IMG/VR virus record: IMGVR_UViG_3300009376_000016
Location: 1 to 61,577 of that record
DNA: 61,577 bases
Strand: one strand, 5' to 3'
Origin: a virus
Shown here: one piece after another, positions 1 through 61,577 of the stretch
Position numbering within the stretch: the stretch's first letter is position 1
Layout: every line of letters starts with the position of its first letter
The notes under the pieces: generated by a model
What the model was told of the DNA's origin: nothing
The model's database searches: none
Seen by the model: the letters and a program-made list of their open reading frames with translations, nothing else
Program-made: the position numbers and the translations under genes

Positions 1-119
1 AGGTATTCACTAACGAATGCCGTAATCAAAACAGGAGACAATATGAGTAAATTCCAGAAGTTGAATCCCTCACAAATCAGGGAAAAGCAAAATGAAACAA
101 TGCGTAAGCAATTGTTAGA
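1..119. repeat. Contig terminal direct repeat, left copy
   Basis: These 119 bases are identical to 61459-61577. A direct repeat at both contig ends means the molecule assembled as a circle, or that the genome is circularly permuted or terminally redundant. The length of 119 equals a k-mer size commonly used by short-read assemblers, so an assembly overlap is more likely than a true phage terminal repeat. The repeat cuts the ardC-like gene. Confidence 0.95.
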
Positions 120-972
120 TGTAATCGACAATCTAGAACGTGCCCAGAAAGGAGAAGGAAACCTTAATGGCTGGGAATGCCCGTGGATTGCAGAGGGTTC
201 AGGTTTAATACCAGTCAATGTTAATGGCAAGGAGTATGATGGTATAATGAACATGATCATGTTGCTGTCAGCTCAGCATAGACATGCCTATTCATCTAAT
301 GTATGGAAAACATTTAAGCAATGGAAAAAAGAAAATGTCCGTATACTCGATACAAAAGAGTACACAACAATCTTTTTTTCTAAACCACAAATCTACACAA
401 ACATTGACAAGGTTACTGGAGAAGAAGAAAGTATCCAAATTTGGATTATGAAAGCATACGCAATGTATAATGCCAGCAACACTGACTCTGAAGAGGGAAA
501 GGTTGAAAAAACAGACCATGTGAATCCAGACAAGAGAATCACAGAGATTGATGATTATGTCGCAAAAACCAATGCCAAGATTACGGAGAAAAATGGTAAC
601 TCTGCACACTACAGACCATCAACCGATGAGATAACCTTGCCAGAGTACACTCAGTTTAAGTCTGCAATTGGATTTGCTCAGACTAAACTGCACGAGTTGA
701 TACATTGGACTGGTCATGAGAGTAGACTAAACAGGCATCGCAAAGGCATCACATATGGTTCAGAAGAGTATGCCTTTGAAGAGTTAATAGCTGAGTTAGG
801 AAGTGCAGTCAATCTCTACAAGCTAGGTTATAAACCTTCTGGTATTCAACATATTGAATACATCGCATCATGGATTAAAAGATTAAAGAACGATCCAAAG
901 CATCTGTATAAAGCAGGAGCAAAAGCAGGAAAAGCAATTGCTCACATAGATTCTCTAGCTTTAGTTGCATAA
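43..972 (+). CDS. ardC: ArdC-like antirestriction protein
   Basis: This 309-residue protein has the two-part ArdC layout. The N-terminal ssDNA-binding part shows the family pattern around GWECPW and the following YDGIMNMIML segment (about residues 45-75). The C-terminal part is a zincin metallopeptidase with HELIH at residues 217-221 followed by WTGHESRLNR, and EELIAELGS some 25 residues later, which fits the third zinc ligand. ArdC proteins are known to protect incoming single-stranded DNA from restriction. As the first full gene of the rightward arm, it would be made early in infection. Start: ATG with the strong site CAGGAGACAAT, a module reused before many genes here. The beginning of the gene is repeated at the window end. 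Confidence 0.9.
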   Translation: MSKFQKLNPSQIREKQNETMRKQLLDVIDNLERAQKGEGNLNGWECPWIAEGSGLIPVNVNGKEYDGIMNMIMLLSAQHRHAYSSNVWKTFKQWKKENVRILDTKEYTTIFFSKPQIYTNIDKVTGEEESIQIWIMKAYAMYNASNTDSEEGKVEKTDHVNPDKRITEIDDYVAKTNAKITEKNGNSAHYRPSTDEITLPEYTQFKSAIGFAQTKLHELIHWTGHESRLNRHRKGITYGSEEYAFEELIAELGSAVNLYKLGYKPSGIQHIEYIASWIKRLKNDPKHLYKAGAKAGKAIAHIDSLALVA

Positions 973-974
973 AT

Positions 975-1040
975 TAATATCTCAGGGAGCATTCTCAGGA
1001 GTGCTTCCGAAGATGCTAATTGATGGTCAATTAACATCAT
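975..1040 (+). ncRNA. Structured intergenic RNA element, copy A
   Basis: The element begins 3 bases after the ardC stop. Stem 1 is GGGAGCATTC (985-994) with GAGTGCTTCC (999-1008), a 10-bp stem closed by a TCAG tetraloop. Stem 2 is GATG (1012-1015) plus TAATTGA (1017-1023), pairing with TCAATTA (1027-1033) and CATC (1035-1038), with one C/A mismatch. A second copy at 1401-1465 keeps both stems through paired base changes. There is no U-tract, so it is not a standard terminator. It lies about 20 bases before the next ribosome-binding site. Its function is unknown: a processing site, mRNA stabiliser or regulator are all possible. Confidence 0.6.
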
Positions 1041-1067
1041 TTTAATTTAACCTAAACAGGAGACAAT

Positions 1068-1403
1068 ATGTCTAAAGCTGAAAGATTAGAACATCTTAAA
1101 TTCTCTGTAAATTTTGCAGACTTTGATTGTAGTTTAACAAAGTACAATTTAAGTAATGGTATCGAATACTTGGTAGCAGTTAGACTTAATCAAATACCTA
1201 ATCACGCTAACGGTAAAGGCAAGTTAAGGAAAGCTAATACTATTACTCACATTACTAAACATGAAGATATAAATGATGCTAGGAAAGCATACAATGATGC
1301 TTTAAATTTAATGAAAAAGCATACCTATCTAAAGCAAACAATAATTGAGTTGCAATGTATTAATAATCAACGTGTATCTATGAAAGAAGTTACACTTAGT
1401 TAA
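1068..1403 (+). CDS. Hypothetical early protein
   Basis: This 111-residue protein is not recognised. It is rich in Lys, Asn and Thr, has no Cys motif or membrane segment, and has a helical C-terminal half. It starts at an ATG behind AACAGGAGACAAT, the ribosome-binding module shared with the first gene. Structured RNA elements lie immediately before and after it; the downstream one begins inside its stop codon. It is probably one of the host-takeover genes typical of this position, but nothing in the sequence shows a function. Confidence 0.7.
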   Translation: MSKAERLEHLKFSVNFADFDCSLTKYNLSNGIEYLVAVRLNQIPNHANGKGKLRKANTITHITKHEDINDARKAYNDALNLMKKHTYLKQTIIELQCINNQRVSMKEVTLS

Positions 1404-1465
1404 TATCTCAGGATGCATCGACAATGGTGCATCCGAAGATGTTAATTTGGTAGTCAAATTACATC
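1401..1465 (+). ncRNA. Structured intergenic RNA element, copy B
   Basis: This is homologous to the element at 975-1040. Both share TTAATATCTCAGG at the 5' side and CCGAAGATG between the stems. Stem 1 is GGATGCATCG (1411-1420), loop ACAA, TGGTGCATCC (1425-1434). Stem 2 is GATG (1438-1441) and TAATTTG (1443-1449) with CAAATTA (1455-1461) and CATC (1462-1465). Relative to copy A, stem 1 has A-T to T-A and T-A to C-G swaps, and stem 2 has G-C to T-A and A-T to G-C swaps. The changes keep pairing, as expected for selected RNA structure. A small GGC-AATTAA-GCC hairpin follows at 1468-1479 and recurs at 1766-1777. Confidence 0.6.
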
Positions 1466-1495
1466 ACGGCAATTAAGCCAAAACAGGAGAACAAT

Positions 1496-1765
1496 ATGCA
1501 AAGGAAAGTATCAATTGAAATAATTAACGAGCAGTTTAGCGTATGCGTAGACTGTTTGATGTATCTTGCTAACGGAGATGCTGGCGAGAATTGCGAGACT
1601 TGCAATGATGAGATTGAGCATGAATATCTTAAATTAATAAGAGATGGTATGGATGTTTTTATCTCAGATGATGAAGGTAGTTTTGGTTCACTACCTTGCA
1701 ACCTATGCGGTTCACATTTGGGTGGAAATCGATTCGATACAACGCTAGTTGAAATTAAATCATAA
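1496..1765 (+). CDS. Small Cys-rich zinc-ribbon-like protein
   Basis: This 89-residue protein has three CxxC pairs: CVDC near residue 17, CETC near residue 33 and CNLCG near residue 67, the last followed by SHLGGNRF. The last pair resembles the C-terminal knuckle of many small phage proteins that carry CxxCGSxLxGxRF, which have no assigned biochemical role. Zinc binding is an inference from the Cys spacing. The start has CAGGAGAACAAT upstream. It belongs to the run of tiny early genes. Confidence 0.75.
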   Translation: MQRKVSIEIINEQFSVCVDCLMYLANGDAGENCETCNDEIEHEYLKLIRDGMDVFISDDEGSFGSLPCNLCGSHLGGNRFDTTLVEIKS

Positions 1766-1795
1766 GGCAATTAAGCCACTAATAAAAGGAAACAT

Positions 1796-1996
1796 ATGAG
1801 AACATATGCAAATGGTCAGAAATTAAATACTCATCATGGGGATGAGAAGCATTGTGAATCATGTAAGAAAGGACAATGGAAAGTCTGTTGGAATCTTTCA
1901 GATGATTATGTTGAATATCTTGAAGAAGGAATGTTAATCCCCTCAGTATGGAATGATTTCAACATTGATCTTGAAGATCATGGTTTACTTACTTAA
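1796..1996 (+). CDS. Hypothetical small protein
   Basis: This 66-residue protein is not recognised. It carries one CxxC (CESC) plus a further Cys and several His residues in the N-terminal half, so metal binding is possible. The C-terminal half is acidic. AAAAGGAAAC precedes the ATG. A GGC-AATTAA-GCC hairpin copy lies just upstream at 1766-1777. Confidence 0.65.
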   Translation: MRTYANGQKLNTHHGDEKHCESCKKGQWKVCWNLSDDYVEYLEEGMLIPSVWNDFNIDLEDHGLLT

Positions 1997-2026
1997 CAAC
2001 AAACTTTAAATTCAACAGGAGAATGT

Positions 2027-2245
2027 ATGCAATTAATAGAAGCAATAGCAAACATAAACGCAAGTACAGACCCTAATCCAGAAGAAGCAGTCAATTCTCA
2101 ATTGGAATGGGAACATGAGCGTAGAGGAATCGCAAATGGTACAGTCTGCGATGATGGTTTCAGATGGAGTGATGAGATAGATTTCCAACATCTTTTTGGA
2201 AGACCATCTGAAAATTTTTATGCAACACACATTAAGGAAATATAA
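2027..2245 (+). CDS. Hypothetical small protein
   Basis: This 72-residue acidic protein is not recognised. AACAGGAGAATGT precedes the ATG. The middle carries WEHERRGIANGTVCDDGFRW, a pattern I cannot assign. It sits in a co-directional run of tiny genes with short gaps. Confidence 0.65.
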   Translation: MQLIEAIANINASTDPNPEEAVNSQLEWEHERRGIANGTVCDDGFRWSDEIDFQHLFGRPSENFYATHIKEI

Positions 2246-2246
2246 T

Positions 2247-2360
2247 ATGGAAAGAGAAACATTTCATGGTGACGATGAGGATTATGGTAATCCTTATGAT
2301 CACAGATACGATGAACCAGATTCAGATCGTGGTGCATCAGATGAAGGTCACAACAATTAA
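2247..2360 (+). CDS. Hypothetical 37-residue acidic protein
   Basis: This very short gene starts one base after the previous stop (TAATATG), with AAGGAAA upstream inside the preceding gene. The product is strongly acidic (MERETFHGDDEDYGNPYDHR...), rich in Asp, Glu, Tyr and His, and ends just before the next CAGGAGACAAT. Such acidic mini-proteins can mimic DNA, but that is speculation here. It is kept because of the tight spacing and the ribosome-binding site. Confidence 0.5.
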   Translation: MERETFHGDDEDYGNPYDHRYDEPDSDRGASDEGHNN

Positions 2361-2372
2361 ACAGGAGACAAT

Positions 2373-2609
2373 ATGGATGAAGATAAAAAATGGGAGCATA
2401 TCAGAGAAGTAGTAGATACCTACAAGAATGATCAAGTAGTTAATACTGTAGATCATAGCGAGGATGATCTATTCTCTGAGAAAAATAAACAGAAGTATCA
2501 TCTGGATGTTCCAATTGAGGAATTGTCCAATGGTGGATGCACTCCAGATGGTTTTCTAATAAGAACAATTGGTATGACTAGAAAAGACTTACCAAAATTC
2601 AAATATTAA
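2373..2609 (+). CDS. Hypothetical small protein
   Basis: This 78-residue protein is unrecognised and highly charged. AACAGGAGACAAT directly precedes the ATG. It is the last gene before a putative sigma-54-like promoter, so it may end the first small operon. Confidence 0.65.
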   Translation: MDEDKKWEHIREVVDTYKNDQVVNTVDHSEDDLFSEKNKQKYHLDVPIEELSNGGCTPDGFLIRTIGMTRKDLPKFKY

Positions 2610-2621
2610 ATTGATGGCTTG

Positions 2622-2655
2622 AAGCATACTGGCACTATATTTGCATGGTATGCTT
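2622..2655 (+). promoter_or_regulatory. Putative sigma-54-like promoter inside an inverted repeat
   Basis: TGGCAC (2630-2635), five bases, then TTGCA (2641-2645) matches the -24/-12 consensus, with exactly ten bases between GG and GC. It is enclosed by a perfect 8-bp inverted repeat, AAGCATAC (2622-2629) and GTATGCTT (2648-2655). A near copy, including the inverted repeat, is at 61422-61456. It lies 41 bases before the next start codon. The inverted repeat could be an operator or an RNA hairpin instead. Confidence 0.45.
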
Positions 2656-2685
2656 TGAGTATCTTTAACTTTAACAGGAGATAAT

Positions 2686-3339
2686 ATGTGTGAGTACATT
2701 AAGGATTTAATGTGCGTTGTTAAGTATGCACAAAAGAATCCAGATACTTTGTACGATGTAGTTCTCAGGATTCATGGAACAGTACAAAGAAACACCAATC
2801 ATTTGACTAATATTTTTAATCAGTATAACGAGAAAGGATTTATTAAAGGTGATGGATTCGATTGGCGAATGGATTACATCAATCATTTTGGCGAGAATCG
2901 TAAGTATTACTATGACAATATGATGAAGATATTGCGTAGCAAGAAATCTAAGATTGTTATTGCCGATAAAGTATTAGAATTATTTTTGCAAGCAGATGGT
3001 CTTGGATTGGCGAAGGCTTCATTTGCAGGATTACTCTGTACAGGTATGGATGAATTTTCATGTCTAGATTCTAATCTGCTTAAATGGAATAACCTTGACT
3101 CAAGGATCACAGACTACAACAAGAAATGTAAGGATAAACAGAAACTAAAAGAGAGAAGACAAACTTATTTTGGTTATGTTAGAAAAACTGGTGGTGGGCA
3201 TTTCAACTACATCTTATGGTGTAATAAGATTGGTGAGGCATCAAACCAATTTATTGATGGGAAAGATGTTTCTAGGCATCATCCATTCTGGTTTACAAGA
3301 GAATGGAGAATCAATTCATTACCTATAACAATTAATTAG
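2686..3339 (+). CDS. HhH DNA-glycosylase-like protein 1
   Basis: This 217-residue protein has a helix-hairpin-helix-like core at about residues 90-130, ADGLGLAKASFAGLLC followed by CLDSNLLKW. Phage relatives as I know them carry a GLxKAxF...CLDxHN pattern in the same place, related to the HhH-GPD fold of base-excision glycosylases. The Asp in CLDS sits where the catalytic Asp of that superfamily lies; no iron-sulphur Cys cluster is present. Base excision is therefore possible but unproven, and a role in unusual bases or nuclease evasion is equally open. The ATG has AACAGGAGATAAT before it. A second HhH-type protein is encoded at 6142-6804. Confidence 0.6.
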   Translation: MCEYIKDLMCVVKYAQKNPDTLYDVVLRIHGTVQRNTNHLTNIFNQYNEKGFIKGDGFDWRMDYINHFGENRKYYYDNMMKILRSKKSKIVIADKVLELFLQADGLGLAKASFAGLLCTGMDEFSCLDSNLLKWNNLDSRITDYNKKCKDKQKLKERRQTYFGYVRKTGGGHFNYILWCNKIGEASNQFIDGKDVSRHHPFWFTREWRINSLPITIN

Positions 3340-3347
3340 GAGACAAT

Positions 3348-3551
3348 ATGAGTATGTTTTACTGTTCAGATGGAGACCATCTGGTAGATTCAGATGGTAC
3401 TCTATTTATATATGATGAAGAGACAAGATTCTGGACATGCGAGGATTGTCTACATAGGTATCCAAACCTTGATGTAGAAAAGGTCTTGGATGATTTTAAT
3501 GTAGGCATCAAACGATCTGGTTTTCTTAAACAGGAGGAGTATGTATTGTAG
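3348..3551 (+). CDS. Hypothetical small Cys/His protein
   Basis: This 67-residue protein has an N-terminal CxxDxxH and a CxxC-like CEDCLHRYPN, giving a possible single zinc site. The ATG follows TTAGGAGACAAT. Its 3' end overlaps the next gene by 11 bases, and that gene's ribosome-binding site (CAGGAGG) lies inside this one, so the two are probably translationally coupled. Confidence 0.65.
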   Translation: MSMFYCSDGDHLVDSDGTLFIYDEETRFWTCEDCLHRYPNLDVEKVLDDFNVGIKRSGFLKQEEYVL

Positions 3552-3735
3552 AGAAAAAAATATTCAAGACCAATTAGACAAGCGTGGCATAGTTTTAGCA
3601 TCACTAAAGAGTACAGATCGCAAGTGTATAGTCTGTTGGGAAACTTCATTGCGGATACTTGGCGAAGGTTACGATAGTCGTACCCAGTATATCTGCACAA
3701 ACAAGAATTGTAACTGTGAGTTCAGTCTCGCATAG
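3541..3735 (+). CDS. Small zinc-ribbon protein
   Basis: This 64-residue protein has two Cys knuckles, CIVC near residue 29 and CTNKNCNC near residue 52, with an intervening beta-rich stretch. This is a treble-clef or ribbon-like arrangement; the function is unknown. It is coupled to the upstream gene by an 11-base overlap and has an AAACAGGAGGAGTATG start. It is the last gene before a gap holding a possible promoter. Confidence 0.65.
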   Translation: MYCREKNIQDQLDKRGIVLASLKSTDRKCIVCWETSLRILGEGYDSRTQYICTNKNCNCEFSLA

Positions 3736-3742
3736 ATTAAGA

Positions 3743-3760
3743 TTGGCACGATTATAGCAT
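3743..3760 (+). promoter_or_regulatory. Putative sigma-54-like promoter
   Basis: TTGGCACG followed by ATTATAGCAT gives GG (3745-3746), ten bases, GC (3757-3758), one base off the TTGGCACG-N4-TTGCA consensus. The predicted start of transcription is about 12 bases downstream, just ahead of a hairpin and the 25-codon gene at 3804. Confidence 0.4.
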
Positions 3761-3775
3761 GGTAAAAGGTAATAC

Positions 3776-3821
3776 ACGAAACAATTTCTGGAGGCGGTTT
3801 CGTATGAAGGTCAAGACCTCC
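3776..3821 (+). promoter_or_regulatory. Hairpin/pseudoknot masking a ribosome-binding site
   Basis: ACGAAAC (3776-3782) pairs with GTTTCGT (3797-3803), which places the Shine-Dalgarno GGAGG (3790-3794) in the loop just before the ATG at 3804. That GGAGG is complementary to CCTCC at 3817-3821 inside codons 5-6 of the same gene, which would make an H-type pseudoknot. AGGT/ACCT and GACC/GGTC pairs around 3808-3830 compete with it. The arrangement suggests translational control, though no ligand or protein is known. Confidence 0.4.
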
Positions 3822-3881
3822 GCTAAGGTCTACGGTAAAAAGGATCGTAGGCTCAACAAGAATCCTAAACAGGAGAATTAA
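3804..3881 (+). CDS. Hypothetical 25-residue basic peptide
   Basis: The reading frame MKVKTSAKVYGKKDRRLNKN... ends at a TAA one base before the next ATG. GGAGG lies 9 bases upstream of the start, an ideal spacing. The product is very basic (9 Lys/Arg in 25). The downstream gene's ribosome-binding site lies in the last codons, so it may act as a leader peptide coupled to the 3883 gene. Its own ribosome-binding site can be sequestered (3776-3821). It has faint likeness to the start of ribosomal protein L36 but lacks all the zinc ligands. Confidence 0.5.
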   Translation: MKVKTSAKVYGKKDRRLNKNPKQEN

Positions 3882-3882
3882 T

Positions 3883-4227
3883 ATGAGATATATAACAGCA
3901 AAGGAAGCACAAGAAGTAGTAAAAAAAGGACTACCATTGCAAGATGGAAATTGGTTGCCTAATGGGAGTCGCAAGATTTGTGATGGTTATACAATGCATG
4001 ACACTAACCCTAAAAAGAGTGTCGGTAAGAGATCAGCTAAGGTATATTCTGAAGGCAAACTAAGTAGGATCGTAGATTCTGAGCCTATGTCTACTTGGTA
4101 TGCTAAAAAGTATATGGATTACTCAACAGTCATGAGCCAGAAGACTAGGATTAAAAAACAAATTGTCAAAGCTCAGGCTTGTCTTGCAATCTTAGAAGAC
4201 AATAAGGTAATTAAAAAAGCTAAGTAA
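3883..4227 (+). CDS. Hypothetical protein
   Basis: This 114-residue basic protein is unrecognised. It has an N-terminal helical start (MRYITAKEAQEVVKKGLPL), a Gly/Ser/Asn middle and a Lys-rich helical C-terminus. The start follows AACAGGAGAATTAAT and overlaps the end of the 25-codon gene's control region. Translation is likely coupled to that peptide. Confidence 0.65.
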   Translation: MRYITAKEAQEVVKKGLPLQDGNWLPNGSRKICDGYTMHDTNPKKSVGKRSAKVYSEGKLSRIVDSEPMSTWYAKKYMDYSTVMSQKTRIKKQIVKAQACLAILEDNKVIKKAK

Positions 4228-4228
4228 T

Positions 4229-4275
4229 TGTTTCCATCGGGGCACTCTCTGGAGTGTCCTAATGGACACAAACAA
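4229..4275 (+). other. Long imperfect intergenic hairpin
   Basis: GGGCACTC, TCTG tetraloop and GAGTGTCC form an 8-bp stem with one G-U. It is extended by CCAT/ATGG and TTGTTT/AAACAA pairs on the flanks. No U-tract follows. The tetraloop-closed stem recalls stem 1 of the elements at 975 and 1401, but the second stem is missing. Confidence 0.4.
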
Positions 4276-4297
4276 TAACAACTAACAGGAGATAACC

Positions 4298-4540
4298 ATG
4301 ACACGAGAAGAGATAATACAAGCAACTGAAACCTTTCTTGGTAATGGTGGACAAATTCATAAGATCACCAAAGGAGAAATTGAACACTATGAGTGGCAGA
4401 AGAATCGTACATGGTACGAAGACCCTAATGCTCCATTCAAGACTCATATCAAGAACCATTACAAGCCTGTAGTCCTTAGTGACAAGGGTGAGGAAAGGGT
4501 ATCAAAACTATTAGAAGGAGCAAGGTTAGGACTATTATAA
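4298..4540 (+). CDS. Hypothetical small protein
   Basis: This 80-residue protein is unrecognised. The start ATG follows AACAGGAGATAACC. The N-terminal part (TREEIIQATETFLGNGGQIHKI) resembles that of the 58-residue protein at 17287 (VEEFLKRGGKIQKLP): both read as a helix, GG, then I-x-K. This could be a short shared fold. It lies 13 bases before the tRNA gene. Confidence 0.6.
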   Translation: MTREEIIQATETFLGNGGQIHKITKGEIEHYEWQKNRTWYEDPNAPFKTHIKNHYKPVVLSDKGEERVSKLLEGARLGLL

Positions 4541-4553
4541 AAGAAAAACAAAT

Positions 4554-4638
4554 GGGCAAGTATGCAATGGAGAAAGCAACCAGACTGTAAATCTGGTGTC
4601 GTGCGACAAAGTGGGTGCAACTCCTACCTTGCCCACCA
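4554..4638 (+). tRNA. tRNA-Tyr (anticodon GTA)
   Basis: The acceptor stem GGGCAAG/CTTGCCC is followed by encoded ACCA. The anticodon stem is CCAGA/TCTGG with loop CTGTAAA, giving GTA. A class II variable arm (GTCG-TG-CGAC) is present, as expected for bacterial tRNA-Tyr. The T-arm is GTGGG-TGCAACT-CCTAC and the D-arm TGC...GCA. All arms are intact, so it should be functional. It is the only tRNA seen and lies 17 bases before the recombinase start. Confidence 0.95.
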
Positions 4639-4655
4639 ACAAAAGTAAGGAACTA

Positions 4656-5318
4656 ATGAAAAAAGCAGTAATGTATTTGCGTACATCCTCAGCAACTAAC
4701 CTTGATGGGGATAGCGAGGAACGACAAAAGGAAGCAATAGCGAAGTATGCCGAATCACAAGGTATGGAGATTGTGTCAGGTGCATACGATCAAGCAGTTA
4801 AAGGATCAGACTCTATCCATGAACGTGAAGGGTTTGCACAACTAATCCAGTATTGCCTTGATAACGATGTAGATACAATCCTCTGTGAGAATGCCTCACG
4901 CTTTGCTAGAGATGTGATAGTGCAAGAGTTAGGCTACAGGGAACTAAAGAAGTTAAACCTACAGTTGATCCCTGTAGATGCACCTGACTACTTCACAGGA
5001 GATAGTCCAAGCCTGACCATGATAAGGCAAATCCTTGGAAGTGTGGCTCAGTTTGAGAAGAGCAACCTTGTCAGCAAGCTACGAGGTGCAAGGGATCGTA
5101 TCAGAGCGAAGGGCAAAAAATGCGAGGGTCGCAAAAGTTTACAGGAAATATATGGGATTATGAGATACAGAAAACTACAAAAGAAGGTAACAAAACTATC
5201 TGATCAATCTTTAACTTACGATAGAATCTCTCAGATTCTATCTGAACAGGGATGGGTTCAACCATCAACTGGTAAACCATTCCATAAGTCGCAGATCATG
5301 CGATTAATTCTAAAGTAG
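4656..5318 (+). CDS. Small serine recombinase (resolvase/invertase family)
   Basis: This 220-residue protein starts YLRTSS, where Ser11 is the expected nucleophile, and contains the ENASRFARD arginine motif at about residues 75-85 and a SVAQFEKSNLVSKLRGARDRIRAKG helix typical of the E-helix region. A C-terminal segment (YDRISQILSEQGW...FHKSQIMRLI) looks like a helix-turn-helix. It is far shorter than large serine integrases. The start at 4656 follows AAGGAACTA; an upstream in-frame ATG at 4596 lies inside the tRNA and is rejected. The gene is followed by an iteron-rich gap that may hold its recombination site. Possible roles are dimer resolution, inversion or integration at tRNA-Tyr. Confidence 0.85.
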   Translation: MKKAVMYLRTSSATNLDGDSEERQKEAIAKYAESQGMEIVSGAYDQAVKGSDSIHEREGFAQLIQYCLDNDVDTILCENASRFARDVIVQELGYRELKKLNLQLIPVDAPDYFTGDSPSLTMIRQILGSVAQFEKSNLVSKLRGARDRIRAKGKKCEGRKSLQEIYGIMRYRKLQKKVTKLSDQSLTYDRISQILSEQGWVQPSTGKPFHKSQIMRLILK

Positions 5319-5341
5319 GAGAAAGGGCATAACCATATTTT

Positions 5342-5630
5342 ACACAAGGCTTGTGTACGCTTGTGTAGTTTACACAAGCCATTTTCGTTGAATTTAACAG
5401 TCTATACTACTAATATAACTATATAATAGATACTTGATATACTATATATTAATACTTACTTGTGTACTTGTGTGGGTAGGGGTACCTCAGCGTAGACTAT
5501 CCCATTACCCTTTTATGTATAAGGGGGGGTACACAAGCACACAAGCGAAGGCTAAAATCGTAGATAAACTGTTGAAATAAATAAGTAAACTCGCTTGTGT
5601 AATCACACAAGCCTAACACAAGCACACAAG
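5342..5630. repeat. ACACAAG/CTTGTGT iteron array with AT-rich core; candidate origin
   Basis: The 347-bp gap 5319-5665 has twelve copies of the 7-mer ACACAAG, in both orientations. Direct copies start at 5342, 5372, 5531, 5539, 5605, 5616 and 5624. Inverted copies start at 5350, 5360, 5459, 5467 and 5594. Pairs at 8-bp steps are frequent. Between the left clusters is a strongly AT-rich stretch (about 5400-5458), like an unwinding element. This layout fits a replication origin with iterons, or an accessory site for the adjacent serine recombinase. Confidence 0.65.
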
Positions 5631-5647
5631 TGGCATACTTTATGCAC
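5631..5647 (+). promoter_or_regulatory. Putative sigma-54-like promoter
   Basis: TGGCAT, five bases, ATGCA: GG (5632-5633), ten bases, GC (5644-5645). It is immediately downstream of the last iteron and 21 bases before the 5666 start codon. The core also contains the short inverted repeat GCATA-CTT-TATGC, which recalls the GCATAC/GTATGC arms at 2622 and 61422. Confidence 0.35.
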
Positions 5648-5665
5648 TAACTAAACAGGAGGAAC

Positions 5666-5956
5666 ATGAGTAATTACCCTTGGAGTGAAGACAATTACAC
5701 CTATCGGTCAAACCCTAATTTCTTTTATGAGGTCTGGTGTGTACACTATGAAGACTTTGAGCATGAGGATGGTGCAATGGGGTCAAGGAGAGTTGACGAG
5801 TACAAACTAGATGGTATGGGTAGTGACAACTATTCAATAGCTGAAAGGCAAAGGCTGGATCAGTGTATGTCTGCCAGAAATTCAACATTTCCTGACATGG
5901 AATATTTAACAGGAAAACGCAAGTATGAATTAAGAGAAAAAAGGAAAGGGGATTAG
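5666..5956 (+). CDS. Hypothetical protein
   Basis: This 96-residue acidic, Tyr-rich protein is unrecognised (NYPWSEDNYTYRSNPNFFYE...). The start follows AAACAGGAGGAAC, a strong site. It is the first gene after the iteron array, so it heads a new operon with 5958 and 6142. Confidence 0.65.
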   Translation: MSNYPWSEDNYTYRSNPNFFYEVWCVHYEDFEHEDGAMGSRRVDEYKLDGMGSDNYSIAERQRLDQCMSARNSTFPDMEYLTGKRKYELREKRKGD

Positions 5957-5957
5957 A

Positions 5958-6149
5958 ATGAGTAGATATACATCACCCTATCAATTTTACGATGACCTAG
6001 AAATGAGGGATGCAGGGTACGAATACAAGTATCCTAAGACCCCTGCTATCTCATGGTCAGAGGAGGATTCACCTCAATGGGCATATATAGGCGAAGGGAG
6101 AACTCCCCTTTGTAAATTAAACCTTATAGGAGGAGACACACATGATTAA
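5958..6149 (+). CDS. Hypothetical small protein
   Basis: This 63-residue protein is unrecognised. It starts one base after the previous stop, with AAAGGGGATTAGA upstream, and overlaps the next gene by 8 bases. Tyr, Pro and Asp are frequent. The spacing argues for co-translation with its neighbours. Confidence 0.6.
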   Translation: MSRYTSPYQFYDDLEMRDAGYEYKYPKTPAISWSEEDSPQWAYIGEGRTPLCKLNLIGGDTHD

Positions 6150-6804
6150 TCCACAAAATATTACAGACTATAACCGCAACGATTGGGACTTGCAGGAGTT
6201 CTTCTTCTTTTGTGTTGCAGTTGCAGGAAAGAAGTCAGACCAGACAGCAGAGAAGGTACAGTACTTAACAGACCACATCAGCGAGATGCTGGTAGAGAAT
6301 CCTTACTACGAGAAGTACCCTACAGAATCAGGGATCATTCATTACCTTGTAGGGGTCAACGATACAGAAGAAGCAGGACTGGACTTACTAAGAGAATTTA
6401 AGTTTGGTAAGTATAATCAATGGCGAAAGTTCATTGACTGGTGGAAGCAGATGTTATACATTATGAATGGTGCATGTTTCTCTGACTGGCTCAGGACTGC
6501 AACAATTGAACAATTGGAGGATATACCATCAGTAGGTAAGAAGACCTCAAGGTTCTTCAAGCTACACTCTGATCCTAATGCGGAGTGCGTACCATTGGAC
6601 ACACACATACTCAAGTTTGTCAGGAGTAGACATGGTCATGATCCTGACTACATACCAAAGACTACACCTACCTCTATATATGAGTATCAGTCCATTGAAA
6701 CTTTTGCATTAAAGTACATGAGGAATTACATGTCACAAAAAAGAATGAAGACTTTGGCTCAGGCAGACCAAGCAATCTGGAGTTCGTATGCATCTTACAG
6801 GTAA
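6142..6804 (+). CDS. HhH-GPD DNA-glycosylase-like protein 2
   Basis: This 220-residue protein contains a helix-hairpin-helix motif at about residues 125-140 (LEDIPSVGKKTSRFFKLHS) and then VPLDTHILKFVR. In endonuclease III these positions hold the catalytic Lys (GxKT) and Asp (DTH), and both are present here. The four-Cys iron-sulphur loop of EndoIII is absent. The family removes damaged or modified bases; a role in repair, in processing modified phage bases or in host DNA attack cannot be told apart. AGGAGGAGACACAC precedes the ATG, and it overlaps its neighbours on both sides. Confidence 0.65.
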   Translation: MINPQNITDYNRNDWDLQEFFFFCVAVAGKKSDQTAEKVQYLTDHISEMLVENPYYEKYPTESGIIHYLVGVNDTEEAGLDLLREFKFGKYNQWRKFIDWWKQMLYIMNGACFSDWLRTATIEQLEDIPSVGKKTSRFFKLHSDPNAECVPLDTHILKFVRSRHGHDPDYIPKTTPTSIYEYQSIETFALKYMRNYMSQKRMKTLAQADQAIWSSYASYR

Positions 6805-6955
6805 GGAGTGGTTGAAGGTTCCAGTTCTCTTGGAAGAACTGAAGGGTCTGTTTTCGGAGCTTTCAGACCAAGAACTGGAACATCTGAAAAAAATAGCAAT
6901 TCAGGCTCAAAAAAGATGCTCAGATCTCCACCTAAGCCACGAAAACAAAAAATAG
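6788..6955 (+). CDS. Hypothetical 55-residue protein
   Basis: The frame starts MHLTGKEWLKVPVLLEELKG inside the end of the preceding gene, with GGAG five bases upstream. It is an amphipathic helix-rich peptide (LLEELKGLFSELSDQELEHLKKIAIQ). It looks like a coiled-coil mini-protein of unknown role. Without it there would be an unexplained 170-base gap. Confidence 0.5.
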   Translation: MHLTGKEWLKVPVLLEELKGLFSELSDQELEHLKKIAIQAQKRCSDLHLSHENKK

Positions 6956-6976
6956 GTACCTAGACATAGGGGTAAA

Positions 6977-7477
6977 ATGGACGATTTGGAAAATATTAAA
7001 CGGATACGAGAAAGGGAAATGAAAGAGAAAGAGTGGCAAGAAATCCAAAAGGACATGGCAGAGGGATCAAAGAAGTCCATCAAGCAACAAGAGCAACTAT
7101 CTGGATATGGTGCAGGGTCACCTTGGATGGAGCGAAGGAGCCTGACTCAGGAGGAGATAGACTACTTTGAAGACAAGACTGTATCACCTCGTCTTACACC
7201 AGATAAGAGTTTCAGTAGTGACTTTGTTGAAGAGATGAGTACCACTTTCCCTAACATGGTACGCCTTGAACCTCATGATAAATTTGACAAGGCAATAATA
7301 GGAGTTGTGGAACGTATCAATCTTCATGTATTATGTTACGATGTGGCACACCTCTTGCTTATATTACAAGAAGACATGAGTGAAGACGAGGCTCAGGAAT
7401 ACTTTGACTACAACATCATGGGTAGCTGGATGGGAGATCACACTCCTGTCTACATGACAAACACTAACTATAACTAA
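6977..7477 (+). CDS. Hypothetical protein
   Basis: This 166-residue acidic protein is not recognised. The N-terminal third is a charged helix (ENIKRIREREMKEKEWQEIQ), followed by a Gly-containing loop and a helical C-terminal domain ending in MGDHTPVYMTNTNYN. AGGGGTAAA precedes the ATG. Confidence 0.65.
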   Translation: MDDLENIKRIREREMKEKEWQEIQKDMAEGSKKSIKQQEQLSGYGAGSPWMERRSLTQEEIDYFEDKTVSPRLTPDKSFSSDFVEEMSTTFPNMVRLEPHDKFDKAIIGVVERINLHVLCYDVAHLLLILQEDMSEDEAQEYFDYNIMGSWMGDHTPVYMTNTNYN

Positions 7478-7508
7478 TGATCACGAGGCAGATCAGTAAC
7501 CGGAGGGT

Positions 7509-7724
7509 GTGGTGCCCAAATTAAACTCCCTAGATTCTTGTACAGGGATTAGTGGAGTTCTGATGCGTTACTGGCAACCTACTCACTCTGCTTGGCTATT
7601 GTGTGGTGACACAATAGGGAGTAAAGGATTTACCATCCGTGTAGGCAAAAAGAGAGGGAATGGGATCGTGTCTAAGCATGATCCTGTTTCCGTTTTAACT
7701 AACAGGACACAATGCAGGTACTAA
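7509..7724 (+). CDS. Hypothetical small protein (GTG start)
   Basis: This 71-residue product starts at GTG behind CGGAGGGTGT. An in-frame ATG at 7563 would give a 53-residue version without a good ribosome-binding site. Three Cys residues are spread through the protein. The 3' end overlaps the next gene by 13 bases. Not recognised. Confidence 0.45.
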   Translation: MVPKLNSLDSCTGISGVLMRYWQPTHSAWLLCGDTIGSKGFTIRVGKKRGNGIVSKHDPVSVLTNRTQCRY

Positions 7725-7918
7725 TTCTCATAGGAATAGCATTTACAGTTACAGCAAACGCAATCTGGAATAATCCAGACCCATGCCCCTATGTGTGGGG
7801 TACTAACAACCATGAGATAATTAGGAACGAGTGCAAACTTGTCCTAAAATATGGCAACACCCTCAAGTGGGTAAAGAAGGAGACTTATGAAACTAGTTCC
7901 ACACTCAAAAGCAATTAA
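7712..7918 (+). CDS. Small exported or membrane-anchored protein
   Basis: This 68-residue protein begins with a hydrophobic segment (MQVLILIGIAFTVTANAIW, residues 1-19), either a signal peptide cut after ANA or a membrane anchor. Two Cys residues follow (PDPCPYVW, NECKLV) and could form a periplasmic disulphide. AACAGGACACA precedes the ATG. Unknown function. Confidence 0.55.
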   Translation: MQVLILIGIAFTVTANAIWNNPDPCPYVWGTNNHEIIRNECKLVLKYGNTLKWVKKETYETSSTLKSN

Positions 7919-8054
7919 GAAACGTATCAGACAGTTGATCCGTGAAGGCGTACAACTCTATGGCAAGAACATGGACAATAGAATCATTGATCATGTACAG
8001 GAACATATGATCAAGGAAGGTTTAAGAGTTAAAGTTCCTCTAATGCAAAGGTAA
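7887..8054 (+). CDS. Hypothetical 55-residue basic protein
   Basis: The frame reads MKLVPHSKAIKKRIRQLIRE... with AAGAAGGAGACTT directly upstream and an overlap of 32 bases with the previous gene. The product is basic and helical, possibly nucleic-acid binding. Codon use and the ribosome-binding site support it as a real gene. Confidence 0.55.
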   Translation: MKLVPHSKAIKKRIRQLIREGVQLYGKNMDNRIIDHVQEHMIKEGLRVKVPLMQR

Positions 8055-8056
8055 AC

Positions 8057-8221
8057 ATGGCACTATTTATAGGACAACTGGAGAACCTCAGTAACTCTGA
8101 GCTTCAGAAGCAATTCATTAAGGATAAGGTAAGAGGCAGGGAAGACAAGTGGCGAAGTCCGTCACACCGCAACCACCTTAGAAACCTACACAACCTGCAC
8201 AGACAGGCGAGAGGGAAATAA
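8057..8221 (+). CDS. Hypothetical 54-residue basic protein
   Basis: The frame starts two bases after the previous stop (MALFIGQLENLSNSELQKQF...), with AAAGGTAAAC upstream. The C-terminal part is rich in Arg and His (SHRNHLRNLHNLHRQARGK). The stop is directly followed by the GTG start of the endonuclease VII gene (TAAGTG), so translation is coupled. Unknown function. Confidence 0.55.
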   Translation: MALFIGQLENLSNSELQKQFIKDKVRGREDKWRSPSHRNHLRNLHNLHRQARGK

Positions 8222-8692
8222 GTGGGAAGCCACCATATAAGGACAGTCAACGGAGAAGTGGTACACGTGTGTCCTCAATGTGAACAGGAGAAAGCTCGTT
8301 CAGAGTTCTACCTGAAAAAGAATATCCAAAAGAGGAGTGGTCTACTGGCAAGGGTTGTACCATGTAAGGAGTGCCATAAAAGAAATAGAAAAGATAATTA
8401 TGAATTATATAGAGATAAGCAAGAAAACTGGAGGCTGAATCACTTCTATGGAATAGATAAGGATGAGTACAATAGGATGTTAGAGGAACAGGGTGGTACT
8501 TGCATGATATGTAACAAGGTAGGAGATATTAGGAAAAAAGATTCACGACCTATTGCCCTTGCAGTAGATCACAACCATGAGACAGGTAAGATTAGGGGTT
8601 TGCTTTGTCTTAATTGTAACTCAGGCATAGGTAAATTAGGAGATAGTACAGACATACTAAGGAAGGCAATAGAATATTTGGAGGCACAGTGA
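8222..8692 (+). CDS. Recombination endonuclease VII-like HNH nuclease
   Basis: This 156-residue protein has an N-terminal zinc knuckle (CPQCEQEK...CKECHKRN) and a C-terminal HNH/endonuclease VII core at about residues 95-145: GGTCMICNK, then VDHNHETGKIRGLLCLNCNSGIGKL. The four Cys and the DHNHETG motif match the T4 gp49-type family that cleaves branched DNA before packaging. It may act with RusA (12719), the other junction nuclease here. Start: GTG directly after the previous stop, with GAGGGAAATAA as the binding site. It overlaps the following gene by GTGA. Confidence 0.85.
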   Translation: MGSHHIRTVNGEVVHVCPQCEQEKARSEFYLKKNIQKRSGLLARVVPCKECHKRNRKDNYELYRDKQENWRLNHFYGIDKDEYNRMLEEQGGTCMICNKVGDIRKKDSRPIALAVDHNHETGKIRGLLCLNCNSGIGKLGDSTDILRKAIEYLEAQ

Positions 8693-8829
8693 TTCAATTA
8701 ATCCTATACAATTGGCACCAGTTTAGTGCTATATTATTTATTAGTTTCATAAAGTTCCTACATTACATAAACTTACCAACTGAGGGATGGGTCTGGTTAG
8801 ACAATACCATATTCAATGGAGCATTATGA
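8689..8829 (+). CDS. Hypothetical 46-residue membrane peptide
   Basis: This starts at a GTG overlapping the endonuclease stop (GTGA), behind TTGGAGGCACA, and ends overlapping the next ATG (ATGA). Residues about 3-30 (LILYNWHQFSAILFISFIKFLHYI) form one hydrophobic segment, so it is probably an inner-membrane peptide. The two overlap junctions are the best evidence that it is translated. Confidence 0.5.
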   Translation: MIQLILYNWHQFSAILFISFIKFLHYINLPTEGWVWLDNTIFNGAL

Positions 8830-9008
8830 GCCACAAGTACACCATAGAAACCATCTTCCACTTCAGTTGTAGTGAGTGTAAAAACTGGTGGAGTATAGCA
8901 CTGGTTCATATATCTGGTATGTCGTACTATCCAGAGGGTAAAGCCTACTGTCCTCACTGCGGTAGGGAATCAATCACGGAGAAGATCAATACAAAGGAAT
9001 TAAACTGA
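8826..9008 (+). CDS. Small zinc-ribbon protein
   Basis: This 60-residue protein has CSEC near residue 14 and CPHCG near residue 44, a classic two-knuckle zinc ribbon. The start at 8826 overlaps the previous stop by ATGA; an upstream in-frame ATG at 8787 lies wholly within the preceding gene and is less likely. It is the last gene of this operon, before a structured gap. Function unknown. Confidence 0.65.
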   Translation: MSHKYTIETIFHFSCSECKNWWSIALVHISGMSYYPEGKAYCPHCGRESITEKINTKELN

Positions 9009-9177
9009 TTAAATCAGCCGGAACATACCACCATACGCTGATTTATTGCATCTAATTGTATTTAAAAGGTTGTCTCAACATTTGAGATTTTACTGCGTTG
9101 CCCTAACGAGCATAACACGTAGTAAGATAATATTAACAACACGTGATTAGGTGCGTTTAGCTCAGGGTAATTAATAA
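9009..9177 (+). other. Structured gap before the replication operon
   Basis: There is no gene in this stretch. AAATCAGC/GCTGATTT is an 8-bp hairpin directly after the previous stop. TCTCAA-CAT-TTGAGA is a second hairpin. TCAGGGTAATT-AAT-AATTGCCCTGA (about 9162-9186, running into the promoter) forms an 11-bp stem with a three-base loop and one G-U. None has a U-tract, so intrinsic termination is doubtful. The part reading GTTTAGCTCAGG recalls a tRNA D-arm but no cloverleaf can be drawn. Confidence 0.5.
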
Positions 9178-9206
9178 TTGCCCTGACTTCTCTATCATGG
9201 TACAAT
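9178..9206 (+). promoter_or_regulatory. Sigma-70-like promoter for replication operon
   Basis: TTGCCC (9178-9183) and TACAAT (9201-9206) are separated by 17 bases. Transcription would start near 9213, about 13 bases before the 9226 ATG, and drive the operon through to 17463. The -35 box is part of the strong TCAGGG...CCCTGA hairpin, so a bound factor could compete there. Confidence 0.45.
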
Positions 9207-9225
9207 ATATAATCTTGGAGACAAA

Positions 9226-9549
9226 ATGATAATACGAGTATACGAGACAGGGAATTTAGATTTACTCACAGTTGGAGATATGCTGTGGCAAGCAGACAAA
9301 CAAGCAAACTTCCATCCAGATTCTCACTGGATAAACTCATCATCAATCCCAGAATTAGAAGAAGGAGAACGCACCTACAGGGAGTTCTTTGTTAAGTGGA
9401 TTGGGCGAGAAGCAGTCATTATGTGGCTGACCAGCAACCAAATCCTATACGAAATTGTATCTTATGATCTTCTTCCAGAGGAGGAGGATGCCTTAGTACA
9501 GTCCTTAGAGATGAGGGACTTAACTGAAACCCACAAACATATGAACTAA
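9226..9549 (+). CDS. Hypothetical protein
   Basis: This 107-residue acidic protein is unrecognised and is the first gene of the replication operon. CTTGGAGACAAA precedes the ATG. Its stop overlaps the start of the PD-(D/E)XK nuclease gene, so the two are probably made together. Confidence 0.65.
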   Translation: MIIRVYETGNLDLLTVGDMLWQADKQANFHPDSHWINSSSIPELEEGERTYREFFVKWIGREAVIMWLTSNQILYEIVSYDLLPEEEDALVQSLEMRDLTETHKHMN

Positions 9550-10331
9550 TGATACATCCAGATATAAAACTAAGCCACTCAAGTTCCAATAACTTCTGTC
9601 CAAAGCAGTTGTGGTACAGGAAGGTGGCGAAGGAGAAGTTTCCTTATAACTTCTACACAGGTGCAGGATCGATTGTAGATGCAGGTTATGAGGCAGGACT
9701 CAAGAATCTAATGACAGGCATTGAAGGTTGCAACATCCGCAAGTCTATGGAGGAGATGTATAGGGACTTGGATGGTGATATGCCTTACGATGAGTACGTT
9801 AAGCTGGCAGAGTTTATGGATAAGCACGTACTAGCAGTTGAAGGTTACATGGGATGGATTAACTTTAAACCACTGGAAACACAACACTTCTTTAAGATTA
9901 CATTTGAAGGACACACTAGACCTACCACAGGATACATGGACATCCTTGCTGAAAGGGATGGATCACCACTCATTATAGATGTGAAGCGACAATCTAAACC
10001 TGCAAAGAAGGCGAAGCAGGACTGGATCATGCAGGGGTCATTGTATGCACTTGCACTAATGAAGCAGAGGAACCTCACAGAGATACCAGCATTTGAGAAT
10101 CACCTCATCATTCCAGACCAACCACCATTATTCCTAGTCACAGAGCTAACACCTGAACATCTGTACATGGCATATAAATTGCTTTCTGAATTAAATGAGA
10201 GAATAGATAATGACTACTGGCCTTTGAACCGCAACCACCCCTTCTGTTCTCAGATGTGGTGTTCAGTCTTTGATAAGTGCCATTACGAGAACTTTATAGG
10301 TGTAGATGAGTTGCTAGAGAAGATACAATGA
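9549..10331 (+). CDS. PD-(D/E)XK exonuclease, Cas4/RecB-like
   Basis: This 260-residue protein has a nuclease core at about residues 120-160: GYMDILAERDGSPLIIDVKRQS holds the Asp and DxK catalytic residues, followed by a helix with QGSLYALALM as in the RecB-type QxxxY motif. The N-terminal part has one Cys (SSNNFCPKQLWYRKV) and the C-terminus has CSQMWCSVFDKC, together giving the four Cys of a Cas4-like iron-sulphur cluster. Such nucleases provide 3' ends for the annealing proteins encoded next door. The start overlaps the previous stop; the stop overlaps the next gene by ATGA. Confidence 0.8.
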   Translation: MIHPDIKLSHSSSNNFCPKQLWYRKVAKEKFPYNFYTGAGSIVDAGYEAGLKNLMTGIEGCNIRKSMEEMYRDLDGDMPYDEYVKLAEFMDKHVLAVEGYMGWINFKPLETQHFFKITFEGHTRPTTGYMDILAERDGSPLIIDVKRQSKPAKKAKQDWIMQGSLYALALMKQRNLTEIPAFENHLIIPDQPPLFLVTELTPEHLYMAYKLLSELNERIDNDYWPLNRNHPFCSQMWCSVFDKCHYENFIGVDELLEKIQ

Positions 10332-10561
10332 CAGACCCTAGACTTTATAACAGGTTAAGGATAGTAGAGAAACACCTTGACCTTGCACTAGATCAGATTA
10401 AGGAGGAAAACTTTGTCGAAACCAGACACCTTATCTACAACGCCCTATCAACAATCGGGCAACTCCAAGAAATCTTGGAGTACGAGGAACAGAAACAATT
10501 TCGACTCCGCAGAGAGGAAGGAAAAGCTGAGGAGAGAAAGACTTATTATGGCGAGGTTTGA
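10328..10561 (+). CDS. Hypothetical coiled-coil protein
   Basis: This 77-residue protein is almost entirely helical and charged (RIVEKHLDLALDQIKEENF... EYEEQKQFRLRREEGK). It starts with ATGA overlap to the nuclease gene and overlaps the next gene by 14 bases. It may be an accessory subunit in the recombination cluster. Confidence 0.6.
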   Translation: MTDPRLYNRLRIVEKHLDLALDQIKEENFVETRHLIYNALSTIGQLQEILEYEEQKQFRLRREEGKAEERKTYYGEV

Positions 10562-10826
10562 AGAACTTGGCTATAAGAAGGGGGGTAACGGTAACCTCCC
10601 CTGCTTTTGCGGTAAGCTGGATGAAGACACCGTGTGGTGGATGTCCAACTGCAAGAGTAGAACTAACCACCTGTTCTGCACAAGATGTACGGAGCGAGTC
10701 TTTGAACCAGATATTAAGGAGACACTATCAAAGTTATTTAGTTTCTGGAAGAAGAACAAGATGCGTATGTGGGAGGTAGGAAAGGAATCAATCAATCAAC
10801 TATTAAGCAAAGGTAATAATGCTTGA
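10548..10826 (+). CDS. Small Cys-rich protein
   Basis: This 92-residue protein has CFCGK near residue 22, a single Cys in SNCKSR and CTRC near residue 49: four or five Cys in a zinc-finger-like spacing, then a Lys/Trp-rich helix. I chose the ATG at 10548 because an upstream in-frame ATG at 10413 would give an unlikely long overlap with 10328-10561. It overlaps the Sak4-like gene by 8 bases. Confidence 0.6.
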   Translation: MARFEELGYKKGGNGNLPCFCGKLDEDTVWWMSNCKSRTNHLFCTRCTERVFEPDIKETLSKLFSFWKKNKMRMWEVGKESINQLLSKGNNA

Positions 10827-11646
10827 AAAATATAAGAGGAAAGTCGTGAGAAAACCAGAGAAACTCGTGGTTGAAGGGGAAGCAGGGGCAGGTAAAACAA
10901 CCTTTGCGTGTTCTTCTCATACCAAGAAGGAACCAGTGTTTGTAATCAATGCAGATGATGGTGGTGAGAATGTTTTCCATAAGACTGGAATAGATCTGAT
11001 CCATGACTGCATCCCTACAGGTGATGTAAAGGAGAATGCAGAGAAGTGGGATGTTATGATGGCAACCCTGCGTGAATTAGCTGGCGAGAAGTCAGGTATC
11101 AAGCGTATCATTGTAGACTCTGTGGATAAGGTAGAAATATTAGCACAGGCTAAAACGTGTTCTTTGCATAAACTAAGTCATATCGAGGACATGGGTTATG
11201 GTAAAGGATTTTCATATTCTCGTGGCGAAATGCAGAAATTACTGAGTGGTCTCAATTACTTGCGAGATACTCAAGATATTCAACCTATCCTCGTCTGCCA
11301 TACGCAGGTCAGGACTATTAATAAACCTACGATGGAGCCATATGACTCTTTCGTTTTAAAACTTCACCGCTCTTTGTGTGGTGATGTAATGGAGTGGGCA
11401 GATGTAATTTTATTTGTCGCTTTTGAAACCATTGTCAAGAAGATCGACAGTGGATTTAACAGGAAGGATAGCAGGGCAATGCAGTCAGGTAAACGCTTCC
11501 TGTACACTAGTGGTTCTATGGGCGTGGATGCCAAGAACCGTTTCGATTTACCAGCCGAAATTCCAGCAGACTGGAATGAGTACCAGAGGTTAATCAATGA
11601 CTTTTGGGGTGGCACAACTCAGAAAACTCAGAAAACACAAGGATAA
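10819..11646 (+). CDS. Sak4-like RecA-fold ATPase (AAA_24)
   Basis: This 275-residue protein has a Walker A at residues 19-26 (GEAGAGKTT) and a Walker B at about residues 93-97 (RIIVDSVD), with a polar motif near residue 155 (PILVCHTQV). This is the layout of the phage AAA_24/Sak4 proteins, RecA-like ATPases that promote single-strand annealing with a partner ssDNA-binding protein. That partner is most likely the next gene. The start has AAAGGTAAT upstream and overlaps the previous gene. Confidence 0.8.
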   Translation: MLEKYKRKVVRKPEKLVVEGEAGAGKTTFACSSHTKKEPVFVINADDGGENVFHKTGIDLIHDCIPTGDVKENAEKWDVMMATLRELAGEKSGIKRIIVDSVDKVEILAQAKTCSLHKLSHIEDMGYGKGFSYSRGEMQKLLSGLNYLRDTQDIQPILVCHTQVRTINKPTMEPYDSFVLKLHRSLCGDVMEWADVILFVAFETIVKKIDSGFNRKDSRAMQSGKRFLYTSGSMGVDAKNRFDLPAEIPADWNEYQRLINDFWGGTTQKTQKTQG

Positions 11647-11648
11647 TT

Positions 11649-12137
11649 ATGATTAACTCAGACTTAGATACATCCTTCTCTATAGAAGATGTGCAAGAAA
11701 CTCTGGACACAGAAACCAAGCGAGAACGAATTGAAGTTCCTGCTGGCGAGTATGTGTGTGAGATTAAAGCACCTTTGCCAGATGTGCGTCAGGATTCTAA
11801 GGGCCACAGCAAACTGTTGATGCCCATAGAAATCTCAGGTAACGAAGCTCTGGATGGGCAATGGATATTTGAAGCCATCTACATGAACAACCAGCACGAT
11901 GATGCTGGTAAGGTCAAGGATGGTATAGGTAAACGTAAGGTGGCGAAGTATGCCAATGCTGTGGGTCTCAAGAAACTCAGCAACCTCAACGAACTTGAAG
12001 GGAAGTATGTCAAGGTGGACTTTGGCCCCAACAAGAACGGCTATAACGAGGTACGTGAAGTATCAGCCTTCTCTGCTGGTGCACAGGTACTAACACCACC
12101 TCCTACCAAGGAGACTGGTGAAGCACTACCATTCTAA
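11649..12137 (+). CDS. DUF669-like ssDNA-binding protein
   Basis: This 162-residue protein reads VPAGEYVCEIKAPLPDVRQDSKGHSKLLMPIEI at about residues 30-62, which fits the DUF669 family found beside Sak4-type ATPases and used as phage ssDNA-binding proteins. The acidic C-terminus ends EALPF, like the protein-interaction tip of SSB. The start at 11649 follows AAGGATAATT; the in-frame ATG at 11604 inside the preceding gene is rejected. It would coat replication and recombination intermediates. Confidence 0.75.
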   Translation: MINSDLDTSFSIEDVQETLDTETKRERIEVPAGEYVCEIKAPLPDVRQDSKGHSKLLMPIEISGNEALDGQWIFEAIYMNNQHDDAGKVKDGIGKRKVAKYANAVGLKKLSNLNELEGKYVKVDFGPNKNGYNEVREVSAFSAGAQVLTPPPTKETGEALPF

Positions 12138-12156
12138 CTAAGTTGAGGAGTAACCG

Positions 12157-12303
12157 TTGAAAAGATACGCTCTGTCCTCAACCAAAGGCGGTCAGGTTTC
12201 TCTCCTGTTTCCTGACCGTCCCTTTGAAATAGTCACAACCCTAGAATACAAACCTAAGACTGGAGGCAAGGGTTGGATCATGCAAATAAAAAATAAAAAA
12301 TAA
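12157..12303 (+). CDS. Hypothetical 48-residue protein (TTG start)
   Basis: The start is TTG, seven bases after GAGGAG in GAGGAGTAACCG. The product (MKRYALSSTKGGQVSLLFPD... KGWIMQIKNKK) looks like a small beta-rich domain. The coding region contains a strong hairpin, CGGTCAGG with CCTGACCG, extended by AAAGG/CCTTT. It fills the otherwise empty 170 bases between the ssDNA-binding protein and the next nuclease gene. Confidence 0.55.
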   Translation: MKRYALSSTKGGQVSLLFPDRPFEIVTTLEYKPKTGGKGWIMQIKNKK

Positions 12304-12304
12304 T

Positions 12305-12718
12305 ATGGCATACTTTAATAAGGATGCATATGAGGCGTGTGACAAAAAAGCAAAAGAAGTTATGCGTAAGTATCTAGATTCCAAAGGAATTTTCACAAAA
12401 ATATTTGAGGATTATGGGCCTGATATTCAAGCCTACCATCAGTATTTCCATGAGGTTGAGATTAAGTCTTCATGGGTAGATGTTTGGCCTTCCCATTGGA
12501 AGACTATACATATACCTGCAAGGAAAAAGAAATACTTAGACGGAGGCAAGAAGGGTTTCTTTTGGGTATTGAATAAGGACTGTACCAAAGCCAAGTTAAT
12601 CGAGAGTAAGGATTTGGATGACTCTTATTTAGAAATAATATCAAACACTCGTTATCCAGAAGGTGAATATTTTTATGATATTCCAATTAATCTAACAACT
12701 GAAATTATTTTAGTATAA
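12305..12718 (+). CDS. PD-(D/E)XK endonuclease-like protein
   Basis: This 137-residue protein has a compact restriction-endonuclease-like core: an N-terminal helix, then YGPDIQAYHQYFHEVEIKSSW at about residues 39-59, where PD and ExK fit the PD-(D/E)XK signature. The remaining part has alternating strands. The substrate cannot be told. It starts one base after the previous stop and its own stop is followed directly by the RusA GTG. Confidence 0.6.
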   Translation: MAYFNKDAYEACDKKAKEVMRKYLDSKGIFTKIFEDYGPDIQAYHQYFHEVEIKSSWVDVWPSHWKTIHIPARKKKYLDGGKKGFFWVLNKDCTKAKLIESKDLDDSYLEIISNTRYPEGEYFYDIPINLTTEIILV

Positions 12719-13111
12719 GTGGAAGTAATCGGAGACAATAAATTCCATACTGCAATCCTTCCGTGGCCTGTTTCGGTCAATTCCCTATACAGGGCGAGGG
12801 GCAAAAAAATATACATCACTGCAAAAGGTAAGGCGTTCAAGAGAGCATGTGGCATTATATTTGCAGGAACTAAGATGGTATATGAAAAAGAAAGAGTCTG
12901 GCTGGACATAGAGGTATACCCACCAGACAATCGGAGACGAGACATATCCAACCTAATTAAGATAGTAGAAGATGCACTACCGTGGTTCAAGGATGACTCA
13001 CAGGTAGATAAAATTGAAATAATCCGGTGTGAAAAAGACCATCGAAAGAAGGGGTACATAATAGTAAAATGTGGGGCACTCAATGGAACAGATAAAGTAT
13101 CAGTACAATGA
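12719..13111 (+). CDS. rusA: RusA-like Holliday junction resolvase
   Basis: This 130-residue protein matches RusA: PWPVSVNSLYRARGKKIYITAKGKAFK near the N-terminus and the catalytic Asp set in RRRDISNLIKIVEDAL and FKDDSQVDKI (about residues 77-105). RusA cuts four-way junctions made during replication and recombination. The GTG start abuts the previous stop. It overlaps the primase start by about 29 bases. Confidence 0.85.
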   Translation: MEVIGDNKFHTAILPWPVSVNSLYRARGKKIYITAKGKAFKRACGIIFAGTKMVYEKERVWLDIEVYPPDNRRRDISNLIKIVEDALPWFKDDSQVDKIEIIRCEKDHRKKGYIIVKCGALNGTDKVSVQ

Positions 13112-15383
13112 TGGAAACGGCAGACTACTGTATGTAGTAGCAAAGTTTCCCAACAAGGAATTTAGGAGACTCAGGTATGACCAGCAAGGCAAGGAACACT
13201 GGAACTGGGATGGGATTAAGCAGGTTCCATACAGATGGCCTGACATTAAGGATCACCGTGCAATCATATTTGTCGAAGGTGAAAAGGATGTTGACAACCT
13301 TCACGATATTGATCTGGTTGCTACAACAATCGCTGGAGGAAGTAATGCATGGACTCCCCTCCTCAAGAAACAGCCTGACTTCCCTGAGAAGTACTTCAGT
13401 GGGTTTGATCAGGTCTTTATTATTCCAGACAACGATGAAGCAGGGCGAAAGTTTGCACAGGAGACAGGCGAACACATTAGGGAGTTTGTTTCTAAGGTCT
13501 GGATAGTAAACCTACCCAACCTAGAGAAGGGCGGTGATGTAACTGACTACCTGACTCATATCCCAAAAGAGAAGCGGAAGGAACAACTCCTGACCTTAGT
13601 TGAAGCGAACAAGACACCATTCATTCTAGAAGCCGCAGACTTAGACCTCAACAAGTCATGGGACTTTGACAACCTAAACGTAGATGAGTTCCTCACAGAG
13701 AGTGAGAAGTCAGAAACAATCAATGATATTCAAGAAGTACACGATAAGATAATTTCCCAACTCAAGGGGGTTTCATGGTCAGGCACTACTGCCAATGCGA
13801 TTTGCCCTACGCATGAAGACAGGAAACCCTCCTTGAGTGTTACCCTTGAGGCAGACAAGATACTAATGAGGTGTCACTCAGGGTGTGATATACGAGAGAT
13901 ATGCAAGAGCCTTGGGGTAAAGGTCAGTGAACTCTTTGTCAAGCGTTCAGTTGAACTGAAACACCATCAGAAGACACACGTAGTAGTACCTAAACCTGAA
14001 GAGATGGAGGCAATCTGTTCCTCACTCCTTAATCAGAAGGAACCAGAGGGGTTTAGCGATACTCACATTCCACCCATACTAAGAGATCATGTACGTGAAG
14101 CCTGTGAATTAACAGAGGCAAGTCCTGCCATTATCTATGGTACTGCCCTTTCCTGTTTAGGTGCTCACGCAGGGATCAAGCTCACCATCCAACCTCCCAA
14201 CTACTTTATTCCCCTGTATGGTAACCTGTGGTGCCTTTCCATTTCAGAGAGTGGATCATTCAAGACCACGGCACTTAATGCAGGATCAGCAAGGATCAGG
14301 GATCGTGAAGAGAAGATCATCTATGAAGTCAAGGATATAGAGGCAAGGGTAAGTTCGTTACGAGAGCATGGTGTACAGGATGATAATGATGAACTGATGG
14401 AATCTATAAATGAATTGGAGCGTTACAGGACTATGAGGAGGGTACTTCCCAATAAGGCAAGTTGGGAAGCCTGTATTGACCGTATTGACGAAACAGGAGG
14501 AGGTGTGTGGCTCCTGTCAGAGTTTGGGGCATGGCTGGCAATGCTGGAATCAACACACAACCGTGGATTCCGTCAGCATCTCACAGAGTTATATGATGTA
14601 CCTACATACTTTGAGGATGTTACCAGAACCAGAGGTAGTAAGGTACTACGTTATCCCTTTGTAGGCATCTCAGGAGTATCAACAATTGAGTTCCTTCATG
14701 GTTTATTAAGCAAGGATGATGCAGGTTCAGGGTTCTTGGCACGGTTCTTGCTGTTCAAACCACCAGTAACTGATAAGGTACCTCATGCCCTTCCTTACAA
14801 GAAAACTAAGATACAGGAGTTACATTCATACCGATTACTGTCAGAGATATATAATCAACTCGACAATATCTCCGTTCCCATAGAATATAGTATATCGCTT
14901 GAAGCTCAGAAGGTATTTGAGGACTACCATAATGACATGTTCTCAAGGTTTCAAGAATCCAATGATACCACTAAGTCTATACTAGACCCATTCCTCAAGA
15001 GATGGTCGCCTAGTGTATTGAAATCAGCGATACTCTTCCAATATCTACTAGACAGTGAATCTCAAACCATAGGCGAGTCAGCAGTTATGGGTGGGATTTC
15101 TTTATCTCTTTATGCAGAGAAGTGTACTAGGTACTTATTTGAAAGGGAACTAGGTGAAAGTACACACCAGAACAAACAACGGAAGCTAATAGAATACATT
15201 GCCAACAAGGGTGGAACAGTAACAAGACAGAAGCTCTTAGGATCAAGGCTGTTGGATGGTGGACACAGTGAATACGACTATGTTATCTCATCATTAGAAC
15301 AGTCAGGAAAGTTATTCATGGAAACAACAGATGGAAAAGCAACAAGCAACTCAAGAATAGTATTAACGGAGAACAATAAATGA
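13083..15383 (+). CDS. Primase-helicase: TOPRIM, zinc finger, DUF3987-like ATPase
   Basis: This is a 766-residue protein. A TOPRIM domain comes first (VEGEKD near residue 65, IIPDNDEAG near residue 115). A CHC2-type zinc finger follows (CPTHEDRKPSL ... CHSGC, about residues 240-270). The rest is a DUF3987-like helicase/ATPase with a degenerate Walker A (ESGSFKTT, about residue 385) and a Walker B-like segment near GGGVWLLSEFGAW. In DnaG and T7 gp4 the zinc finger precedes TOPRIM, so the order here is permuted. It should prime and unwind for host DNA polymerase. I chose ATG 13083; GTG 13071 is an in-frame alternative. The stop overlaps the reductase start. Confidence 0.8.
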   Translation: MEQIKYQYNDGNGRLLYVVAKFPNKEFRRLRYDQQGKEHWNWDGIKQVPYRWPDIKDHRAIIFVEGEKDVDNLHDIDLVATTIAGGSNAWTPLLKKQPDFPEKYFSGFDQVFIIPDNDEAGRKFAQETGEHIREFVSKVWIVNLPNLEKGGDVTDYLTHIPKEKRKEQLLTLVEANKTPFILEAADLDLNKSWDFDNLNVDEFLTESEKSETINDIQEVHDKIISQLKGVSWSGTTANAICPTHEDRKPSLSVTLEADKILMRCHSGCDIREICKSLGVKVSELFVKRSVELKHHQKTHVVVPKPEEMEAICSSLLNQKEPEGFSDTHIPPILRDHVREACELTEASPAIIYGTALSCLGAHAGIKLTIQPPNYFIPLYGNLWCLSISESGSFKTTALNAGSARIRDREEKIIYEVKDIEARVSSLREHGVQDDNDELMESINELERYRTMRRVLPNKASWEACIDRIDETGGGVWLLSEFGAWLAMLESTHNRGFRQHLTELYDVPTYFEDVTRTRGSKVLRYPFVGISGVSTIEFLHGLLSKDDAGSGFLARFLLFKPPVTDKVPHALPYKKTKIQELHSYRLLSEIYNQLDNISVPIEYSISLEAQKVFEDYHNDMFSRFQESNDTTKSILDPFLKRWSPSVLKSAILFQYLLDSESQTIGESAVMGGISLSLYAEKCTRYLFERELGESTHQNKQRKLIEYIANKGGTVTRQKLLGSRLLDGGHSEYDYVISSLEQSGKLFMETTDGKATSNSRIVLTENNK

Positions 15384-17287
15384 TTACACTACCAACTCAG
15401 TACCAGCAGTTTATACACCTGTCTCGCTACTCCAGATGGAACTATGAGGAGAAGAGGCGAGAGACATGGGAAGAGACTGTGGACAGGTACTTCCGTTTCT
15501 TTAAGGAACACCTATCAGATAATTACAACTACAAGTTTAAGGACAAGGACATAGGTGAGTTACGGAACGCCATACTCAACCTTGAGATCATGCCATCCAT
15601 GCGTTGTCTTATGACGGCAGGGCCAGCCCTAAAGAAGGAGAATGTAGCAGGTTACAACTGTGCATACATACACGTTGACAGCATCCGTTCCTTTGATGAG
15701 ATACTGTATGTCCTCATGAACGGTACAGGTATAGGCTTCTCTGTTGAGAGAAGGTACACAGAGCAACTACCTTATGTCCCATATGAACTACATGACACAG
15801 ACACAACCATCATCGTTGCAGATTCAAAGTTAGGATGGGCAAGGGCATTCAAGGAACTGGTTGCACTCATCTACTCAGGACACATACCCAAGTGGGACTT
15901 ATCAGGTGTGAGGAAGGCAGGAGCAATACTCAAGACCTTTGGTGGAAGAGCAAGTGGGCCTGATCCATTAGACAGTCTATTCAAGTTCACCATTAAGACT
16001 GCACAGGAGGCGAGGGGCCGAAAATTGAAGCCTATAGAGTGCCATGACATAGTGTGTAAGGTGGCAGAGGTAGTGGTAGTAGGCGGTGTCAGGCGATCAG
16101 CCTTACTCAGCCTGAGTGACATAGATGATGATGAGATGCGGTACGCCAAGTCTGGTGCATGGTTCCACGATAATCCACAGAGGGCTTTGGCAAACAATTC
16201 AGCTAATTACCATGATGAACCATCCACTGGTACGTTCCTCCGTGAGTGGACTGCCCTGTACGACAGCAAGAGTGGTGAGCGAGGAATCTTTTCTTCAAGG
16301 GCATCGGCACTACAGGCCAAGAAACACTCTGACAGGCTCGTCAATCAAGAGATATATTCTTTCGGTACCAACCCTTGCTCTGAGATAATATTGCGTTCAC
16401 GAGAGTTCTGTAACCTTTCTGAGGTAGTCATACGATCTAAGGACACAATGACAGAAATAGGAAGGAAGGTTAAGCTGGCTACCATGTTGGGTACAATTCA
16501 GTCTACCCTGACTAACTTTAAGTACCTGCCAAGGGAGTGGTGCAAGAACTGTGATGATGAACGGCTCTTGGGTGTAAGTCTGACAGGTATAATGGACAAC
16601 TCCTTGACATCTAATCCAAAACCAGAGAATCTACAGTCTCTTAGAGATATAGCAGTGCACACAAATGAGGCATTTGCACAAGAAATAAACATAAACCCAA
16701 GTGCATCCATCACCTGTGTGAAACCGTCAGGTACAGTATCACAACTGGTGGACAGTGCAAGCGGTATCCACTCACGCCACTCACAATACTACATAAGGCG
16801 AGTACGAATGGATGCTAAAGATCCTATGACTAACTATATGCAGGACTTGGAGTGGGTATGGGAACCAGACATAACTAAACCAAATGAGACTGTTGTATTC
16901 TCCTTTCCTGTTAAGAGTCCTACTGGTAGTATAACAAGAGAGAAACGGTCAGCAATTCAACAGCTTGAGGTGTGGAAGTTATACCAAGAGCACTGGTGTC
17001 AACATAAACCATCAATCACTATCACGGTTAAGGAAGATGAGTGGCTGGAGGTAGGGTCATGGGTCTTCAATAACTTTGAGACCATGTCAGGTGTATCATT
17101 CCTGCCATACTCTGACCATAACTACAAACAGGCACCATACGAGGACTGTGACAAGAAAACATTTAACCATCTAAACAGTATGATCTGCGAAGCAGACTGG
17201 TCTGCACTAACTCAGTATGAGGAGGAGGACTACACAGTTGCCAGTCAGGAACTAGCATGTGCCGCAGGATTATGTGAGGTAATATAA
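15380..17287 (+). CDS. nrdJ: Adenosylcobalamin-dependent ribonucleoside-triphosphate reductase (class II)
   Basis: This 635-residue monomeric-type class II reductase converts NTPs to dNTPs using coenzyme B12. Family signatures seen are MPSMRCLMTAGPAL, GYNCAYIHVD (first redox Cys), NPCSEIIL and EFCNLSEVV (active-site Cys region), and a C-terminal CAAGLC Cys pair that re-reduces the active site. It has no N-terminal ATP-cone of the larger NrdA type. It would supply nucleotides in place of host degradation alone. It overlaps the primase gene by ATGA and the next gene by one base. Confidence 0.92.
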   Translation: MITLPTQYQQFIHLSRYSRWNYEEKRRETWEETVDRYFRFFKEHLSDNYNYKFKDKDIGELRNAILNLEIMPSMRCLMTAGPALKKENVAGYNCAYIHVDSIRSFDEILYVLMNGTGIGFSVERRYTEQLPYVPYELHDTDTTIIVADSKLGWARAFKELVALIYSGHIPKWDLSGVRKAGAILKTFGGRASGPDPLDSLFKFTIKTAQEARGRKLKPIECHDIVCKVAEVVVVGGVRRSALLSLSDIDDDEMRYAKSGAWFHDNPQRALANNSANYHDEPSTGTFLREWTALYDSKSGERGIFSSRASALQAKKHSDRLVNQEIYSFGTNPCSEIILRSREFCNLSEVVIRSKDTMTEIGRKVKLATMLGTIQSTLTNFKYLPREWCKNCDDERLLGVSLTGIMDNSLTSNPKPENLQSLRDIAVHTNEAFAQEININPSASITCVKPSGTVSQLVDSASGIHSRHSQYYIRRVRMDAKDPMTNYMQDLEWVWEPDITKPNETVVFSFPVKSPTGSITREKRSAIQQLEVWKLYQEHWCQHKPSITITVKEDEWLEVGSWVFNNFETMSGVSFLPYSDHNYKQAPYEDCDKKTFNHLNSMICEADWSALTQYEEEDYTVASQELACAAGLCEVI

Positions 17288-17463
17288 TGAAAGATAAAAG
17301 ATTAGAGACAGTAGAAGAATTCTTAAAGAGGGGTGGTAAGATACAGAAACTACCTGAAGAAGTTGTATGGGATATTATACCTCTGGAGGAGAGGGTTGTA
17401 TTTAAGTCAGGCGTTGAGACTCTGGACTATGAACGAGACCATAAACCAAAGTGGAAAACCTGA
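17287..17463 (+). CDS. Hypothetical 58-residue protein, last gene of rightward arm
   Basis: The frame begins MKDKRLETVEEFLKRGGKIQKLPEE, one base inside the reductase stop (TAATG). It ends with TGA at 17461-17463, and the giant leftward gene's stop starts at 17464, so the converging genes touch. The N-terminal helix-GG-KIQK pattern resembles the 80-residue protein at 4298. Function unknown. Confidence 0.6.
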   Translation: MKDKRLETVEEFLKRGGKIQKLPEEVVWDIIPLEERVVFKSGVETLDYERDHKPKWKT

Positions 17464-20400
17464 TTAACCAGCCTTTAGGGTACGCATATACTTTAACTGA
17501 TCCTCCATAGCCCTAAGCCTTTCCTTCTCTGATCTCTTCAGTGATTCAGGTAGTTTTTTACTCACTCTCTCATTGAGCTTCTTGATAAGGTTGTTCAGTT
17601 TTTCTATTTCACTAGTAAGCAAGTCTTTCAGTTCCTCCTTAGTGTACCTAGCCTCCATACCCTTCCTGTACTTATAAGCAATCTGACGCTGTAGCTTCTT
17701 TATCTTCTGAACTTCAAAGTATACGTTCTTTGCCCTTGCTTCAAAGGGAGCAATAGGCGTGATGTTAAAGCCAAACATTCTAGCTACAGCTTGTGCAGGG
17801 GTAAACTTAGGTTCTCCCTCTCTTCCCACCTTACCTGAGTAAGACTCATACAACCTAGTCAGTGCACCAAATCCTCCTGCCCCTGTATTCTTCCACCAGC
17901 CATAGTTAGCACCACCAACAGGGCTAAGTCCGTGGAACATTGGAGGCATAGTCAGGTTAAACGCATAATTAATCCACGCTGAATACTTCTCGCCAGTTGA
18001 AGCAAATTCATCATATATTTCTTTGTCTGTGAATGGGTCTCTGTGTGTTAATGCTGTAGTTGCTAGATTAATCAGTGGGCTACTCAACAAGCCAACAGTA
18101 TGGAACGCATCCGTTATCTGTGACCCCTCATCCTTAGTTGGATCAAGCTCACGCCATACCTCTGCAAACATACCCCAAGGGAAGAAGTAACCAGCATCTG
18201 CTATCTGTCCTCTACCTAGTGAGTCCTTAGTAAAGTCCATCCCAAATATTACTGGTAGTGGAAGAACACTCTCAGGTATTAGAGACAAGTCTCCCTTAAG
18301 ATTTGCTCTATCTCGTAGGTACTTACTCAGCGTTCCCATCACGGCACTGTACTGCTCATCATCTATATCATTAGCCTCCTTGAAGGAGTTCTTCATATAC
18401 TCAGCAAGTATGATGTATGGAGCAAACTTCCACGGTCTCTTGATAATAGTTTCAATCAACAGCGGTGCAACAAAGCTAGGATAGGAAAGGAACGGTGCAC
18501 CAAACGCACTCTTTCTCAGGTACTTAACAGACGGCAGTGGGTTGCTGTAGTCAAACAACCACTTTTCTGCAGACATCGCTGCATTTGAGTCACTCATTCC
18601 CTGCCCTTTTAAATACTTCAGCATCATGACCTTGCCAAGCGTATCAATTCCACCATACAGGTCTGATGTCTTTCTCTGAAATCCTAGACCTATACGTTTA
18701 AAGGAGTCTCTAATTTTAAACAACCCCAATACTCCCTTCTCGTTATTCTTACTTTTGATAAAATCATTCCTAATCATCTTCAATTCTGTCTGGCTGAAAC
18801 CTCCAGAAGTCAGGCCCATCTTGTCAGCTAACTTTGTATGGGTAGTCAACTCATCAAAATCTTTTTGTGACCCCCTTGACTGTACCATCCTTGTCCTTAT
18901 CTGGTCATCCAGAGACCTAATGAACAGGTCAGGCAGTCTCCACATAGGGACAGGGCCAAGTGACATAAATATCATATTGGATACGAAGTTCCTGACCCAT
19001 GATGGTGGGTTTGCAGATACCTTAGACCACTTCCATAGTCTGTTGTACTGTTCAAAAGTTCCTCCAGTTCCTAAGATTCTCTCTGCCCAACTCTGGTCAA
19101 CAGAACCATCAGCATTTATATCAAAGGTATTCCCTTTTGCTCCCCATCCAAACAGGTCTTCAAATATTTCCTTGCGTATAGCCATCCCTGACAGGCGACC
19201 ATACTTCCTTCCTTTCGGAACCCTCCTGTAATCCTTTGGCAGAACCTGACCAACTATCTCCTTACCCTTATTATTCATAGTCTTGATCAGTGCCCTTGCC
19301 AGCTTCTCCTTCTTATTATCCAGAGTGAGGTGATTATCAACCAAGTCCTGAATCCTGTCTGCCTCATTCAAAAGCCAGTGACCACTTATCTTTACGCCTT
19401 CAGTGTCCATCAGTTGCAGTGCATCTATCAGTGCCTGATCAGTACCTGCAAGTTTCTTCATCTCTCCAATAGTGTTAAATTTAACAAGAGTCTTTGGCAG
19501 CACCCAACCCCTGTTCTCCTTGAGTCCCTCACTTGCAATCACTTCAAACATATCCAAGATTGCCATGTCCCTTACAGGTGTGGATATAGAAATGGATGCA
19601 AGGTATGCAGGGTCTTTTATTTCTCCATATATTAGTTCAGCAATTCCTGCAGGGATGTCACCCCTCTTCTTTGTGTAGCCCAAGTCAAGTTTTACTCCTG
19701 CACCACCCTTACTTATTGCGTTGAAGTCGCTGTCACCAAGCAGATACTTTAGGTACTTCCTTGGGAGGTATTGATCGTCATACTTATCAAGTGATTCCTG
19801 AGTCATTAACCCTTTAGTAACCAAGTCCCTGCCTATCTGTTTAATCTGTTTCTTAGCGGCAATAGCGGCTTTCCTCTCAACAGGATTAGTAATTAAGGTT
19901 GCATCTGCATGAGGTGTAGTAAAGTATTCAAACAAGACTTGTTGTTGTTTTGATTTCCTTAGCAGATTAAACAACTTCTCTCCTGCCTGTTCTGCCATCA
20001 TGATGACACCCTTGTTCCTTCTCCTTATATCCTTGTAAACATTTGTATCAATAAGAGTACCCTGAGATATTAGCCTTCTTGTCAGCTTATGGGCTAACTT
20101 ATCCTGCCACTTAAAGGTAGGAATCCAGTGTCCACCGTCCCAGTTCAGTCTACCCTCTGCAACAGTAGATTGGTTATATGACAGCATCCTTGAGGCATTA
20201 TAGGCTTGCTTACGTGCCTCCTTTGTCCGTTTAATGGGTTCAATAAGTGCTTCTGGTGTAATTTTAAAAGCAGGGCGTGTGTAATCAATTGATTTAAGTG
20301 CACCTTTAAGATGATCATCTACTGTTCTTTTTCTAAATCTCTCACCCCTTGGAGGTTTCTTAGTAACCACTTCTCCTTTAAATTTTCCAGAGGTAGCTGG

Positions 20401-23400
20401 CTTGCCAGTCATCCAAGATATAACCTCTGCTGAATATATTGTATTTTCCTGAGCAAAATCTGTTTGACCTTTTGCAAAAAATGGTTTTTGAATACTTTTT
20501 AGCCTCCCCTTGTCATCAAACCTTCTTCTCCCCTGCATTAACCACTCTTTCCCATATGTCTTAAGGGGGATTGGAGTATCTAATAATATTATCCCCTCAC
20601 CTTGTAACACATACTGGTAACTAGGATGTTCTTTTATTCCTAGCTCCTTTGCATTAGTTAAAAAGTTAGGCTTATCTCTATGGAACTTTAGTATCCCCAC
20701 CAAGTCACCCATCTTTGCATCTGGATAAGCTGATGTTCTCCTCATTAACTCTTGAAAGCCCACCAAATTATTTTTCTTTGCCCTCATTTTCCCGAAAAGG
20801 AATTTTATGATTGGTTTCCTTGATTCAAAGGCTAATTCCTTCCCTGTCTTAGCTCTATCGGATAATTCATTTTTAAGCCCTAGCTCCATGAGTTCTTTAA
20901 ATGTTTTTATCTTTCCTTCAAACTCTGGTACATATTTTGTAACAGCTTTCCTTGCACTCTCATCTAATAGTTCTATGTCAGGCTTCTGACCAGTCTCTTT
21001 ATTCCCTAATTTTAATGCATCTAAGGTTTCTCTATATGCAACATTCCAAACATCTATATTACTCATGTGCATATCTTCCTTACCTACAATGATGTATCCA
21101 TAATTAGCTTCTGTATCTATTACAGCATTATATGTTTTTGTAGTTGACCCTTTCTGCGAGGCCCACACACCCCTTCCTCCTTTTCCTTTATTATTTTTAT
21201 CAAAGGCATATCCGGGGCCGCCTCCTAAAAATATATTCCCAGCATGGACAGATTTTCTACCCCAAGTTGGTTTATATACTCCTCGTATTAACCTATCTGA
21301 AATACTTCCTACAGCAAGTTCTCCATATAATTCTTCTGGTATTGGTAATTTCTTTGACAGATTTATAGTACCTATAAATGTTCCATGCCCCTCTTCTGAT
21401 TTACTATCTAGGTATTTTTGTACTGCCTCATCAGTAATATCTACTCTGTAGGCGGCACCATAACTTTCAGCCACAGACTCTCTCTTAGCTGTATCCTTTA
21501 TACCCTCCTTCACTCTACGCTCTGCACCTCTGGCAAATGCAACAGGATTAATCTTAGCTTCAGCCTGTGCCAGTTCTTCTGTGAAGGTGGTGCGTTTCCT
21601 TGACATATTGACTTTCCTGCCACCTGATATGTCCTGTCTGCCCTCACCTACCTCAGCCAGCCTAGACTTTGCCTTGGCAAGTGTGGGGAAGTGCTCATGT
21701 CCTATTCCATTCTCAGTCCTAGCCATGTCCAGTTCACCATCAGCCTTGAAGAACGTGATTCTGTACTTTCCCTCATTAGGTCTGGTATTCCTGTGCAGTA
21801 GCATGGTTCCATCTACACCAGCATCCTTGTTGTACCGTGCATATATACCAAAGGCTTTTGATTGATTAATCTTAGTTAGTAGTTTGCCTTCTGCTGTTTC
21901 TGTTTTACTTCTAACTTCTTTAGTCGGATATTTTTCCCACCTTACTTCTACGTCTCCTAACCAATCTGGTGTTACTTTGTAATGAATAACATTACCTTTA
22001 AAGACTTCAACTATCTCATTACTTGATATTTTACCAAGTATAGGTCTATACCAACTTTGGAGATTCTCATATTTGCCTAATCTATGTTTGGCAGGTTCCT
22101 TTATACCAACAATCCAAACAGGAGCCTCAAAATGTGGAGCTAGTTCATTGGAAGAAAAACTTTGTGCATAGCTTCCTGACTCACGTAAGCTAGTTGTAAA
22201 AAAAGTCATTCCTTTTTGTGGTTCAAACGCTTTGTGTCCGGCAGACTCTATAAAACCTCTCTCTACTATTGTTTTGTATTCCGCATCGGACATGCCTCTA
22301 TATACAACACCTTCCTTTGCCTCATCCCTTAAATTTTTACTATTCCCTGCTTCTCCTAAATCTTTTGGTTCCTTGAACTTTGGTCTTGTCCAGTAATCCC
22401 CCTTTGTACCAGCTAATTCCTTCTCAAATTTTTCAATATAATTAGGATCATAGTATGCCACCTCACTATTTCTTTCTTCGACATCTTTTTTTGTTTGTTC
22501 AAAAGTTCTAGGCCATTGGTATACAGCATCTTTCTTCGGTAGTGGCGAATAGGTTGTATTATACTTCTTAATTTTCCCTTCTTTAACTAATTTTTCTAAG
22601 TCAGGTTTTACTAGAAACCTTTTTGAGTAATTAAGTCTTCCACCTTCAATAAACTTATCAGATGGTACACTTTCTGCCGTACCAACCTCTACTCCATAGG
22701 CTTCAGCATCCAGCGGTGTATCTCTTGGTAGGTCTTTGAATCCTGACTTCTCATTGATACTCTCAACTTCTCCATCAGAAAGGAACCTGTTAATCTTCAT
22801 AGACCCTGCTATGATCCACTCGCCTTCCATATTAGGATTAGTCTTATACCTGTAATTACCATCAGTAGGCACCCCATCCTTTATTTCTGCAGTTGCAGGA
22901 TTCATCTCTCCTGCACGTTTATGGGTCTTGGCATATGGGACAGCCCTTTTGTTTGCTTCTGGTTGCCAGTCAACATCATCTGCCACCTCTACCTCAGCCC
23001 ATATCTGGTCAGGTGGTCTCTTGGTAGGTAGCCTCCCTTTTCTTTCTGTTCCTATATGGACAGCAAATGGGAAGTCAGACAGGTGCCAGCCACCTCTATC
23101 TGCAAATCCCTTTGTTGATATAAAGTCTGCATCCTGCCACTCATTCACAGGTACAGCCTCAGTTGCTCCAATAAAGAGTGGGAATACTTCTCCCTTCTTT
23201 GTCTTCTTCATCTTAAACAGTTTGTAGCCCTTGATTGTTTTCTTTGGAACAGGCTTTGTCCTCTTGGAGAAGTTAAGGGAATGATCGTTGACAAGTTTAG
23301 ACTGTGAAATAGTAAGCGTTTCTATCTCCTCTTCAGCCTCACCTGTGGCTTCTGGCTTCTTAGCCTCTTCAACCTTTTCTTTTGGCTTCTCCCTTTGGGC

Positions 23401-26400
23401 CGTATGTGCAGTAAACCTGACAGGAGCAAAGTCTTCTCCCAATAGGAAGTTTCTCTTACCGCCTATGTAGTCCTGTTGAATTTCTGCAAGGAGGGTCTTA
23501 ACCTGATTGATTGTAACGCCAGAGAATAAGGGGATTTCACTAAGTTTGTTACGGAGTGCAACAACGATCCTGTTAATTATGTTGGGGTCTCTGGCTCCAA
23601 ATTCAGCAAAGTGGGATGCAATGTATTCCTCTGCCATCAGGAAGTCTAACTTTTCTTTCTTAGCTGAGTCGTAGTTATCGTATGCCTCTGTGCGTTCATC
23701 TAAGTCTGCTATATTCTTTATCTCAGGTGGAAGGTACTCCTGTCCTGTACCCTCTACTGCGTAGTCCTTCAGTACCTTCTTGTTTAACTTTACAAATCTC
23801 TTAATGAAACCGTTGTAACCTTTACCTAAAAACTTCCTGAGACCATAGTGACCAATAACCTCATGGAACAGTATATTAATAAGACGACCTGCACCAGAGG
23901 TTGCTCTTCCATATATTTTTCTGGCCCAATTTTCAAGGAACTTCTTATATCCCTTTATATTCCCATCTATTATGTAGATTACATCACCAACCTTTGGAAC
24001 GAATGCTTCAGCATTTTCAAATATTTCATTAGCCTCTGCCTCCCCAATTATTTCAGTTAAATGGGTTACATCATCCTTATTATTTCTATCGAGAACCCTA
24101 AAGGTTACATCCTTATCCTTCAGGTTGGTCTTATTCTTGAAGTCATCAATTACTGTATCAATTTCATCCCTTGAAAGTGTATACGTTACTTCTTCTTCAG
24201 TAAGTACTAGACTCTTATTACCCTTATTATTTTTCTGTGTATGCTTTTTAACATTCCCCTTTTTATCTTTAATTGTTGTGACAACTTTCTTACTTACCTT
24301 ATCTGCCTTTATCTGAGCCTTTTGTTGTCTGACAAGAGCCTTAGCAAATCTCTCCGGCAATACAGAGTCCATGTTTTCATTATCCCAAACATCAGACATG
24401 TCTGTTTCTTCTGCATATTTGCCATCATTTATGTCATCTTGTATTATAAATTCCCAGTCATCCTTATAATCCTCATAGTTCATCATACCTTCATCGTATT
24501 CACCCTTAATATCCTCAACTCTCTGCTTACGTTGTGGGTGAAGAAATTCTATAGGAACCTTTGCTCCTCCTTCTATTTTATCCGTTCTTGGATCACCTCC
24601 TGTACCTCCTGCGGCTTCAATAACCTCTTCATGGTAACCCTTCTTTAGAATAGGTTCTAAATTCGGGACTTTATATTCAGGCTTAACTTCCTCTTCTACT
24701 GGCTTCTTTAGTTCTGCTAACCTTGAATCAAACTCTTTCTGGTTCTTCTTTATAAAATCCGAATCATCTGCGGGTAATACATCCATGTCTTTTGGATTCT
24801 TAGCAATAAACTTGGATAGTCTGTCCAGATTTGTTTGTATGTACTGTAAGTCTGTTTCTCTGTATTTCTTCCTAGCTGCTTCAAATTTTCTGTATTTATC
24901 TGAACCCGGCCTACCAATCATCTCAGATTCTTCAGGGCTAAACTTATACGACTTATCTGATCTTCCGGGCTGATTACTTAACCTTACCCTTTCAAACCTA
25001 CCTGCTAATTCAGGAATATTCTCTGCTACTTTAACAGTAGGAGTTTCTACTACAGGTTCTACTACAGGTTCTACTACTTCTTGAGTAGTTACTTCTGTAG
25101 TTTCCCTAGCCTCCTGAAGTTTATTTAGAATATCTTCTGTCGTATCAGTTTTTGTTATTTTTATATTTTCATTTTTTGCTATTCCTCTTGCTAGTTCATC
25201 AACTTGTTCTAAAGATAATCGGCCTTCTGGAGTTGTCCTCGTACCACTAGGGTTATACCATTTTGTAATTAACCCTTTTAGTGTCAACCTACCTTTATTA
25301 TTTGTATTTCTTTTTGTTCTGAGTGTTCTCTCCAGATTACCTAATTCTGTATATAATTTAAGATTATCAAATTTCTTAATTATACCTAACTCTTTCATTA
25401 TTGCATCAGCTTTAACTGTAATCATCTCCTTTTCCTCAGGAGTTTCCTCAACTACAGTCTCTGCTTCTCCCCTTGCCTTTGCCCTAATCTTATCTATAAC
25501 ATCTGTTGGTTTGTCAGACTTTAGTATTTTTATATCAATTGCCTTAGCTATTCCCCTTATCTTCTTGGTAATAGTTAATGGAATTCCACCCTTATCAACT
25601 GACTGCAGTAGTTCTACAACCTCTTCCTCTATTGTAGGAACTTTTGTCTTAGTTGTTGTTTTCTTTCTTCTTTTCTGTTCATTTTGTAAAGCCTTTACAT
25701 CGTTATCTAATGGAGTAGTATCTAAGCCTAATTTTTTGGCATCTTTTATAACCCTCCTCTTTTCCTTGGCAATACTTTTTAACTCTTCATCAGTTAATCC
25801 AGAAACTCTTCCTTCATCAAAACGTTTTTGTTGATCTGTAGTTTTAGATGGCGGTACAGCATTCAACACATAATTCTCGCTTTTAACATCAGTAGATTCG
25901 TCATATTCAGGCTCAGGAGTTACTACCTCTGTAGTCTCAATCTCAGCTTCAGTAGCTTCTGCCGCATCTAAGATTGTTTGTGTAGTAGCCTGTGTCTCCT
26001 TATCTGCCTCAGTAGCCTCAGCTTCATCCTGCTTCTGAGCATCTGCTACTCTTTTTGCCTCCCTTTTTTCTGCTTTTATCCTTTCCCTCTCTGCTCTCTG
26101 CTCCTGTTCCTTCTCTATTCTGGCAGTATCCTTCTCAAACTTGTCTAATGCCTTATCTATGGTTTCTCTTCTTTTCCCTTCTCCTATTCTTTGAGCAATA
26201 TCCCTGAATATATCAGCATTGTCTTCTGCAAGGACTGAGGCTACATCATTCTGTATTCTACCCTCAGCCAGTTTAAGGTCTTGGAACTCCTGCACTGCGG
26301 CTTCTGGATTAACGTCATGCAGGGCTACAATCTTCCTGATAAGCTCATTAGTTACACGCCTCTTATTTTTTTCTTCTTCTACCTTCTTTATTCTTGTTTC

Positions 26401-27693
26401 TATTGCTTTCTTTTCTGCCGCTTCCTTCTTTTCTTCGACTAGTTTAGTGTCAGTCTTACTAGCATCAACACGGTGGTCTCTCTTGGGCAGGGCACTCTTG
26501 ACAGTCTGTTCAATTGAAGTGAATCCTGCAGTTGCTACAAACTCTCCTGCCAGAGCCTTGACAAATACCTCTGACTTCTTAGGCCCAATTTCTATAAATG
26601 CCTGTTCTAATTCTGCCACCTTATTTGGATCAACACCGCCATCTATAAGTGCATCCAGCATTGCCTGTCTTGAGACTGCAATGTCCCATACCTCAGAGGT
26701 TGTACCACCAACTACATCAGCTAGACCCCTGACCAGCCACCCTCCGGCTGGAATGTAACCAATCATCTCTGGTATTCCAGAAGATATTAGTCTCATGCCT
26801 AAGTTGTTCTGTGCGGCATGACTAGCTATTTCATTTATTTTTGATTGCTGTATTGGGGAGAGTTTTTCAAATGGGATGTCTGGATCAATCTCCAGTGCCT
26901 TGCGGATTATAGGATGATCCTTTACTTCATCTGCAGTCTGAGCGGCTACCATTGAGGATGCAGCAGTACCACCACTAAGCATGGCTAAACCTGCGGTTGC
27001 TACTGGGCCTAATCCGCTGGCATATGCTCCAAGTGCTGCGGCACCACCAGCCGCCATTGGAATTACTGTACTGGTAGAATAACTACCCATCTCACCAGCC
27101 GTAGGAAGGTCTTCAGCAAATTTTTCAGTAGATAATGGGACAAACTCTGGGAGTTCTTTAGCAACTTTATACTTCCAGCCGCCTTCTTCTTTCAGTCTTG
27201 CTAGGGTTTCTTCTCTGGTTTCGGCAGGTTTATAGGTGGGGTCTTCCTCCTGTCTCTTCTGGAGTCTTGTCTTTATTTCGGGGTACTGAGCCGCTTCTTC
27301 TAATTGCTTCTTCCTGTACTCAGGTGCCCATTCCCTGATTGCATCTGCATACTTCTCTGCCCTCTGTTCTCCTTCTCTCAGGGAACCAAGTTTGTCAAGC
27401 CAAGGAGCTACAATGTGCTCACCCTTAGTGGCAAGTCCAGCTTGAAACTCATCCCAACTCTTAGCGGCACCAGAACCAAACTCTCCTAGAGTGGAAGAAA
27501 GAAAACCCTCCTCATCTTCTTCTTCTCTTGGTTCAGGTCTTTCTGATCTCCACTCCTCTACCCATGAAGTATCTAACGGCTTTTCTTCTGGTACAGGGCC
27601 ATATCTAGCTTCATATCTTTTCTTTGCATCTTCACGTGTCTCCCAAGGATATGAATTTGATTCAACCCATACCTCAAAACTTCTTTTTGACAT
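17464..27693 (-). CDS. Giant polyvalent protein: zincin, ADP-ribosyltransferase-like and polyvalent-associated domains
   Basis: This 3,409-residue protein takes one sixth of the genome. Segments: acidic N-terminus; Gly/Ala-rich hydrophobic stretches near residues 205-255 and 300-330; a long charged coiled-coil region (about 390-1150); a zincin metallopeptidase with HEVIGH at 1277-1282; a module after 1474 (KGYKLFKM...GGWHLSDFPFAVHIG...IWAEVEVADDVDW) seen in large polyvalent proteins; an ADP-ribosyltransferase-like domain at about 1795-1900 (VYRGM with Arg1799, a TTSLRESGSYA core, NEIVEVF with Glu1893/1896); another module after 2030; and a conserved C-terminal region with hydrophobic helices near 3060-3100. 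Polyvalent proteins are thought to be packaged and injected to blunt host defence. It is the last leftward gene, next to internal virion proteins. Confidence 0.8.
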   Translation of the reverse strand: MSKRSFEVWVESNSYPWETREDAKKRYEARYGPVPEEKPLDTSWVEEWRSERPEPREEEDEEGFLSSTLGEFGSGAAKSWDEFQAGLATKGEHIVAPWLDKLGSLREGEQRAEKYADAIREWAPEYRKKQLEEAAQYPEIKTRLQKRQEEDPTYKPAETREETLARLKEEGGWKYKVAKELPEFVPLSTEKFAEDLPTAGEMGSYSTSTVIPMAAGGAAALGAYASGLGPVATAGLAMLSGGTAASSMVAAQTADEVKDHPIIRKALEIDPDIPFEKLSPIQQSKINEIASHAAQNNLGMRLISSGIPEMIGYIPAGGWLVRGLADVVGGTTSEVWDIAVSRQAMLDALIDGGVDPNKVAELEQAFIEIGPKKSEVFVKALAGEFVATAGFTSIEQTVKSALPKRDHRVDASKTDTKLVEEKKEAAEKKAIETRIKKVEEEKNKRRVTNELIRKIVALHDVNPEAAVQEFQDLKLAEGRIQNDVASVLAEDNADIFRDIAQRIGEGKRRETIDKALDKFEKDTARIEKEQEQRAERERIKAEKREAKRVADAQKQDEAEATEADKETQATTQTILDAAEATEAEIETTEVVTPEPEYDESTDVKSENYVLNAVPPSKTTDQQKRFDEGRVSGLTDEELKSIAKEKRRVIKDAKKLGLDTTPLDNDVKALQNEQKRRKKTTTKTKVPTIEEEVVELLQSVDKGGIPLTITKKIRGIAKAIDIKILKSDKPTDVIDKIRAKARGEAETVVEETPEEKEMITVKADAIMKELGIIKKFDNLKLYTELGNLERTLRTKRNTNNKGRLTLKGLITKWYNPSGTRTTPEGRLSLEQVDELARGIAKNENIKITKTDTTEDILNKLQEARETTEVTTQEVVEPVVEPVVETPTVKVAENIPELAGRFERVRLSNQPGRSDKSYKFSPEESEMIGRPGSDKYRKFEAARKKYRETDLQYIQTNLDRLSKFIAKNPKDMDVLPADDSDFIKKNQKEFDSRLAELKKPVEEEVKPEYKVPNLEPILKKGYHEEVIEAAGGTGGDPRTDKIEGGAKVPIEFLHPQRKQRVEDIKGEYDEGMMNYEDYKDDWEFIIQDDINDGKYAEETDMSDVWDNENMDSVLPERFAKALVRQQKAQIKADKVSKKVVTTIKDKKGNVKKHTQKNNKGNKSLVLTEEEVTYTLSRDEIDTVIDDFKNKTNLKDKDVTFRVLDRNNKDDVTHLTEIIGEAEANEIFENAEAFVPKVGDVIYIIDGNIKGYKKFLENWARKIYGRATSGAGRLINILFHEVIGHYGLRKFLGKGYNGFIKRFVKLNKKVLKDYAVEGTGQEYLPPEIKNIADLDERTEAYDNYDSAKKEKLDFLMAEEYIASHFAEFGARDPNIINRIVVALRNKLSEIPLFSGVTINQVKTLLAEIQQDYIGGKRNFLLGEDFAPVRFTAHTAQREKPKEKVEEAKKPEATGEAEEEIETLTISQSKLVNDHSLNFSKRTKPVPKKTIKGYKLFKMKKTKKGEVFPLFIGATEAVPVNEWQDADFISTKGFADRGGWHLSDFPFAVHIGTERKGRLPTKRPPDQIWAEVEVADDVDWQPEANKRAVPYAKTHKRAGEMNPATAEIKDGVPTDGNYRYKTNPNMEGEWIIAGSMKINRFLSDGEVESINEKSGFKDLPRDTPLDAEAYGVEVGTAESVPSDKFIEGGRLNYSKRFLVKPDLEKLVKEGKIKKYNTTYSPLPKKDAVYQWPRTFEQTKKDVEERNSEVAYYDPNYIEKFEKELAGTKGDYWTRPKFKEPKDLGEAGNSKNLRDEAKEGVVYRGMSDAEYKTIVERGFIESAGHKAFEPQKGMTFFTTSLRESGSYAQSFSSNELAPHFEAPVWIVGIKEPAKHRLGKYENLQSWYRPILGKISSNEIVEVFKGNVIHYKVTPDWLGDVEVRWEKYPTKEVRSKTETAEGKLLTKINQSKAFGIYARYNKDAGVDGTMLLHRNTRPNEGKYRITFFKADGELDMARTENGIGHEHFPTLAKAKSRLAEVGEGRQDISGGRKVNMSRKRTTFTEELAQAEAKINPVAFARGAERRVKEGIKDTAKRESVAESYGAAYRVDITDEAVQKYLDSKSEEGHGTFIGTINLSKKLPIPEELYGELAVGSISDRLIRGVYKPTWGRKSVHAGNIFLGGGPGYAFDKNNKGKGGRGVWASQKGSTTKTYNAVIDTEANYGYIIVGKEDMHMSNIDVWNVAYRETLDALKLGNKETGQKPDIELLDESARKAVTKYVPEFEGKIKTFKELMELGLKNELSDRAKTGKELAFESRKPIIKFLFGKMRAKKNNLVGFQELMRRTSAYPDAKMGDLVGILKFHRDKPNFLTNAKELGIKEHPSYQYVLQGEGIILLDTPIPLKTYGKEWLMQGRRRFDDKGRLKSIQKPFFAKGQTDFAQENTIYSAEVISWMTGKPATSGKFKGEVVTKKPPRGERFRKRTVDDHLKGALKSIDYTRPAFKITPEALIEPIKRTKEARKQAYNASRMLSYNQSTVAEGRLNWDGGHWIPTFKWQDKLAHKLTRRLISQGTLIDTNVYKDIRRRNKGVIMMAEQAGEKLFNLLRKSKQQQVLFEYFTTPHADATLITNPVERKAAIAAKKQIKQIGRDLVTKGLMTQESLDKYDDQYLPRKYLKYLLGDSDFNAISKGGAGVKLDLGYTKKRGDIPAGIAELIYGEIKDPAYLASISISTPVRDMAILDMFEVIASEGLKENRGWVLPKTLVKFNTIGEMKKLAGTDQALIDALQLMDTEGVKISGHWLLNEADRIQDLVDNHLTLDNKKEKLARALIKTMNNKGKEIVGQVLPKDYRRVPKGRKYGRLSGMAIRKEIFEDLFGWGAKGNTFDINADGSVDQSWAERILGTGGTFEQYNRLWKWSKVSANPPSWVRNFVSNMIFMSLGPVPMWRLPDLFIRSLDDQIRTRMVQSRGSQKDFDELTTHTKLADKMGLTSGGFSQTELKMIRNDFIKSKNNEKGVLGLFKIRDSFKRIGLGFQRKTSDLYGGIDTLGKVMMLKYLKGQGMSDSNAAMSAEKWLFDYSNPLPSVKYLRKSAFGAPFLSYPSFVAPLLIETIIKRPWKFAPYIILAEYMKNSFKEANDIDDEQYSAVMGTLSKYLRDRANLKGDLSLIPESVLPLPVIFGMDFTKDSLGRGQIADAGYFFPWGMFAEVWRELDPTKDEGSQITDAFHTVGLLSSPLINLATTALTHRDPFTDKEIYDEFASTGEKYSAWINYAFNLTMPPMFHGLSPVGGANYGWWKNTGAGGFGALTRLYESYSGKVGREGEPKFTPAQAVARMFGFNITPIAPFEARAKNVYFEVQKIKKLQRQIAYKYRKGMEARYTKEELKDLLTSEIEKLNNLIKKLNERVSKKLPESLKRSEKERLRAMEDQLKYMRTLKAG

Positions 27694-30114
27694 CTATGTT
27701 TGCTGTGTAAGTTTTTTGGTCAGTAATTCATCTCTGAGTTGTAGTTCCAATCTGTATTTTTCCATCGCATCATATTGCTCAAAACCTAAAGTAGTCATAT
27801 GTCTGTGGATCAGGTTCTTTTGGAGAAACTGGTTGTAACCAGAGGGGCTATTTAATAATTTTTTTAGGTCTGGAGTACCATCTTCCTTCTGCCATCTCTT
27901 TGAATTAAACATTGACATATCCGTCATTGATTTAAAGTACTCAGCAATAAAAGCATTCCCCCTCCCAATTATGTCTTTATGTTCAAATAATCCGTGGTCT
28001 TCTAGTAGCCCTTTTCTTCCAGAGTATTTACCTCCCATTAAATTACTAAAATCTACTTGACCTTCCTCAAAAACTTTAGCAGACTCCATCATTACCCTTT
28101 GCCTTGCATCCCAAACCTTTGTGTATGGAATATTGAAACGCTTCTTAAATAAGTCAGTGTCCTTCTTAGTAGCCTTTGCAAGGCCAGCCTTTTTATGTCC
28201 TTCAACAATTTTCTGTAGTTCATGCTCACTTAGTTTTAACTTCCTCCCAAATGTATAAATTCCACCAATGTCATCATTAGTTATAGCATTCCTGTAACTG
28301 GTGTGCCACTCCTTCTGTTCTGGTGACTGGTAATTTTTTAGTTTCTTATTGTTAAGCAGTAAATTAGAAGCCTGTACAGATATTTGCATCTCAGTTAATT
28401 GTTTTGCTAACTTCTCCTTTTCAGAAGGTTCAAGGAGTTTATCTACATCCTCTTTATTAATAAGTTCTTCCTGATACAGGTACATAGCCCTCTTATCTGC
28501 AGGAAGAAGTGCCGCCATTTCCATAGCATCCTTCCTGTCCCTACGAGCCTGTAGTTTATTAAGGTCAATTGCAAAGCCAGTGAATGGGTCTACATACCAG
28601 TTACCCGTTGCTTCCTTAGCTATTGCTGTATCTTCCTTATTGAGTTTTGCAGTAAGTTTCTGCACCTGTGGTAATTCACTCTCATGATCAAATCCGGGCT
28701 TATCAATAAGGTCTACAATCTTATTAGTAACTTCCTCTGGTTTAGGTGAATATTTTGCTTTAGCTTGCTCCTCAGAAGTCTGCCAAGGAGTTTGTGCTAT
28801 AGGATCAGTTGGTTTCGGTTCAGGTTTCGGTTCAGGTTTCGGTTCAGGTTTCGGTTCAGGTTTTGGTTCAGGAGCTATTCTTCGTCCTTCATGTTGCTTT
28901 TTTCTAGCATCTTCAATAGCGGCTAATCCCTCATACTCTGATGCTATCAGTTCTGCTTCAGGGTCTTTCGATTCAAATATCTTTTTTATTTCAGGTACTC
29001 TTTTTTGGTCTAGCCCTGATTTCGGGCTTATGTCTAAGTCCTTAGCCTTTGGTTTTTTAAGACGCTTTCTTTGTTCATCAAGGACTAACTGATCAGCAAA
29101 ATCTTCATTACTAATTCTATTTGTACCGGGTGTCGCTATCTCTTTTTCTATTCTATCTTGGTCTGTTAGTGCATCCTTACCTGTGGCTAAATACTCTGCC
29201 CAAGTACGTTTTAATTGCTCCTCTGATCCTCCACCTGTTGCTTTAGGCCACCAAGCAGGATACTGTCCACCCATTGCTTTGCTAGGATCATCAATTATTT
29301 CCTGTATTGCCTTTGGTCTTTTCCCTCTTTCAGGATCAAACTGTTCTCTTAGAGCTTCATCACTAAGGAATTGTTGTTCATATTCTCCTGCAATTTTTTC
29401 AGCCTCAGCCTCTGGATCTGGAGCAAGTGCCTGAGCTACAGTCGGGGTTTTCTTTGGTATATTTTCTGGTTCCTTTACTCCAGTTGTAGCCTCATCATCT
29501 GGCTGTTTATCTCGTGTAGCTTCCTGTATTCCCTCCTTTATTATTTCTAATAAACTCTTGTTGCCTGTGTCTATACCATAGGTCTTAGCATCCTTCAAAA
29601 GGTCTTTTTCCTCTGAATCTGAAATTTCTATGTTATATGGACTTGTTATTTTATTCCATAATCCTTCTAACTTTTCAAGAAACCCTCCTCCATCTTTTTC
29701 AGGTGATACTCCTTTACTAGTTTTGTAAGCAGTAGGTTTTGCTACTTTAAATTCTTTATTCTTACTTCCGGGGTATACCTCTGCCTTGGCTGTAGATTCC
29801 TTTTTAAGAGACTTCTTCCCTTTAAGTTTTTTTGACTCCTTCTTCATATCGGATAATTCTTGTGCCACCTTCTCCTTCTTGGTGTCAGGCTCAGTAGTCT
29901 TAACCTTATGAGTTCCTTTCTTTTTATAACCAGTACCTAGATCAGCCCCCAGTTTAGTATCTGATGTTACTGTTCCTTCATTCCTTATTTTAGCGGCTAA
30001 TCTTTTTTTCATACTAGCTCTCTGACTAACTGGGCCTGTTACTGACAGTCCTGTTTCAGGATCTGTTAGTCTTATTCCTCCCCTGCCGCCTACTCTTGTT
30101 TCTGTGTATGCCAT
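27694..30114 (-). CDS. Probable internal virion protein with PEPK repeats
   Basis: This 806-residue protein is highly charged, low in hydrophobic segments, and has a Pro-Glu-Pro-Lys tract near residues 415-435. The C-terminal half (KEATGNWYVDPFTGFAIDLNKLQAR onward) looks more ordered and helical. Not recognised by family. The position directly before the giant polyvalent gene, with adjacent stop and start, and after other internal-type proteins, suggests a virion or ejection protein. Confidence 0.6.
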   Translation of the reverse strand: MAYTETRVGGRGGIRLTDPETGLSVTGPVSQRASMKKRLAAKIRNEGTVTSDTKLGADLGTGYKKKGTHKVKTTEPDTKKEKVAQELSDMKKESKKLKGKKSLKKESTAKAEVYPGSKNKEFKVAKPTAYKTSKGVSPEKDGGGFLEKLEGLWNKITSPYNIEISDSEEKDLLKDAKTYGIDTGNKSLLEIIKEGIQEATRDKQPDDEATTGVKEPENIPKKTPTVAQALAPDPEAEAEKIAGEYEQQFLSDEALREQFDPERGKRPKAIQEIIDDPSKAMGGQYPAWWPKATGGGSEEQLKRTWAEYLATGKDALTDQDRIEKEIATPGTNRISNEDFADQLVLDEQRKRLKKPKAKDLDISPKSGLDQKRVPEIKKIFESKDPEAELIASEYEGLAAIEDARKKQHEGRRIAPEPKPEPKPEPKPEPKPEPKPTDPIAQTPWQTSEEQAKAKYSPKPEEVTNKIVDLIDKPGFDHESELPQVQKLTAKLNKEDTAIAKEATGNWYVDPFTGFAIDLNKLQARRDRKDAMEMAALLPADKRAMYLYQEELINKEDVDKLLEPSEKEKLAKQLTEMQISVQASNLLLNNKKLKNYQSPEQKEWHTSYRNAITNDDIGGIYTFGRKLKLSEHELQKIVEGHKKAGLAKATKKDTDLFKKRFNIPYTKVWDARQRVMMESAKVFEEGQVDFSNLMGGKYSGRKGLLEDHGLFEHKDIIGRGNAFIAEYFKSMTDMSMFNSKRWQKEDGTPDLKKLLNSPSGYNQFLQKNLIHRHMTTLGFEQYDAMEKYRLELQLRDELLTKKLTQQT
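28811..28872 (-). repeat. 12-bp tandem repeat encoding PEPK
   Basis: The plus-strand unit GGTTTCGGTTCA is repeated five times with one change in the last unit. It encodes about five PEPK units in the 806-residue protein. The near identity at third positions indicates recent slippage. Confidence 0.85.
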
Positions 30115-30129
30115 ATTTTATCCTTTTTA

Positions 30130-31149
30130 TTATCTTCGACCACCTACATAATGACCAGCAGCCGCTGCTCTTTTCCTTTGTTCTTCTGTTAAAAGATCAT
30201 TAGAAAAATCCATTCGTCCACTTTTTGAGTAGTTATATGCTTCTGGCCCACCTGTATCTAGGACATCTTGTGATGAGACTTTTTTATTTATATTGGCTAA
30301 CATTTGTGCCCTTTCAGCTTGAGATGGTGCAGATGGTGCTGATGCTGGTGGAGGCATTGATGAAATAGCATCTGGTACTCCAGTTCCTTTAAATCCTGTA
30401 ACACCTTCTGGTGCTCTAGTAGGTTGTGGTCTAACAGAAGGAGTTTCCGTAGGATCTGGTGTAGAGATTTGTGGCATCGCAGTTTGCCCTTGTTGCCTTC
30501 TTCCTTGATCCCCTAATATCGCTTGTTCTTTTGCAACTTCAGCTTCCGATTTATTTAATCTTGCTACTTTAGCCGCTTTCTGTCCAGAACTCATGAACTT
30601 TGGCTGTATGTCATAATCCTTTTGCGATAAGGAGAATGGATTCTTTTCTGCCTCTAATCCTTTCCTTGAAGATAAGTAGTTTGTTTCCATATTATCCAAT
30701 TCTCCTTGAGCCGCCATCGCTTCTGTATCCATACCAGCATCAAATAATCTTTGTACATTTTTTTCTCTCCTGTCCATAAGGTTCCCAAACCTCTTATCCT
30801 GCTGTGCTAACTTGGATGCCTTCTGTGCCATACCAGCCTGATACACAGCACTTCCTGCTCCTACTAAGTTTCCTAACTCATTCTCTTCTGCATCGGCTCC
30901 AAGCATGGCCTTGTCTATCATCTGACCACCACCCATAGTCTCGCTCAGTCCTCCTGTGTAGTATGCAGCAGCACCTCTTGCAACTGCACTCAGTAGCTTC
31001 TGACCACCTGATCGCTTCTTGCTATCTGCAATTCTTTGTTCTTTTTCTCTTTCACCCTTAGCCTTGAGTGCTCTGGTTAGACCCTCATCTGCCTGTGCCC
31101 TCTGTCTGAGCATTCCACTATAGTCTGTTCCTCCAGCTTGATATGCCAT
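30130..31149 (-). CDS. Hypothetical virion-associated protein
   Basis: This 339-residue protein is not recognised. The N-terminus is basic, then Gly/Ala-rich segments (KLLSAVARGAAAYYTGGLSETMGGGQM, about 50-75, and GAGSAVYQAGMAQKASKLAQQ, about 95-115), as in phage internal or pilot proteins. The C-terminal half is Pro/Ser/Thr-rich and probably disordered. It lies between the S74-bearing protein and the PEPK protein in the late operon. Confidence 0.6.
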   Translation of the reverse strand: MAYQAGGTDYSGMLRQRAQADEGLTRALKAKGEREKEQRIADSKKRSGGQKLLSAVARGAAAYYTGGLSETMGGGQMIDKAMLGADAEENELGNLVGAGSAVYQAGMAQKASKLAQQDKRFGNLMDRREKNVQRLFDAGMDTEAMAAQGELDNMETNYLSSRKGLEAEKNPFSLSQKDYDIQPKFMSSGQKAAKVARLNKSEAEVAKEQAILGDQGRRQQGQTAMPQISTPDPTETPSVRPQPTRAPEGVTGFKGTGVPDAISSMPPPASAPSAPSQAERAQMLANINKKVSSQDVLDTGGPEAYNYSKSGRMDFSNDLLTEEQRKRAAAAGHYVGGRR

Positions 31150-31158
31150 AATATTCCT

Positions 31159-33414
31159 CTAGTTTAAAATTTGTGTCATTGGGAATCCTAGTCTGGTGTA
31201 GTCTACCATGTAGAATCCTTGTGGACTTTTAATGACTGCATCAGAGTATTTAGTGTTAAGTAGCTCCTGTGCCATTACGCCCCTCCACTTGGTGTCCTTG
31301 TCCCACTTGTAGTTGAAAGAGTAAATGTTAGGAGAATTAGGAGTTTCTTTTTCAAGTAGTGTAATGTTGTCCTTCATCCTAGTATCAGAAATTCCTAAAG
31401 CCTTTGTAACACCACCGAGGATTCCTCCTCCACCTCCACCACCGCCACCTGAACTGGCAGCAGCATTAGCTTCCCTTTGCAGTTTCATCTGTTCCTCTTG
31501 ATATTTTTGAGTTTGTTGTGCCATAATGTCGTTCAACTGGGCCTGTGTCATACCTGCCTGTTCACCTATAAGACCACCCTGTGCTTGGACACCACCTAAC
31601 TGTGCTTGTTGCCCACCCTGTTGGGCTTGCAGTGCACCAATACCTTGACCCATCATCTGACCTTGACCTTGTATTCCCTGCATGGCAGAGGCTTGTCCCT
31701 GTCCATACAGACTTGCGGCACCTTGTGTTCCCTGCATACTCATCTGACCTGCTGCTTGTGCTCCTTGTACACCCAGTTGTGCTCCCTGCATACCATATCC
31801 TGTGGCTGCCTGACCCATTGCGGCCTGACCCTGTAGTGATGCAAGCTGTGCTTGTTGTTGGGCCGCTGCTCCCTGCATACCCATTTGACCTGCAGACTGT
31901 GCACCTTGAATACCCATCTGTGCCCCCTGCATCTGCATACCTGCGGCTTGACCTCTGAGTGCGGCTTGTTGTGCACCTAGACTAGCCTGTTGTCCTGCCA
32001 TGCCAGCCCTTTGACCTGCCATCCCAGCACCCTGTCCCATCAATCCTGCGGCCTGTCCAAGCTGTGACTGACCCATCTGCTGTCCTTGAAGTTGTGATGA
32101 TAGTGCTTCTGACCGTCCTGCCTGTGCCTGTTGTCCTGCAGATTGTTTCTGGAACTGTGCAACCTTGGAGGCTATCTCTGCAGGAGAAGCTCCTGACTGT
32201 GCCATCTCACGCCTCAGTTTTTCCTCACTACCCTTCTGAGATGCCATACGGCCTTCTTCCATCTGGCCTTTAAGCATTGCCGCTTGGGACTGCCCCACAT
32301 CACCAGACATAGCCTTCTCCCCCATTTTCTGTATCTGGCTCTCATATCCTGCAACATCCTTTTCAAATCCCTCCTTACCAAACCTCTCCTTAACTGCACC
32401 TACATCTGCCGCTCCTTCTTGTAAACCTGCGGCTCCTGCTTCTGCAGCAGCTTCTCCTTTTCCTGCTGCAGCTTGTATCCCGGCTGCTGCTTGAGAAGCC
32501 GCATCTGCCTGACCCTGTCCTGTTATGCCTTCATATCCTTTTCCAAGTTGCTCCATCTTCCCTTTTCCTTGAGAAGCAGCAGCTTGTCCTGCCTGAGTAC
32601 CTGCTTTTATTCCAGCGGCTGCTTCAGTAGCAGCGGCTCCATATTCACCTGCCGCTCCCTGCATATACTGTTGACCTGCGGCTCCCTGTGCTTGCATCTG
32701 CTCACCTAACTGGTCAAATTTTGGTGCATATGCCCCCATTGCTTCTGCACCTGCACCCAACTGTTCAGTAATTCCAGCAGCTTTATCTTTTAATCCACCA
32801 TACTCGTCCTTGTATCCTCCATACTCATCAATGTATCCTGCCCTCTCACTCTCTTGATACTCCTTCATTCTGGCATCACCAGCCTCCTTTTTACGTGCCT
32901 CTTCTCCTGCCTTATAGTCTGCAAATTTCTTCTTTTCTGCTGCTAATTGAGCGGCACTTATATTTGTACCTCTTCCACTTCCTCCACCTTTAGATTCACC
33001 ACCTGAACCATGTGCCATGTCCCTTACTCTTTTGTGTTCTGCATCCTTACTCTTTTTTTCTTTTATACTTCCTCCTCGACCTCTCTTAAAACTAGGAATA
33101 CCATACGGAGTCATTTCACCACTGCCACCCTGTCTCTTGAGCATTGCCATCTCTTCAGGACTCACGTATGCAAGGGATTCCATTTTACCTTCATTAGTCT
33201 CATACTGTTCTGGAACCTGTGTCATTCTCTGCTTGTCTTCCTGCAACTGTTGCCATGCACGCATCTTATCCATCATGCCCTTACTCTGTGCACGGTCTGC
33301 CTGTATCATACCGCCAACCTGTTGTCTGTGCATCTGTTGCTCTTTAGTCAGAGGTTTCTCTTTCTTGGCCCTCTGCTTGGCTAGGCCCATAAATCCCGGT
33401 TCTCTTTTCATCAT
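31159..33414 (-). CDS. Gly/Ala/Gln-rich virion protein with S74-type C-terminal domain
   Basis: This 751-residue protein has a basic N-terminus (1-170) and a long helical/low-complexity region rich in Gly, Ala, Gln and Met (about 200-640, repeated MQGAQ-type units). A run of nine Gly follows near 660, then a C-terminal SDTRMKDNI...GVMAQELL...VDYTRLG segment (about 675-751). That C-terminal pattern is the intramolecular chaperone domain of the peptidase S74 family, which normally trimerises tail spikes and then cuts itself off. Here it caps an unusual rod, so it may be a fibre or a trimeric internal protein. Confidence 0.65.
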   Translation of the reverse strand: MMKREPGFMGLAKQRAKKEKPLTKEQQMHRQQVGGMIQADRAQSKGMMDKMRAWQQLQEDKQRMTQVPEQYETNEGKMESLAYVSPEEMAMLKRQGGSGEMTPYGIPSFKRGRGGSIKEKKSKDAEHKRVRDMAHGSGGESKGGGSGRGTNISAAQLAAEKKKFADYKAGEEARKKEAGDARMKEYQESERAGYIDEYGGYKDEYGGLKDKAAGITEQLGAGAEAMGAYAPKFDQLGEQMQAQGAAGQQYMQGAAGEYGAAATEAAAGIKAGTQAGQAAASQGKGKMEQLGKGYEGITGQGQADAASQAAAGIQAAAGKGEAAAEAGAAGLQEGAADVGAVKERFGKEGFEKDVAGYESQIQKMGEKAMSGDVGQSQAAMLKGQMEEGRMASQKGSEEKLRREMAQSGASPAEIASKVAQFQKQSAGQQAQAGRSEALSSQLQGQQMGQSQLGQAAGLMGQGAGMAGQRAGMAGQQASLGAQQAALRGQAAGMQMQGAQMGIQGAQSAGQMGMQGAAAQQQAQLASLQGQAAMGQAATGYGMQGAQLGVQGAQAAGQMSMQGTQGAASLYGQGQASAMQGIQGQGQMMGQGIGALQAQQGGQQAQLGGVQAQGGLIGEQAGMTQAQLNDIMAQQTQKYQEEQMKLQREANAAASSGGGGGGGGGILGGVTKALGISDTRMKDNITLLEKETPNSPNIYSFNYKWDKDTKWRGVMAQELLNTKYSDAVIKSPQGFYMVDYTRLGFPMTQILN

Positions 33415-33415
33415 A

Positions 33416-34219
33416 TTACTGTCCTTGTGGTGATTGTTGCTGTGGTTGCTCCATGTCTAATAGAGTCTGATCTGTTTCAAATAGTGCTATATCCCCATCA
33501 CCATCTGTCTGTACCCACTGGAGTACCTGACCTGATGAGTTGGATGGAAAGTAGTCCTTGTGTGTCTTGTATCCTCCATCCTGTGGTATCTGTACCTCTG
33601 GTAGCCACTCTTTTAATATCTGTTCGCCATCCATAAACAGGGCCATCTCTACATTACCTTGGTAGGTAACCTGATATTCTGTATGAGCCTTTAGTCCCTT
33701 ATAATACTTGGCTGGTAGTGCCACTGGTCTTGAAGATAGTATCTGCCCCTTTTGTGCAGAAGATATAATCTGTTCAATATGTGGTATATACCCATATGCC
33801 AATGGAGGAAAGTACACCTTGATTGTGTCCTGCGCCTTTCCATTCCTTGGTATTAAAGACAATACCTTTTTTACACTATTATTTGGTCTTACTAATACTT
33901 CATCTACTGACATCTTAATCTGCATCCTGTCATTAAAAGTTATTTCATAGTAATGGAACAACGTATTTGTATTAAACTGTGACTCTGCCATTCCTTCAAA
34001 CTCATACCGTGTAATATCTGTAAGGTCTGTTGTGAACTGTGGTACCATTCCACCTGCACCTGCAGGAAGAGAGACTCGTCTTGTCTGCCGTACTGTGTGC
34101 TCCGGCAATGTTTTACCTGTTGCTGTCAGAATATTAGCACCATCTACAGTTACCTTGATAGTAGGTTGACCCAAATACTCTAGCATTATTGACTGGAATA
34201 CCTTCCTTTTCTTAATCAT
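33416..34219 (-). CDS. Virion structural protein with stopper-like beta module
   Basis: This 267-residue protein is beta-rich. Its N-terminal 80 residues (FQSIMLEYLGQPTIKVTVDGA ... LPAGAGGMVPQF...YEFEG) resemble the last 75 residues of the 1,040-residue protein at 34398 (FDSVTLTYTGTPNIAVKLDS ... FPAMTEGHLPHV...YSFEAE). A second similar half follows (VYFPPLAYGYIPHIEQI). It is probably part of the neck or tail and may assemble beside the stopper. The C-terminus is Gln-rich. Confidence 0.6.
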   Translation of the reverse strand: MIKKRKVFQSIMLEYLGQPTIKVTVDGANILTATGKTLPEHTVRQTRRVSLPAGAGGMVPQFTTDLTDITRYEFEGMAESQFNTNTLFHYYEITFNDRMQIKMSVDEVLVRPNNSVKKVLSLIPRNGKAQDTIKVYFPPLAYGYIPHIEQIISSAQKGQILSSRPVALPAKYYKGLKAHTEYQVTYQGNVEMALFMDGEQILKEWLPEVQIPQDGGYKTHKDYFPSNSSGQVLQWVQTDGDGDIALFETDQTLLDMEQPQQQSPQGQ

Positions 34220-34398
34220 AACAAGTCTGTATCTTTCTCATTTTCTAATGTTGTGACTCTGGTCTTTAATGCTATTATCTCTTTACGCAAAGCCCTTACA
34301 TTTTCATTAGTCTGTCTCAGTGCATCAATGGTTAATTGGTCTTCAATACCAAAAAAATTATCTGCTTCTGTAACTCCCATTGTAGGGGTCTCTGCCAT
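34216..34398 (-). CDS. Small coiled-coil protein
   Basis: This 60-residue protein has a heptad-like helix from about residue 20 to the end (LRQTNENVRALRKEIIALKTRVTTLENEK). It overlaps its neighbours at both ends (stop/start overlaps of 1-4 bases), so it is translated with the stopper and the 33416 product. It may be a small structural or assembly partner. Confidence 0.65.
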   Translation of the reverse strand: MAETPTMGVTEADNFFGIEDQLTIDALRQTNENVRALRKEIIALKTRVTTLENEKDTDLL

Positions 34399-37300
34399 TA
34401 TATAACCTCTGCTTCAAAAGAGTAACCCGATACTCTGCTTGTTTCTGTTTCTTGTGCAATAACATGAGGCAGATGCCCTTCTGTCATTGCAGGAAAGAAG
34501 AGTACAGATGTTCCTGTATTACCTGTTCCGGGGTCAGTCAAATCAATACTTGCTATTTTTTCAACTGAGTCCAACTTAACTGCTATATTTGGTGTTCCTG
34601 TATAAGTCAAGGTAACAGAATCAAATCTTTTCTTTTGTAGTTCTGCAAGAGCATCATATTTTATAGCTACTGATGTAATCTTTCCTGAACAATTAACAAA
34701 TTCAATACTTGCACGATTAGCTACTTTTGCTGTTGATAAATATAGTGCCCTATTAAATTCAACAATAGGTGTGCCAAAAGAAAAAGTATCAGTAAGACTT
34801 CCATCACATTTTATATTGACAGTTCCTGAGAAGTCTGAACCTGTTATGTATACACTATAGTATGCCTTTTCTGCAGTAATATTACCACCAGTAAAATCTC
34901 TAGTTTCAAAGGAATACGTATTTTCAGTACCTCCTCCTACATATCCTGCTTCAGTGTATAACTTGTTATTGACTCCCCTATAATGAAAATTAGTAGCCCT
35001 GCCTGTTGATTTACTAATTTGAGGACTCTGTCTCATGTCTACCTTCCATCCATCACTTCCATCTGCAAGTAGATAATATGTATTATCAATAACTCCAGAT
35101 ACATTATCCAATATATTCTCACTTGGATTTGCAAAATTTTGAATTAATCCATCTGTTAATACAGTTACATTCCTTCCATCAAACAAGCATATACCTGTAT
35201 GAGATGCATAAATTATTGAGTCTTTTATCTTTGATATGGTCTTATGACCTCCTATTGGTATTCCGTGTATAGTAGGCACCTCAACCTTTCTCATTTCATT
35301 GTGTGCATTACCATACACACGGTACACCCCAAACTCTGTAAAGACAACTGCCTCACCACCACGAGACACAATACCAGTAATCTGACCATCAAAGTCTAAG
35401 TAACCGTCTATTGCATAGTTATTAGGCTTTGCATAGTTGCTTATGTATAGCTTCGTGTCTACTGCCCCCATAAAAAAGTTATTAAATTCAGTAAGATACT
35501 TCATACCGTAGGGTACACTGGTAGGATTGTCTACTGGTTCTATTTCTATCAAGGCTCTGGGAGGAGTAAAATCAATATAGGAACCACATCCGTCATGGTT
35601 TGAATCACCATTATCTCCAGTTACTGTAGTGTTTTCCACGCTGGTACTGGCAAACACATACTCCCTAGTATCATCACTGTATGGCCTTCCTGTTACATCA
35701 TCTATATCATCTGAAGTAAACTTCACACAAAAGTGTAGGTCTATGTCATGGTGAGAACTTGAACCGTATAAACTTATGGGAGACCCTGTTGTGAGTAGTG
35801 TTGTTTCTCCTGAAACAGAGGCAGGTTCTATTACTGCAGTCCCAGTAGCATGATCACTACCACTAGGAGCATTATCTATTGTTACTACAGGAGCACTGGT
35901 ATATCCATTACCCTTATTTGTAATGATGATATTTGTTAATGAACCGCCTGTAAGTATGGCCTTAGCTGTTGCCCTAACACCATTCCCACCCGGAACTGCT
36001 ATACTAATAGCTGGAACTGCAACGTAGTTAGCACCATCATTAGTTATTGTTATGCTTGTTATACCTCCAGAGGTATATGATTTCTGGGCACCAGATGCCC
36101 CAAATCCGTACCACTTGGCCTTCCACTCTGCCCCCGTAGGAAGCTGGTTGCACTCTATAGTAACATCGTTAGTACTAAGGACTACACGTACAGACAGAGG
36201 ATTACCGTCACTCTGTGAAGTTAATAGTATGTCCTCAACTTTTTTAACTATGGATGAGGTTCCTCCTACACGGTACAGTGCAAACTTACCATAATTACTT
36301 GCATTGGTATCCCTCTTGTTGACCTCATACTTAATGATTGCTGGAACATTAGTGTGTGTAGAGTCAGAGTTAATGTTTGCTATACCCTGTCCTATTGATG
36401 TTAGGTCAGATATACCACCCTCTGCACCTGTTGCATCATCAAACCTAGCGATTCCCCACTGCATAGGTATAGGAAAGTTCTGTGTTATCCACTTCAAGGA
36501 GTGACCTACTGCACGTGATGTATTATCATCAGGTAATTGTGAGACCGTTACTCTCTGTGGATCAGGTTTAAGTATCTCTAGTGGAAATATCTTAGTCAGG
36601 ACACCGTCTATTATTCTTGCAGGTGCAGTGTTTATCGTGAGAGTCACACTTGACCCTCCTGCTGTTATGGTCTTGTCAATGGTGATGATGTTTGTTCCAA
36701 AGTCTATACTCTCTATCTTTGCACCTAAAGGTACTCCAGTGCCAACTACACTATCGGAGACAATGACCTTAGCTGCATCTGCGGCTGTAAGAGTTATTAA
36801 TCCTGTACCGTTTGCTAGTGTGGTGGCTACAATGGAAAAGTTTTCACGGCCCATGTACAAGTCCTCATTATATTCAACAAATGAGGTTACAGAACCAAGG
36901 TTAAGTTCTGTATCATTGACACTAACAGAAGTTACTGAGGTGAGAGTATGTACGCCTGAGCCTGTATTTGTGATGTCTACAACTGATCCATCCTTGGTTG
37001 CAGACAGAGTTAATGTATTAGCGGCAGGAGTTGCGAGTACATAGTAGGTTGTAAGTAGTGCTAACCCTGCAGGTAAAGTTCCTGCTGTGGTTAGTACTAC
37101 AGTGTCATCATTAACTAGACCGTGATTTGCACTTGTAGTAATTACGTCTGAAGTAGCGGCTGTAAACGTATAGGTCACACCTACTTGGTATGTACCTGTT
37201 TCATTAATTGTGAGTGGATTGCCTAAATCTGTAGAAGGGATTGTTACAGGAGCATAAGAACTTCCTACTACTGGAGTTTCTCCTGCATCTACAACAACAA

Positions 37301-37520
37301 GAGGATAGTCATTCGCTAGGTCAGTGCCTACCCAAGAGCCGCCCTTTTCATAGAAGAATTGCTTTCCTCCACCATCTCCTCCAATGCCTGTATCAGGACG
37401 TACATCTCCATGCGTAAAGTCTGTATTGAGGGCTGCCTGAACCATATTCTCCGGCAACTTGTGTGCTGGTACTCGTGTGTTCAGTCCTCCTGTAAAGTCT
37501 GTTTGTCTTTCTAATGCCAT
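34398..37520 (-). CDS. Tail stopper/stabilisation protein (P22 gp10-like)
   Basis: This 1,040-residue protein starts RQTDFTGGLNTRVPAHKLPENMVQAALNTDFTHGDVRP. This DFxGGLN...A.N.df..G..R pattern is common at the start of podovirus neck proteins that close the portal after packaging. The body is beta-rich with propeller-like repeats (SIIYASHTGICLFDGRNVTVLTDG, VVFTEFGVYRVYG). An HGLVNDDTVVLTTAGTLP module near residues 120-190 resembles an E1-FCCH-like insert seen also at 47257 and 50520. The last 75 residues are shared with 33416. Assignment to gp10 is by position and N-terminal pattern, not full homology. Confidence 0.65.
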   Translation of the reverse strand: MALERQTDFTGGLNTRVPAHKLPENMVQAALNTDFTHGDVRPDTGIGGDGGGKQFFYEKGGSWVGTDLANDYPLVVVDAGETPVVGSSYAPVTIPSTDLGNPLTINETGTYQVGVTYTFTAATSDVITTSANHGLVNDDTVVLTTAGTLPAGLALLTTYYVLATPAANTLTLSATKDGSVVDITNTGSGVHTLTSVTSVSVNDTELNLGSVTSFVEYNEDLYMGRENFSIVATTLANGTGLITLTAADAAKVIVSDSVVGTGVPLGAKIESIDFGTNIITIDKTITAGGSSVTLTINTAPARIIDGVLTKIFPLEILKPDPQRVTVSQLPDDNTSRAVGHSLKWITQNFPIPMQWGIARFDDATGAEGGISDLTSIGQGIANINSDSTHTNVPAIIKYEVNKRDTNASNYGKFALYRVGGTSSIVKKVEDILLTSQSDGNPLSVRVVLSTNDVTIECNQLPTGAEWKAKWYGFGASGAQKSYTSGGITSITITNDGANYVAVPAISIAVPGGNGVRATAKAILTGGSLTNIIITNKGNGYTSAPVVTIDNAPSGSDHATGTAVIEPASVSGETTLLTTGSPISLYGSSSHHDIDLHFCVKFTSDDIDDVTGRPYSDDTREYVFASTSVENTTVTGDNGDSNHDGCGSYIDFTPPRALIEIEPVDNPTSVPYGMKYLTEFNNFFMGAVDTKLYISNYAKPNNYAIDGYLDFDGQITGIVSRGGEAVVFTEFGVYRVYGNAHNEMRKVEVPTIHGIPIGGHKTISKIKDSIIYASHTGICLFDGRNVTVLTDGLIQNFANPSENILDNVSGVIDNTYYLLADGSDGWKVDMRQSPQISKSTGRATNFHYRGVNNKLYTEAGYVGGGTENTYSFETRDFTGGNITAEKAYYSVYITGSDFSGTVNIKCDGSLTDTFSFGTPIVEFNRALYLSTAKVANRASIEFVNCSGKITSVAIKYDALAELQKKRFDSVTLTYTGTPNIAVKLDSVEKIASIDLTDPGTGNTGTSVLFFPAMTEGHLPHVIAQETETSRVSGYSFEAEVI

Positions 37521-37523
37521 TCA

Positions 37524-38804
37524 TCAAACTTTTATAATATAATTGACTGCAATAATTGGTGACAGGTTATTATGTGCACCATCTCCACCTTCATTTGCTA
37601 CAGTTGTTGAGTGAGTGTGTGTTGTTGAAGTCAGGGCTGTATTTACAGTACCTGAACCAGTAATTGATATTGAAGGATTTGAGGTTGGATTTGTTGTGTT
37701 TGCTGTACTTACTCCTGTAGTAGTATTATTACTTGGGCCATCAAGACTGCCAAGACTACCCGGAGTAGCTAGAGACCCAACATCACCCGGAGTTGATGAT
37801 TTACCAGTAACATCATGAGTGTGACCAGCATGTTCTACTATTGTCCCTGAATTAGTAAGATGAATTTCTGTACCACTACCACCAACATCCCAACTGTTTG
37901 GCGTGTTAACATACGATCCACCAGATATTCTCATCAACTGATTATAGGAACCATTTCCGTGATTGTGAACACCATCGGTAGCAGCAGTATAATCTCCATT
38001 ACTATGTGTGTGGCTAGTTAAAGAGTGTGTGTGGCTCTGTAAAGCATGAGTATGATTTTGCATCTCATGTGTATGTGCCATTGGATGCACATGATTCGGC
38101 AGAGTAGGATTATTTATAGATACAGTAACTGCTCCGCTATTCAGTGCCTGTCCTGAAACAACAGCCGAACTTGTGGTTGCTCCTCCATGATCGTGTTGAG
38201 GCATCTCAGCAACAACTAATGTATGAGTCTCTGTACCTGAAGTTGCACCTATTGCTCTTGCTGTAAGTCCTGCAGTAATACTATTAGCTGCTCCTGTGTG
38301 TACTCCTACAGGAGACCTTGACCTGAAGTCTGGGAGTTTGACTGTGTTTGTTCCCCACGCTGGACTGCCTGAATTGCCCCAGTTGCTGTTAGTCTTTAAT
38401 AGATTGAATAATGGTTCATAATCATTACCTTTCCCGTCTGCATTATAGTGTGTTCCACCATTACCACTTGTACTACTGATAGTGTCACCATTACAGTATA
38501 ACCATCCAGCAGGAGGAGCATTTGGCCCTTCATTACCTGCGTACATCCGTATCTCACCAGTAAAACCAGAGAAGTTGTTGAATCCTGTTACCTTAGATTG
38601 TAAATCTACTGTATCTGTAGTTGCATTACCAACCACCATATTACCGTTGAAAGTGGAAAGACCACTCACGGTTAATGTACCTGTTACAGTTAATCCTAAT
38701 GTAGTTGTGGCTTGCAAATTAGTAGTGGCATTAGAATCCAGCGTTACATTTGCTGTTCCTGTATTACTAAGATGTCTAACTTCATTTACTTTTAATGTAC
38801 TCAT
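37524..38804 (-). CDS. Tail collar-domain fibre protein
   Basis: This 426-residue protein starts STLKVNEVRHLSNTGTANVTLDSN, a common fibre-binding N-terminus. A phage tail collar domain follows (GEIRMYAGNEGPNAPPAGWLYCNGDTI ... LPDFRSRSPVGV, about residues 80-190). The C-terminal half carries tandem HxH heptads (NHTHALQSHTHSLTSHTHS, about 240-265) and THTLV..MPQHDHGG, like iron-binding His in T4 gp37-type tips. It is probably a receptor-binding fibre. It overlaps the small basic gene upstream by ATGA. Confidence 0.8.
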   Translation of the reverse strand: MSTLKVNEVRHLSNTGTANVTLDSNATTNLQATTTLGLTVTGTLTVSGLSTFNGNMVVGNATTDTVDLQSKVTGFNNFSGFTGEIRMYAGNEGPNAPPAGWLYCNGDTISSTSGNGGTHYNADGKGNDYEPLFNLLKTNSNWGNSGSPAWGTNTVKLPDFRSRSPVGVHTGAANSITAGLTARAIGATSGTETHTLVVAEMPQHDHGGATTSSAVVSGQALNSGAVTVSINNPTLPNHVHPMAHTHEMQNHTHALQSHTHSLTSHTHSNGDYTAATDGVHNHGNGSYNQLMRISGGSYVNTPNSWDVGGSGTEIHLTNSGTIVEHAGHTHDVTGKSSTPGDVGSLATPGSLGSLDGPSNNTTTGVSTANTTNPTSNPSISITGSGTVNTALTSTTHTHSTTVANEGGDGAHNNLSPIIAVNYIIKV

Positions 38805-38890
38805 TCTTCTCTACTTTTCTCTTTTTGTTTACGCTTATCCCTGTAAGGATTACCATTACCTGTCCTTACTTTCTTCTTCTTCTTACTCAT
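38801..38890 (-). CDS. Hypothetical 29-residue basic peptide
   Basis: MSKKKKKVRTGNGNPYRDKR... is flanked by ATGA overlaps on both sides, with the lysis peptidase before it and the collar fibre after it. The net charge is strongly positive. The exact overlaps argue it is translated. Role unknown. Confidence 0.55.
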   Translation of the reverse strand: MSKKKKKVRTGNGNPYRDKRKQKEKSREE

Positions 38891-39348
38891 GTATACACAA
38901 GCCCCTTCTTATATACTGTCTTACCCTTCTCCTTTACTGCAGTAAGAACCTGTTTTCTGTTTTCTAATCTGTTGTATGAACAATGTACCCAACCATCCCT
39001 GTCGTCCTTACCCGGATACTCAAGTATCAGTTGGTCAAAGCACCGATTCTCCTTTATCCATTCTGCAAGGAGGGCATTGCTTACAGAGTAAGTTTCAAAG
39101 TCTGCCGCTTCTCCCCTAGTGTGCTGAGACTTATCTCCGCTACCAATGGCACGATTCAACTCCAAGACTCTCAGACCAGAATTGATACTGATAGCCCCAA
39201 ACTTGTCCCTGCACGGCTGTAGTATCTTGACTGTCAGGGCAACTAGGTTCATGAGTTGCTCCTGATCTGGTTCGTTCCTTATACCCTTCCTTATTGCAGT
39301 CTGACTCCGTGTCAGTTCTCGTAAGGAAAAGTTTTTACTTAGTTGCAT
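38887..39348 (-). CDS. Peptidase M15 endolysin (D,D-carboxypeptidase-like)
   Basis: This 153-residue protein matches the M15_3 family: ...NFSLRELTRSQTA at the N-terminus, NSGLRVLELNRAIG, then SQHTRGEAADFE (about residues 78-90) with the zinc ligands His and Asp, and GWVHCSY near residue 130 with the last His. It cuts peptide cross-links of the cell wall. No signal peptide is seen, so a holin would be needed. Candidate holins follow in the same cassette. Confidence 0.85.
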   Translation of the reverse strand: MQLSKNFSLRELTRSQTAIRKGIRNEPDQEQLMNLVALTVKILQPCRDKFGAISINSGLRVLELNRAIGSGDKSQHTRGEAADFETYSVSNALLAEWIKENRCFDQLILEYPGKDDRDGWVHCSYNRLENRKQVLTAVKEKGKTVYKKGLVYT

Positions 39349-39533
39349 TAGCTGAATAAATCTCTGAATGATTTAAACGGATTATCGGGCATCTCTTCTA
39401 CAACTGCATCTAAGAGTACCTTCTGGTTGTCGCTAAGATTATCATCTATAGCCTTCTGTACGTGTTCTACTGCCAGATCCTGTGCCTTGTCTACTACAAG
39501 ACTTTGAATTATATTAATCAGTAAAGCCGGATT
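39348..39533 (-). CDS. Hypothetical lysis-cassette protein
   Basis: This 61-residue protein (MNPALLINIIQSLVVDKAQDLA...) starts at 39533 behind AAAGGAGAAAC; the longer in-frame reading from 39623 lacks such a site and lies in the preceding gene. It is mostly helical and acidic. It overlaps the holin-like gene by 20 bases. Function unknown. Confidence 0.6.
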   Translation of the reverse strand, partial: NPALLINIIQSLVVDKAQDLAVEHVQKAIDDNLSDNQKVLLDAVVEEMPDNPFKSFRDLFS

Positions 39534-39822
39534 CATCTGTTTCTCCTTTAGCATAGTTTGGTTTAGTTGGAGGAGGCAATATATTCTTTTCCTCCTCTTG
39601 ATGCAGGTCTCCTCCGCTCTCAAAATAGAACTTGGCTATCCCTGCAAGGATGGGAATAAACGCCCCAATCAAAATATTTAATAAGTCTTTTGAGGATGTT
39701 GCGAGTTCATCACTTGCTGTCAACATCATGTGTACTATATAGCTAAAGATTGCCATTGCCACTATAGCTATTGCAAATCTTGCATAAAATCTAACTAATT
39801 GAATCTTATCATTCACGCTCAT
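39514..39822 (-). CDS. Holin-like two-segment membrane protein
   Basis: This 102-residue protein has two hydrophobic segments: FAIAIVAMAIFSYIVHMML (about 15-33) and LLNILIGAFIPILAGIAKFYF (about 47-67). The C-terminal tail is charged. Size, topology and place next to an M15 endolysin fit a holin. I cannot assign a specific holin family. Confidence 0.65.
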   Translation of the reverse strand: MSVNDKIQLVRFYARFAIAIVAMAIFSYIVHMMLTASDELATSSKDLLNILIGAFIPILAGIAKFYFESGGDLHQEEEKNILPPPTKPNYAKGETDESGFTD

Positions 39823-39823
39823 A

Positions 39824-39919
39824 TCATCCTAAGTAAGTAAATATTAAGTCTAAAAAAATGTAAGTCATAAAACTCACTATTAAAAACAGTGGGATATACA
39901 CCACCAACTTTGTCTTCAT
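39824..39919 (-). CDS. 31-residue single-span membrane peptide
   Basis: MKTKLVVYIPLFLIVSFMTYIFLDLI... is a single hydrophobic helix with a basic N-terminus. It lies in the lysis cassette between two holin-like genes, nearly abutting the next start. It may act as an antiholin or holin accessory. Confidence 0.5.
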   Translation of the reverse strand: MKTKLVVYIPLFLIVSFMTYIFLDLIFTYLG

Positions 39920-39929
39920 CTTTAATTAA

Positions 39930-40229
39930 TCAACCCTTTTTTGTTATCTGGTTTAATAAATTATCCATTGACTTTGTGTTTGCTTCTAGACTTGCTGATA
40001 TTTTATTTATGGCATCATTGCTCTGTTGAGCCAAGTCAAAGACTCTCTTATCGTTATCTGCTTCTCTCTTAGTGAAGTCATCTATAATCCTTTGTCTTTC
40101 TTCACGACCTCTCTCAGCAGCTTCTTCTGCTTTCACAAACTGGAACTTAATGAACCACAAGGCTAGTAAACTGTAAACGACTGGTGCACCTAGATTTTGT
40201 ATTATGTCAATTACTTCCTGTGAGTTCAT
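39930..40229 (-). CDS. Membrane-anchored coiled-coil protein (holin-like or spanin-like)
   Basis: This 99-residue protein has one transmembrane helix (VVYSLLALWFIKFQFV, about 17-32) followed by a long charged coiled coil (EEAAERGREERQRIIDDF ... LEANTKSMDNLLNQI). This matches both BhlA-type holins and inner-membrane spanins (Rz-like). It overlaps the next upstream gene by 23 bases. Confidence 0.6.
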   Translation of the reverse strand: MNSQEVIDIIQNLGAPVVYSLLALWFIKFQFVKAEEAAERGREERQRIIDDFTKREADNDKRVFDLAQQSNDAINKISASLEANTKSMDNLLNQITKKG

Positions 40230-40497
40230 CAGGTTCCTCCTTCTCTTCGGTTTCTTTAGCTAATTGTTCAGCTTCATATTGTTTATTAACTTTATCAGCC
40301 CAATCCGCTCCGAGATCAGAGTAATGCTCATTCCAGCTTGGTATCTCAAAGATACCTCCATTTTCCTTATATAAAATCATCCTGTTTGTATCTTCATAGA
40401 ACTTATGTCCTATAACTTTTTTAGACTGCCACTTCTGTCCTTTCTCTTTCCAATTAAAAACGTAACTTATATATTTTTCTTGTACCTCTTCTTCCAT
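40207..40497 (-). CDS. Hypothetical protein
   Basis: This 96-residue protein has a Lys/Trp-rich middle (YVFNWKEKGQKWQSKKVIGHKFYEDTNRMILY) and an acidic C-terminus (EETEEKEEPDEL-type). No signal peptide. Unrecognised. The lysis-cassette position is the only context. Confidence 0.6.
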   Translation of the reverse strand: MEEEVQEKYISYVFNWKEKGQKWQSKKVIGHKFYEDTNRMILYKENGGIFEIPSWNEHYSDLGADWADKVNKQYEAEQLAKETEEKEEPDELTGSN

Positions 40498-40506
40498 GTG
40501 TCTCCT

Positions 40507-40851
40507 TTAGGTTATTACTGGTTGTTTATTTAGTTTTACGTTACACTCATTGATTAACTTTAATGACAACTCCTTTGCTTGTTTATAATCCAACTTGCTC
40601 AGTTTATCTGGAGTAAGTGTCCTTCGTATAAGATCAGTATAGCAGTCACAGACCTCCCAACGCAATGCCTGATCTAACTGAGGATGGTTAGTCTGGAATG
40701 TTATTGAGCATACCTGCCACAACTCCCTGATCTGTTTTGTAAGAAAGTTTCCGTTAAACTTTGCCTTCTGTTGTTCCTCTGCCATTACTGGCAGGAAGGT
40801 AACACAGCCTAAAAATACTATAATAACTAATAATTTCAATTGTATCGCCAT
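40507..40851 (-). CDS. Secreted small Cys-containing protein
   Basis: This 114-residue protein has an N-terminal signal peptide (MAIQLKLLVIIVFLGCVTFLPVMA, cleavage likely after VMA). The mature part has four Cys (VCSITF, WEVCDCY, NECNV) that could form disulphides in the periplasm. It overlaps the end of the M15 gene upstream by 16 bases. The role is unknown, perhaps an outer-membrane or lysis helper. Confidence 0.6.
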   Translation of the reverse strand: MAIQLKLLVIIVFLGCVTFLPVMAEEQQKAKFNGNFLTKQIRELWQVCSITFQTNHPQLDQALRWEVCDCYTDLIRRTLTPDKLSKLDYKQAKELSLKLINECNVKLNKQPVIT

Positions 40852-41219
40852 ACTGTGGGTCTTGGTGCTTCTGCTGATGTTAGGCTATCCATGTGTATAA
40901 ACCGTTTACTTATTCCTATTCCTGTCATGTACTTCTTTGCTATTTTATATAGAACACCAGCATCCTTACCAGAAATAGCAATATCTATAGCCTTTCCCAT
41001 TGTGTGTGGCCCTGAACCATCTTTATGAGCAAACCTTGAAACATGGAGGTTATGACTCTTACACCTGTATCCTGAATTTACCTTCAATTTTCTGTTACTC
41101 TGACTGTACCACTCTTCCCTCATCTTCTCTAACCTGACCATAAAGTCTTCATCCATGTTACATTCACCACATCCGCACTTACATATCAGTTCCCCAAAAT
41201 TGTGCAGTGGTCTCCACAT
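40836..41219 (-). CDS. Second M15 peptidase, YcbK-like
   Basis: This 127-residue protein starts PLHNFGELICKCGCGECNMDEDFM, then SGYRCKSHNLHVSRFAHKDGSGPHTMGKAIDIAI (zinc ligands His and Asp at about residues 75-82) and FIHMDS near residue 110 with the last His. This is a D-Ala-D-Ala-type M15 peptidase acting on peptidoglycan. The ATG at 41219 has no good ribosome-binding site. In-frame sequence upstream encodes a twin-arginine signal (see 41220-41306), so the real start is likely earlier. Confidence 0.8.
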   Translation of the reverse strand: MWRPLHNFGELICKCGCGECNMDEDFMVRLEKMREEWYSQSNRKLKVNSGYRCKSHNLHVSRFAHKDGSGPHTMGKAIDIAISGKDAGVLYKIAKKYMTGIGISKRFIHMDSLTSAEAPRPTVWRYN

Positions 41220-41306
41220 TAGTGGAGTTGCAAGAGCGACTTCAGAGAGCGTAGCTATTCCTGCAAGAATAGAGGTCTTAACGAACTTTCTACGCAGAAT
41301 AAGGAT
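41220..41306 (-). other. In-frame upstream extension encoding a Tat signal peptide
   Basis: Codons directly upstream of the M15 ATG read ILILRRKFVKTSILAGI..., then ATLSEVALA before TPLM. R-R-x-F-V-K is a near-perfect twin-arginine motif, followed by a hydrophobic stretch and an AxA-type cleavage site. There is no ATG, GTG or TTG in this stretch; ATC (41306), ATT (41300) or CTG (41297) would have to start it. AAGG lies just upstream at TAATAAGGTCG. The same frame is closed by two tandem stops at 41313-41318. Confidence 0.55.
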
Positions 41307-41315
41307 ACGACCTTA

Positions 41316-41414
41316 TTAGTTACTATTTCTTTCACAGGCTCCTAATATCTTAGTGTTGTCCATTACGTAAGATATTAGAGCCTCCAAAATTGATTGTCTC
41401 TTCATCATACTCAT
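41316..41414 (-). CDS. Hypothetical 32-residue peptide
   Basis: MSMMKRQSILEALISYVMDN... starts at an ATGA overlap with the stop of the 50-residue gene and ends in TAATAA. It is in the same frame as the M15 peptidase and its Tat-like extension. It contains a strong hairpin (41337-41382). It may be a leader or the N-terminal remnant of a once longer M15 gene. Confidence 0.4.
   Translation of the reverse strand: MSMMKRQSILEALISYVMDNTKILGACERNSN
41337..41382. other. Strong inverted repeat in lysis cassette leader
   Basis: GGCT-C-CTAATATCTTA (41337-41352) pairs with TAAGATATTAG-AGCC (41368-41382): 15 bp with one bulged C and a 15-base loop. There is no T-tract on either strand, so it is more likely an mRNA structure or a protein site than a terminator. 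It sits about 25 bases upstream of the Tat-coding stretch on the minus strand. Confidence 0.6.
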
Positions 41415-41563
41415 TTATTTTCCTTTGGTTTAGGTTCTTCTTCTTTTGGTTTCATGTCTACTAATGCTTGTTTATACCCCTCTGCCTGATGTAATTGCAT
41501 CTGAAGAGCAGGTATCTGTTGTCTCAGGTCTTGGATAATTTTCTCAATTTCTTCTAAAGTCAT
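41411..41563 (-). CDS. Hypothetical 50-residue coiled-coil protein
   Basis: MTLEEIEKIIQDLRQQIPALQMQLHQAEGYKQAL... is amphipathic and ends in a Lys/Glu/Pro-rich tail. It starts with an ATGA overlap to the stop of the tail-fibre gene. A small helical protein following a fibre gene might be a fibre chaperone, as in other phages, but this is inference. Confidence 0.6.
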   Translation of the reverse strand: MTLEEIEKIIQDLRQQIPALQMQLHQAEGYKQALVDMKPKEEEPKPKENK

Positions 41564-43203
41564 TTAATAAACCACATTTCAACTGTATCAGAAACATCTC
41601 TCATTTTGATCCATGAAGCTGCAACTGGCTGATCTTTGGCTATCGGAACTTGTCCCAATAAGCCAATCAGATTCCATTCGTCTCGTTCTGATCTGGGAAC
41701 ATATTCTAAGTCTGGATCAAAGTCTGGGTTTAATTTTTTTCGGCTATAATTTCTTCCATCTTTAAACTGAGACACAACTTCTGCATCTTCAGGGACTTCT
41801 ACGTCATCCGGTATCCTGTCAGTGTGATACATTTTTTTATCTTCTCCCTCGCCCCACTCTGTTGATGTGTAATCCTCTCTCAGATACTGACCATAGTCAT
41901 CTCGCATATACTTTGAATCCCATTTGTTCCATGCCGAATTTCCAATGACACTTGATGTCCCTACGGGTCTTACAACACCAATAGGTGACTCTCCTGATTC
42001 TGCCACTTTAACTTTTCCGTTTTCCAGAACAACTGAAGTCCCTACTGGGATCGCAGACCCATCAACAGATTCAAAATATTCTGCATAGTCTCCTTGATTA
42101 GAAGTGATACTACCATCATGAAGAATAGCACCATTACCTAAAACCTTAAATTCCTCATCGTTAGATGCACCACGGCATCTTATAAATTCAAATCCAGAAC
42201 CAGTACTTCCAGTATCTTCAGTTTGTGTTTGCATAGCTAACAATCTTTCTGTCATGCCAGTAGAATTGTTATCTAAATATATCATTTGCTCAGTGTGAGC
42301 ATAAGTAAAAGTGGCACAGTGTGTCTGAGCTACTCTTGTAACGTGTAAGGCAGCACTTGGATCGTTATTACCGATGCCTACGGAAGCATCATTAGCAAAA
42401 GTCACTAATCTTGTATTAGTAAAAGCCTCATCAGCACTTCTTGAAGATGTACCTGAATTATTAAAAGTGAATGTTCCATCTCCCATTTCCAATGCACAAG
42501 CATATCCAGCATCTACCGTTCTATATGTAATACCTGTCTGTGCAAAATATGCATTTTTAGTTATAGCTGGAGCATAATCTCCAGTCCGACCATGTATTGT
42601 GATTGTACCACTATATGCTGGATTACCTACTTGTAAGCATTGGAAACTTGAATAATAATTAGGTGGTGTTCCACCGATACCTACACACTCTTGGTCATCA
42701 ATAATAATAGTTGTGGCATCTGCATTGTCGTCAATGCCTACTGAGGTAAATGCACCAGTAGTAGTGATTGCTCCAGAGGTATTAATTACAACATCATTAG
42801 CTAGTTCATCTGATCCAACTGCATCGTCAGCTAGGTGTTCGTTGTCAATTGAGGCTGCGGCATAGTGCTGACTGTCAATCTGATCATTGGCAATATGGTC
42901 AGAGTCAATACTTCCGTCCACGTATTGATCTGAGTCCACTGAGTTCGCACTCATGTGAATAAGGTCAATTGATCCATCAACGTATTGATCTGAGTCCACT
43001 GAATTTGCACTCATGTGTACTAAGTCGATTGATCCATCAACGTATTGATCCGAATCCACTGAGTTTGCATTCATGTGGGCAAGATCAATTGAGTCGTCCG
43101 GCATAGCTATATTCCCTGTGAATGTAGGAGAAGCTAGTGGTGCTTTCAATGCTAACTCATCACCTGATGAAACGTAATCTGCCAGTACTCTTGCTCTACT
43201 CAT
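41560..43203 (-). CDS. Tail fibre with peptidase G2-type C-terminal domain
   Basis: This 547-residue protein has an N-terminal fibre attachment region, then three near-identical 20-residue repeats (SIDLVHMSANSVDSDQYVDG, residues about 40-100) and more D/S/H-rich turns. The middle (VGIGGTPPNYYSSFQCLQVG) is typical of fibre shafts. The C-terminus (GDYAEYFESVDGSAIPVGTS ... SPIGVVRPVGTSSVIGNSAW) matches the peptidase G2 autoproteolytic chaperone domain. This would trimerise and then cleave itself during assembly. Confidence 0.8.
   Translation of the reverse strand: MSRARVLADYVSSGDELALKAPLASPTFTGNIAMPDDSIDLAHMNANSVDSDQYVDGSIDLVHMSANSVDSDQYVDGSIDLIHMSANSVDSDQYVDGSIDSDHIANDQIDSQHYAAASIDNEHLADDAVGSDELANDVVINTSGAITTTGAFTSVGIDDNADATTIIIDDQECVGIGGTPPNYYSSFQCLQVGNPAYSGTITIHGRTGDYAPAITKNAYFAQTGITYRTVDAGYACALEMGDGTFTFNNSGTSSRSADEAFTNTRLVTFANDASVGIGNNDPSAALHVTRVAQTHCATFTYAHTEQMIYLDNNSTGMTERLLAMQTQTEDTGSTGSGFEFIRCRGASNDEEFKVLGNGAILHDGSITSNQGDYAEYFESVDGSAIPVGTSVVLENGKVKVAESGESPIGVVRPVGTSSVIGNSAWNKWDSKYMRDDYGQYLREDYTSTEWGEGEDKKMYHTDRIPDDVEVPEDAEVVSQFKDGRNYSRKKLNPDFDPDLEYVPRSERDEWNLIGLLGQVPIAKDQPVAASWIKMRDVSDTVEMWFIK
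42905..43084 (-). repeat. Three 60-bp tandem repeats in tail fibre gene
   Basis: Units at 42905-42964, 42965-43024 and 43025-43084 are highly similar and encode the 20-residue fibre repeat. The unit length, a multiple of 3, keeps the frame, so copy number could change the fibre length without breaking the gene. Confidence 0.85.
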
Positions 43204-43222
43204 GTTTGCTCCTTATAAATAA

Positions 43223-43894
43223 TTAACCTCCAGAGGCCGCACCTCTCAAACCATAAATTGAAATGTTTACATACCCTTGTAGTGTCTCTCCTTCTGTCCC
43301 AAGTCTCATTCCTTCCCATTCAGAAGTACTATTGAACATTCCTGAACCGACATTAGTAATCAAATCACCATCTACGTCAAAAACTTGTGAATGTATCCAA
43401 TTAACACCTGTTGGGCTATTACTAGCAGGGCCGAAAATTGTCATTTCTATGTTATTGTTACCTCTAGTGGATGTACCCCCCGGTGCAGAAGAGTATTCAC
43501 CATCCACTTTTAAATCAATACCAGTAAAGTGCATCATATTATTACCTTCACTTTTATTACTAACAGTTGTCCCACCAGAATCATATCCCATAAAAGAATA
43601 ATACCAACTCCATCCATCTAATACAGCACCTGAAGTATTTAATCCCCGAAGTATCATACGATCAACAGCCGCAACTCCAAAACCAGCTAAGTAGACTTTA
43701 TAGTAATGAAAATCAGTTTGGAATAAATCTCCTGAACCATGTGCTCCTACACCTACTCCTCTAGCATTTGCTCCAATATCAAAGTAAGTGCCAGATGTAT
43801 ATTGTTCTTCATTTGTATGTAACAATACCATATCAGAATACGATGCACCGATGATGCCTGACTTCGATCCTTCTCGTCCAACAATTCCACTCAT
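43223..43894 (-). CDS. Tail fibre or receptor-binding protein
   Basis: This 223-residue protein is beta-rich. Near the C-terminus EWEGMRLGTEGETLQGYVNISIYGLRG fits the end of many phage proteins with ...GI.ly...G.i..G.i.lYGl, a jelly-roll receptor-binding fold. The N-terminus has SGIVGREGSKSGIIG repeats. It lies between two other fibre genes. Confidence 0.6.
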   Translation of the reverse strand: MSGIVGREGSKSGIIGASYSDMVLLHTNEEQYTSGTYFDIGANARGVGVGAHGSGDLFQTDFHYYKVYLAGFGVAAVDRMILRGLNTSGAVLDGWSWYYSFMGYDSGGTTVSNKSEGNNMMHFTGIDLKVDGEYSSAPGGTSTRGNNNIEMTIFGPASNSPTGVNWIHSQVFDVDGDLITNVGSGMFNSTSEWEGMRLGTEGETLQGYVNISIYGLRGAASGG

Positions 43895-43902
43895 GGTTTC
43901 TC

Positions 43903-44283
43903 CTAGCTCCAGTCTTGGTCGATGTAACTATAATAAACATCGAAATTACTTAATGATTCTGCATTTATTTTAAGGCTATCCCCACCTATAAGGACAAACC
44001 TATCTGAATATGTAAAAGTTTGATCCGTAGTAAGTAGCTGATCTTTTATAATAAAAACACTAGGACTATTTAACCATATATCAAACTTCTGGTCTGTAAC
44101 TGCTGATGTACAACAAACTGTTATTGATAACATTGTTATAATATGAAGAGAAGGTACTGTATCACTGGATGTCCCTGTACTTGGATGAGTACCATCGAAC
44201 TTAAATGAAGTTGCAGTATCATTCTGAGCAGCAATAGCACCTCTTCGTAAAATTTCTGAACCTGAACCTGTGGGGTATGCCAT
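43903..44283 (-). CDS. Hypothetical virion protein
   Basis: This 126-residue protein is beta-rich with a Ser/Thr-rich N-terminus (AYPTGSGSEILRRGAIAAQND). It reads like a small tail-tip jelly-roll protein (YSDRFVLIGGDSLKINAESLSNFDVYYSYID). It is placed between two fibre genes, with gaps of 1 and 8 bases. Confidence 0.55.
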   Translation of the reverse strand: MAYPTGSGSEILRRGAIAAQNDTATSFKFDGTHPSTGTSSDTVPSLHIITMLSITVCCTSAVTDQKFDIWLNSPSVFIIKDQLLTTDQTFTYSDRFVLIGGDSLKINAESLSNFDVYYSYIDQDWS

Positions 44284-44284
44284 A

Positions 44285-47257
44285 TTAGACTCCTAATGTA
44301 AGTGCTTGATGTGTTGACGATTGCATAAATGCTCCTTTTTGTTTTACTTTGCCTGTTGTTGATGTTTCTAGGTCTCCTGCAACTGCAAGATTACCACTCG
44401 TTAATGTTAGTAAATCAGTATCAGAGGTATGACCAATAGTTGTTCCATTAACAATGACATTATCAACTGTAAGTGTAGTAAGTGTTCCTACTGATGTGAT
44501 TGCTGATTGTGCGGCTCCTGTTACTGTAGCGGCTGTTCCACTTGCATTACCTGTTACATTACCTGTTAATGCTCCTACAAAAGCAGTTGATGTGATTGAA
44601 GTAGCTCCTGTAACGACTCCTGCATCCACACTAATAGTTCCATCAAGCAAAATAGCTGAACCAGAAGCTGGTTCTATATTAATAGCTGCTCCTGAATCTA
44701 ATGTCAATACACCTGCTGAATCTATATCTACTGTGCCGTCTGCTGTAATTTGAATGTTTGCTGCTGCTGCTGCTGCATCTGTTGTTACAATGGATAGTGT
44801 TCCATTGGTTCCTGCCGTAAATACTGCTGTATCACTAGCAGATCCTGTCATAGTCAGGACTTTTCCATCTATTGCTACATCATCAACTGTTAATCCTTCC
44901 GAACATGTAACTGCACCTGCAAATGTTCCTCCTGATTGAGCACTGACTGCATCTGCAACTTCAAAGGTCTTGAATGCCAATACCACCAGTTCGTCTGAAG
45001 CTGCTAATGCAGATAATCCTGTAATTGATGTACCTGTAGTTGCAGTGTAGTCTGTTGCATCCAGCTTAACACCATTGAGCCACACAATTATGTTGTTTAC
45101 TTCATAGCTTAATGTTGGAGTAAAAGTTCCGGCAGCAAAAGAAGTTTCTGAACCTGATGCCACTGCCTTGTGCATTACTAGGGAAACACCCCCTGAAGCT
45201 GTTGCTGCAATCCATTGGGCACCTGTGGTCTTGTAGACCATCATGTTGTTATCAGTGGTATTAAAATACAGCATACCATCTGCTAATGCCCCATTGTCAT
45301 TATCTGTAGTAGGCCCATCTTTAGTACCATCATAAGTGCCGTATACACCATATCCAGTAAAAGTTAGAGATACTCCTGATCCTGCAGCCGCCATATTCTC
45401 TGATACAACTACTGCTGTTCCTGCTACTGAAATAACATTAGGAGGAGGTGATGGCATTCCTGTACCAGTAACAACCTGACCAACTTTTATATTTGTACCA
45501 CTTGCTACAGTGATTGCAGATGAATCTTTAACCCAAGTACCAGTAGTGGTAGGATTAGTACCTTGTTGTGATGAATCTGACATTGTACCAAGGTAAGTGT
45601 CATCAAACGCATCAAGGGAGTTTGCAACTGCGGCAGCACTATTTTTAGCTGCTGTTGCTGAATTAGCTGCATCAGTCGAATAGTGTAGAGAGGATCTACT
45701 ACCTGATCCTGCACCGGGGACATCAGTATTATATGCAGTTGAAGCCCATCCCTTTGCTGATCCTCCATAAGTATCTGTTCCTGCAGTGGTAGACTGTGCA
45801 TATGCTTTGGAGGAATAAAGAGTACCATCTACTGTTCCTGTACTTACTGCTAATGAAGCCCAGTCCTTACTAGAGCCACCTAGTGTAGCCCCTGTCATTG
45901 AGGCTCCCTGTGACCAATTCTTTGCAGAACGATCATTAGTTCCTGCACCATTAACTTGGTCTGTGTCCTGTGCCCATGACTTAGCAGAACCACCAGTTGA
46001 TGCTGCTGTTCCTTGTGCATATTCTTTTGAAGAGTAACTTGCAGTATCTACAAGTCCAGTAGCAACAGCCCATTCCTTTGCTGCCCCACGACTTGCAGTT
46101 GTGGTTACATTTGTTCCTCCAATAGCCCATGCCTTTGAACTAAAGTCTGTACCTGTTACTGCACCATCTACCTTTAGAGCATATGTCTTTGAGCTTGTGG
46201 CTGTAGTTCCTATTGCATACTCTTTAGCAGAATACTCTGAAGTGTCTACTGCACCGCCTGTAGTGGTTGCCCATTCCTTTGCCGCACCTTTCCCAGAGGT
46301 TGTTGTAACTCCTGTACCACCAACTGACCATGCTTTTGCAGAGTGGTCTGAGGTTGCTCCCCTGACACCTCCTCCTGTATATTGTGCATAATCCTTCGCT
46401 GAACCTCCTGTAGATGCTGTTACACCTTGAGCATATTCTCTTGACGAGAAGAGAGTACCATCTATTGCTGTTACTAATGTAGATGCCCAGTCTTTAGAAG
46501 AACCACCCAAAGTAGCCCCTGTCATGGATGCACCTTGTGACCAAGCCTTAGCTGAACGGTCATTAGCTCCTGCTCCATCTACTGCATCTGCATCTTGTGC
46601 CCATGATTTAGCTGAACCATCATTCTTATGTGTAGATGTACCAATAGCCCATTCCTTTGCAGAAGCATCTGTAGCTGTAGTAGTTGGAGTTGTGGCTAAC
46701 TGTGCCCAGTTCTTAGCAGAACCTCCTGCGGCTAGAACTGCACCTTGTGCGTATTCCTTTGCAGAGTATTCAGCCGTGTCTACCTGTCCTCCTGTAGTTG
46801 TAGCCCACTCCTTAGCGGCTCCTCGTGATGCTGTGGTTGTTACCTCTGTACCACCTATTGCCCATGCCTTTGCACTGTAGTCTACATCTCCACTGTTTGC
46901 ATCATTCGTTACTGCATCTGTAGTGAGTTTTGCCCAGTCTGCTGCCTTTGCTGCTTGGTGGAGGGCACTGTAGCCTGTGTTAGAAAGGGAGTCGGTTATT
47001 TGGCTATGCTTTGCTTCAGTAGCCCACTGAAAGGAATCCTTTGCATTAATGAAGAGTGTCCAGTATGTGGAATTAAGAGTTGGATTATTAGCAGTTTCAG
47101 ACGTATGCTGAACATTGCATATGTACAGATTCATGTCTGAATAACGGATAACGTCACGTACCTGATATACTGATGCTGCAACCCACAGTCCTTCATAGAC
47201 TAGACCTGCTGGCCCAGCCGGGCCGGGAGTCGTTACTGTTACTTGATTTGCTGCCAT
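44285..47257 (-). CDS. Long repetitive tail fibre protein
   Basis: This 990-residue protein begins with TVTTPGPAGPAGLVYEGLWVAASVYQVRDVIRYSDMNLYIC, a collagen-like tripeptide stretch followed by a carbohydrate-binding-like module (YWTLF). The middle (about residues 80-540) is made of some two dozen SAKEWA/SSKEYAQG/SAKSWAQ-type motifs spaced about 15-20 residues, a shaft repeat. The C-terminal third is a Thr/Ala/Gly-rich beta region. It is the longest fibre and likely contacts the host first. Confidence 0.75.
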   Translation of the reverse strand: MAANQVTVTTPGPAGPAGLVYEGLWVAASVYQVRDVIRYSDMNLYICNVQHTSETANNPTLNSTYWTLFINAKDSFQWATEAKHSQITDSLSNTGYSALHQAAKAADWAKLTTDAVTNDANSGDVDYSAKAWAIGGTEVTTTASRGAAKEWATTTGGQVDTAEYSAKEYAQGAVLAAGGSAKNWAQLATTPTTTATDASAKEWAIGTSTHKNDGSAKSWAQDADAVDGAGANDRSAKAWSQGASMTGATLGGSSKDWASTLVTAIDGTLFSSREYAQGVTASTGGSAKDYAQYTGGGVRGATSDHSAKAWSVGGTGVTTTSGKGAAKEWATTTGGAVDTSEYSAKEYAIGTTATSSKTYALKVDGAVTGTDFSSKAWAIGGTNVTTTASRGAAKEWAVATGLVDTASYSSKEYAQGTAASTGGSAKSWAQDTDQVNGAGTNDRSAKNWSQGASMTGATLGGSSKDWASLAVSTGTVDGTLYSSKAYAQSTTAGTDTYGGSAKGWASTAYNTDVPGAGSGSRSSLHYSTDAANSATAAKNSAAAVANSLDAFDDTYLGTMSDSSQQGTNPTTTGTWVKDSSAITVASGTNIKVGQVVTGTGMPSPPPNVISVAGTAVVVSENMAAAGSGVSLTFTGYGVYGTYDGTKDGPTTDNDNGALADGMLYFNTTDNNMMVYKTTGAQWIAATASGGVSLVMHKAVASGSETSFAAGTFTPTLSYEVNNIIVWLNGVKLDATDYTATTGTSITGLSALAASDELVVLAFKTFEVADAVSAQSGGTFAGAVTCSEGLTVDDVAIDGKVLTMTGSASDTAVFTAGTNGTLSIVTTDAAAAAANIQITADGTVDIDSAGVLTLDSGAAINIEPASGSAILLDGTISVDAGVVTGATSITSTAFVGALTGNVTGNASGTAATVTGAAQSAITSVGTLTTLTVDNVIVNGTTIGHTSDTDLLTLTSGNLAVAGDLETSTTGKVKQKGAFMQSSTHQALTLGV

Positions 47258-47844
47258 TAGTTAAGTTCCCTTATTAAATCTACTGTTCCTCTCAGTATCT
47301 TGTCATTTGTAGTAGACTGTGAGAGTTCTAGGTCATAAAATGCCTGACTGAAGTCATATGCTCCAGTTGTGCCATGTCCTATATCTATCTCTATATTTGC
47401 CTGTATCTTGTAGAATGAGACAGAAGAGTCTGTAATTGTATCACCTGCTACTGCATTATAGGTAAAGGTTCCTGCCGTAGGTGTCGATATTACTTCAAAT
47501 ACACCGTTATACTCCTGTGGTGCTCCTCCTGAAATGTTAATGAAATCTCCTGCAACATAGCCATGTTCCCCACTACTGATTGTTACTGTTACTACAGACT
47601 TACTTGCATCTACTGCTATAGTTCCTGTTACTATTGTTCCAATACCACTTGTTAGTGTAATCTCTCCTGATGCTGTAGTCAAACTATCTATGGCTGTAGT
47701 GTCTAGGTATGACTCCTTAATACTCATGAGTGCCGTGTATCCTGATGACAGGTCAAAGACTGCACCTGATGAGTCCTTGTAGGTCACAGCCAGTGCATAA
47801 GTTGCACCCTGTTCTATTTCAATGTTGTATACTCCTGCGCTCAT
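47257..47844 (-). CDS. Virion protein with E1-FCCH-like module
   Basis: This 195-residue protein starts VYNIEIEQGATYALAVTYKDSSGAVFDLSSGYTALMSIK, a beta-strand pattern common in small neck or baseplate-like proteins. The middle (EHGYVAGDFINISGGAPQEYNGVFEVISTP, about 92-122) matches the module in the adaptor at 50520 and is weaker in the stopper. It overlaps the fibre gene by one base. Confidence 0.6.
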   Translation of the reverse strand: MSAGVYNIEIEQGATYALAVTYKDSSGAVFDLSSGYTALMSIKESYLDTTAIDSLTTASGEITLTSGIGTIVTGTIAVDASKSVVTVTISSGEHGYVAGDFINISGGAPQEYNGVFEVISTPTAGTFTYNAVAGDTITDSSVSFYKIQANIEIDIGHGTTGAYDFSQAFYDLELSQSTTNDKILRGTVDLIRELN

Positions 47845-48230
47845 TAGTAGTAATCCTTACTTGCTTTCTTTATTTGTGCCGCACTAGGAGTTGATTTTAC
47901 CGTCATTGGGCGTTCCCCTTTAGGTAACCAATCTCCATAAAGTTTGTCCATTTCTTTTTGACGAGAATCCTTTTTACTCTCCCTATGCTTTTCCTCCTTA
48001 CGTTGTATCCTCTCTTGCTTTGTTTCTTTAGCTCTCTGCTTAGACTCTTCTTTAGTCATTTTATTAACGCCAAATTTACCTCTTCTTGACTTCTTCTTTC
48101 CATAAATGGCTCCTCTACCACTTTTGGTAAGGTTAGACTTTGCTCCTCCTCCTGCACCACCTATTTTATCCAATATATCAGCACGTGTTTCAGTACCCTT
48201 TAATTTATGCTTGTTTATCATTTTAGCCAT
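47844..48230 (-). CDS. Basic protein with C-terminal LYGDWL tag
   Basis: This 128-residue protein is extremely rich in Lys, Arg, Glu and Ser, and is predicted disordered. LYGDWLPKGERP lies near residues 97-108, related to the C-terminal tag of three neighbours. It is the last member of a basic-protein array. It overlaps the 47257 gene by one base. A role inside the head, such as binding packaged DNA, is an inference from charge and position. Confidence 0.6.
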   Translation of the reverse strand: MAKMINKHKLKGTETRADILDKIGGAGGGAKSNLTKSGRGAIYGKKKSRRGKFGVNKMTKEESKQRAKETKQERIQRKEEKHRESKKDSRQKEMDKLYGDWLPKGERPMTVKSTPSAAQIKKASKDYY

Positions 48231-48239
48231 AGTTACTCC

Positions 48240-48641
48240 TTAGTATAGACCTTGTTTTTGGAGGAACCCCTTCTTCCTACTTTTTTCTCGTCTGCCACGG
48301 TTCTTCTTTTCCGTTTCAAACCCTTTTATTTTGCCGCCCTTGTGGGATGCATCAAGTCCATCCCTATTTCCGTATGTGCCCTTCTTACGGTTGAACTTGT
48401 TTAACTTTGCCCTGTAACCACTCTTATCCTTCTGGAACTTATTATACTCATCCTTGTAATCACGCTTTGCCATCTTTGGTTTATATTCCCTTGAACGCTT
48501 ATGCGAGTAAGCCTCAGCTTCTGATTCATTGTCAAATGTTTTTAATGTCTTCCCTTTATCCTTACCAACTGATGGTCTAACTTCCCACTTCTTTTTACCA
48601 TCTACATCAACTTGCCATACCTTTGTTAGTTCATGAGACAT
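48240..48641 (-). CDS. Basic HNH-like protein with C-terminal GLY tag
   Basis: This 133-residue protein has KRDYKDEYNKFQKDKSGYRAKLNKFNRKKGTYGNRDGLDASHKGGKIKGFE, which recalls small phage HNH-like proteins (R.LN+.+++.GkYG..DGxDxSH) found in structural operons. If so, the His is part of a divergent nuclease motif and activity is uncertain. The C-terminus RKKGFLQKQGLY resembles that of two neighbours. It overlaps the next gene by TAATG. Confidence 0.55.
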   Translation of the reverse strand: MSHELTKVWQVDVDGKKKWEVRPSVGKDKGKTLKTFDNESEAEAYSHKRSREYKPKMAKRDYKDEYNKFQKDKSGYRAKLNKFNRKKGTYGNRDGLDASHKGGKIKGFETEKKNRGRREKSRKKGFLQKQGLY

Positions 48642-48760
48642 TAGTACAGCCCTCTTGAACCCAAGAGACCCTTCTTTTTATATTTCTTTGACAGCTTCTT
48701 TGCCACTTCTGGTTTGTTTGCGTATAAGTATTTACGTTGTTTGTCTGATGCGAAAGGCAT
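48641..48760 (-). CDS. 39-residue basic protein, MPFASDKQRKYLYANKP family
   Basis: The start MPFASDKQRKYLYANKPEVA is a very common phage mini-protein opening (MPFxSxKQRRYLYANxPEIA). The C-terminus KKKGLLGSRGLY carries the second tag type of this array. TAATG overlaps link it to both neighbours. Its role is unknown even in well-studied relatives. Confidence 0.7.
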   Translation of the reverse strand: MPFASDKQRKYLYANKPEVAKKLSKKYKKKGLLGSRGLY

Positions 48761-49260
48761 TACTTTTTCTTCTTTTTTAACCAGTCACCGTATAATCCTG
48801 TTGTTTTTATACTCTTACTTTCACTCTTTTGTTCCCCACTCATTTCATGTGTATCAGTTTGTGGAGTTGAAAAATTTTTATTCTTTGGTTTTTTATATTT
48901 TCCTACTGATTTTTGTTTCTTCTTTGAGGAAGTATCTTGGTAATATCTTTCCTTCCCATCCTTCGTTTTTTCCTCACCTTGTACACTCGTATATGTGTCA
49001 TGTGTTGAAGTTCTTCCCTTCTTCTGGAACCTGCTATATCCAGTCTCTTTCCCTGCTGGAACCTTACCCCTAGAAATTCTTGTATGTACGTAATCCTTAC
49101 CGGGAGTGTATGATCTAGGAGTATCCTTCTTCTTCTTATCTTCTCTAATAAACTCCTTATTATAATCCTTCTTCGCCATCATCCTCAGACTTCTGCCTGA
49201 AGGAATGGCTGTCCTTCTTTTCCCTCCTTTTAATAGTTCCTTGTGTTTAAATCTAGGCAT
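48760..49260 (-). CDS. Basic protein with C-terminal LYGDWLKKKKK tag
   Basis: This 166-residue protein is Lys/Arg/Ser/Thr-rich, with MAKKDYNKEFIREDKKKKDTPRS near residues 27-50 and many short charged repeats. It ends GLYGDWLKKKKK. It has stop/start overlaps with both neighbours. Not recognised; a disordered DNA-binding or packaged protein is plausible. Confidence 0.6.
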   Translation of the reverse strand: MPRFKHKELLKGGKRRTAIPSGRSLRMMAKKDYNKEFIREDKKKKDTPRSYTPGKDYVHTRISRGKVPAGKETGYSRFQKKGRTSTHDTYTSVQGEEKTKDGKERYYQDTSSKKKQKSVGKYKKPKNKNFSTPQTDTHEMSGEQKSESKSIKTTGLYGDWLKKKKK

Positions 49261-49622
49261 TATTTTTTCTTCTTTGGTTTCAACATATCACCATAAAGGT
49301 GTTCAGGAACCATACCTCTCGGCCCTTCAAAATCTGTTACACTTCTTGTTGTCTTACCACCTTTAGCATCAGTTTTATGTGTTGTCTTACGTTTCGTTTG
49401 TGCTACTGAACCAACTGCTGGAGCATATCCTGCTGGTTGTCTTCCTTTACGACCTCCCTTAGACCACGCCTTAAATTTCTTTCTTATTTTTTTATCATCA
49501 ACGGCTCTACTCGTTGGAGTTTGTTTCCATGTTGTGGTAGAAGAAGTTCCACCTCCTTCTTTCATTAATCTTTTTCTTTCTTTTTTAGCCCATTCTTGGA
49601 CTTTTTTACTTGGTGTTCCCAT
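49260..49622 (-). CDS. Basic protein, paralogue of 49632, tag LYGDMLKPKKKK
   Basis: This 120-residue protein shares with the 49632 product TWKQTPTSRAVDDKK and the end GMVPEHLYGDMLKPKKKK (paralogue: TWKQTPASRAADVRK and GMMPDDMHKKLYGHWLK). The two are clearly duplicated copies with different spacing. The start follows ATAGGAGTTTATA, part of a repeated module in this array. Confidence 0.65.
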   Translation of the reverse strand: MGTPSKKVQEWAKKERKRLMKEGGGTSSTTTWKQTPTSRAVDDKKIRKKFKAWSKGGRKGRQPAGYAPAVGSVAQTKRKTTHKTDAKGGKTTRSVTDFEGPRGMVPEHLYGDMLKPKKKK

Positions 49623-49631
49623 TATAAACTC

Positions 49632-50129
49632 CTATTTCTTCTGTGTCTTTAACCAGTGTCCATAAAGTTTCTTATGCATATCATCTGGCATCATTCCCTT
49701 TGATCCACTAAATTTAGCTTCTTTACTTACCGTCCTTTTCCCTTTAGCATTAACCTTCCCATATTGTGTTCTACGTTCAGTTGTTGCAACTGCTCCAATT
49801 GGTGCTGGTCGCTTACGCTTCTTCCGAATTTTTTCACGCTTTCTCTCGTTTTTTTCAGATTCATCTATTGACATACCTATTTTAGTTGGCACATATGCTT
49901 CAGAGTATTCTTTCCTCCATTTTTTATCCTTTCTTACATCAGCAGCCCTGCTTGCAGGAGTCTGCTTCCATGTACTTCTTGAAGATGATCCAAGTTTTCT
50001 ACCCCCCGGAGGTAATTTTGCTCTTTCAGCTTTTGATAGTTTAGGAGCCTCTGAAAGTAATTTCTTTCTGTCTTTGTTTGATTGCCAGTGTTTCAACTCA
50101 CTTGGTGCACCCATTTTTATTTTAGCCAT
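49632..50129 (-). CDS. Basic protein, paralogue of 49260, tag LYGHWLKTQKK
   Basis: This 165-residue protein is highly charged, with the shared TWKQTPASRAAD segment near residue 52 and GMMPDDMHKKLYGHWLKTQKK at the end. The middle (KRKRPAPIGAVATTERRTQYG) also matches the paralogue (PAGYAPAVGSVAQTKRKT). Its start lies inside a 48-bp duplicated segment derived from the adaptor gene's 3' end. Function unknown. Confidence 0.65.
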   Translation of the reverse strand: MAKIKMGAPSELKHWQSNKDRKKLLSEAPKLSKAERAKLPPGGRKLGSSSRSTWKQTPASRAADVRKDKKWRKEYSEAYVPTKIGMSIDESEKNERKREKIRKKRKRPAPIGAVATTERRTQYGKVNAKGKRTVSKEAKFSGSKGMMPDDMHKKLYGHWLKTQKK

Positions 50130-50167
50130 TATAAACTCCGATTAACTACGAAACCTGATTGATTGCG
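50120..50167 (-). repeat. 48-bp duplication, copy 2 (adaptor 3' end and ribosome-binding site)
   Basis: This segment is 45/48 identical to 50511-50558. On the minus strand it reads the last 11 codons of the adaptor (NQSGFVVNRSL), its stop, and the TTTATAATGGCTAAAA start of the next gene. It marks the junction of a gene duplication. Confidence 0.85.
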
Positions 50168-50185
50168 ACTTTCTTTTCTAGTCAT
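50129..50185 (-). pseudogene. 18-codon remnant of adaptor gene 3' end
   Basis: MTRKESRNQSGFVVNRSL ends with the same 11 residues as the adaptor protein (50520-51542). It is framed by TAATG overlaps with both neighbours. It is best read as a scar of a tandem duplication, still able to be translated and to couple the flanking genes. Confidence 0.6.
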
Positions 50186-50520
50186 TATAATCCACGTTTT
50201 TCAAGAAGTCCTACCTTCCTTTTTCTCTTTGACTGAATCTCACCACTTATCTGATGTCCACCTTTAACCTTATTCTGCTTTGCATAACTGGAAGTAGATA
50301 ATTTACCACCCGGAGTTTTTATTGTTCTAGTTGCAGTCCTTTGAAGTTTTTTTCCTTTTTTACTCTTAATTAAACTTTTTGAATAACTTTCACCTCCCTT
50401 TCTACCACTTACAGCTACATTATAGTCACCTTTATTGGGATCACCTGATAACACTTTCTCACTATGATAATCTTTATTTCCCCAATCTTTTGCCATTTGA
50501 TCTGGTGTTTTTTTAGCCAT
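50185..50520 (-). CDS. Basic protein with C-terminal LLEKRGL tag
   Basis: This 111-residue Lys/Gly/Ser-rich protein starts MAKKTPDQMAKDWGNKDYHSEK and ends KVGLLEKRGL, like the GLLGSRGLY and GFLQKQGLY ends of two other members. It is the first gene of the basic array, directly after the adaptor (stop/start overlap). No known family. Confidence 0.6.
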   Translation of the reverse strand: MAKKTPDQMAKDWGNKDYHSEKVLSGDPNKGDYNVAVSGRKGGESYSKSLIKSKKGKKLQRTATRTIKTPGGKLSTSSYAKQNKVKGGHQISGEIQSKRKRKVGLLEKRGL

Positions 50521-50558
50521 TATAAACTCCTATTTACTACAAAACCTGATTGATTGCG
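50511..50558 (-). repeat. 48-bp duplication, copy 1
   Basis: This is the original copy at the 3' end of the adaptor gene plus the start of the next gene. It is 45/48 identical to 50120-50167; the three differences fall at the ribosome-binding site edge and in codon third positions. Confidence 0.85.
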
Positions 50559-51542
50559 GCCCTCTGACAGTGCTCCTGATGTCATACCCTCCATTGTACT
50601 GGCTTGCTGTACATTTTCCAAGAACTTCTGCCTATAATATCCTGACTTCTCTACATTCCGCTGTTGTGATTCCTTTAAGTATGCCCTCTCCAGAGTACCC
50701 CAAACTATACTCTCGTGCCAGTAGGCATTCACCTGTGGTGTTGTTGAGTCCAGTGCCAGTGAGTTATCCTTTGGTACACCTCGTACCTTGAGTGAATGAA
50801 AGACCTTTGTTGTTGCATCCTTGTCTATATACAAGTCCTTTGTTGCCTTTGGTAGTGGAAATATCCTGAAGGTGGAAGCTGTCCTGTTGTTAAAGACTAC
50901 TGCCTCTATTGGGCCAGTCTGTTCACGCCACCGTGGGGTGTTATCTGTAGAAGTGACTATTGATGAGAATGCATTGGGATGGAAGCCCATTGAGGACTCC
51001 AGCATGAAGTGCCTACTGCCTTTTGAAGATGCGGCAGCATTCAGTTCTGATTCTGTGAAGATGTTGAGTTCCCTGCCATTAATACTGATGGACACGATCT
51101 CTGCTATTGTACTGGGAATTGTAAAGGTTGGGCCAACCCTGAACACGGAAACACTGGAGTCGGTTATTGTTCCGCTGGTGTCTACTTGGTATGTGAGGGT
51201 TAGTGTAGTTGGAACAGCAACAATGAATGTACCAAGGTACTGACTAGGAGCACCATCAACAACATTAATAGCATCACCTTCTGCGTATCCATGTGCTTCA
51301 GTGAATGTAATGGTTGCCGTCTTACTGTCTGTGGTAAGGACACCTGTCTTCGTGGCTTCACCTATAACAGTGCCTGACGAGCCATTGGTTGCATAGCCTT
51401 CTACTTGTGGGTACCTGACACGCCTAGTAAATTCGTTTAAAGCATCGTTTATGTATGTGTTAAGTTCACCATCTGTCCAATGCTTGTTTGCAGAATCCTG
51501 TAGGGCTGTTTCGGTACGTTCTCTTATCTGCTTTCGGTTCAT
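50520..51542 (-). CDS. Head-tail adaptor protein with inserted beta module
   Basis: This 340-residue protein starts NRKQIRERTETALQDSANKHWTDGELNTYINDALNEFTRRVRYP, a helical opening common to podovirus adaptors that sit below the portal (P22 gp4 type). Residues about 85-130 (EAHGYAEGDAINVVDGAPSQYLGTFIVAV) form an E1-FCCH-like insert. The C-terminal half has the LALDSTTPQVNAYWHESIVWGTLERAYLKE helices seen in such adaptors. It is placed after the capsid genes as expected. Confidence 0.7.
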   Translation of the reverse strand: MNRKQIRERTETALQDSANKHWTDGELNTYINDALNEFTRRVRYPQVEGYATNGSSGTVIGEATKTGVLTTDSKTATITFTEAHGYAEGDAINVVDGAPSQYLGTFIVAVPTTLTLTYQVDTSGTITDSSVSVFRVGPTFTIPSTIAEIVSISINGRELNIFTESELNAAASSKGSRHFMLESSMGFHPNAFSSIVTSTDNTPRWREQTGPIEAVVFNNRTASTFRIFPLPKATKDLYIDKDATTKVFHSLKVRGVPKDNSLALDSTTPQVNAYWHESIVWGTLERAYLKESQQRNVEKSGYYRQKFLENVQQASTMEGMTSGALSEGRNQSGFVVNRSL

Positions 51543-52042
51543 TCTTGGTCAAGGTCAATCACCTCATGACGCTCAATTGCACCGTCTAAATCTTCCTTAG
51601 TTATTGGCTCAGATGCATCATCAAACTCGACACCTGCCTTCTGCCCAGTCTTAGGCCACTTTTTAACTGTAAAATTAAATCGTCTGTTAGACCTTGGTGT
51701 AAGACCTTGTGACAAATCCTTCTGGAAGTAATCGGTAGTAATAGCATCATTCAGTATGTTCATATGTTGAAGAGGTACAATTCTATCTGTTCCTCTTGGT
51801 ATAACTATTGTCCAATCTCCATGTGTCACTGGTACTGGCCCCATCTCAGTATTGTCTTTACCGTAATCAATATTAATTACAGCGTGACCTTCTGGAACAG
51901 CTTCTCCCTTCTTCCATTCGGCTGCCATCTTCATACCATTAGGCAGGACTACAAAACGGCCCTCACCTGCTGGTGCATAACTAGAATCCCTTGTTTGTTT
52001 AGGTAAACTTTCTGTTGGTAGTAAACCACCTGCTATGGACAT
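51539..52042 (-). CDS. Hypothetical virion protein
   Basis: This 167-residue protein (MSIAGGLLPTESLPKQTRDS...) starts at 52042 behind TTAAGGAGAAAT; an in-frame GTG further upstream lies in a hairpin and is not used. It is beta-rich in the first two thirds with an acidic C-terminal end (EFDDASEPITKEDLDGAIE). It ends with an ATGA overlap to the adaptor. Possibly a head completion protein. Confidence 0.6.
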   Translation of the reverse strand: MSIAGGLLPTESLPKQTRDSSYAPAGEGRFVVLPNGMKMAAEWKKGEAVPEGHAVINIDYGKDNTEMGPVPVTHGDWTIVIPRGTDRIVPLQHMNILNDAITTDYFQKDLSQGLTPRSNRRFNFTVKKWPKTGQKAGVEFDDASEPITKEDLDGAIERHEVIDLDQE

Positions 52043-52063
52043 ATTTCTCCTTAAATCTCCGTT

Positions 52064-52094
52064 GTTAAAATGTGGGTGACCTGAGCCACCCACT
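52064..52094 (-). terminator. Possible attenuating terminator after head genes
   Basis: On the minus strand GTGGGTG-GCTCAGGT-CACCCAC is followed by ATTTTAAC. The 7-bp GC-rich stem and short U-run resemble a weak rho-independent terminator that would lower expression of the adaptor and later genes relative to capsid. Confidence 0.45.
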
Positions 52095-52108
52095 ACTGAA
52101 TTACACTA

Positions 52109-52657
52109 TTAAGCTAGTGCTGCCTGAGTCCAAACAATGTTGGCATCAAAAACATATTCAACCCACCAATGGAATGCTCCGGCTGTCTGAGCATCTCCAA
52201 GAATAAGATCACCAACTACTGGAACAACCTTTTCTCCTGAAGAAGACCAAGATGCCGTAGTACTTGGTGCATAAGTATATGTCGCAGAACTGGTCATTGT
52301 GGGTGGTTTACCCATAATCTCTACACCAGCATTACCTTCTGGGCCAGAGAATCCTGCGGCCTCAATATTGACTGCCGTACAATATGCATCAACATCGGCT
52401 GCTGCTGCTACGTTTACCATACCTGTATCAGTTTGGAGCGTACCTAGAGCATGACCAATTGTAAATGTATTTGCACCGCTTGTTGCATTTGCCGCATCAC
52501 TTACTGCAACGCCAAATCCACATACCCTTGCTTCCAAAGGAATGAAAAGAACACGCTGATAAGTGGCCGCTGCCCATGTTGAACCGTCTGCAAAATTGAC
52601 AAAGTCAATCTTTGACATCTGTTTGGCACTCGTTATTTTAGTTTTTAAAGAGTCCAT
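52109..52657 (-). CDS. Probable head decoration protein
   Basis: This 182-residue Ala/Thr/Gly-rich protein is beta-rich with hydrophobic strands (YQRVLFIPLEARVCGFGVAV ... AFHWWVEYVFDANIVW). Such proteins directly after N4-gp56-type capsids are common decoration or head proteins. Decoration is inferred from position and composition. Confidence 0.55.
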   Translation of the reverse strand: MDSLKTKITSAKQMSKIDFVNFADGSTWAAATYQRVLFIPLEARVCGFGVAVSDAANATSGANTFTIGHALGTLQTDTGMVNVAAAADVDAYCTAVNIEAAGFSGPEGNAGVEIMGKPPTMTSSATYTYAPSTTASWSSSGEKVVPVVGDLILGDAQTAGAFHWWVEYVFDANIVWTQAALA

Positions 52658-52680
52658 AAATTTTCCTTATTTAATTGTGA

Positions 52681-52703
52681 AGCCCCTCCCATTAGAAGGG
52701 GCT
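52681..52703 (-). terminator. GC-rich hairpin after capsid gene
   Basis: AGCCCCT and AGGGGCT form a perfect 7-bp stem with a 9-base loop, just behind the major capsid stop on the minus strand. Only A/T-mixed sequence follows (TCACAATTAAA), so it may stabilise the capsid mRNA rather than terminate. Confidence 0.4.
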
Positions 52704-52708
52704 ATAGT

Positions 52709-53785
52709 TTATGAAAGTTTAGTACAGGCTACTTCCAATCTGTACATCCACAAATCTTGAAGGATAATACAGGAATAGAACGTATCCCACGCAACCGTAC
52801 CACGCTGTCCTAGTGGATCACCGGGGCCGGGTTTCGGCATTACAACCTTTGAGCGGAGTGAATCCATTCCACCTAAAGTTGCACATCCAATTGCATCCTG
52901 TGCAAAAATCAGTACAGGATAAACATCGCAACGAGTTCCAGTTGTGGAGATACAGTTTGCAACACCATTGGTATCACCTGCATCCTTAAATGGAACTGCT
53001 TGAGTTGTAGTGATAAAGCGTACTCCTTCTACGCCACCAATCTCACCCTCAATTGCATCGCCTTGATCAGAGTACTTCTCTACGGCTACAAAGCCCGGAA
53101 GTTGCTGAATATCCTGCTGTAAATCAGGATGGCAAATCGCAACATACGATTCACGGATTGGCTCTGTAGCAACGCCAACGGATGCCTTTAGCTTATTCTT
53201 TAACTTAATCGCATCGTTGTTCTGAAGAGCACGGATTGCTGTTTGAAGTGGGGACAACACCTGAGTCCCTGCAGAGGGATCATTAAGTGTTGGTGCAATT
53301 CCACCAATGGTGAAATCAACATCTGTACGTGCAGATGCAGATGTTCCTACATACTTCACTGATGTCCCTGCACGAAAGACCTTGAAACTGAGGAAGTCGA
53401 TTGTCTCGCCAGCCTGAGTTGCCTGTCTCTCGCTAATAATTTTTAGCACTGGATCGGCAGCAGCCGCAAGCTGGACATCCGTGGTATTCACGTAAGATCC
53501 ATACTGTTTCAAGGTATGCATGAGCGTAGTATGCTCAAGGCTTGAAAAATCCGGTGTAACACCTTCGGCAATAGGCGTATCAACGATTGGGAAACGCTCA
53601 TACCTGCGGTGTCTAATTTCTAACCCCTGCTTCTGGGGCTTGGTTTCTTTCTGTGCGAATTTCGCAAATGTCAGCAATCGTTTAGCGATTGGTAACATTT
53701 TCTTCTGGATAGTAAAGGCATCATTCTTACTTAAATCACCATAAGAAGAGCCACTAATTGTTCCAGTTCCTCCATATGCAGCCAT
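52709..53785 (-). CDS. Major capsid protein, N4-gp56 family
   Basis: This 358-residue protein shows the N4-gp56 family pattern: KKMLPIAKRLLTFAKFAQKETKPQKQGLEIRHRRYERFPIVDTPIAEGVTP (about residues 28-78). This is the HK97-fold N-arm and E-loop region with RRY and L/P-x-TEGVTP. The central domain carries YVAICHPDLQQDIQQLPGF. The length fits the family. It is preceded by scaffold and followed by the decoration gene. It should be the most abundant virion protein. Confidence 0.9.
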   Translation of the reverse strand: MAAYGGTGTISGSSYGDLSKNDAFTIQKKMLPIAKRLLTFAKFAQKETKPQKQGLEIRHRRYERFPIVDTPIAEGVTPDFSSLEHTTLMHTLKQYGSYVNTTDVQLAAAADPVLKIISERQATQAGETIDFLSFKVFRAGTSVKYVGTSASARTDVDFTIGGIAPTLNDPSAGTQVLSPLQTAIRALQNNDAIKLKNKLKASVGVATEPIRESYVAICHPDLQQDIQQLPGFVAVEKYSDQGDAIEGEIGGVEGVRFITTTQAVPFKDAGDTNGVANCISTTGTRCDVYPVLIFAQDAIGCATLGGMDSLRSKVVMPKPGPGDPLGQRGTVAWDTFYSCIILQDLWMYRLEVACTKLS

Positions 53786-53805
53786 AATTAACTCCTATAA
53801 TATTG

Positions 53806-54744
53806 TTATTCGGGAATGGCTTCCCATAATTCATCATCGGACAAGTTGTCCATGTTTTTGCTCTTCACGGGTGCGGAATTACCTAAAAGACCAGTCGCTG
53901 CTGCTCTCTTAGCCTGTCGCTTGGTACTCGCTTTAGCTTGTTTGACTTCTTCTTCAGGAGGTCTCCACTCTGATTCACCTACTTCGGTGGAAAGGAATAG
54001 TTGCATAACGGAGGCATGATCGATTGGGTCGGTTGACTCAGTCATCATTTTTGTCATGGCTGGACTACCTAAGACAAATGCCTGAAAATCAGGATCTTTA
54101 TCTATATCTCTGTAATCCTCACCTACATTCTCATTCATGTAATTCTCATGATACTGTAGGAAGTTCTGATATTGTTGTTTTTGTGATTGGTCTTCTAAGT
54201 TCTTTAACCGCTGTTGAGCCTGTATGGTAGCTTCATGAAGGGATGTACCCTGCTTCGCCATCTCATGCTGAATCATCTTGCGGAATGTAGAAGACAGTTC
54301 ACTAAACTCCTCCATTGTCTGCTTATCCTCCTTGTCAAAGAAGGCATCTGCATCAGTAGGATCTACTTGGGGTGCTTCCGATTCTGGAAGTCCCTTCCTG
54401 ACTCTATCTAATGCCTGTTCACGTTCAACATCTCTGAGTCGTAACTCATTGACCTCTTCACGCATCCTAGCAGAATCTTCATTCCTTTTATGAAACTCCT
54501 TCTCTAAGTCCCTGTAACGAGCTTCATAATCATGCTGTGGTTCTTCAGGCTCTTCATCGTCTTCGGTCTCATCTTCATCTTCATCTTCAGGCTCCTCTTC
54601 TTCTTCTTCTTCTTGAGGGGTACCCTCTGATTGAGAATCTCCTTCGGCTTCTTCGTCCTGACTCCAAAGTTCTTCGTCTAAGGCTTCTGAATCTTCAACT
54701 TCTTCAAATTCTTCTTCCTCTTCTTGTACCTCTTCTTCTGACAT
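53806..54744 (-). CDS. Scaffolding protein
   Basis: This 312-residue protein has a very acidic N-terminus (Glu/Asp-rich to about residue 75), a helical coiled-coil middle (YEARYRDLEKEFHKRNEDSARMREEVNEL) and a basic C-terminal end (KQAKASTKRQAKRAAATG). This is the standard layout of scaffolds, whose basic tail binds capsid subunits. It lies directly before the capsid gene. Confidence 0.85.
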   Translation of the reverse strand: MSEEEVQEEEEEFEEVEDSEALDEELWSQDEEAEGDSQSEGTPQEEEEEEEPEDEDEDETEDDEEPEEPQHDYEARYRDLEKEFHKRNEDSARMREEVNELRLRDVEREQALDRVRKGLPESEAPQVDPTDADAFFDKEDKQTMEEFSELSSTFRKMIQHEMAKQGTSLHEATIQAQQRLKNLEDQSQKQQYQNFLQYHENYMNENVGEDYRDIDKDPDFQAFVLGSPAMTKMMTESTDPIDHASVMQLFLSTEVGESEWRPPEEEVKQAKASTKRQAKRAAATGLLGNSAPVKSKNMDNLSDDELWEAIPE

Positions 54745-54818
54745 ATAACTCCTTCCAATGTCCCGATTAAACGGATTGGTTAAATATTGGCCCTTTCCTT
54801 ACGGTGTAAAGGCTGTTC

Positions 54819-55025
54819 TTATTTTGGTTCAGCAATATCAAGCATTTCCTGCCATGCTTGTATTTTGCCGATAGATACATTATGCCTTGAAACTGACTCT
54901 TGGTCAACTAATTGTTTCGATTTAATTATATCATATGCATCTTTTATTCTTTTTTCAATCATTTCCTTGTAAAGCTGCCAGCCCGGAGACTGACTTAACA
55001 TTGCTAAAACATCATTGCGGGGCAT
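54819..55025 (-). CDS. Hypothetical protein between portal and scaffold
   Basis: This 68-residue all-helical protein (PRNDVLAMLSQSPGWQLYKEMIEKRIKDAYDIIK) overlaps the end of the portal gene by 14 bases. Short helical genes at this place occur in several phages with N4-type capsids; no role is assigned. Confidence 0.6.
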   Translation of the reverse strand: MPRNDVLAMLSQSPGWQLYKEMIEKRIKDAYDIIKSKQLVDQESVSRHNVSIGKIQAWQEMLDIAEPK

Positions 55026-57336
55026 TTTCTGCGAACTCCCTTCGTCTTATATCTTGTGCAGATGGGCCTCCCTGTAACCTATCTTGTGCTGGCCCTGCCT
55101 GTGTTGGGTCTTCAGGCATTCCTCCGGGGGCTGGTTGTTGTTCCTGTCCCATTTCCGGTTGTTGTTGTTGCTGTTGTTCCACTTGTTGCCTAACTACCTG
55201 ATCTTCTTGATCTTGCATATTCTCCTGTTGCTGTATCATCTGTTCTCTTTCATTTTCAAGCTGTTCTCTCAGTAGTACACTGTTATCTTCCAGATTTGCT
55301 GGATTTAATACGTTACCCTGCTTAATCAGTTCAAGTCTCTCCTGCATCTCCAGCTTACGCTGATCCTCTGATACATTCTGCTTCTCTTCCAGTAAAATCT
55401 TATTCTGCTCTAAGGCCATAGAAGCCTGAGTCTGTTGCTGTATTTGTTGCTGTTGAAACTGGGCTTGCTGTTGTGCTTGCTGTTGTGCAGCCTGTTGTGC
55501 TGCCTGAGCTTGGGCCTGTACCTGTTGCTGTTGTGCCTGTTGTTGGGCTTGCATCTCCTGCGTAACTTCCTGTTCTGTCTTTACAACCTTATCTGGCTCC
55601 ATATTAAAAGCACGTAAGAGTGGTCTTGTAAATGCCTCCTGTTTAAGGTACTGCTTTATCTCTGGCATCTGTCCCACAACTTGTAGAAAATTAATTAACT
55701 GGGTATTATGTACTTCCTTTGCAACATACTGCTCGTATCCTGTTGATATTGCCTCATAGTCACCCTTAATGGATGCATCCATAGAGTCTACCATCAGCCA
55801 CCTGTATACTGCACCAATATTCTTGGTGATCATGCCTGAGACTGACCTGACTACATCTGCAGTCTGTCTGTTTGCGTTGGAATTGAGGATGGACATCCCT
55901 GTGGCAGTCTTGGTCTGTGCTGGTGACATATCTCCATAACCTATGCTCGTCTGTCCTGAGTCTAGGTCTGCTTCACGCTCAAGCTGTTGTATTACTTGAA
56001 GTAGTCCGTTTGTTACATCTGGGATTTGTACTGAGGAAAAGGAGTCTCTGACTGAAGCTCCGGGTTTTACACGGAACTGTTTACCCGGATATATCTGTTC
56101 TGTGTCTGTACCCGGTTCAAATGCATTTGGATCTATAACTGTCAATGGGGCCGCTGATAAGGACTTGCCCTCTACCATCATTGCATATGAAAAGTTTAAT
56201 ATTGCCTGTGCATCTCTTATTGCATAGTAAATGCCATCACCCCATATTGACTCTGGATTCTTCTGCCAGTTGCAAAAATGGAACGGTAAGGTGTCGTCAA
56301 AAGGATTTTCTGCAATCTTAACTACCTTATCACCTATAGCAGTAATCACAACAGGGATGGCATCTGGAATATCCTCTGAGTCAATTGGTAAATGAGGTGC
56401 TAAATCCTGACCATCTAAACGGCCCCAAAACTCTAAAACCTCAAACTTCTTTAGTCTTGTTGCTGAGGTTTCGTTGTACTTCTTGGGGTGTTCACTGTCG
56501 TCCCACCCGTGGGCAAGACCGATTTCTTCTTTAATAACTTCCTCAAGTGCCCCCGGAATAAAGCCCTCTGCTGTCTTTGCGAGCTTTCTGAGTTGTATTT
56601 TGCTAAGGAATGACCTCTGTATAACATAGTCTGCATCTTCTGCATTGATTGCCTCTGGAGATGGAAACACATTCCAGATACTGACAAACTTGCATGTTGG
56701 CATTAATTCTTGTTCAAGGAACGACTCAACTGCGACCATATCGTCTGGAGTCGTAACCGTAGTGTAGACAGGAAAATTTTTATATTCAAGGGAAATTCCC
56801 TTAGTACATCCCGTACCGTACAAACACATTTCGTGTATAGCGTGTTGAACTTGTTCATTATAGTTTGTCCTTTCAAGTATGTCCCTAATTTTGAATTCCA
56901 TCTGCTTAGAGCGTTCAAGAATCGCATCCTCAAGCATGTCAGGTCTGTCTGGTGGTGCCTGTATATCTGGAGGGAAGAACCTTGGTTTACGTGAGGGGGT
57001 AATACTAAATGGTACCTTCCCGTCCTCAAATAGTAGCGTGTTAATCTTAATCTTCGCTGAATTAACCTTACGCCTAGTCTGATTAACAAATATACCCCTT
57101 TCGCTTGCCAATTCATGTGCCTTCGATATCTTTGAAGGGTACTTTCCTCTGTACGCATCATAAGCCTCCAACCAATGTTGTTCGTGGTCTCTGCGGTAAT
57201 CCCTTGCCTCTTCAAACTTCTCTTGTATTACCTTGGCAAAGTCATCTACTTCTGCTTCTACCACCTTAACTTCAGCAACGGCAACGACCCCTGATTCTGG
57301 GTCTTCCATTACCTCACTTAATTCATTTTTTGCCAT
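55012..57336 (-). CDS. Portal protein (P22-like)
   Basis: This 774-residue protein has the podovirus portal layout: a helical N-terminus with EARDYRRDHEQHWLEAYDAYRGKYP, a wing region (VSIWNVFPSPEAINAEDADYVIQRSF), a stem region (NFSYAMMVEGKSLSAAPL) and a C-terminal Gln-rich barrel-like tail (about residues 590-740, QAQQQAQQQQ runs). P22 gp1 has a similar length and barrel. It forms the ring through which DNA is packaged and ejected. The unusual Gln-rich C-terminus may extend into the head. Confidence 0.85.
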   Translation of the reverse strand: MAKNELSEVMEDPESGVVAVAEVKVVEAEVDDFAKVIQEKFEEARDYRRDHEQHWLEAYDAYRGKYPSKISKAHELASERGIFVNQTRRKVNSAKIKINTLLFEDGKVPFSITPSRKPRFFPPDIQAPPDRPDMLEDAILERSKQMEFKIRDILERTNYNEQVQHAIHEMCLYGTGCTKGISLEYKNFPVYTTVTTPDDMVAVESFLEQELMPTCKFVSIWNVFPSPEAINAEDADYVIQRSFLSKIQLRKLAKTAEGFIPGALEEVIKEEIGLAHGWDDSEHPKKYNETSATRLKKFEVLEFWGRLDGQDLAPHLPIDSEDIPDAIPVVITAIGDKVVKIAENPFDDTLPFHFCNWQKNPESIWGDGIYYAIRDAQAILNFSYAMMVEGKSLSAAPLTVIDPNAFEPGTDTEQIYPGKQFRVKPGASVRDSFSSVQIPDVTNGLLQVIQQLEREADLDSGQTSIGYGDMSPAQTKTATGMSILNSNANRQTADVVRSVSGMITKNIGAVYRWLMVDSMDASIKGDYEAISTGYEQYVAKEVHNTQLINFLQVVGQMPEIKQYLKQEAFTRPLLRAFNMEPDKVVKTEQEVTQEMQAQQQAQQQQVQAQAQAAQQAAQQQAQQQAQFQQQQIQQQTQASMALEQNKILLEEKQNVSEDQRKLEMQERLELIKQGNVLNPANLEDNSVLLREQLENEREQMIQQQENMQDQEDQVVRQQVEQQQQQQPEMGQEQQPAPGGMPEDPTQAGPAQDRLQGGPSAQDIRRREFAENAPQ

Positions 57337-57346
57337 TTATTACTCT

Positions 57347-57562
57347 TTAATTAAATAGAACAGGTTCCCCTCTGTCATAATACTTCCAACCACCGGGACA
57401 TGGACGAGCCTTATACCGTTTAGCATACTCCTTGTCCACATAAACACCAGCCTCTCCTTCACACTCAGCAAAGAATGGGGTCATACCGGGAGGCCAGCTA
57501 ATTTCACTGGAACAGGACACAGAGAATCCTACTAAAACCATTAATATTAACAACCGCAACAC
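57347..57562 (-). CDS. Small lipoprotein
   Basis: This 71-residue protein has a lipoprotein signal (LLILMVLVGFSVSCSS) with Cys at residue 17. The mature part has two more Cys. It could be an outer-membrane spanin (Rz1-like), a superinfection-exclusion lipoprotein or a structural oddity. It lies between terminase and portal, away from the lysis cassette. Confidence 0.65.
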   Translation of the reverse strand: MLRLLILMVLVGFSVSCSSEISWPPGMTPFFAECEGEAGVYVDKEYAKRYKARPCPGGWKYYDRGEPVLFN

Positions 57563-57841
57563 TTATTCTGAGTCCTTTTCGTCTAGGTTTATGTCTATAA
57601 TATCACCATTTTCCATAGTAAGTATATAATTTTTCTTGTTTTCAAGCTGTTCAGATAGGTTTTCTGCTATCTTCCCAAGTGAAACGCATAGTGATTGGAT
57701 TAATAGAAAACCTAGCTCTTCTCCAAGATTGTCACAGGCTACATCAGTCATATCCTCAAGTAGCGGTTGTAGTTCCTCAATGAACCTGTCTTCATTTGGT
57801 ATAATACCCCTACCAAAATCAGCCTGAACTATGTTACTCAT
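57563..57841 (-). CDS. Hypothetical protein
   Basis: This 92-residue acidic helical protein (MSNIVQADFGRGIIPNEDRFIE...) starts at 57841 with an ATGA overlap to the large terminase stop; an in-frame ATG at 57880 lies in the terminase gene and is less likely. Not recognised. It may be a terminase or portal accessory. Confidence 0.6.
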   Translation of the reverse strand: MSNIVQADFGRGIIPNEDRFIEELQPLLEDMTDVACDNLGEELGFLLIQSLCVSLGKIAENLSEQLENKKNYILTMENGDIIDINLDEKDSE

Positions 57842-59601
57842 AACTGAGATGGTTGATAAAACTTCAATTCTGGTTTCCAATGTCTCCTATTCATTGACTT
57901 AGTCCATTCTGGTGCTGCTGGAAACATCTTACACCCAAAACACGCAATTGCTAAAGCCATTACACAGTCATCATGTGATCCTGCTTGAGCTGCCATCCTT
58001 CCGTTGGGAAAATTAACAAAAGTCTGTAGCTCATCCAGAATTTTGGGACTCCTGACATTGATCTCATCCTCCCTGATTAACTCCTTTAAGTAGTCAATAA
58101 TCAGAGGTTTGGACTTTACTGTGGTATGAAAACCTAGTTTACGTGCTGAACGACTTGATCTCTCATCTAGTATCTTCTCTGAGTATATGTCTGGATATAC
58201 ATGTACATCAGAGAGGAACTTCAGAGTCACAAGTCCATGATTGTTTCTTTCTACAAGTAGTTTTGCATTATTGTACCATTTACCTAAACTTGCAAGTTGC
58301 CATGCAAATAAATCTGGATCTATCTTAACTCGTATCATTGCAACTTCTTCCATTGTTGTTGCATTTAATACAATACCTACACTCCAGTCTGTGTCCCTGC
58401 CTACATCTATACCCTCAGATACATCTGCTCCTATCCTGTACTCCCTATTAGGAACAGGTCTCTCCCATATCTGGAGTTCTCCTTCATCCATTGCCTCTAT
58501 TATATACTTCTCCCCACCCTTTTCCTTCCATGCCTGTACTGGAATATGGAATCCTTCTGATGGTCTTTCTCTCTGAAGTCTTTGAGATTCTAAAACAAGT
58601 TTACTTAATACATCAGTATCAAAAACACCACGCCCCGTGGTTACGAATGCTTCACGGGCATTCGTTGGGAACTCCTGATGGAACTTCCTGAGATCATTCT
58701 GGCACTGGGTCTTGATACACTGCCTACGCCAGTTCAGGTTCTCTAGTGTAACCTCAAACTTCTTTACCTCTTCTCCTATATCATATTCACAGGATATACC
58801 TAGTAATGACTGCTCTGATTCTCCTCCATACCTCTTATCTTGTCCTAACTCCTTCTTAAACTTCTCCTTTTCTTCCTCTGAACTAAATGGTGTACTGTAG
58901 TGGCTGTATATATACCACGGAAAAAAGACACTCTCCCATCCTGAGTTTCCTTCTGCTGCATCCCAGTACATATCATGGAATACACCACCAACACCCTGTG
59001 CAGTAGATTCTATTACCGCCTCCGTGTTAAAACCTTGAACTACACAGTTTAATAATCCTAATAGATAATCTTCCCCTCCTGCTGTCCAAGATGCTACCTC
59101 ACTACAGTGTAGGTAGTCTATCTTACTACCACGTACTTCTCTACCGCCTACAGTTGATAGGGAGTATGACGAATTAAGGCCGCCCTCCTCGCTACCCCAG
59201 TGTAAGTCTCTCCTTCCGCTGTATTTAAGTTGTGGTTTTACCTCTGTAGGAAGGTTCTGTTCCATTGTACGTGTCATGGCAAACATGACATCTGTAGCCG
59301 CCTTACTATGGGTGGTGATCTGTACCACCTTATTATGGTTCATTGCGGCATGACGGAAGTACCGTCCTTGTACATAGGTGGATATTCCGAATCTCCTAGC
59401 CTTAAGAACAATCATCCTAACGTGCTCATGCTCCCTTAGCTGTCTCTCCATCATGGAGTGCATTATACTCTGTACCTCATTTAGCTTAAATGGTATAAGC
59501 TCACCTGTCCCAAAGTTCTGTATCTTTAAGCAGGTGTCAAAGTAGAGTAAAGGATCAGCCTGTAGCCTCCGTATAAGAGCTATTATCTCCTTTTCTTCCA
59601 T
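57838..59601 (-). CDS. terL: Terminase large subunit
   Basis: This 587-residue protein has an ATPase domain with a Walker A-like LKARRFGIST (about residues 64-73) and a Walker B-like KIDYLHCSEV (about 155-164). The C-terminal nuclease domain shows YRIGADVSEGIDVGRDTDWSVGIV (first Asp) and GSHDDCVMALAIA (last Asp pair). It cuts and pumps DNA into the prohead through the portal. It lies three genes downstream of the small subunit. Confidence 0.92.
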   Translation of the reverse strand: MEEKEIIALIRRLQADPLLYFDTCLKIQNFGTGELIPFKLNEVQSIMHSMMERQLREHEHVRMIVLKARRFGISTYVQGRYFRHAAMNHNKVVQITTHSKAATDVMFAMTRTMEQNLPTEVKPQLKYSGRRDLHWGSEEGGLNSSYSLSTVGGREVRGSKIDYLHCSEVASWTAGGEDYLLGLLNCVVQGFNTEAVIESTAQGVGGVFHDMYWDAAEGNSGWESVFFPWYIYSHYSTPFSSEEEKEKFKKELGQDKRYGGESEQSLLGISCEYDIGEEVKKFEVTLENLNWRRQCIKTQCQNDLRKFHQEFPTNAREAFVTTGRGVFDTDVLSKLVLESQRLQRERPSEGFHIPVQAWKEKGGEKYIIEAMDEGELQIWERPVPNREYRIGADVSEGIDVGRDTDWSVGIVLNATTMEEVAMIRVKIDPDLFAWQLASLGKWYNNAKLLVERNNHGLVTLKFLSDVHVYPDIYSEKILDERSSRSARKLGFHTTVKSKPLIIDYLKELIREDEINVRSPKILDELQTFVNFPNGRMAAQAGSHDDCVMALAIACFGCKMFPAAPEWTKSMNRRHWKPELKFYQPSQL

Positions 59602-59603
59602 TT

Positions 59604-59852
59604 CTAACCAAATGCTCTTTTAAATGCTCTTGCCATTAGACTTGGCTTCTTCTTTTTTTTATTCTTAGCCTCAGAAGTTATAGTATCTGACTTAGTAGAT
59701 TTTTTTATACTACTCCCTTTACCTCCTCCAGCGTGTCCACCTGCTGTTAAATCAAGTTGATTTATAGGTATTGCCGCAGTCTTATGGTTAGTCTGATCTC
59801 TATAAGAATGAAATTTTTTCTTTGAATCATACTTCTTAAATGAACCTGCCAT
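59604..59852 (-). CDS. Hypothetical basic protein
   Basis: This 82-residue protein is Lys/Ser/Gly-rich and ends NKKKKKPSLMARAFKRAFG. It is similar in style to the basic array at 47.8-50.5 kb but lacks both C-terminal tags. It overlaps the preceding gene by one base and lies directly before the large terminase. Possibly DNA-binding. Confidence 0.55.
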   Translation of the reverse strand: MAGSFKKYDSKKKFHSYRDQTNHKTAAIPINQLDLTAGGHAGGGKGSSIKKSTKSDTITSEAKNKKKKKPSLMARAFKRAFG

Positions 59853-60175
59853 TATTTCCCGTCTGTTATGTCGTCTATAGTCTTGTCTATCTTTTGAAAT
59901 ATCTTCTTCTCTAGATGAGGAAGTAGCCTAATACCACTATATCCTATGAGAAAGGCTATAGTTAATGCTGTATATGGCCCAAATTCAATTTGTTCCATCA
60001 ACATTGGAATAAAAAATTCTGCTGCAATCCATCCTACTGCTGCTGCAATTGCCAGATTCTTTGCCTCCATAGCTAATCCTGTCCATTTATGGACTAATCC
60101 GTTTGTTAAACCACCGCAGGTGCTTGCAAATACGCAGCACCACTTGGCACCAAAAAGTGTTAAAAGTGTTTCCAT
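59852..60175 (-). CDS. Holin-like membrane protein
   Basis: This 107-residue protein has hydrophobic segments at about 1-25 (LLTLFGAKWCCVFASTCGGLTNGLV), 40-62 (NLAIAAAVGWIAAEFFIPMLM) and 68-87 (YTALTIAFLIGYSGIRLLPHL), with a charged C-terminus. The topology fits a class I holin. Its place between the terminase genes is unusual given the separate lysis cassette. Confidence 0.6.
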   Translation of the reverse strand: METLLTLFGAKWCCVFASTCGGLTNGLVHKWTGLAMEAKNLAIAAAVGWIAAEFFIPMLMEQIEFGPYTALTIAFLIGYSGIRLLPHLEKKIFQKIDKTIDDITDGK

Positions 60176-60483
60176 TAATCCTGTATAAAATTATATTGTT
60201 AAAAAGATGACGGCCCCAACCGAGGTACTAAGGGGAAGTCAGGGCCGTCTAGGGCTGGAGACATAGCCCTTTCATATCTTTCTCTAAAACAGTGAAATAT
60301 GCAAGTGTGTATAAATGCGAGTAACTACTTTATGTATACTAAGTGGGGGGCCGATGCGACCCCACCCCTCCTTTATTTTTTTTCTTCCATCATATCAGTT
60401 ATTTAACCGGATTCTGGTGTGTCGTATACCTTTATATATGGTATTAGGTTTCAGAATCTCAGGAATGTGAAACCAATCCATCC
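60176..60483 (-). other. Gene-free region after small terminase: hairpins, possible packaging or control region
   Basis: This 308-bp region has no credible gene. It holds four inverted repeats: GACGGCCC/GGGCCGTC (60209-60249), AGGGCT/AGCCCT (60251-60270), GTGGGG/CCCCAC with a poly-T stretch on the plus strand (about 60342-60375), and GGTTTCA/TGAAACC (about 60448-60475). An ATACC/GGTAT pair lies between the last two. Such density near terS suggests a pac/cos or regulatory site; termination explains only part of it. Confidence 0.5.
60200..60249 (-). terminator. Rho-independent terminator after small terminase gene
   Basis: On the minus strand GACGGCCC...GGGCCGTC forms a perfect 8-bp GC-rich stem (loop about 25 bases, with inner CCCC/GGGG pairing possible) followed by ATCTTTTTAAC. 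This would end or attenuate transcription of terS before the membrane protein gene. Confidence 0.6.
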
Positions 60484-60909
60484 CTAATCCATTGCTATTG
60501 CTGGGTTTGCTGGGGTTATGTCTTTAGTATTAGTAGATGAAAGTAACTGTTCAAACGATACCGAATGCTCATGTTTAACCTGTTTTTGTTCATTAAATAA
60601 GCCAATCTCACTACCTAGTAACTTCAATATGTCCTTACAGACACCATGAGATTCTGCTTCAAGTGCCTGATTATACAATCGAATCAGATCACTTAGCACT
60701 GATTGTTTGGTAATACCTAATGTTATCTGAAAATCTTCTATTCTTTTCTCTATTTCCCTAATTACTGAACTTTTCTTTAGTAGTTTATGACCAGCCTGAC
60801 TAGCGGATGGTACAGCATAACCTGCTAGTTTGGCACTCTCTGTAGCATTACCATTTGATGCGTAAGCTATTGAAAACTTTAGTTCTTTTTGCGTTAATTT
60901 ATCTTTCAT
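60484..60909 (-). CDS. terS: Terminase small subunit
   Basis: This 141-residue protein shows the family opening LTQKELKFSIAYASNGNATESAKLAGYAVPSASQAGHKLLKKSSV (about 4-48), a helix-turn-helix that binds packaging sites, followed by a helical oligomerisation part (IREIEKRIEDFQITLG). It is the first gene of the leftward arm, diverging from the rightward genes. It would hand DNA to the large subunit. Confidence 0.8.
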   Translation of the reverse strand: MKDKLTQKELKFSIAYASNGNATESAKLAGYAVPSASQAGHKLLKKSSVIREIEKRIEDFQITLGITKQSVLSDLIRLYNQALEAESHGVCKDILKLLGSEIGLFNEQKQVKHEHSVSFEQLLSSTNTKDITPANPAIAMD

Positions 60910-60931
60910 ATTCTTTCCAGAAAATCAAAAC

Positions 60932-60959
60932 TTGACATATATATAGATAAGAGTAGAAT
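60932..60959 (+). promoter_or_regulatory. Sigma-70-like early promoter of rightward arm
   Basis: TTGACA (60932-60937), 16 bases, TAGAAT (60954-60959). The -35 is perfect and the -10 is 5/6. It lies in the divergent gap between terS and the 61024 gene and would transcribe through the contig junction into the ardC region. It is the best promoter match in the window. Confidence 0.65.
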
Positions 60960-61023
60960 TTGTGATCCAGACTCAATTTAGAGTTTGGGTAATCAATAAC
61001 ATTGTAGCAGACATGGAGACAAC

Positions 61024-61407
61024 ATGCGAGTAATTGCAAGCGAGATTAGCAAAGCAGGGGACAATATGGAGTATGTAAACCATCCAGATATTAATGATGC
61101 TCTAAAAAGATTCTTTGAGAATCCAGAGAATCACGCAAAATTGATTGATGAGGAAAATCCAATTGAGAAACCAAGGAAAAAACGTGCGAGGAAACCAAGA
61201 CCTGAGCCTACCATACATGAAATGTGCAAAGCTCAAGCAGATTATAACGTACTGCTTCCAGAAGTAAGAAAGCATTTTGGTTTATCAAATGATTCAGGAA
61301 AACCAAGCAGAAAAAAATCACAACCAAGACCACAAGGTTGTGTGCGTATTCTATCTGAGCATAAGCGTAATCCTGAAGAAACATTCTCATTCAACAATAA
61401 AATATAG
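61024..61407 (+). CDS. Hypothetical early protein, first gene of rightward arm
   Basis: This 127-residue protein has a basic, Pro/Lys/Arg-rich middle (IEKPRKKRARKPRPEPTIHE) and tail. ATGGAGACAAC precedes the ATG; a second in-frame ATG at 61066 follows AGGGGACAAT and is an alternative. As the gene next to the strongest promoter, it is likely made first. DNA or RNA binding is inferred from its charge. Not recognised. Confidence 0.65.
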   Translation: MRVIASEISKAGDNMEYVNHPDINDALKRFFENPENHAKLIDEENPIEKPRKKRARKPRPEPTIHEMCKAQADYNVLLPEVRKHFGLSNDSGKPSRKKSQPRPQGCVRILSEHKRNPEETFSFNNKI

Positions 61408-61421
61408 TAGTTGATAGCTTG

Positions 61422-61456
61422 AAGCATACTAGGCACTAAACCTGCAAGGTATGCTT
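61422..61456 (+). promoter_or_regulatory. Putative sigma-54-like promoter inside an inverted repeat (second copy)
   Basis: AGGCAC (61431-61436), five bases, CTGCA (61442-61446), with ten bases between GG and GC. It is enclosed by AAGCATAC (61422-61429) and GTATGCTT (61449-61456), the same arms as at 2622-2655. The copy is one base longer inside. It lies 45 bases before the ardC start codon in the circular genome. Confidence 0.4.
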
Positions 61457-61458
61457 TT

Positions 61459-61577
61459 AGGTATTCACTAACGAATGCCGTAATCAAAACAGGAGACAAT
61501 ATGAGTAAATTCCAGAAGTTGAATCCCTCACAAATCAGGGAAAAGCAAAATGAAACAATGCGTAAGCAATTGTTAGA
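61459..61577. repeat. Contig terminal direct repeat, right copy
   Basis: Identical to 1-119. Shows that the contig closes into a circle of 61,458 bp. Confidence 0.95.
61501..61577 (+). CDS. ardC: ArdC-like gene, first 25 codons (cut by window end)
   Basis: This is the same start as the gene at 43-972, including its CAGGAGACAAT ribosome-binding site. It is present only because the contig ends overlap; the full protein is described at 43-972. Confidence 0.9.
   Translation, partial: MSKFQKLNPSQIREKQNETMRKQLL

Follow-up and report, generated by a model that had tools for sequence, protein, structure and literature searches.

The sequence analyzed here (the window) is the whole 61,577-nucleotide stretch of viral record IMGVR_UViG_3300009376_000016. 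Its two ends are identical over 119 bp (positions 1-119 and 61459-61577), which means that the genome either is circular or has terminal redundancy and that the early operon crosses the ends of the record. Judging from its sequence, the record probably covers the whole of a circularly permuted genome. The portal and terminase show only a distant likeness to their counterparts in other phages, among them the HMO-2011-like marine phages. The rightward early genes comprise, in order, a gene at 61024-61407, an ArdC-like gene at 43-972, and a series of small genes, and a strong sigma-70-like promoter (TTGACA-16-TAGAAT, 60932-60959, plus strand), identified by consensus match only (11/12), sits upstream of the first of them. 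The transcript that carries the RNA elements described below likely starts at this promoter, and from the gene order and the single promoter match we infer that the early genes are co-transcribed.

A tRNA-Tyr gene (4554-4638) overlaps the GTG annotated as the start of a serine recombinase frame (4596-5318). Translation of this frame probably begins instead at a downstream ATG. Just downstream of the recombinase gene, a 338-nt gap contains a cluster of ACACAAGC / GCTTGTGT repeats (5355-5630), which might serve as iterons in replication or as a site of recombination.

Two homologous elements with a shared strand

The gaps after the ArdC-like gene and after the next gene, gene 2 (1068-1403), hold plus-strand elements at 974-1038 and 1400-1465. 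A preliminary description had proposed two homologous structured RNA elements at this locus, and this holds by position, by sequence identity (79% in a stretch of 48 nt, 75% in the 44 nt that follow), and by folding, with z-scores of -4.9 for copy 1 and -6.4 for copy 2 against 200 dinucleotide shuffles (0/200 in each case). The homology spans about 90 bp and reaches into the next Shine-Dalgarno (SD) sequence. Gene 2 is flanked directly by copies 1 and 2.

Both copies contain a first hairpin, stem 1, at 985-1008 in copy 1 (10 bp with a 4-nt loop) and at 1411-1434 in copy 2. Two compensatory changes claimed for this stem, A-T to T-A and T-A to C-G, are indeed two-sided, and we found a third, C-G to G-U, at the loop-closing pair. 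For the second hairpin, the proposed changes from G-C to T-A and from A-T to G-C can be read as two-sided only when one base is gapped, as the 3' arm slips by 1 nt. The reported absence of a U-tract applies to both copies.

The two-hairpin model of the preliminary description proved to be incomplete. The leader TTAATATCT (strand A) is complementary to the junction AGATGYTAA (strand B), and both are kept in the two copies. In RNA form, strand A, UUAAUAUCU, pairs with strand B, AGAUGYUAA, enclosing stem 1 by way of a CA/GA internal loop in an imperfect hairpin of ~23 bp. In both copies the minimum-energy fold has this A:B pairing and not hairpin 2. Strand A occupies 972-982 in copy 1, where it adjoins the TAA stop codon of the ArdC-like gene (970-972, 15 nt before stem 1), and 1398-1408 in copy 2, where it includes the TAA stop codon of gene 2 (1401-1403). 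Strand B (1011-1023 and 1437-1449) can alternatively pair with a downstream strand C (1027-1038 and 1455-1465), which in copy 1 is the 3' arm of the previously proposed hairpin 2.

There are therefore two states that share strand B and are mutually exclusive, with stem 1 present in both. State 1 (A:B plus stem 1) is an imperfect hairpin of about 22-30 bp across elements, while state 2 combines a B:C hairpin with stem 1 (about 10-17 bp) and is identical to the two-hairpin fold. Among 23 elements, 4-11 nt of strand B swap partners, and the energy gap between the states ranges from -1.0 to 7.1 kcal/mol, with a median of 2.7 favoring A:B; state 1 is favored over state 2 in 22 of the 23. By its predicted folds, the element is a three-strand bistable RNA and not a static two-hairpin RNA.

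An element family across related phages

The elements are not limited to two tandem copies, as had been described, but belong to a family with at least 25 members of A-stem 1-B-C design on 11 related phage contigs, including four in the window (beginning at 61406, 972, 1398, and, in degenerate form, 2606). They emerged repeatedly when early-region gaps that precede SD sequences were folded in contigs gathered by a terminase scan (74 loci, mostly from close relatives). The terminase had no matches in bacterial genome contigs, and scans of viral contigs with the early proteins returned no contigs beyond those already in the set. No relatives of the gene 2 protein were found, and the gene 3 protein has a 61% homolog on a contig lacking the RNA element.

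Two sequence subgroups of elements align without gaps over A, stem 1, and B; the other elements are unrelated in sequence and share the same design. The third copy in the window belongs to the other subgroup, with A, stem 1, and B at 61406-61470 (plus strand, 50.9 bits) and C at 61473-61479, and its portion from 61459 onward recurs at positions 1-21 because of the record-end overlap. The fourth copy (2606-2671, plus strand) keeps A and stem 1 and has lost strand C. Twelve copies were used to build a covariance model, which recovered its input as well as three matches outside the input, all with weak scores. One was this degenerate copy (21.3 bits), and the others were L105:3049-3113 (22.6 bits), which shows both predicted pairings (UACCU/AGGUA and GGUAC/GUACC), and L159:3075-3141 (21.8 bits), in which the B:C helix is clear. 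The model had no matches in more distant complete relatives. The main-subgroup motif was absent from genome contigs and among viral contigs occurs only in the same phage clade. A first-guess consensus pattern was discarded, as its 79 matching stretches in viral contigs were essentially chance and mostly without stems. The earlier remark that the elements match no known family also stands: no Rfam 15 family reaches its curated threshold, a nucleotide search of the element region against named phages gave no matches, and a search of open-access literature text found no description of such an element. The elements thus apparently represent an undescribed RNA family.

The placement of the elements is regular. 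In all 25, an upstream reading frame has its stop codon in strand A or next to it, at a distance of 7-24 nt from stem 1, and the elements run from this stop codon to just before the next ribosome-binding site. Where an SD sequence was found, it lies 32-54 nt past stem 1 (20 nt in the degenerate copy). The elements are always between co-directional genes, and several junctions of the same operon have none. Near-identical elements occur between non-homologous genes (W3 and L096b, 87% over 76 nt; L108c and W2, 87% over 60 nt), and homologous upstream genes precede different element types (L151a versus L096a and L103a), which together imply that the elements recombine or move as cassettes.

We judged covariation by pair counts against shuffles. 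In stem 1, nine pairs have two-sided changes, with 40 two-sided cells compared to 12.4 in shuffles (0/500). The B:C helix is paired in all 63 of 63 cells among nine aligned copies, and two of its pairs have two-sided changes (five cells, versus 1.4 in shuffles; 0/500). The A:B helix is 94.8% paired, and its covariation is not above shuffles; as this helix is mostly conserved or varies by one-sided G-U changes, the case for it is that A and B are complementary even in element types of unrelated sequence and that own strands were compared with swapped ones. Across 19 elements, A pairs better than its shuffled counterparts (Fisher p 3e-15) and B:C is better than with shuffled downstream sequence (Fisher p 4e-19), values that are optimistic because the elements were first chosen by eye from coding-strand folds, and related copies in these statistics are non-independent. 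Own A and own C each outperform swapped strands (0/20000 permutations), and within the main subgroup the same comparison gives p ~0.012 for A and ~0.014 for C. We also used a blind, model-independent structural descriptor, of which the first version was too strict and was relaxed once. On 80.6 kb of relatives it gave 16 coding-strand matches (among them L124, L133, and L137, which are not of the A-stem 1-B-C family), three on the other strand, and 0-2 per shuffle, so that the blind count is about 16 above a background near 1; in the window it gave three coding-strand matches, one on the other strand, and 0-2 in shuffles. The stems are kept in the homologs, which we checked for broken pairing, and the proposal of selection on plus-strand RNA structure is supported and can be extended to at least 25 elements.

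Several other small structures are present in the window. A small hairpin, GGCAATTAAGCC, occurs at 1468-1479 and 1766-1777, upstream of two consecutive SD sequences, and similar hairpins (GGCAATTAAGCC, GGCGATAAAGCC) are found 3' of elements in L096 and L103. At 4216-4290, an intergenic hairpin, GGGGCACTCTCTGGAGTGTCC, with an outer stem and without a clear strand C lies upstream of gene 4298 and has a relative in L159. A second, unrelated structured-RNA candidate, strongly conserved and present in about 20 related phages, is located at 60203-60275 between the minus-strand genes 59852-60175 and 60484-60909. Its layout is GACGGCCCC-AACCGAGGTACTAA-GGGG...GGGCCGTC-TA-GGGCTGGAGACAAAGCCC, in which the outer stem covaries (GACAGCCC/GGGCTGTC, GGCGACCCC/GGGGTCGCC) and CCGAGGTACTA and CTGGAGAC are nearly invariant; no Rfam family matches it at threshold.

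Possible functions of the elements

Some familiar regulatory devices were considered and set aside. A coding-strand consensus scan found no promoter in copies 1 and 2, although a phage-specific promoter would escape such a scan. A terminator was rejected for both copies, given that there is no U-tract or terminator-like site, and an SD-sequestering switch of the erm type was rejected, as SD exposure has no consistent dependence on the state. We considered hairpin promoters of the N4 type because of a 3409-aa protein (17464-27693, minus strand), which is probably an internal virion protein and has only two PHROG matches, both of unknown function; the PHROG scan gave no sign of a virion RNA polymerase.

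The elements probably act as exchangeable switches through which translation of the upstream gene is tied to the cutting or stability of a shared mRNA. In the leading, still tentative, candidate mechanism, each element would be a gate that responds to translation and controls whether RNase III processes the gene junction. From the recurrence, RNA-level pairing, shared strand B, stop placement, and interchange seen in the sequences, we infer an effect of the ribosome and a cleavage step as follows. A ribosome terminating on the upstream gene would cover A, B would then pair with C, and only short helices would be present. Without a ribosome, A:B would extend stem 1 to an imperfect hairpin of about 22-30 bp, which host RNase III would cut, severing the mRNA between the genes. 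After the cut, B:C might form a hairpin with a protective role close to the 5' end just made. Such a switch would make the cleavage or stability of the junction depend on whether the gene before it is translated. Hairpins that begin less than ~27 nt downstream of a stop codon are repressed in their folding by a ribosome positioned there (PMC4824070), so a terminating ribosome should mask A. The minimum duplex for RNase III is ~22 nt (PMC5371410), and the R1.1 RNase III signal of T7 lies between early genes (PMC6121014). It is possible, if doubtful, that the elements are a new class of RNA device, made up of exchangeable, bistable modules, in which termination at each stop determines whether the junction is a long hairpin that can be cleaved or a two-hairpin form that cannot, and with it the fate of that mRNA joint. 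If true, the phage would tune each joint of its polycistronic early mRNA by an exchangeable cassette that reads termination upstream, bringing together three subjects that are mostly treated separately: attenuation under the control of translation, the processing of early phage mRNA by RNase III, and the shuffling of genes as modules. Whatever the mechanism, the family offers a good test set for RNA switch prediction, as two alternative helices are kept in more than 20 natural variants.

Other explanations have to be weighed against the proposed gate. The hairpin could be constitutive, with A:B and stem 1 always cut or always blocking exonucleases and B:C forming later as a 5' hairpin downstream, with no sensing of translation. 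This would fit a hairpin of 22-30 bp with internal mismatches between early genes, as in the T7 early RNase III signals, and the greater stability of state 1 in 22 of 23 elements; however, on its own it would leave unexplained both the constant overlap or contact of A with the stop codon and the small energy gap between the two states, and we consider it somewhat unlikely. The strand topology, in which 1:2 competes with 2:3 and a ribosome is able to occupy strand 1, is also that of an attenuator, and B:C or A:B might act as a pause, terminator, or antiterminator hairpin under the control of a trailing ribosome, as in amino-acid attenuators. A transcription-level switch of this kind is unlikely, however, as the window copies have no terminator-like site or U-tract and no fourth strand that consistently pairs with C was found. 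In favor of a static RNA with two independent hairpins, state 2 is exactly that fold and is well conserved, but every element type has a leader that can pair with its junction, and the minimum-energy fold uses this pairing, making the static reading very unlikely.

Two further explanations place the signal in DNA. Homologous recombination between repeats has reportedly been proposed to swap early genes in the mobile cassettes of T4, and the elements here might likewise be DNA cassettes for gene shuffling in which the RNA fold is secondary. The near-identical elements between non-homologous genes, the homologous genes with different element types, and the direct flanking of gene 2 by copies 1 and 2 all agree with this, but the compensating pair changes in stem 1 reduce the homology available for recombination and unrelated sequences converge on the same fold, so we regard it as unlikely. 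The inverted repeats could also reflect a feature of double-stranded DNA, such as a cruciform or a site for replication or protein binding, or else neutral mutation templated by the hairpins. Such repeats are symmetric at the DNA level, and compensating changes can arise without selection when the template switches inside a hairpin. Against this, G-U pairs outnumber A-C pairs by 51:6 and the coding-strand fold is stronger in 22 of 23 elements (by a mean of 9 kcal/mol), both being partly biased, and the former count optimistic, because the structures were chosen on the coding strand; in addition, descriptor matches favor the coding strand by 16:3 and the elements are always between co-directional genes. 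We give this last explanation very little credence.

Comparison with known systems

The RNase III signals of the T7 early region, such as R1.1 between genes 1.0 and 1.1, are imperfect two-turn hairpins with an internal loop that lie between early genes of a polycistronic mRNA (PMC6121014). The elements described here likewise lie between early genes of what we infer to be one transcript, and in state 1 they form a hairpin of at least ~22 bp with internal mismatches. In contrast, the T7 signals have no known alternative B:C fold tied to an upstream stop codon, and their sequence is unrelated. In the ribosome-controlled attenuators of the trp, his, and erm leaders, three strands form exclusive 1:2 and 2:3 helices, and a ribosome on strand 1 favors 2:3. 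Our elements similarly have mutually exclusive helices with one common strand, but they are intergenic rather than in a leader, copies 1 and 2 have no terminator, and SD exposure does not consistently follow the state.

The PeSL mobile regulatory cassettes of T4 are also repeated intergenic stem-loop units common to unrelated neighboring genes, and here too the same cassette is found between non-homologous genes. These T4 cassettes, reportedly described by Arbiol and colleagues (Arbiol et al. 2010), are said to carry an early promoter, whereas the consensus scan found none on the coding strand of copies 1 and 2. In the cIII mRNA of phage lambda and in sib retroregulation, the action of RNase III is set by which of two folds forms. 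These are phage mRNAs with fold-dependent RNase III action, as proposed here, but they are single loci of unrelated sequence and architecture and not repeated cassettes. Taken together, from their sequence the elements resemble attenuators in topology and T7 signals in position, a likeness that falls short of establishing membership in either family.
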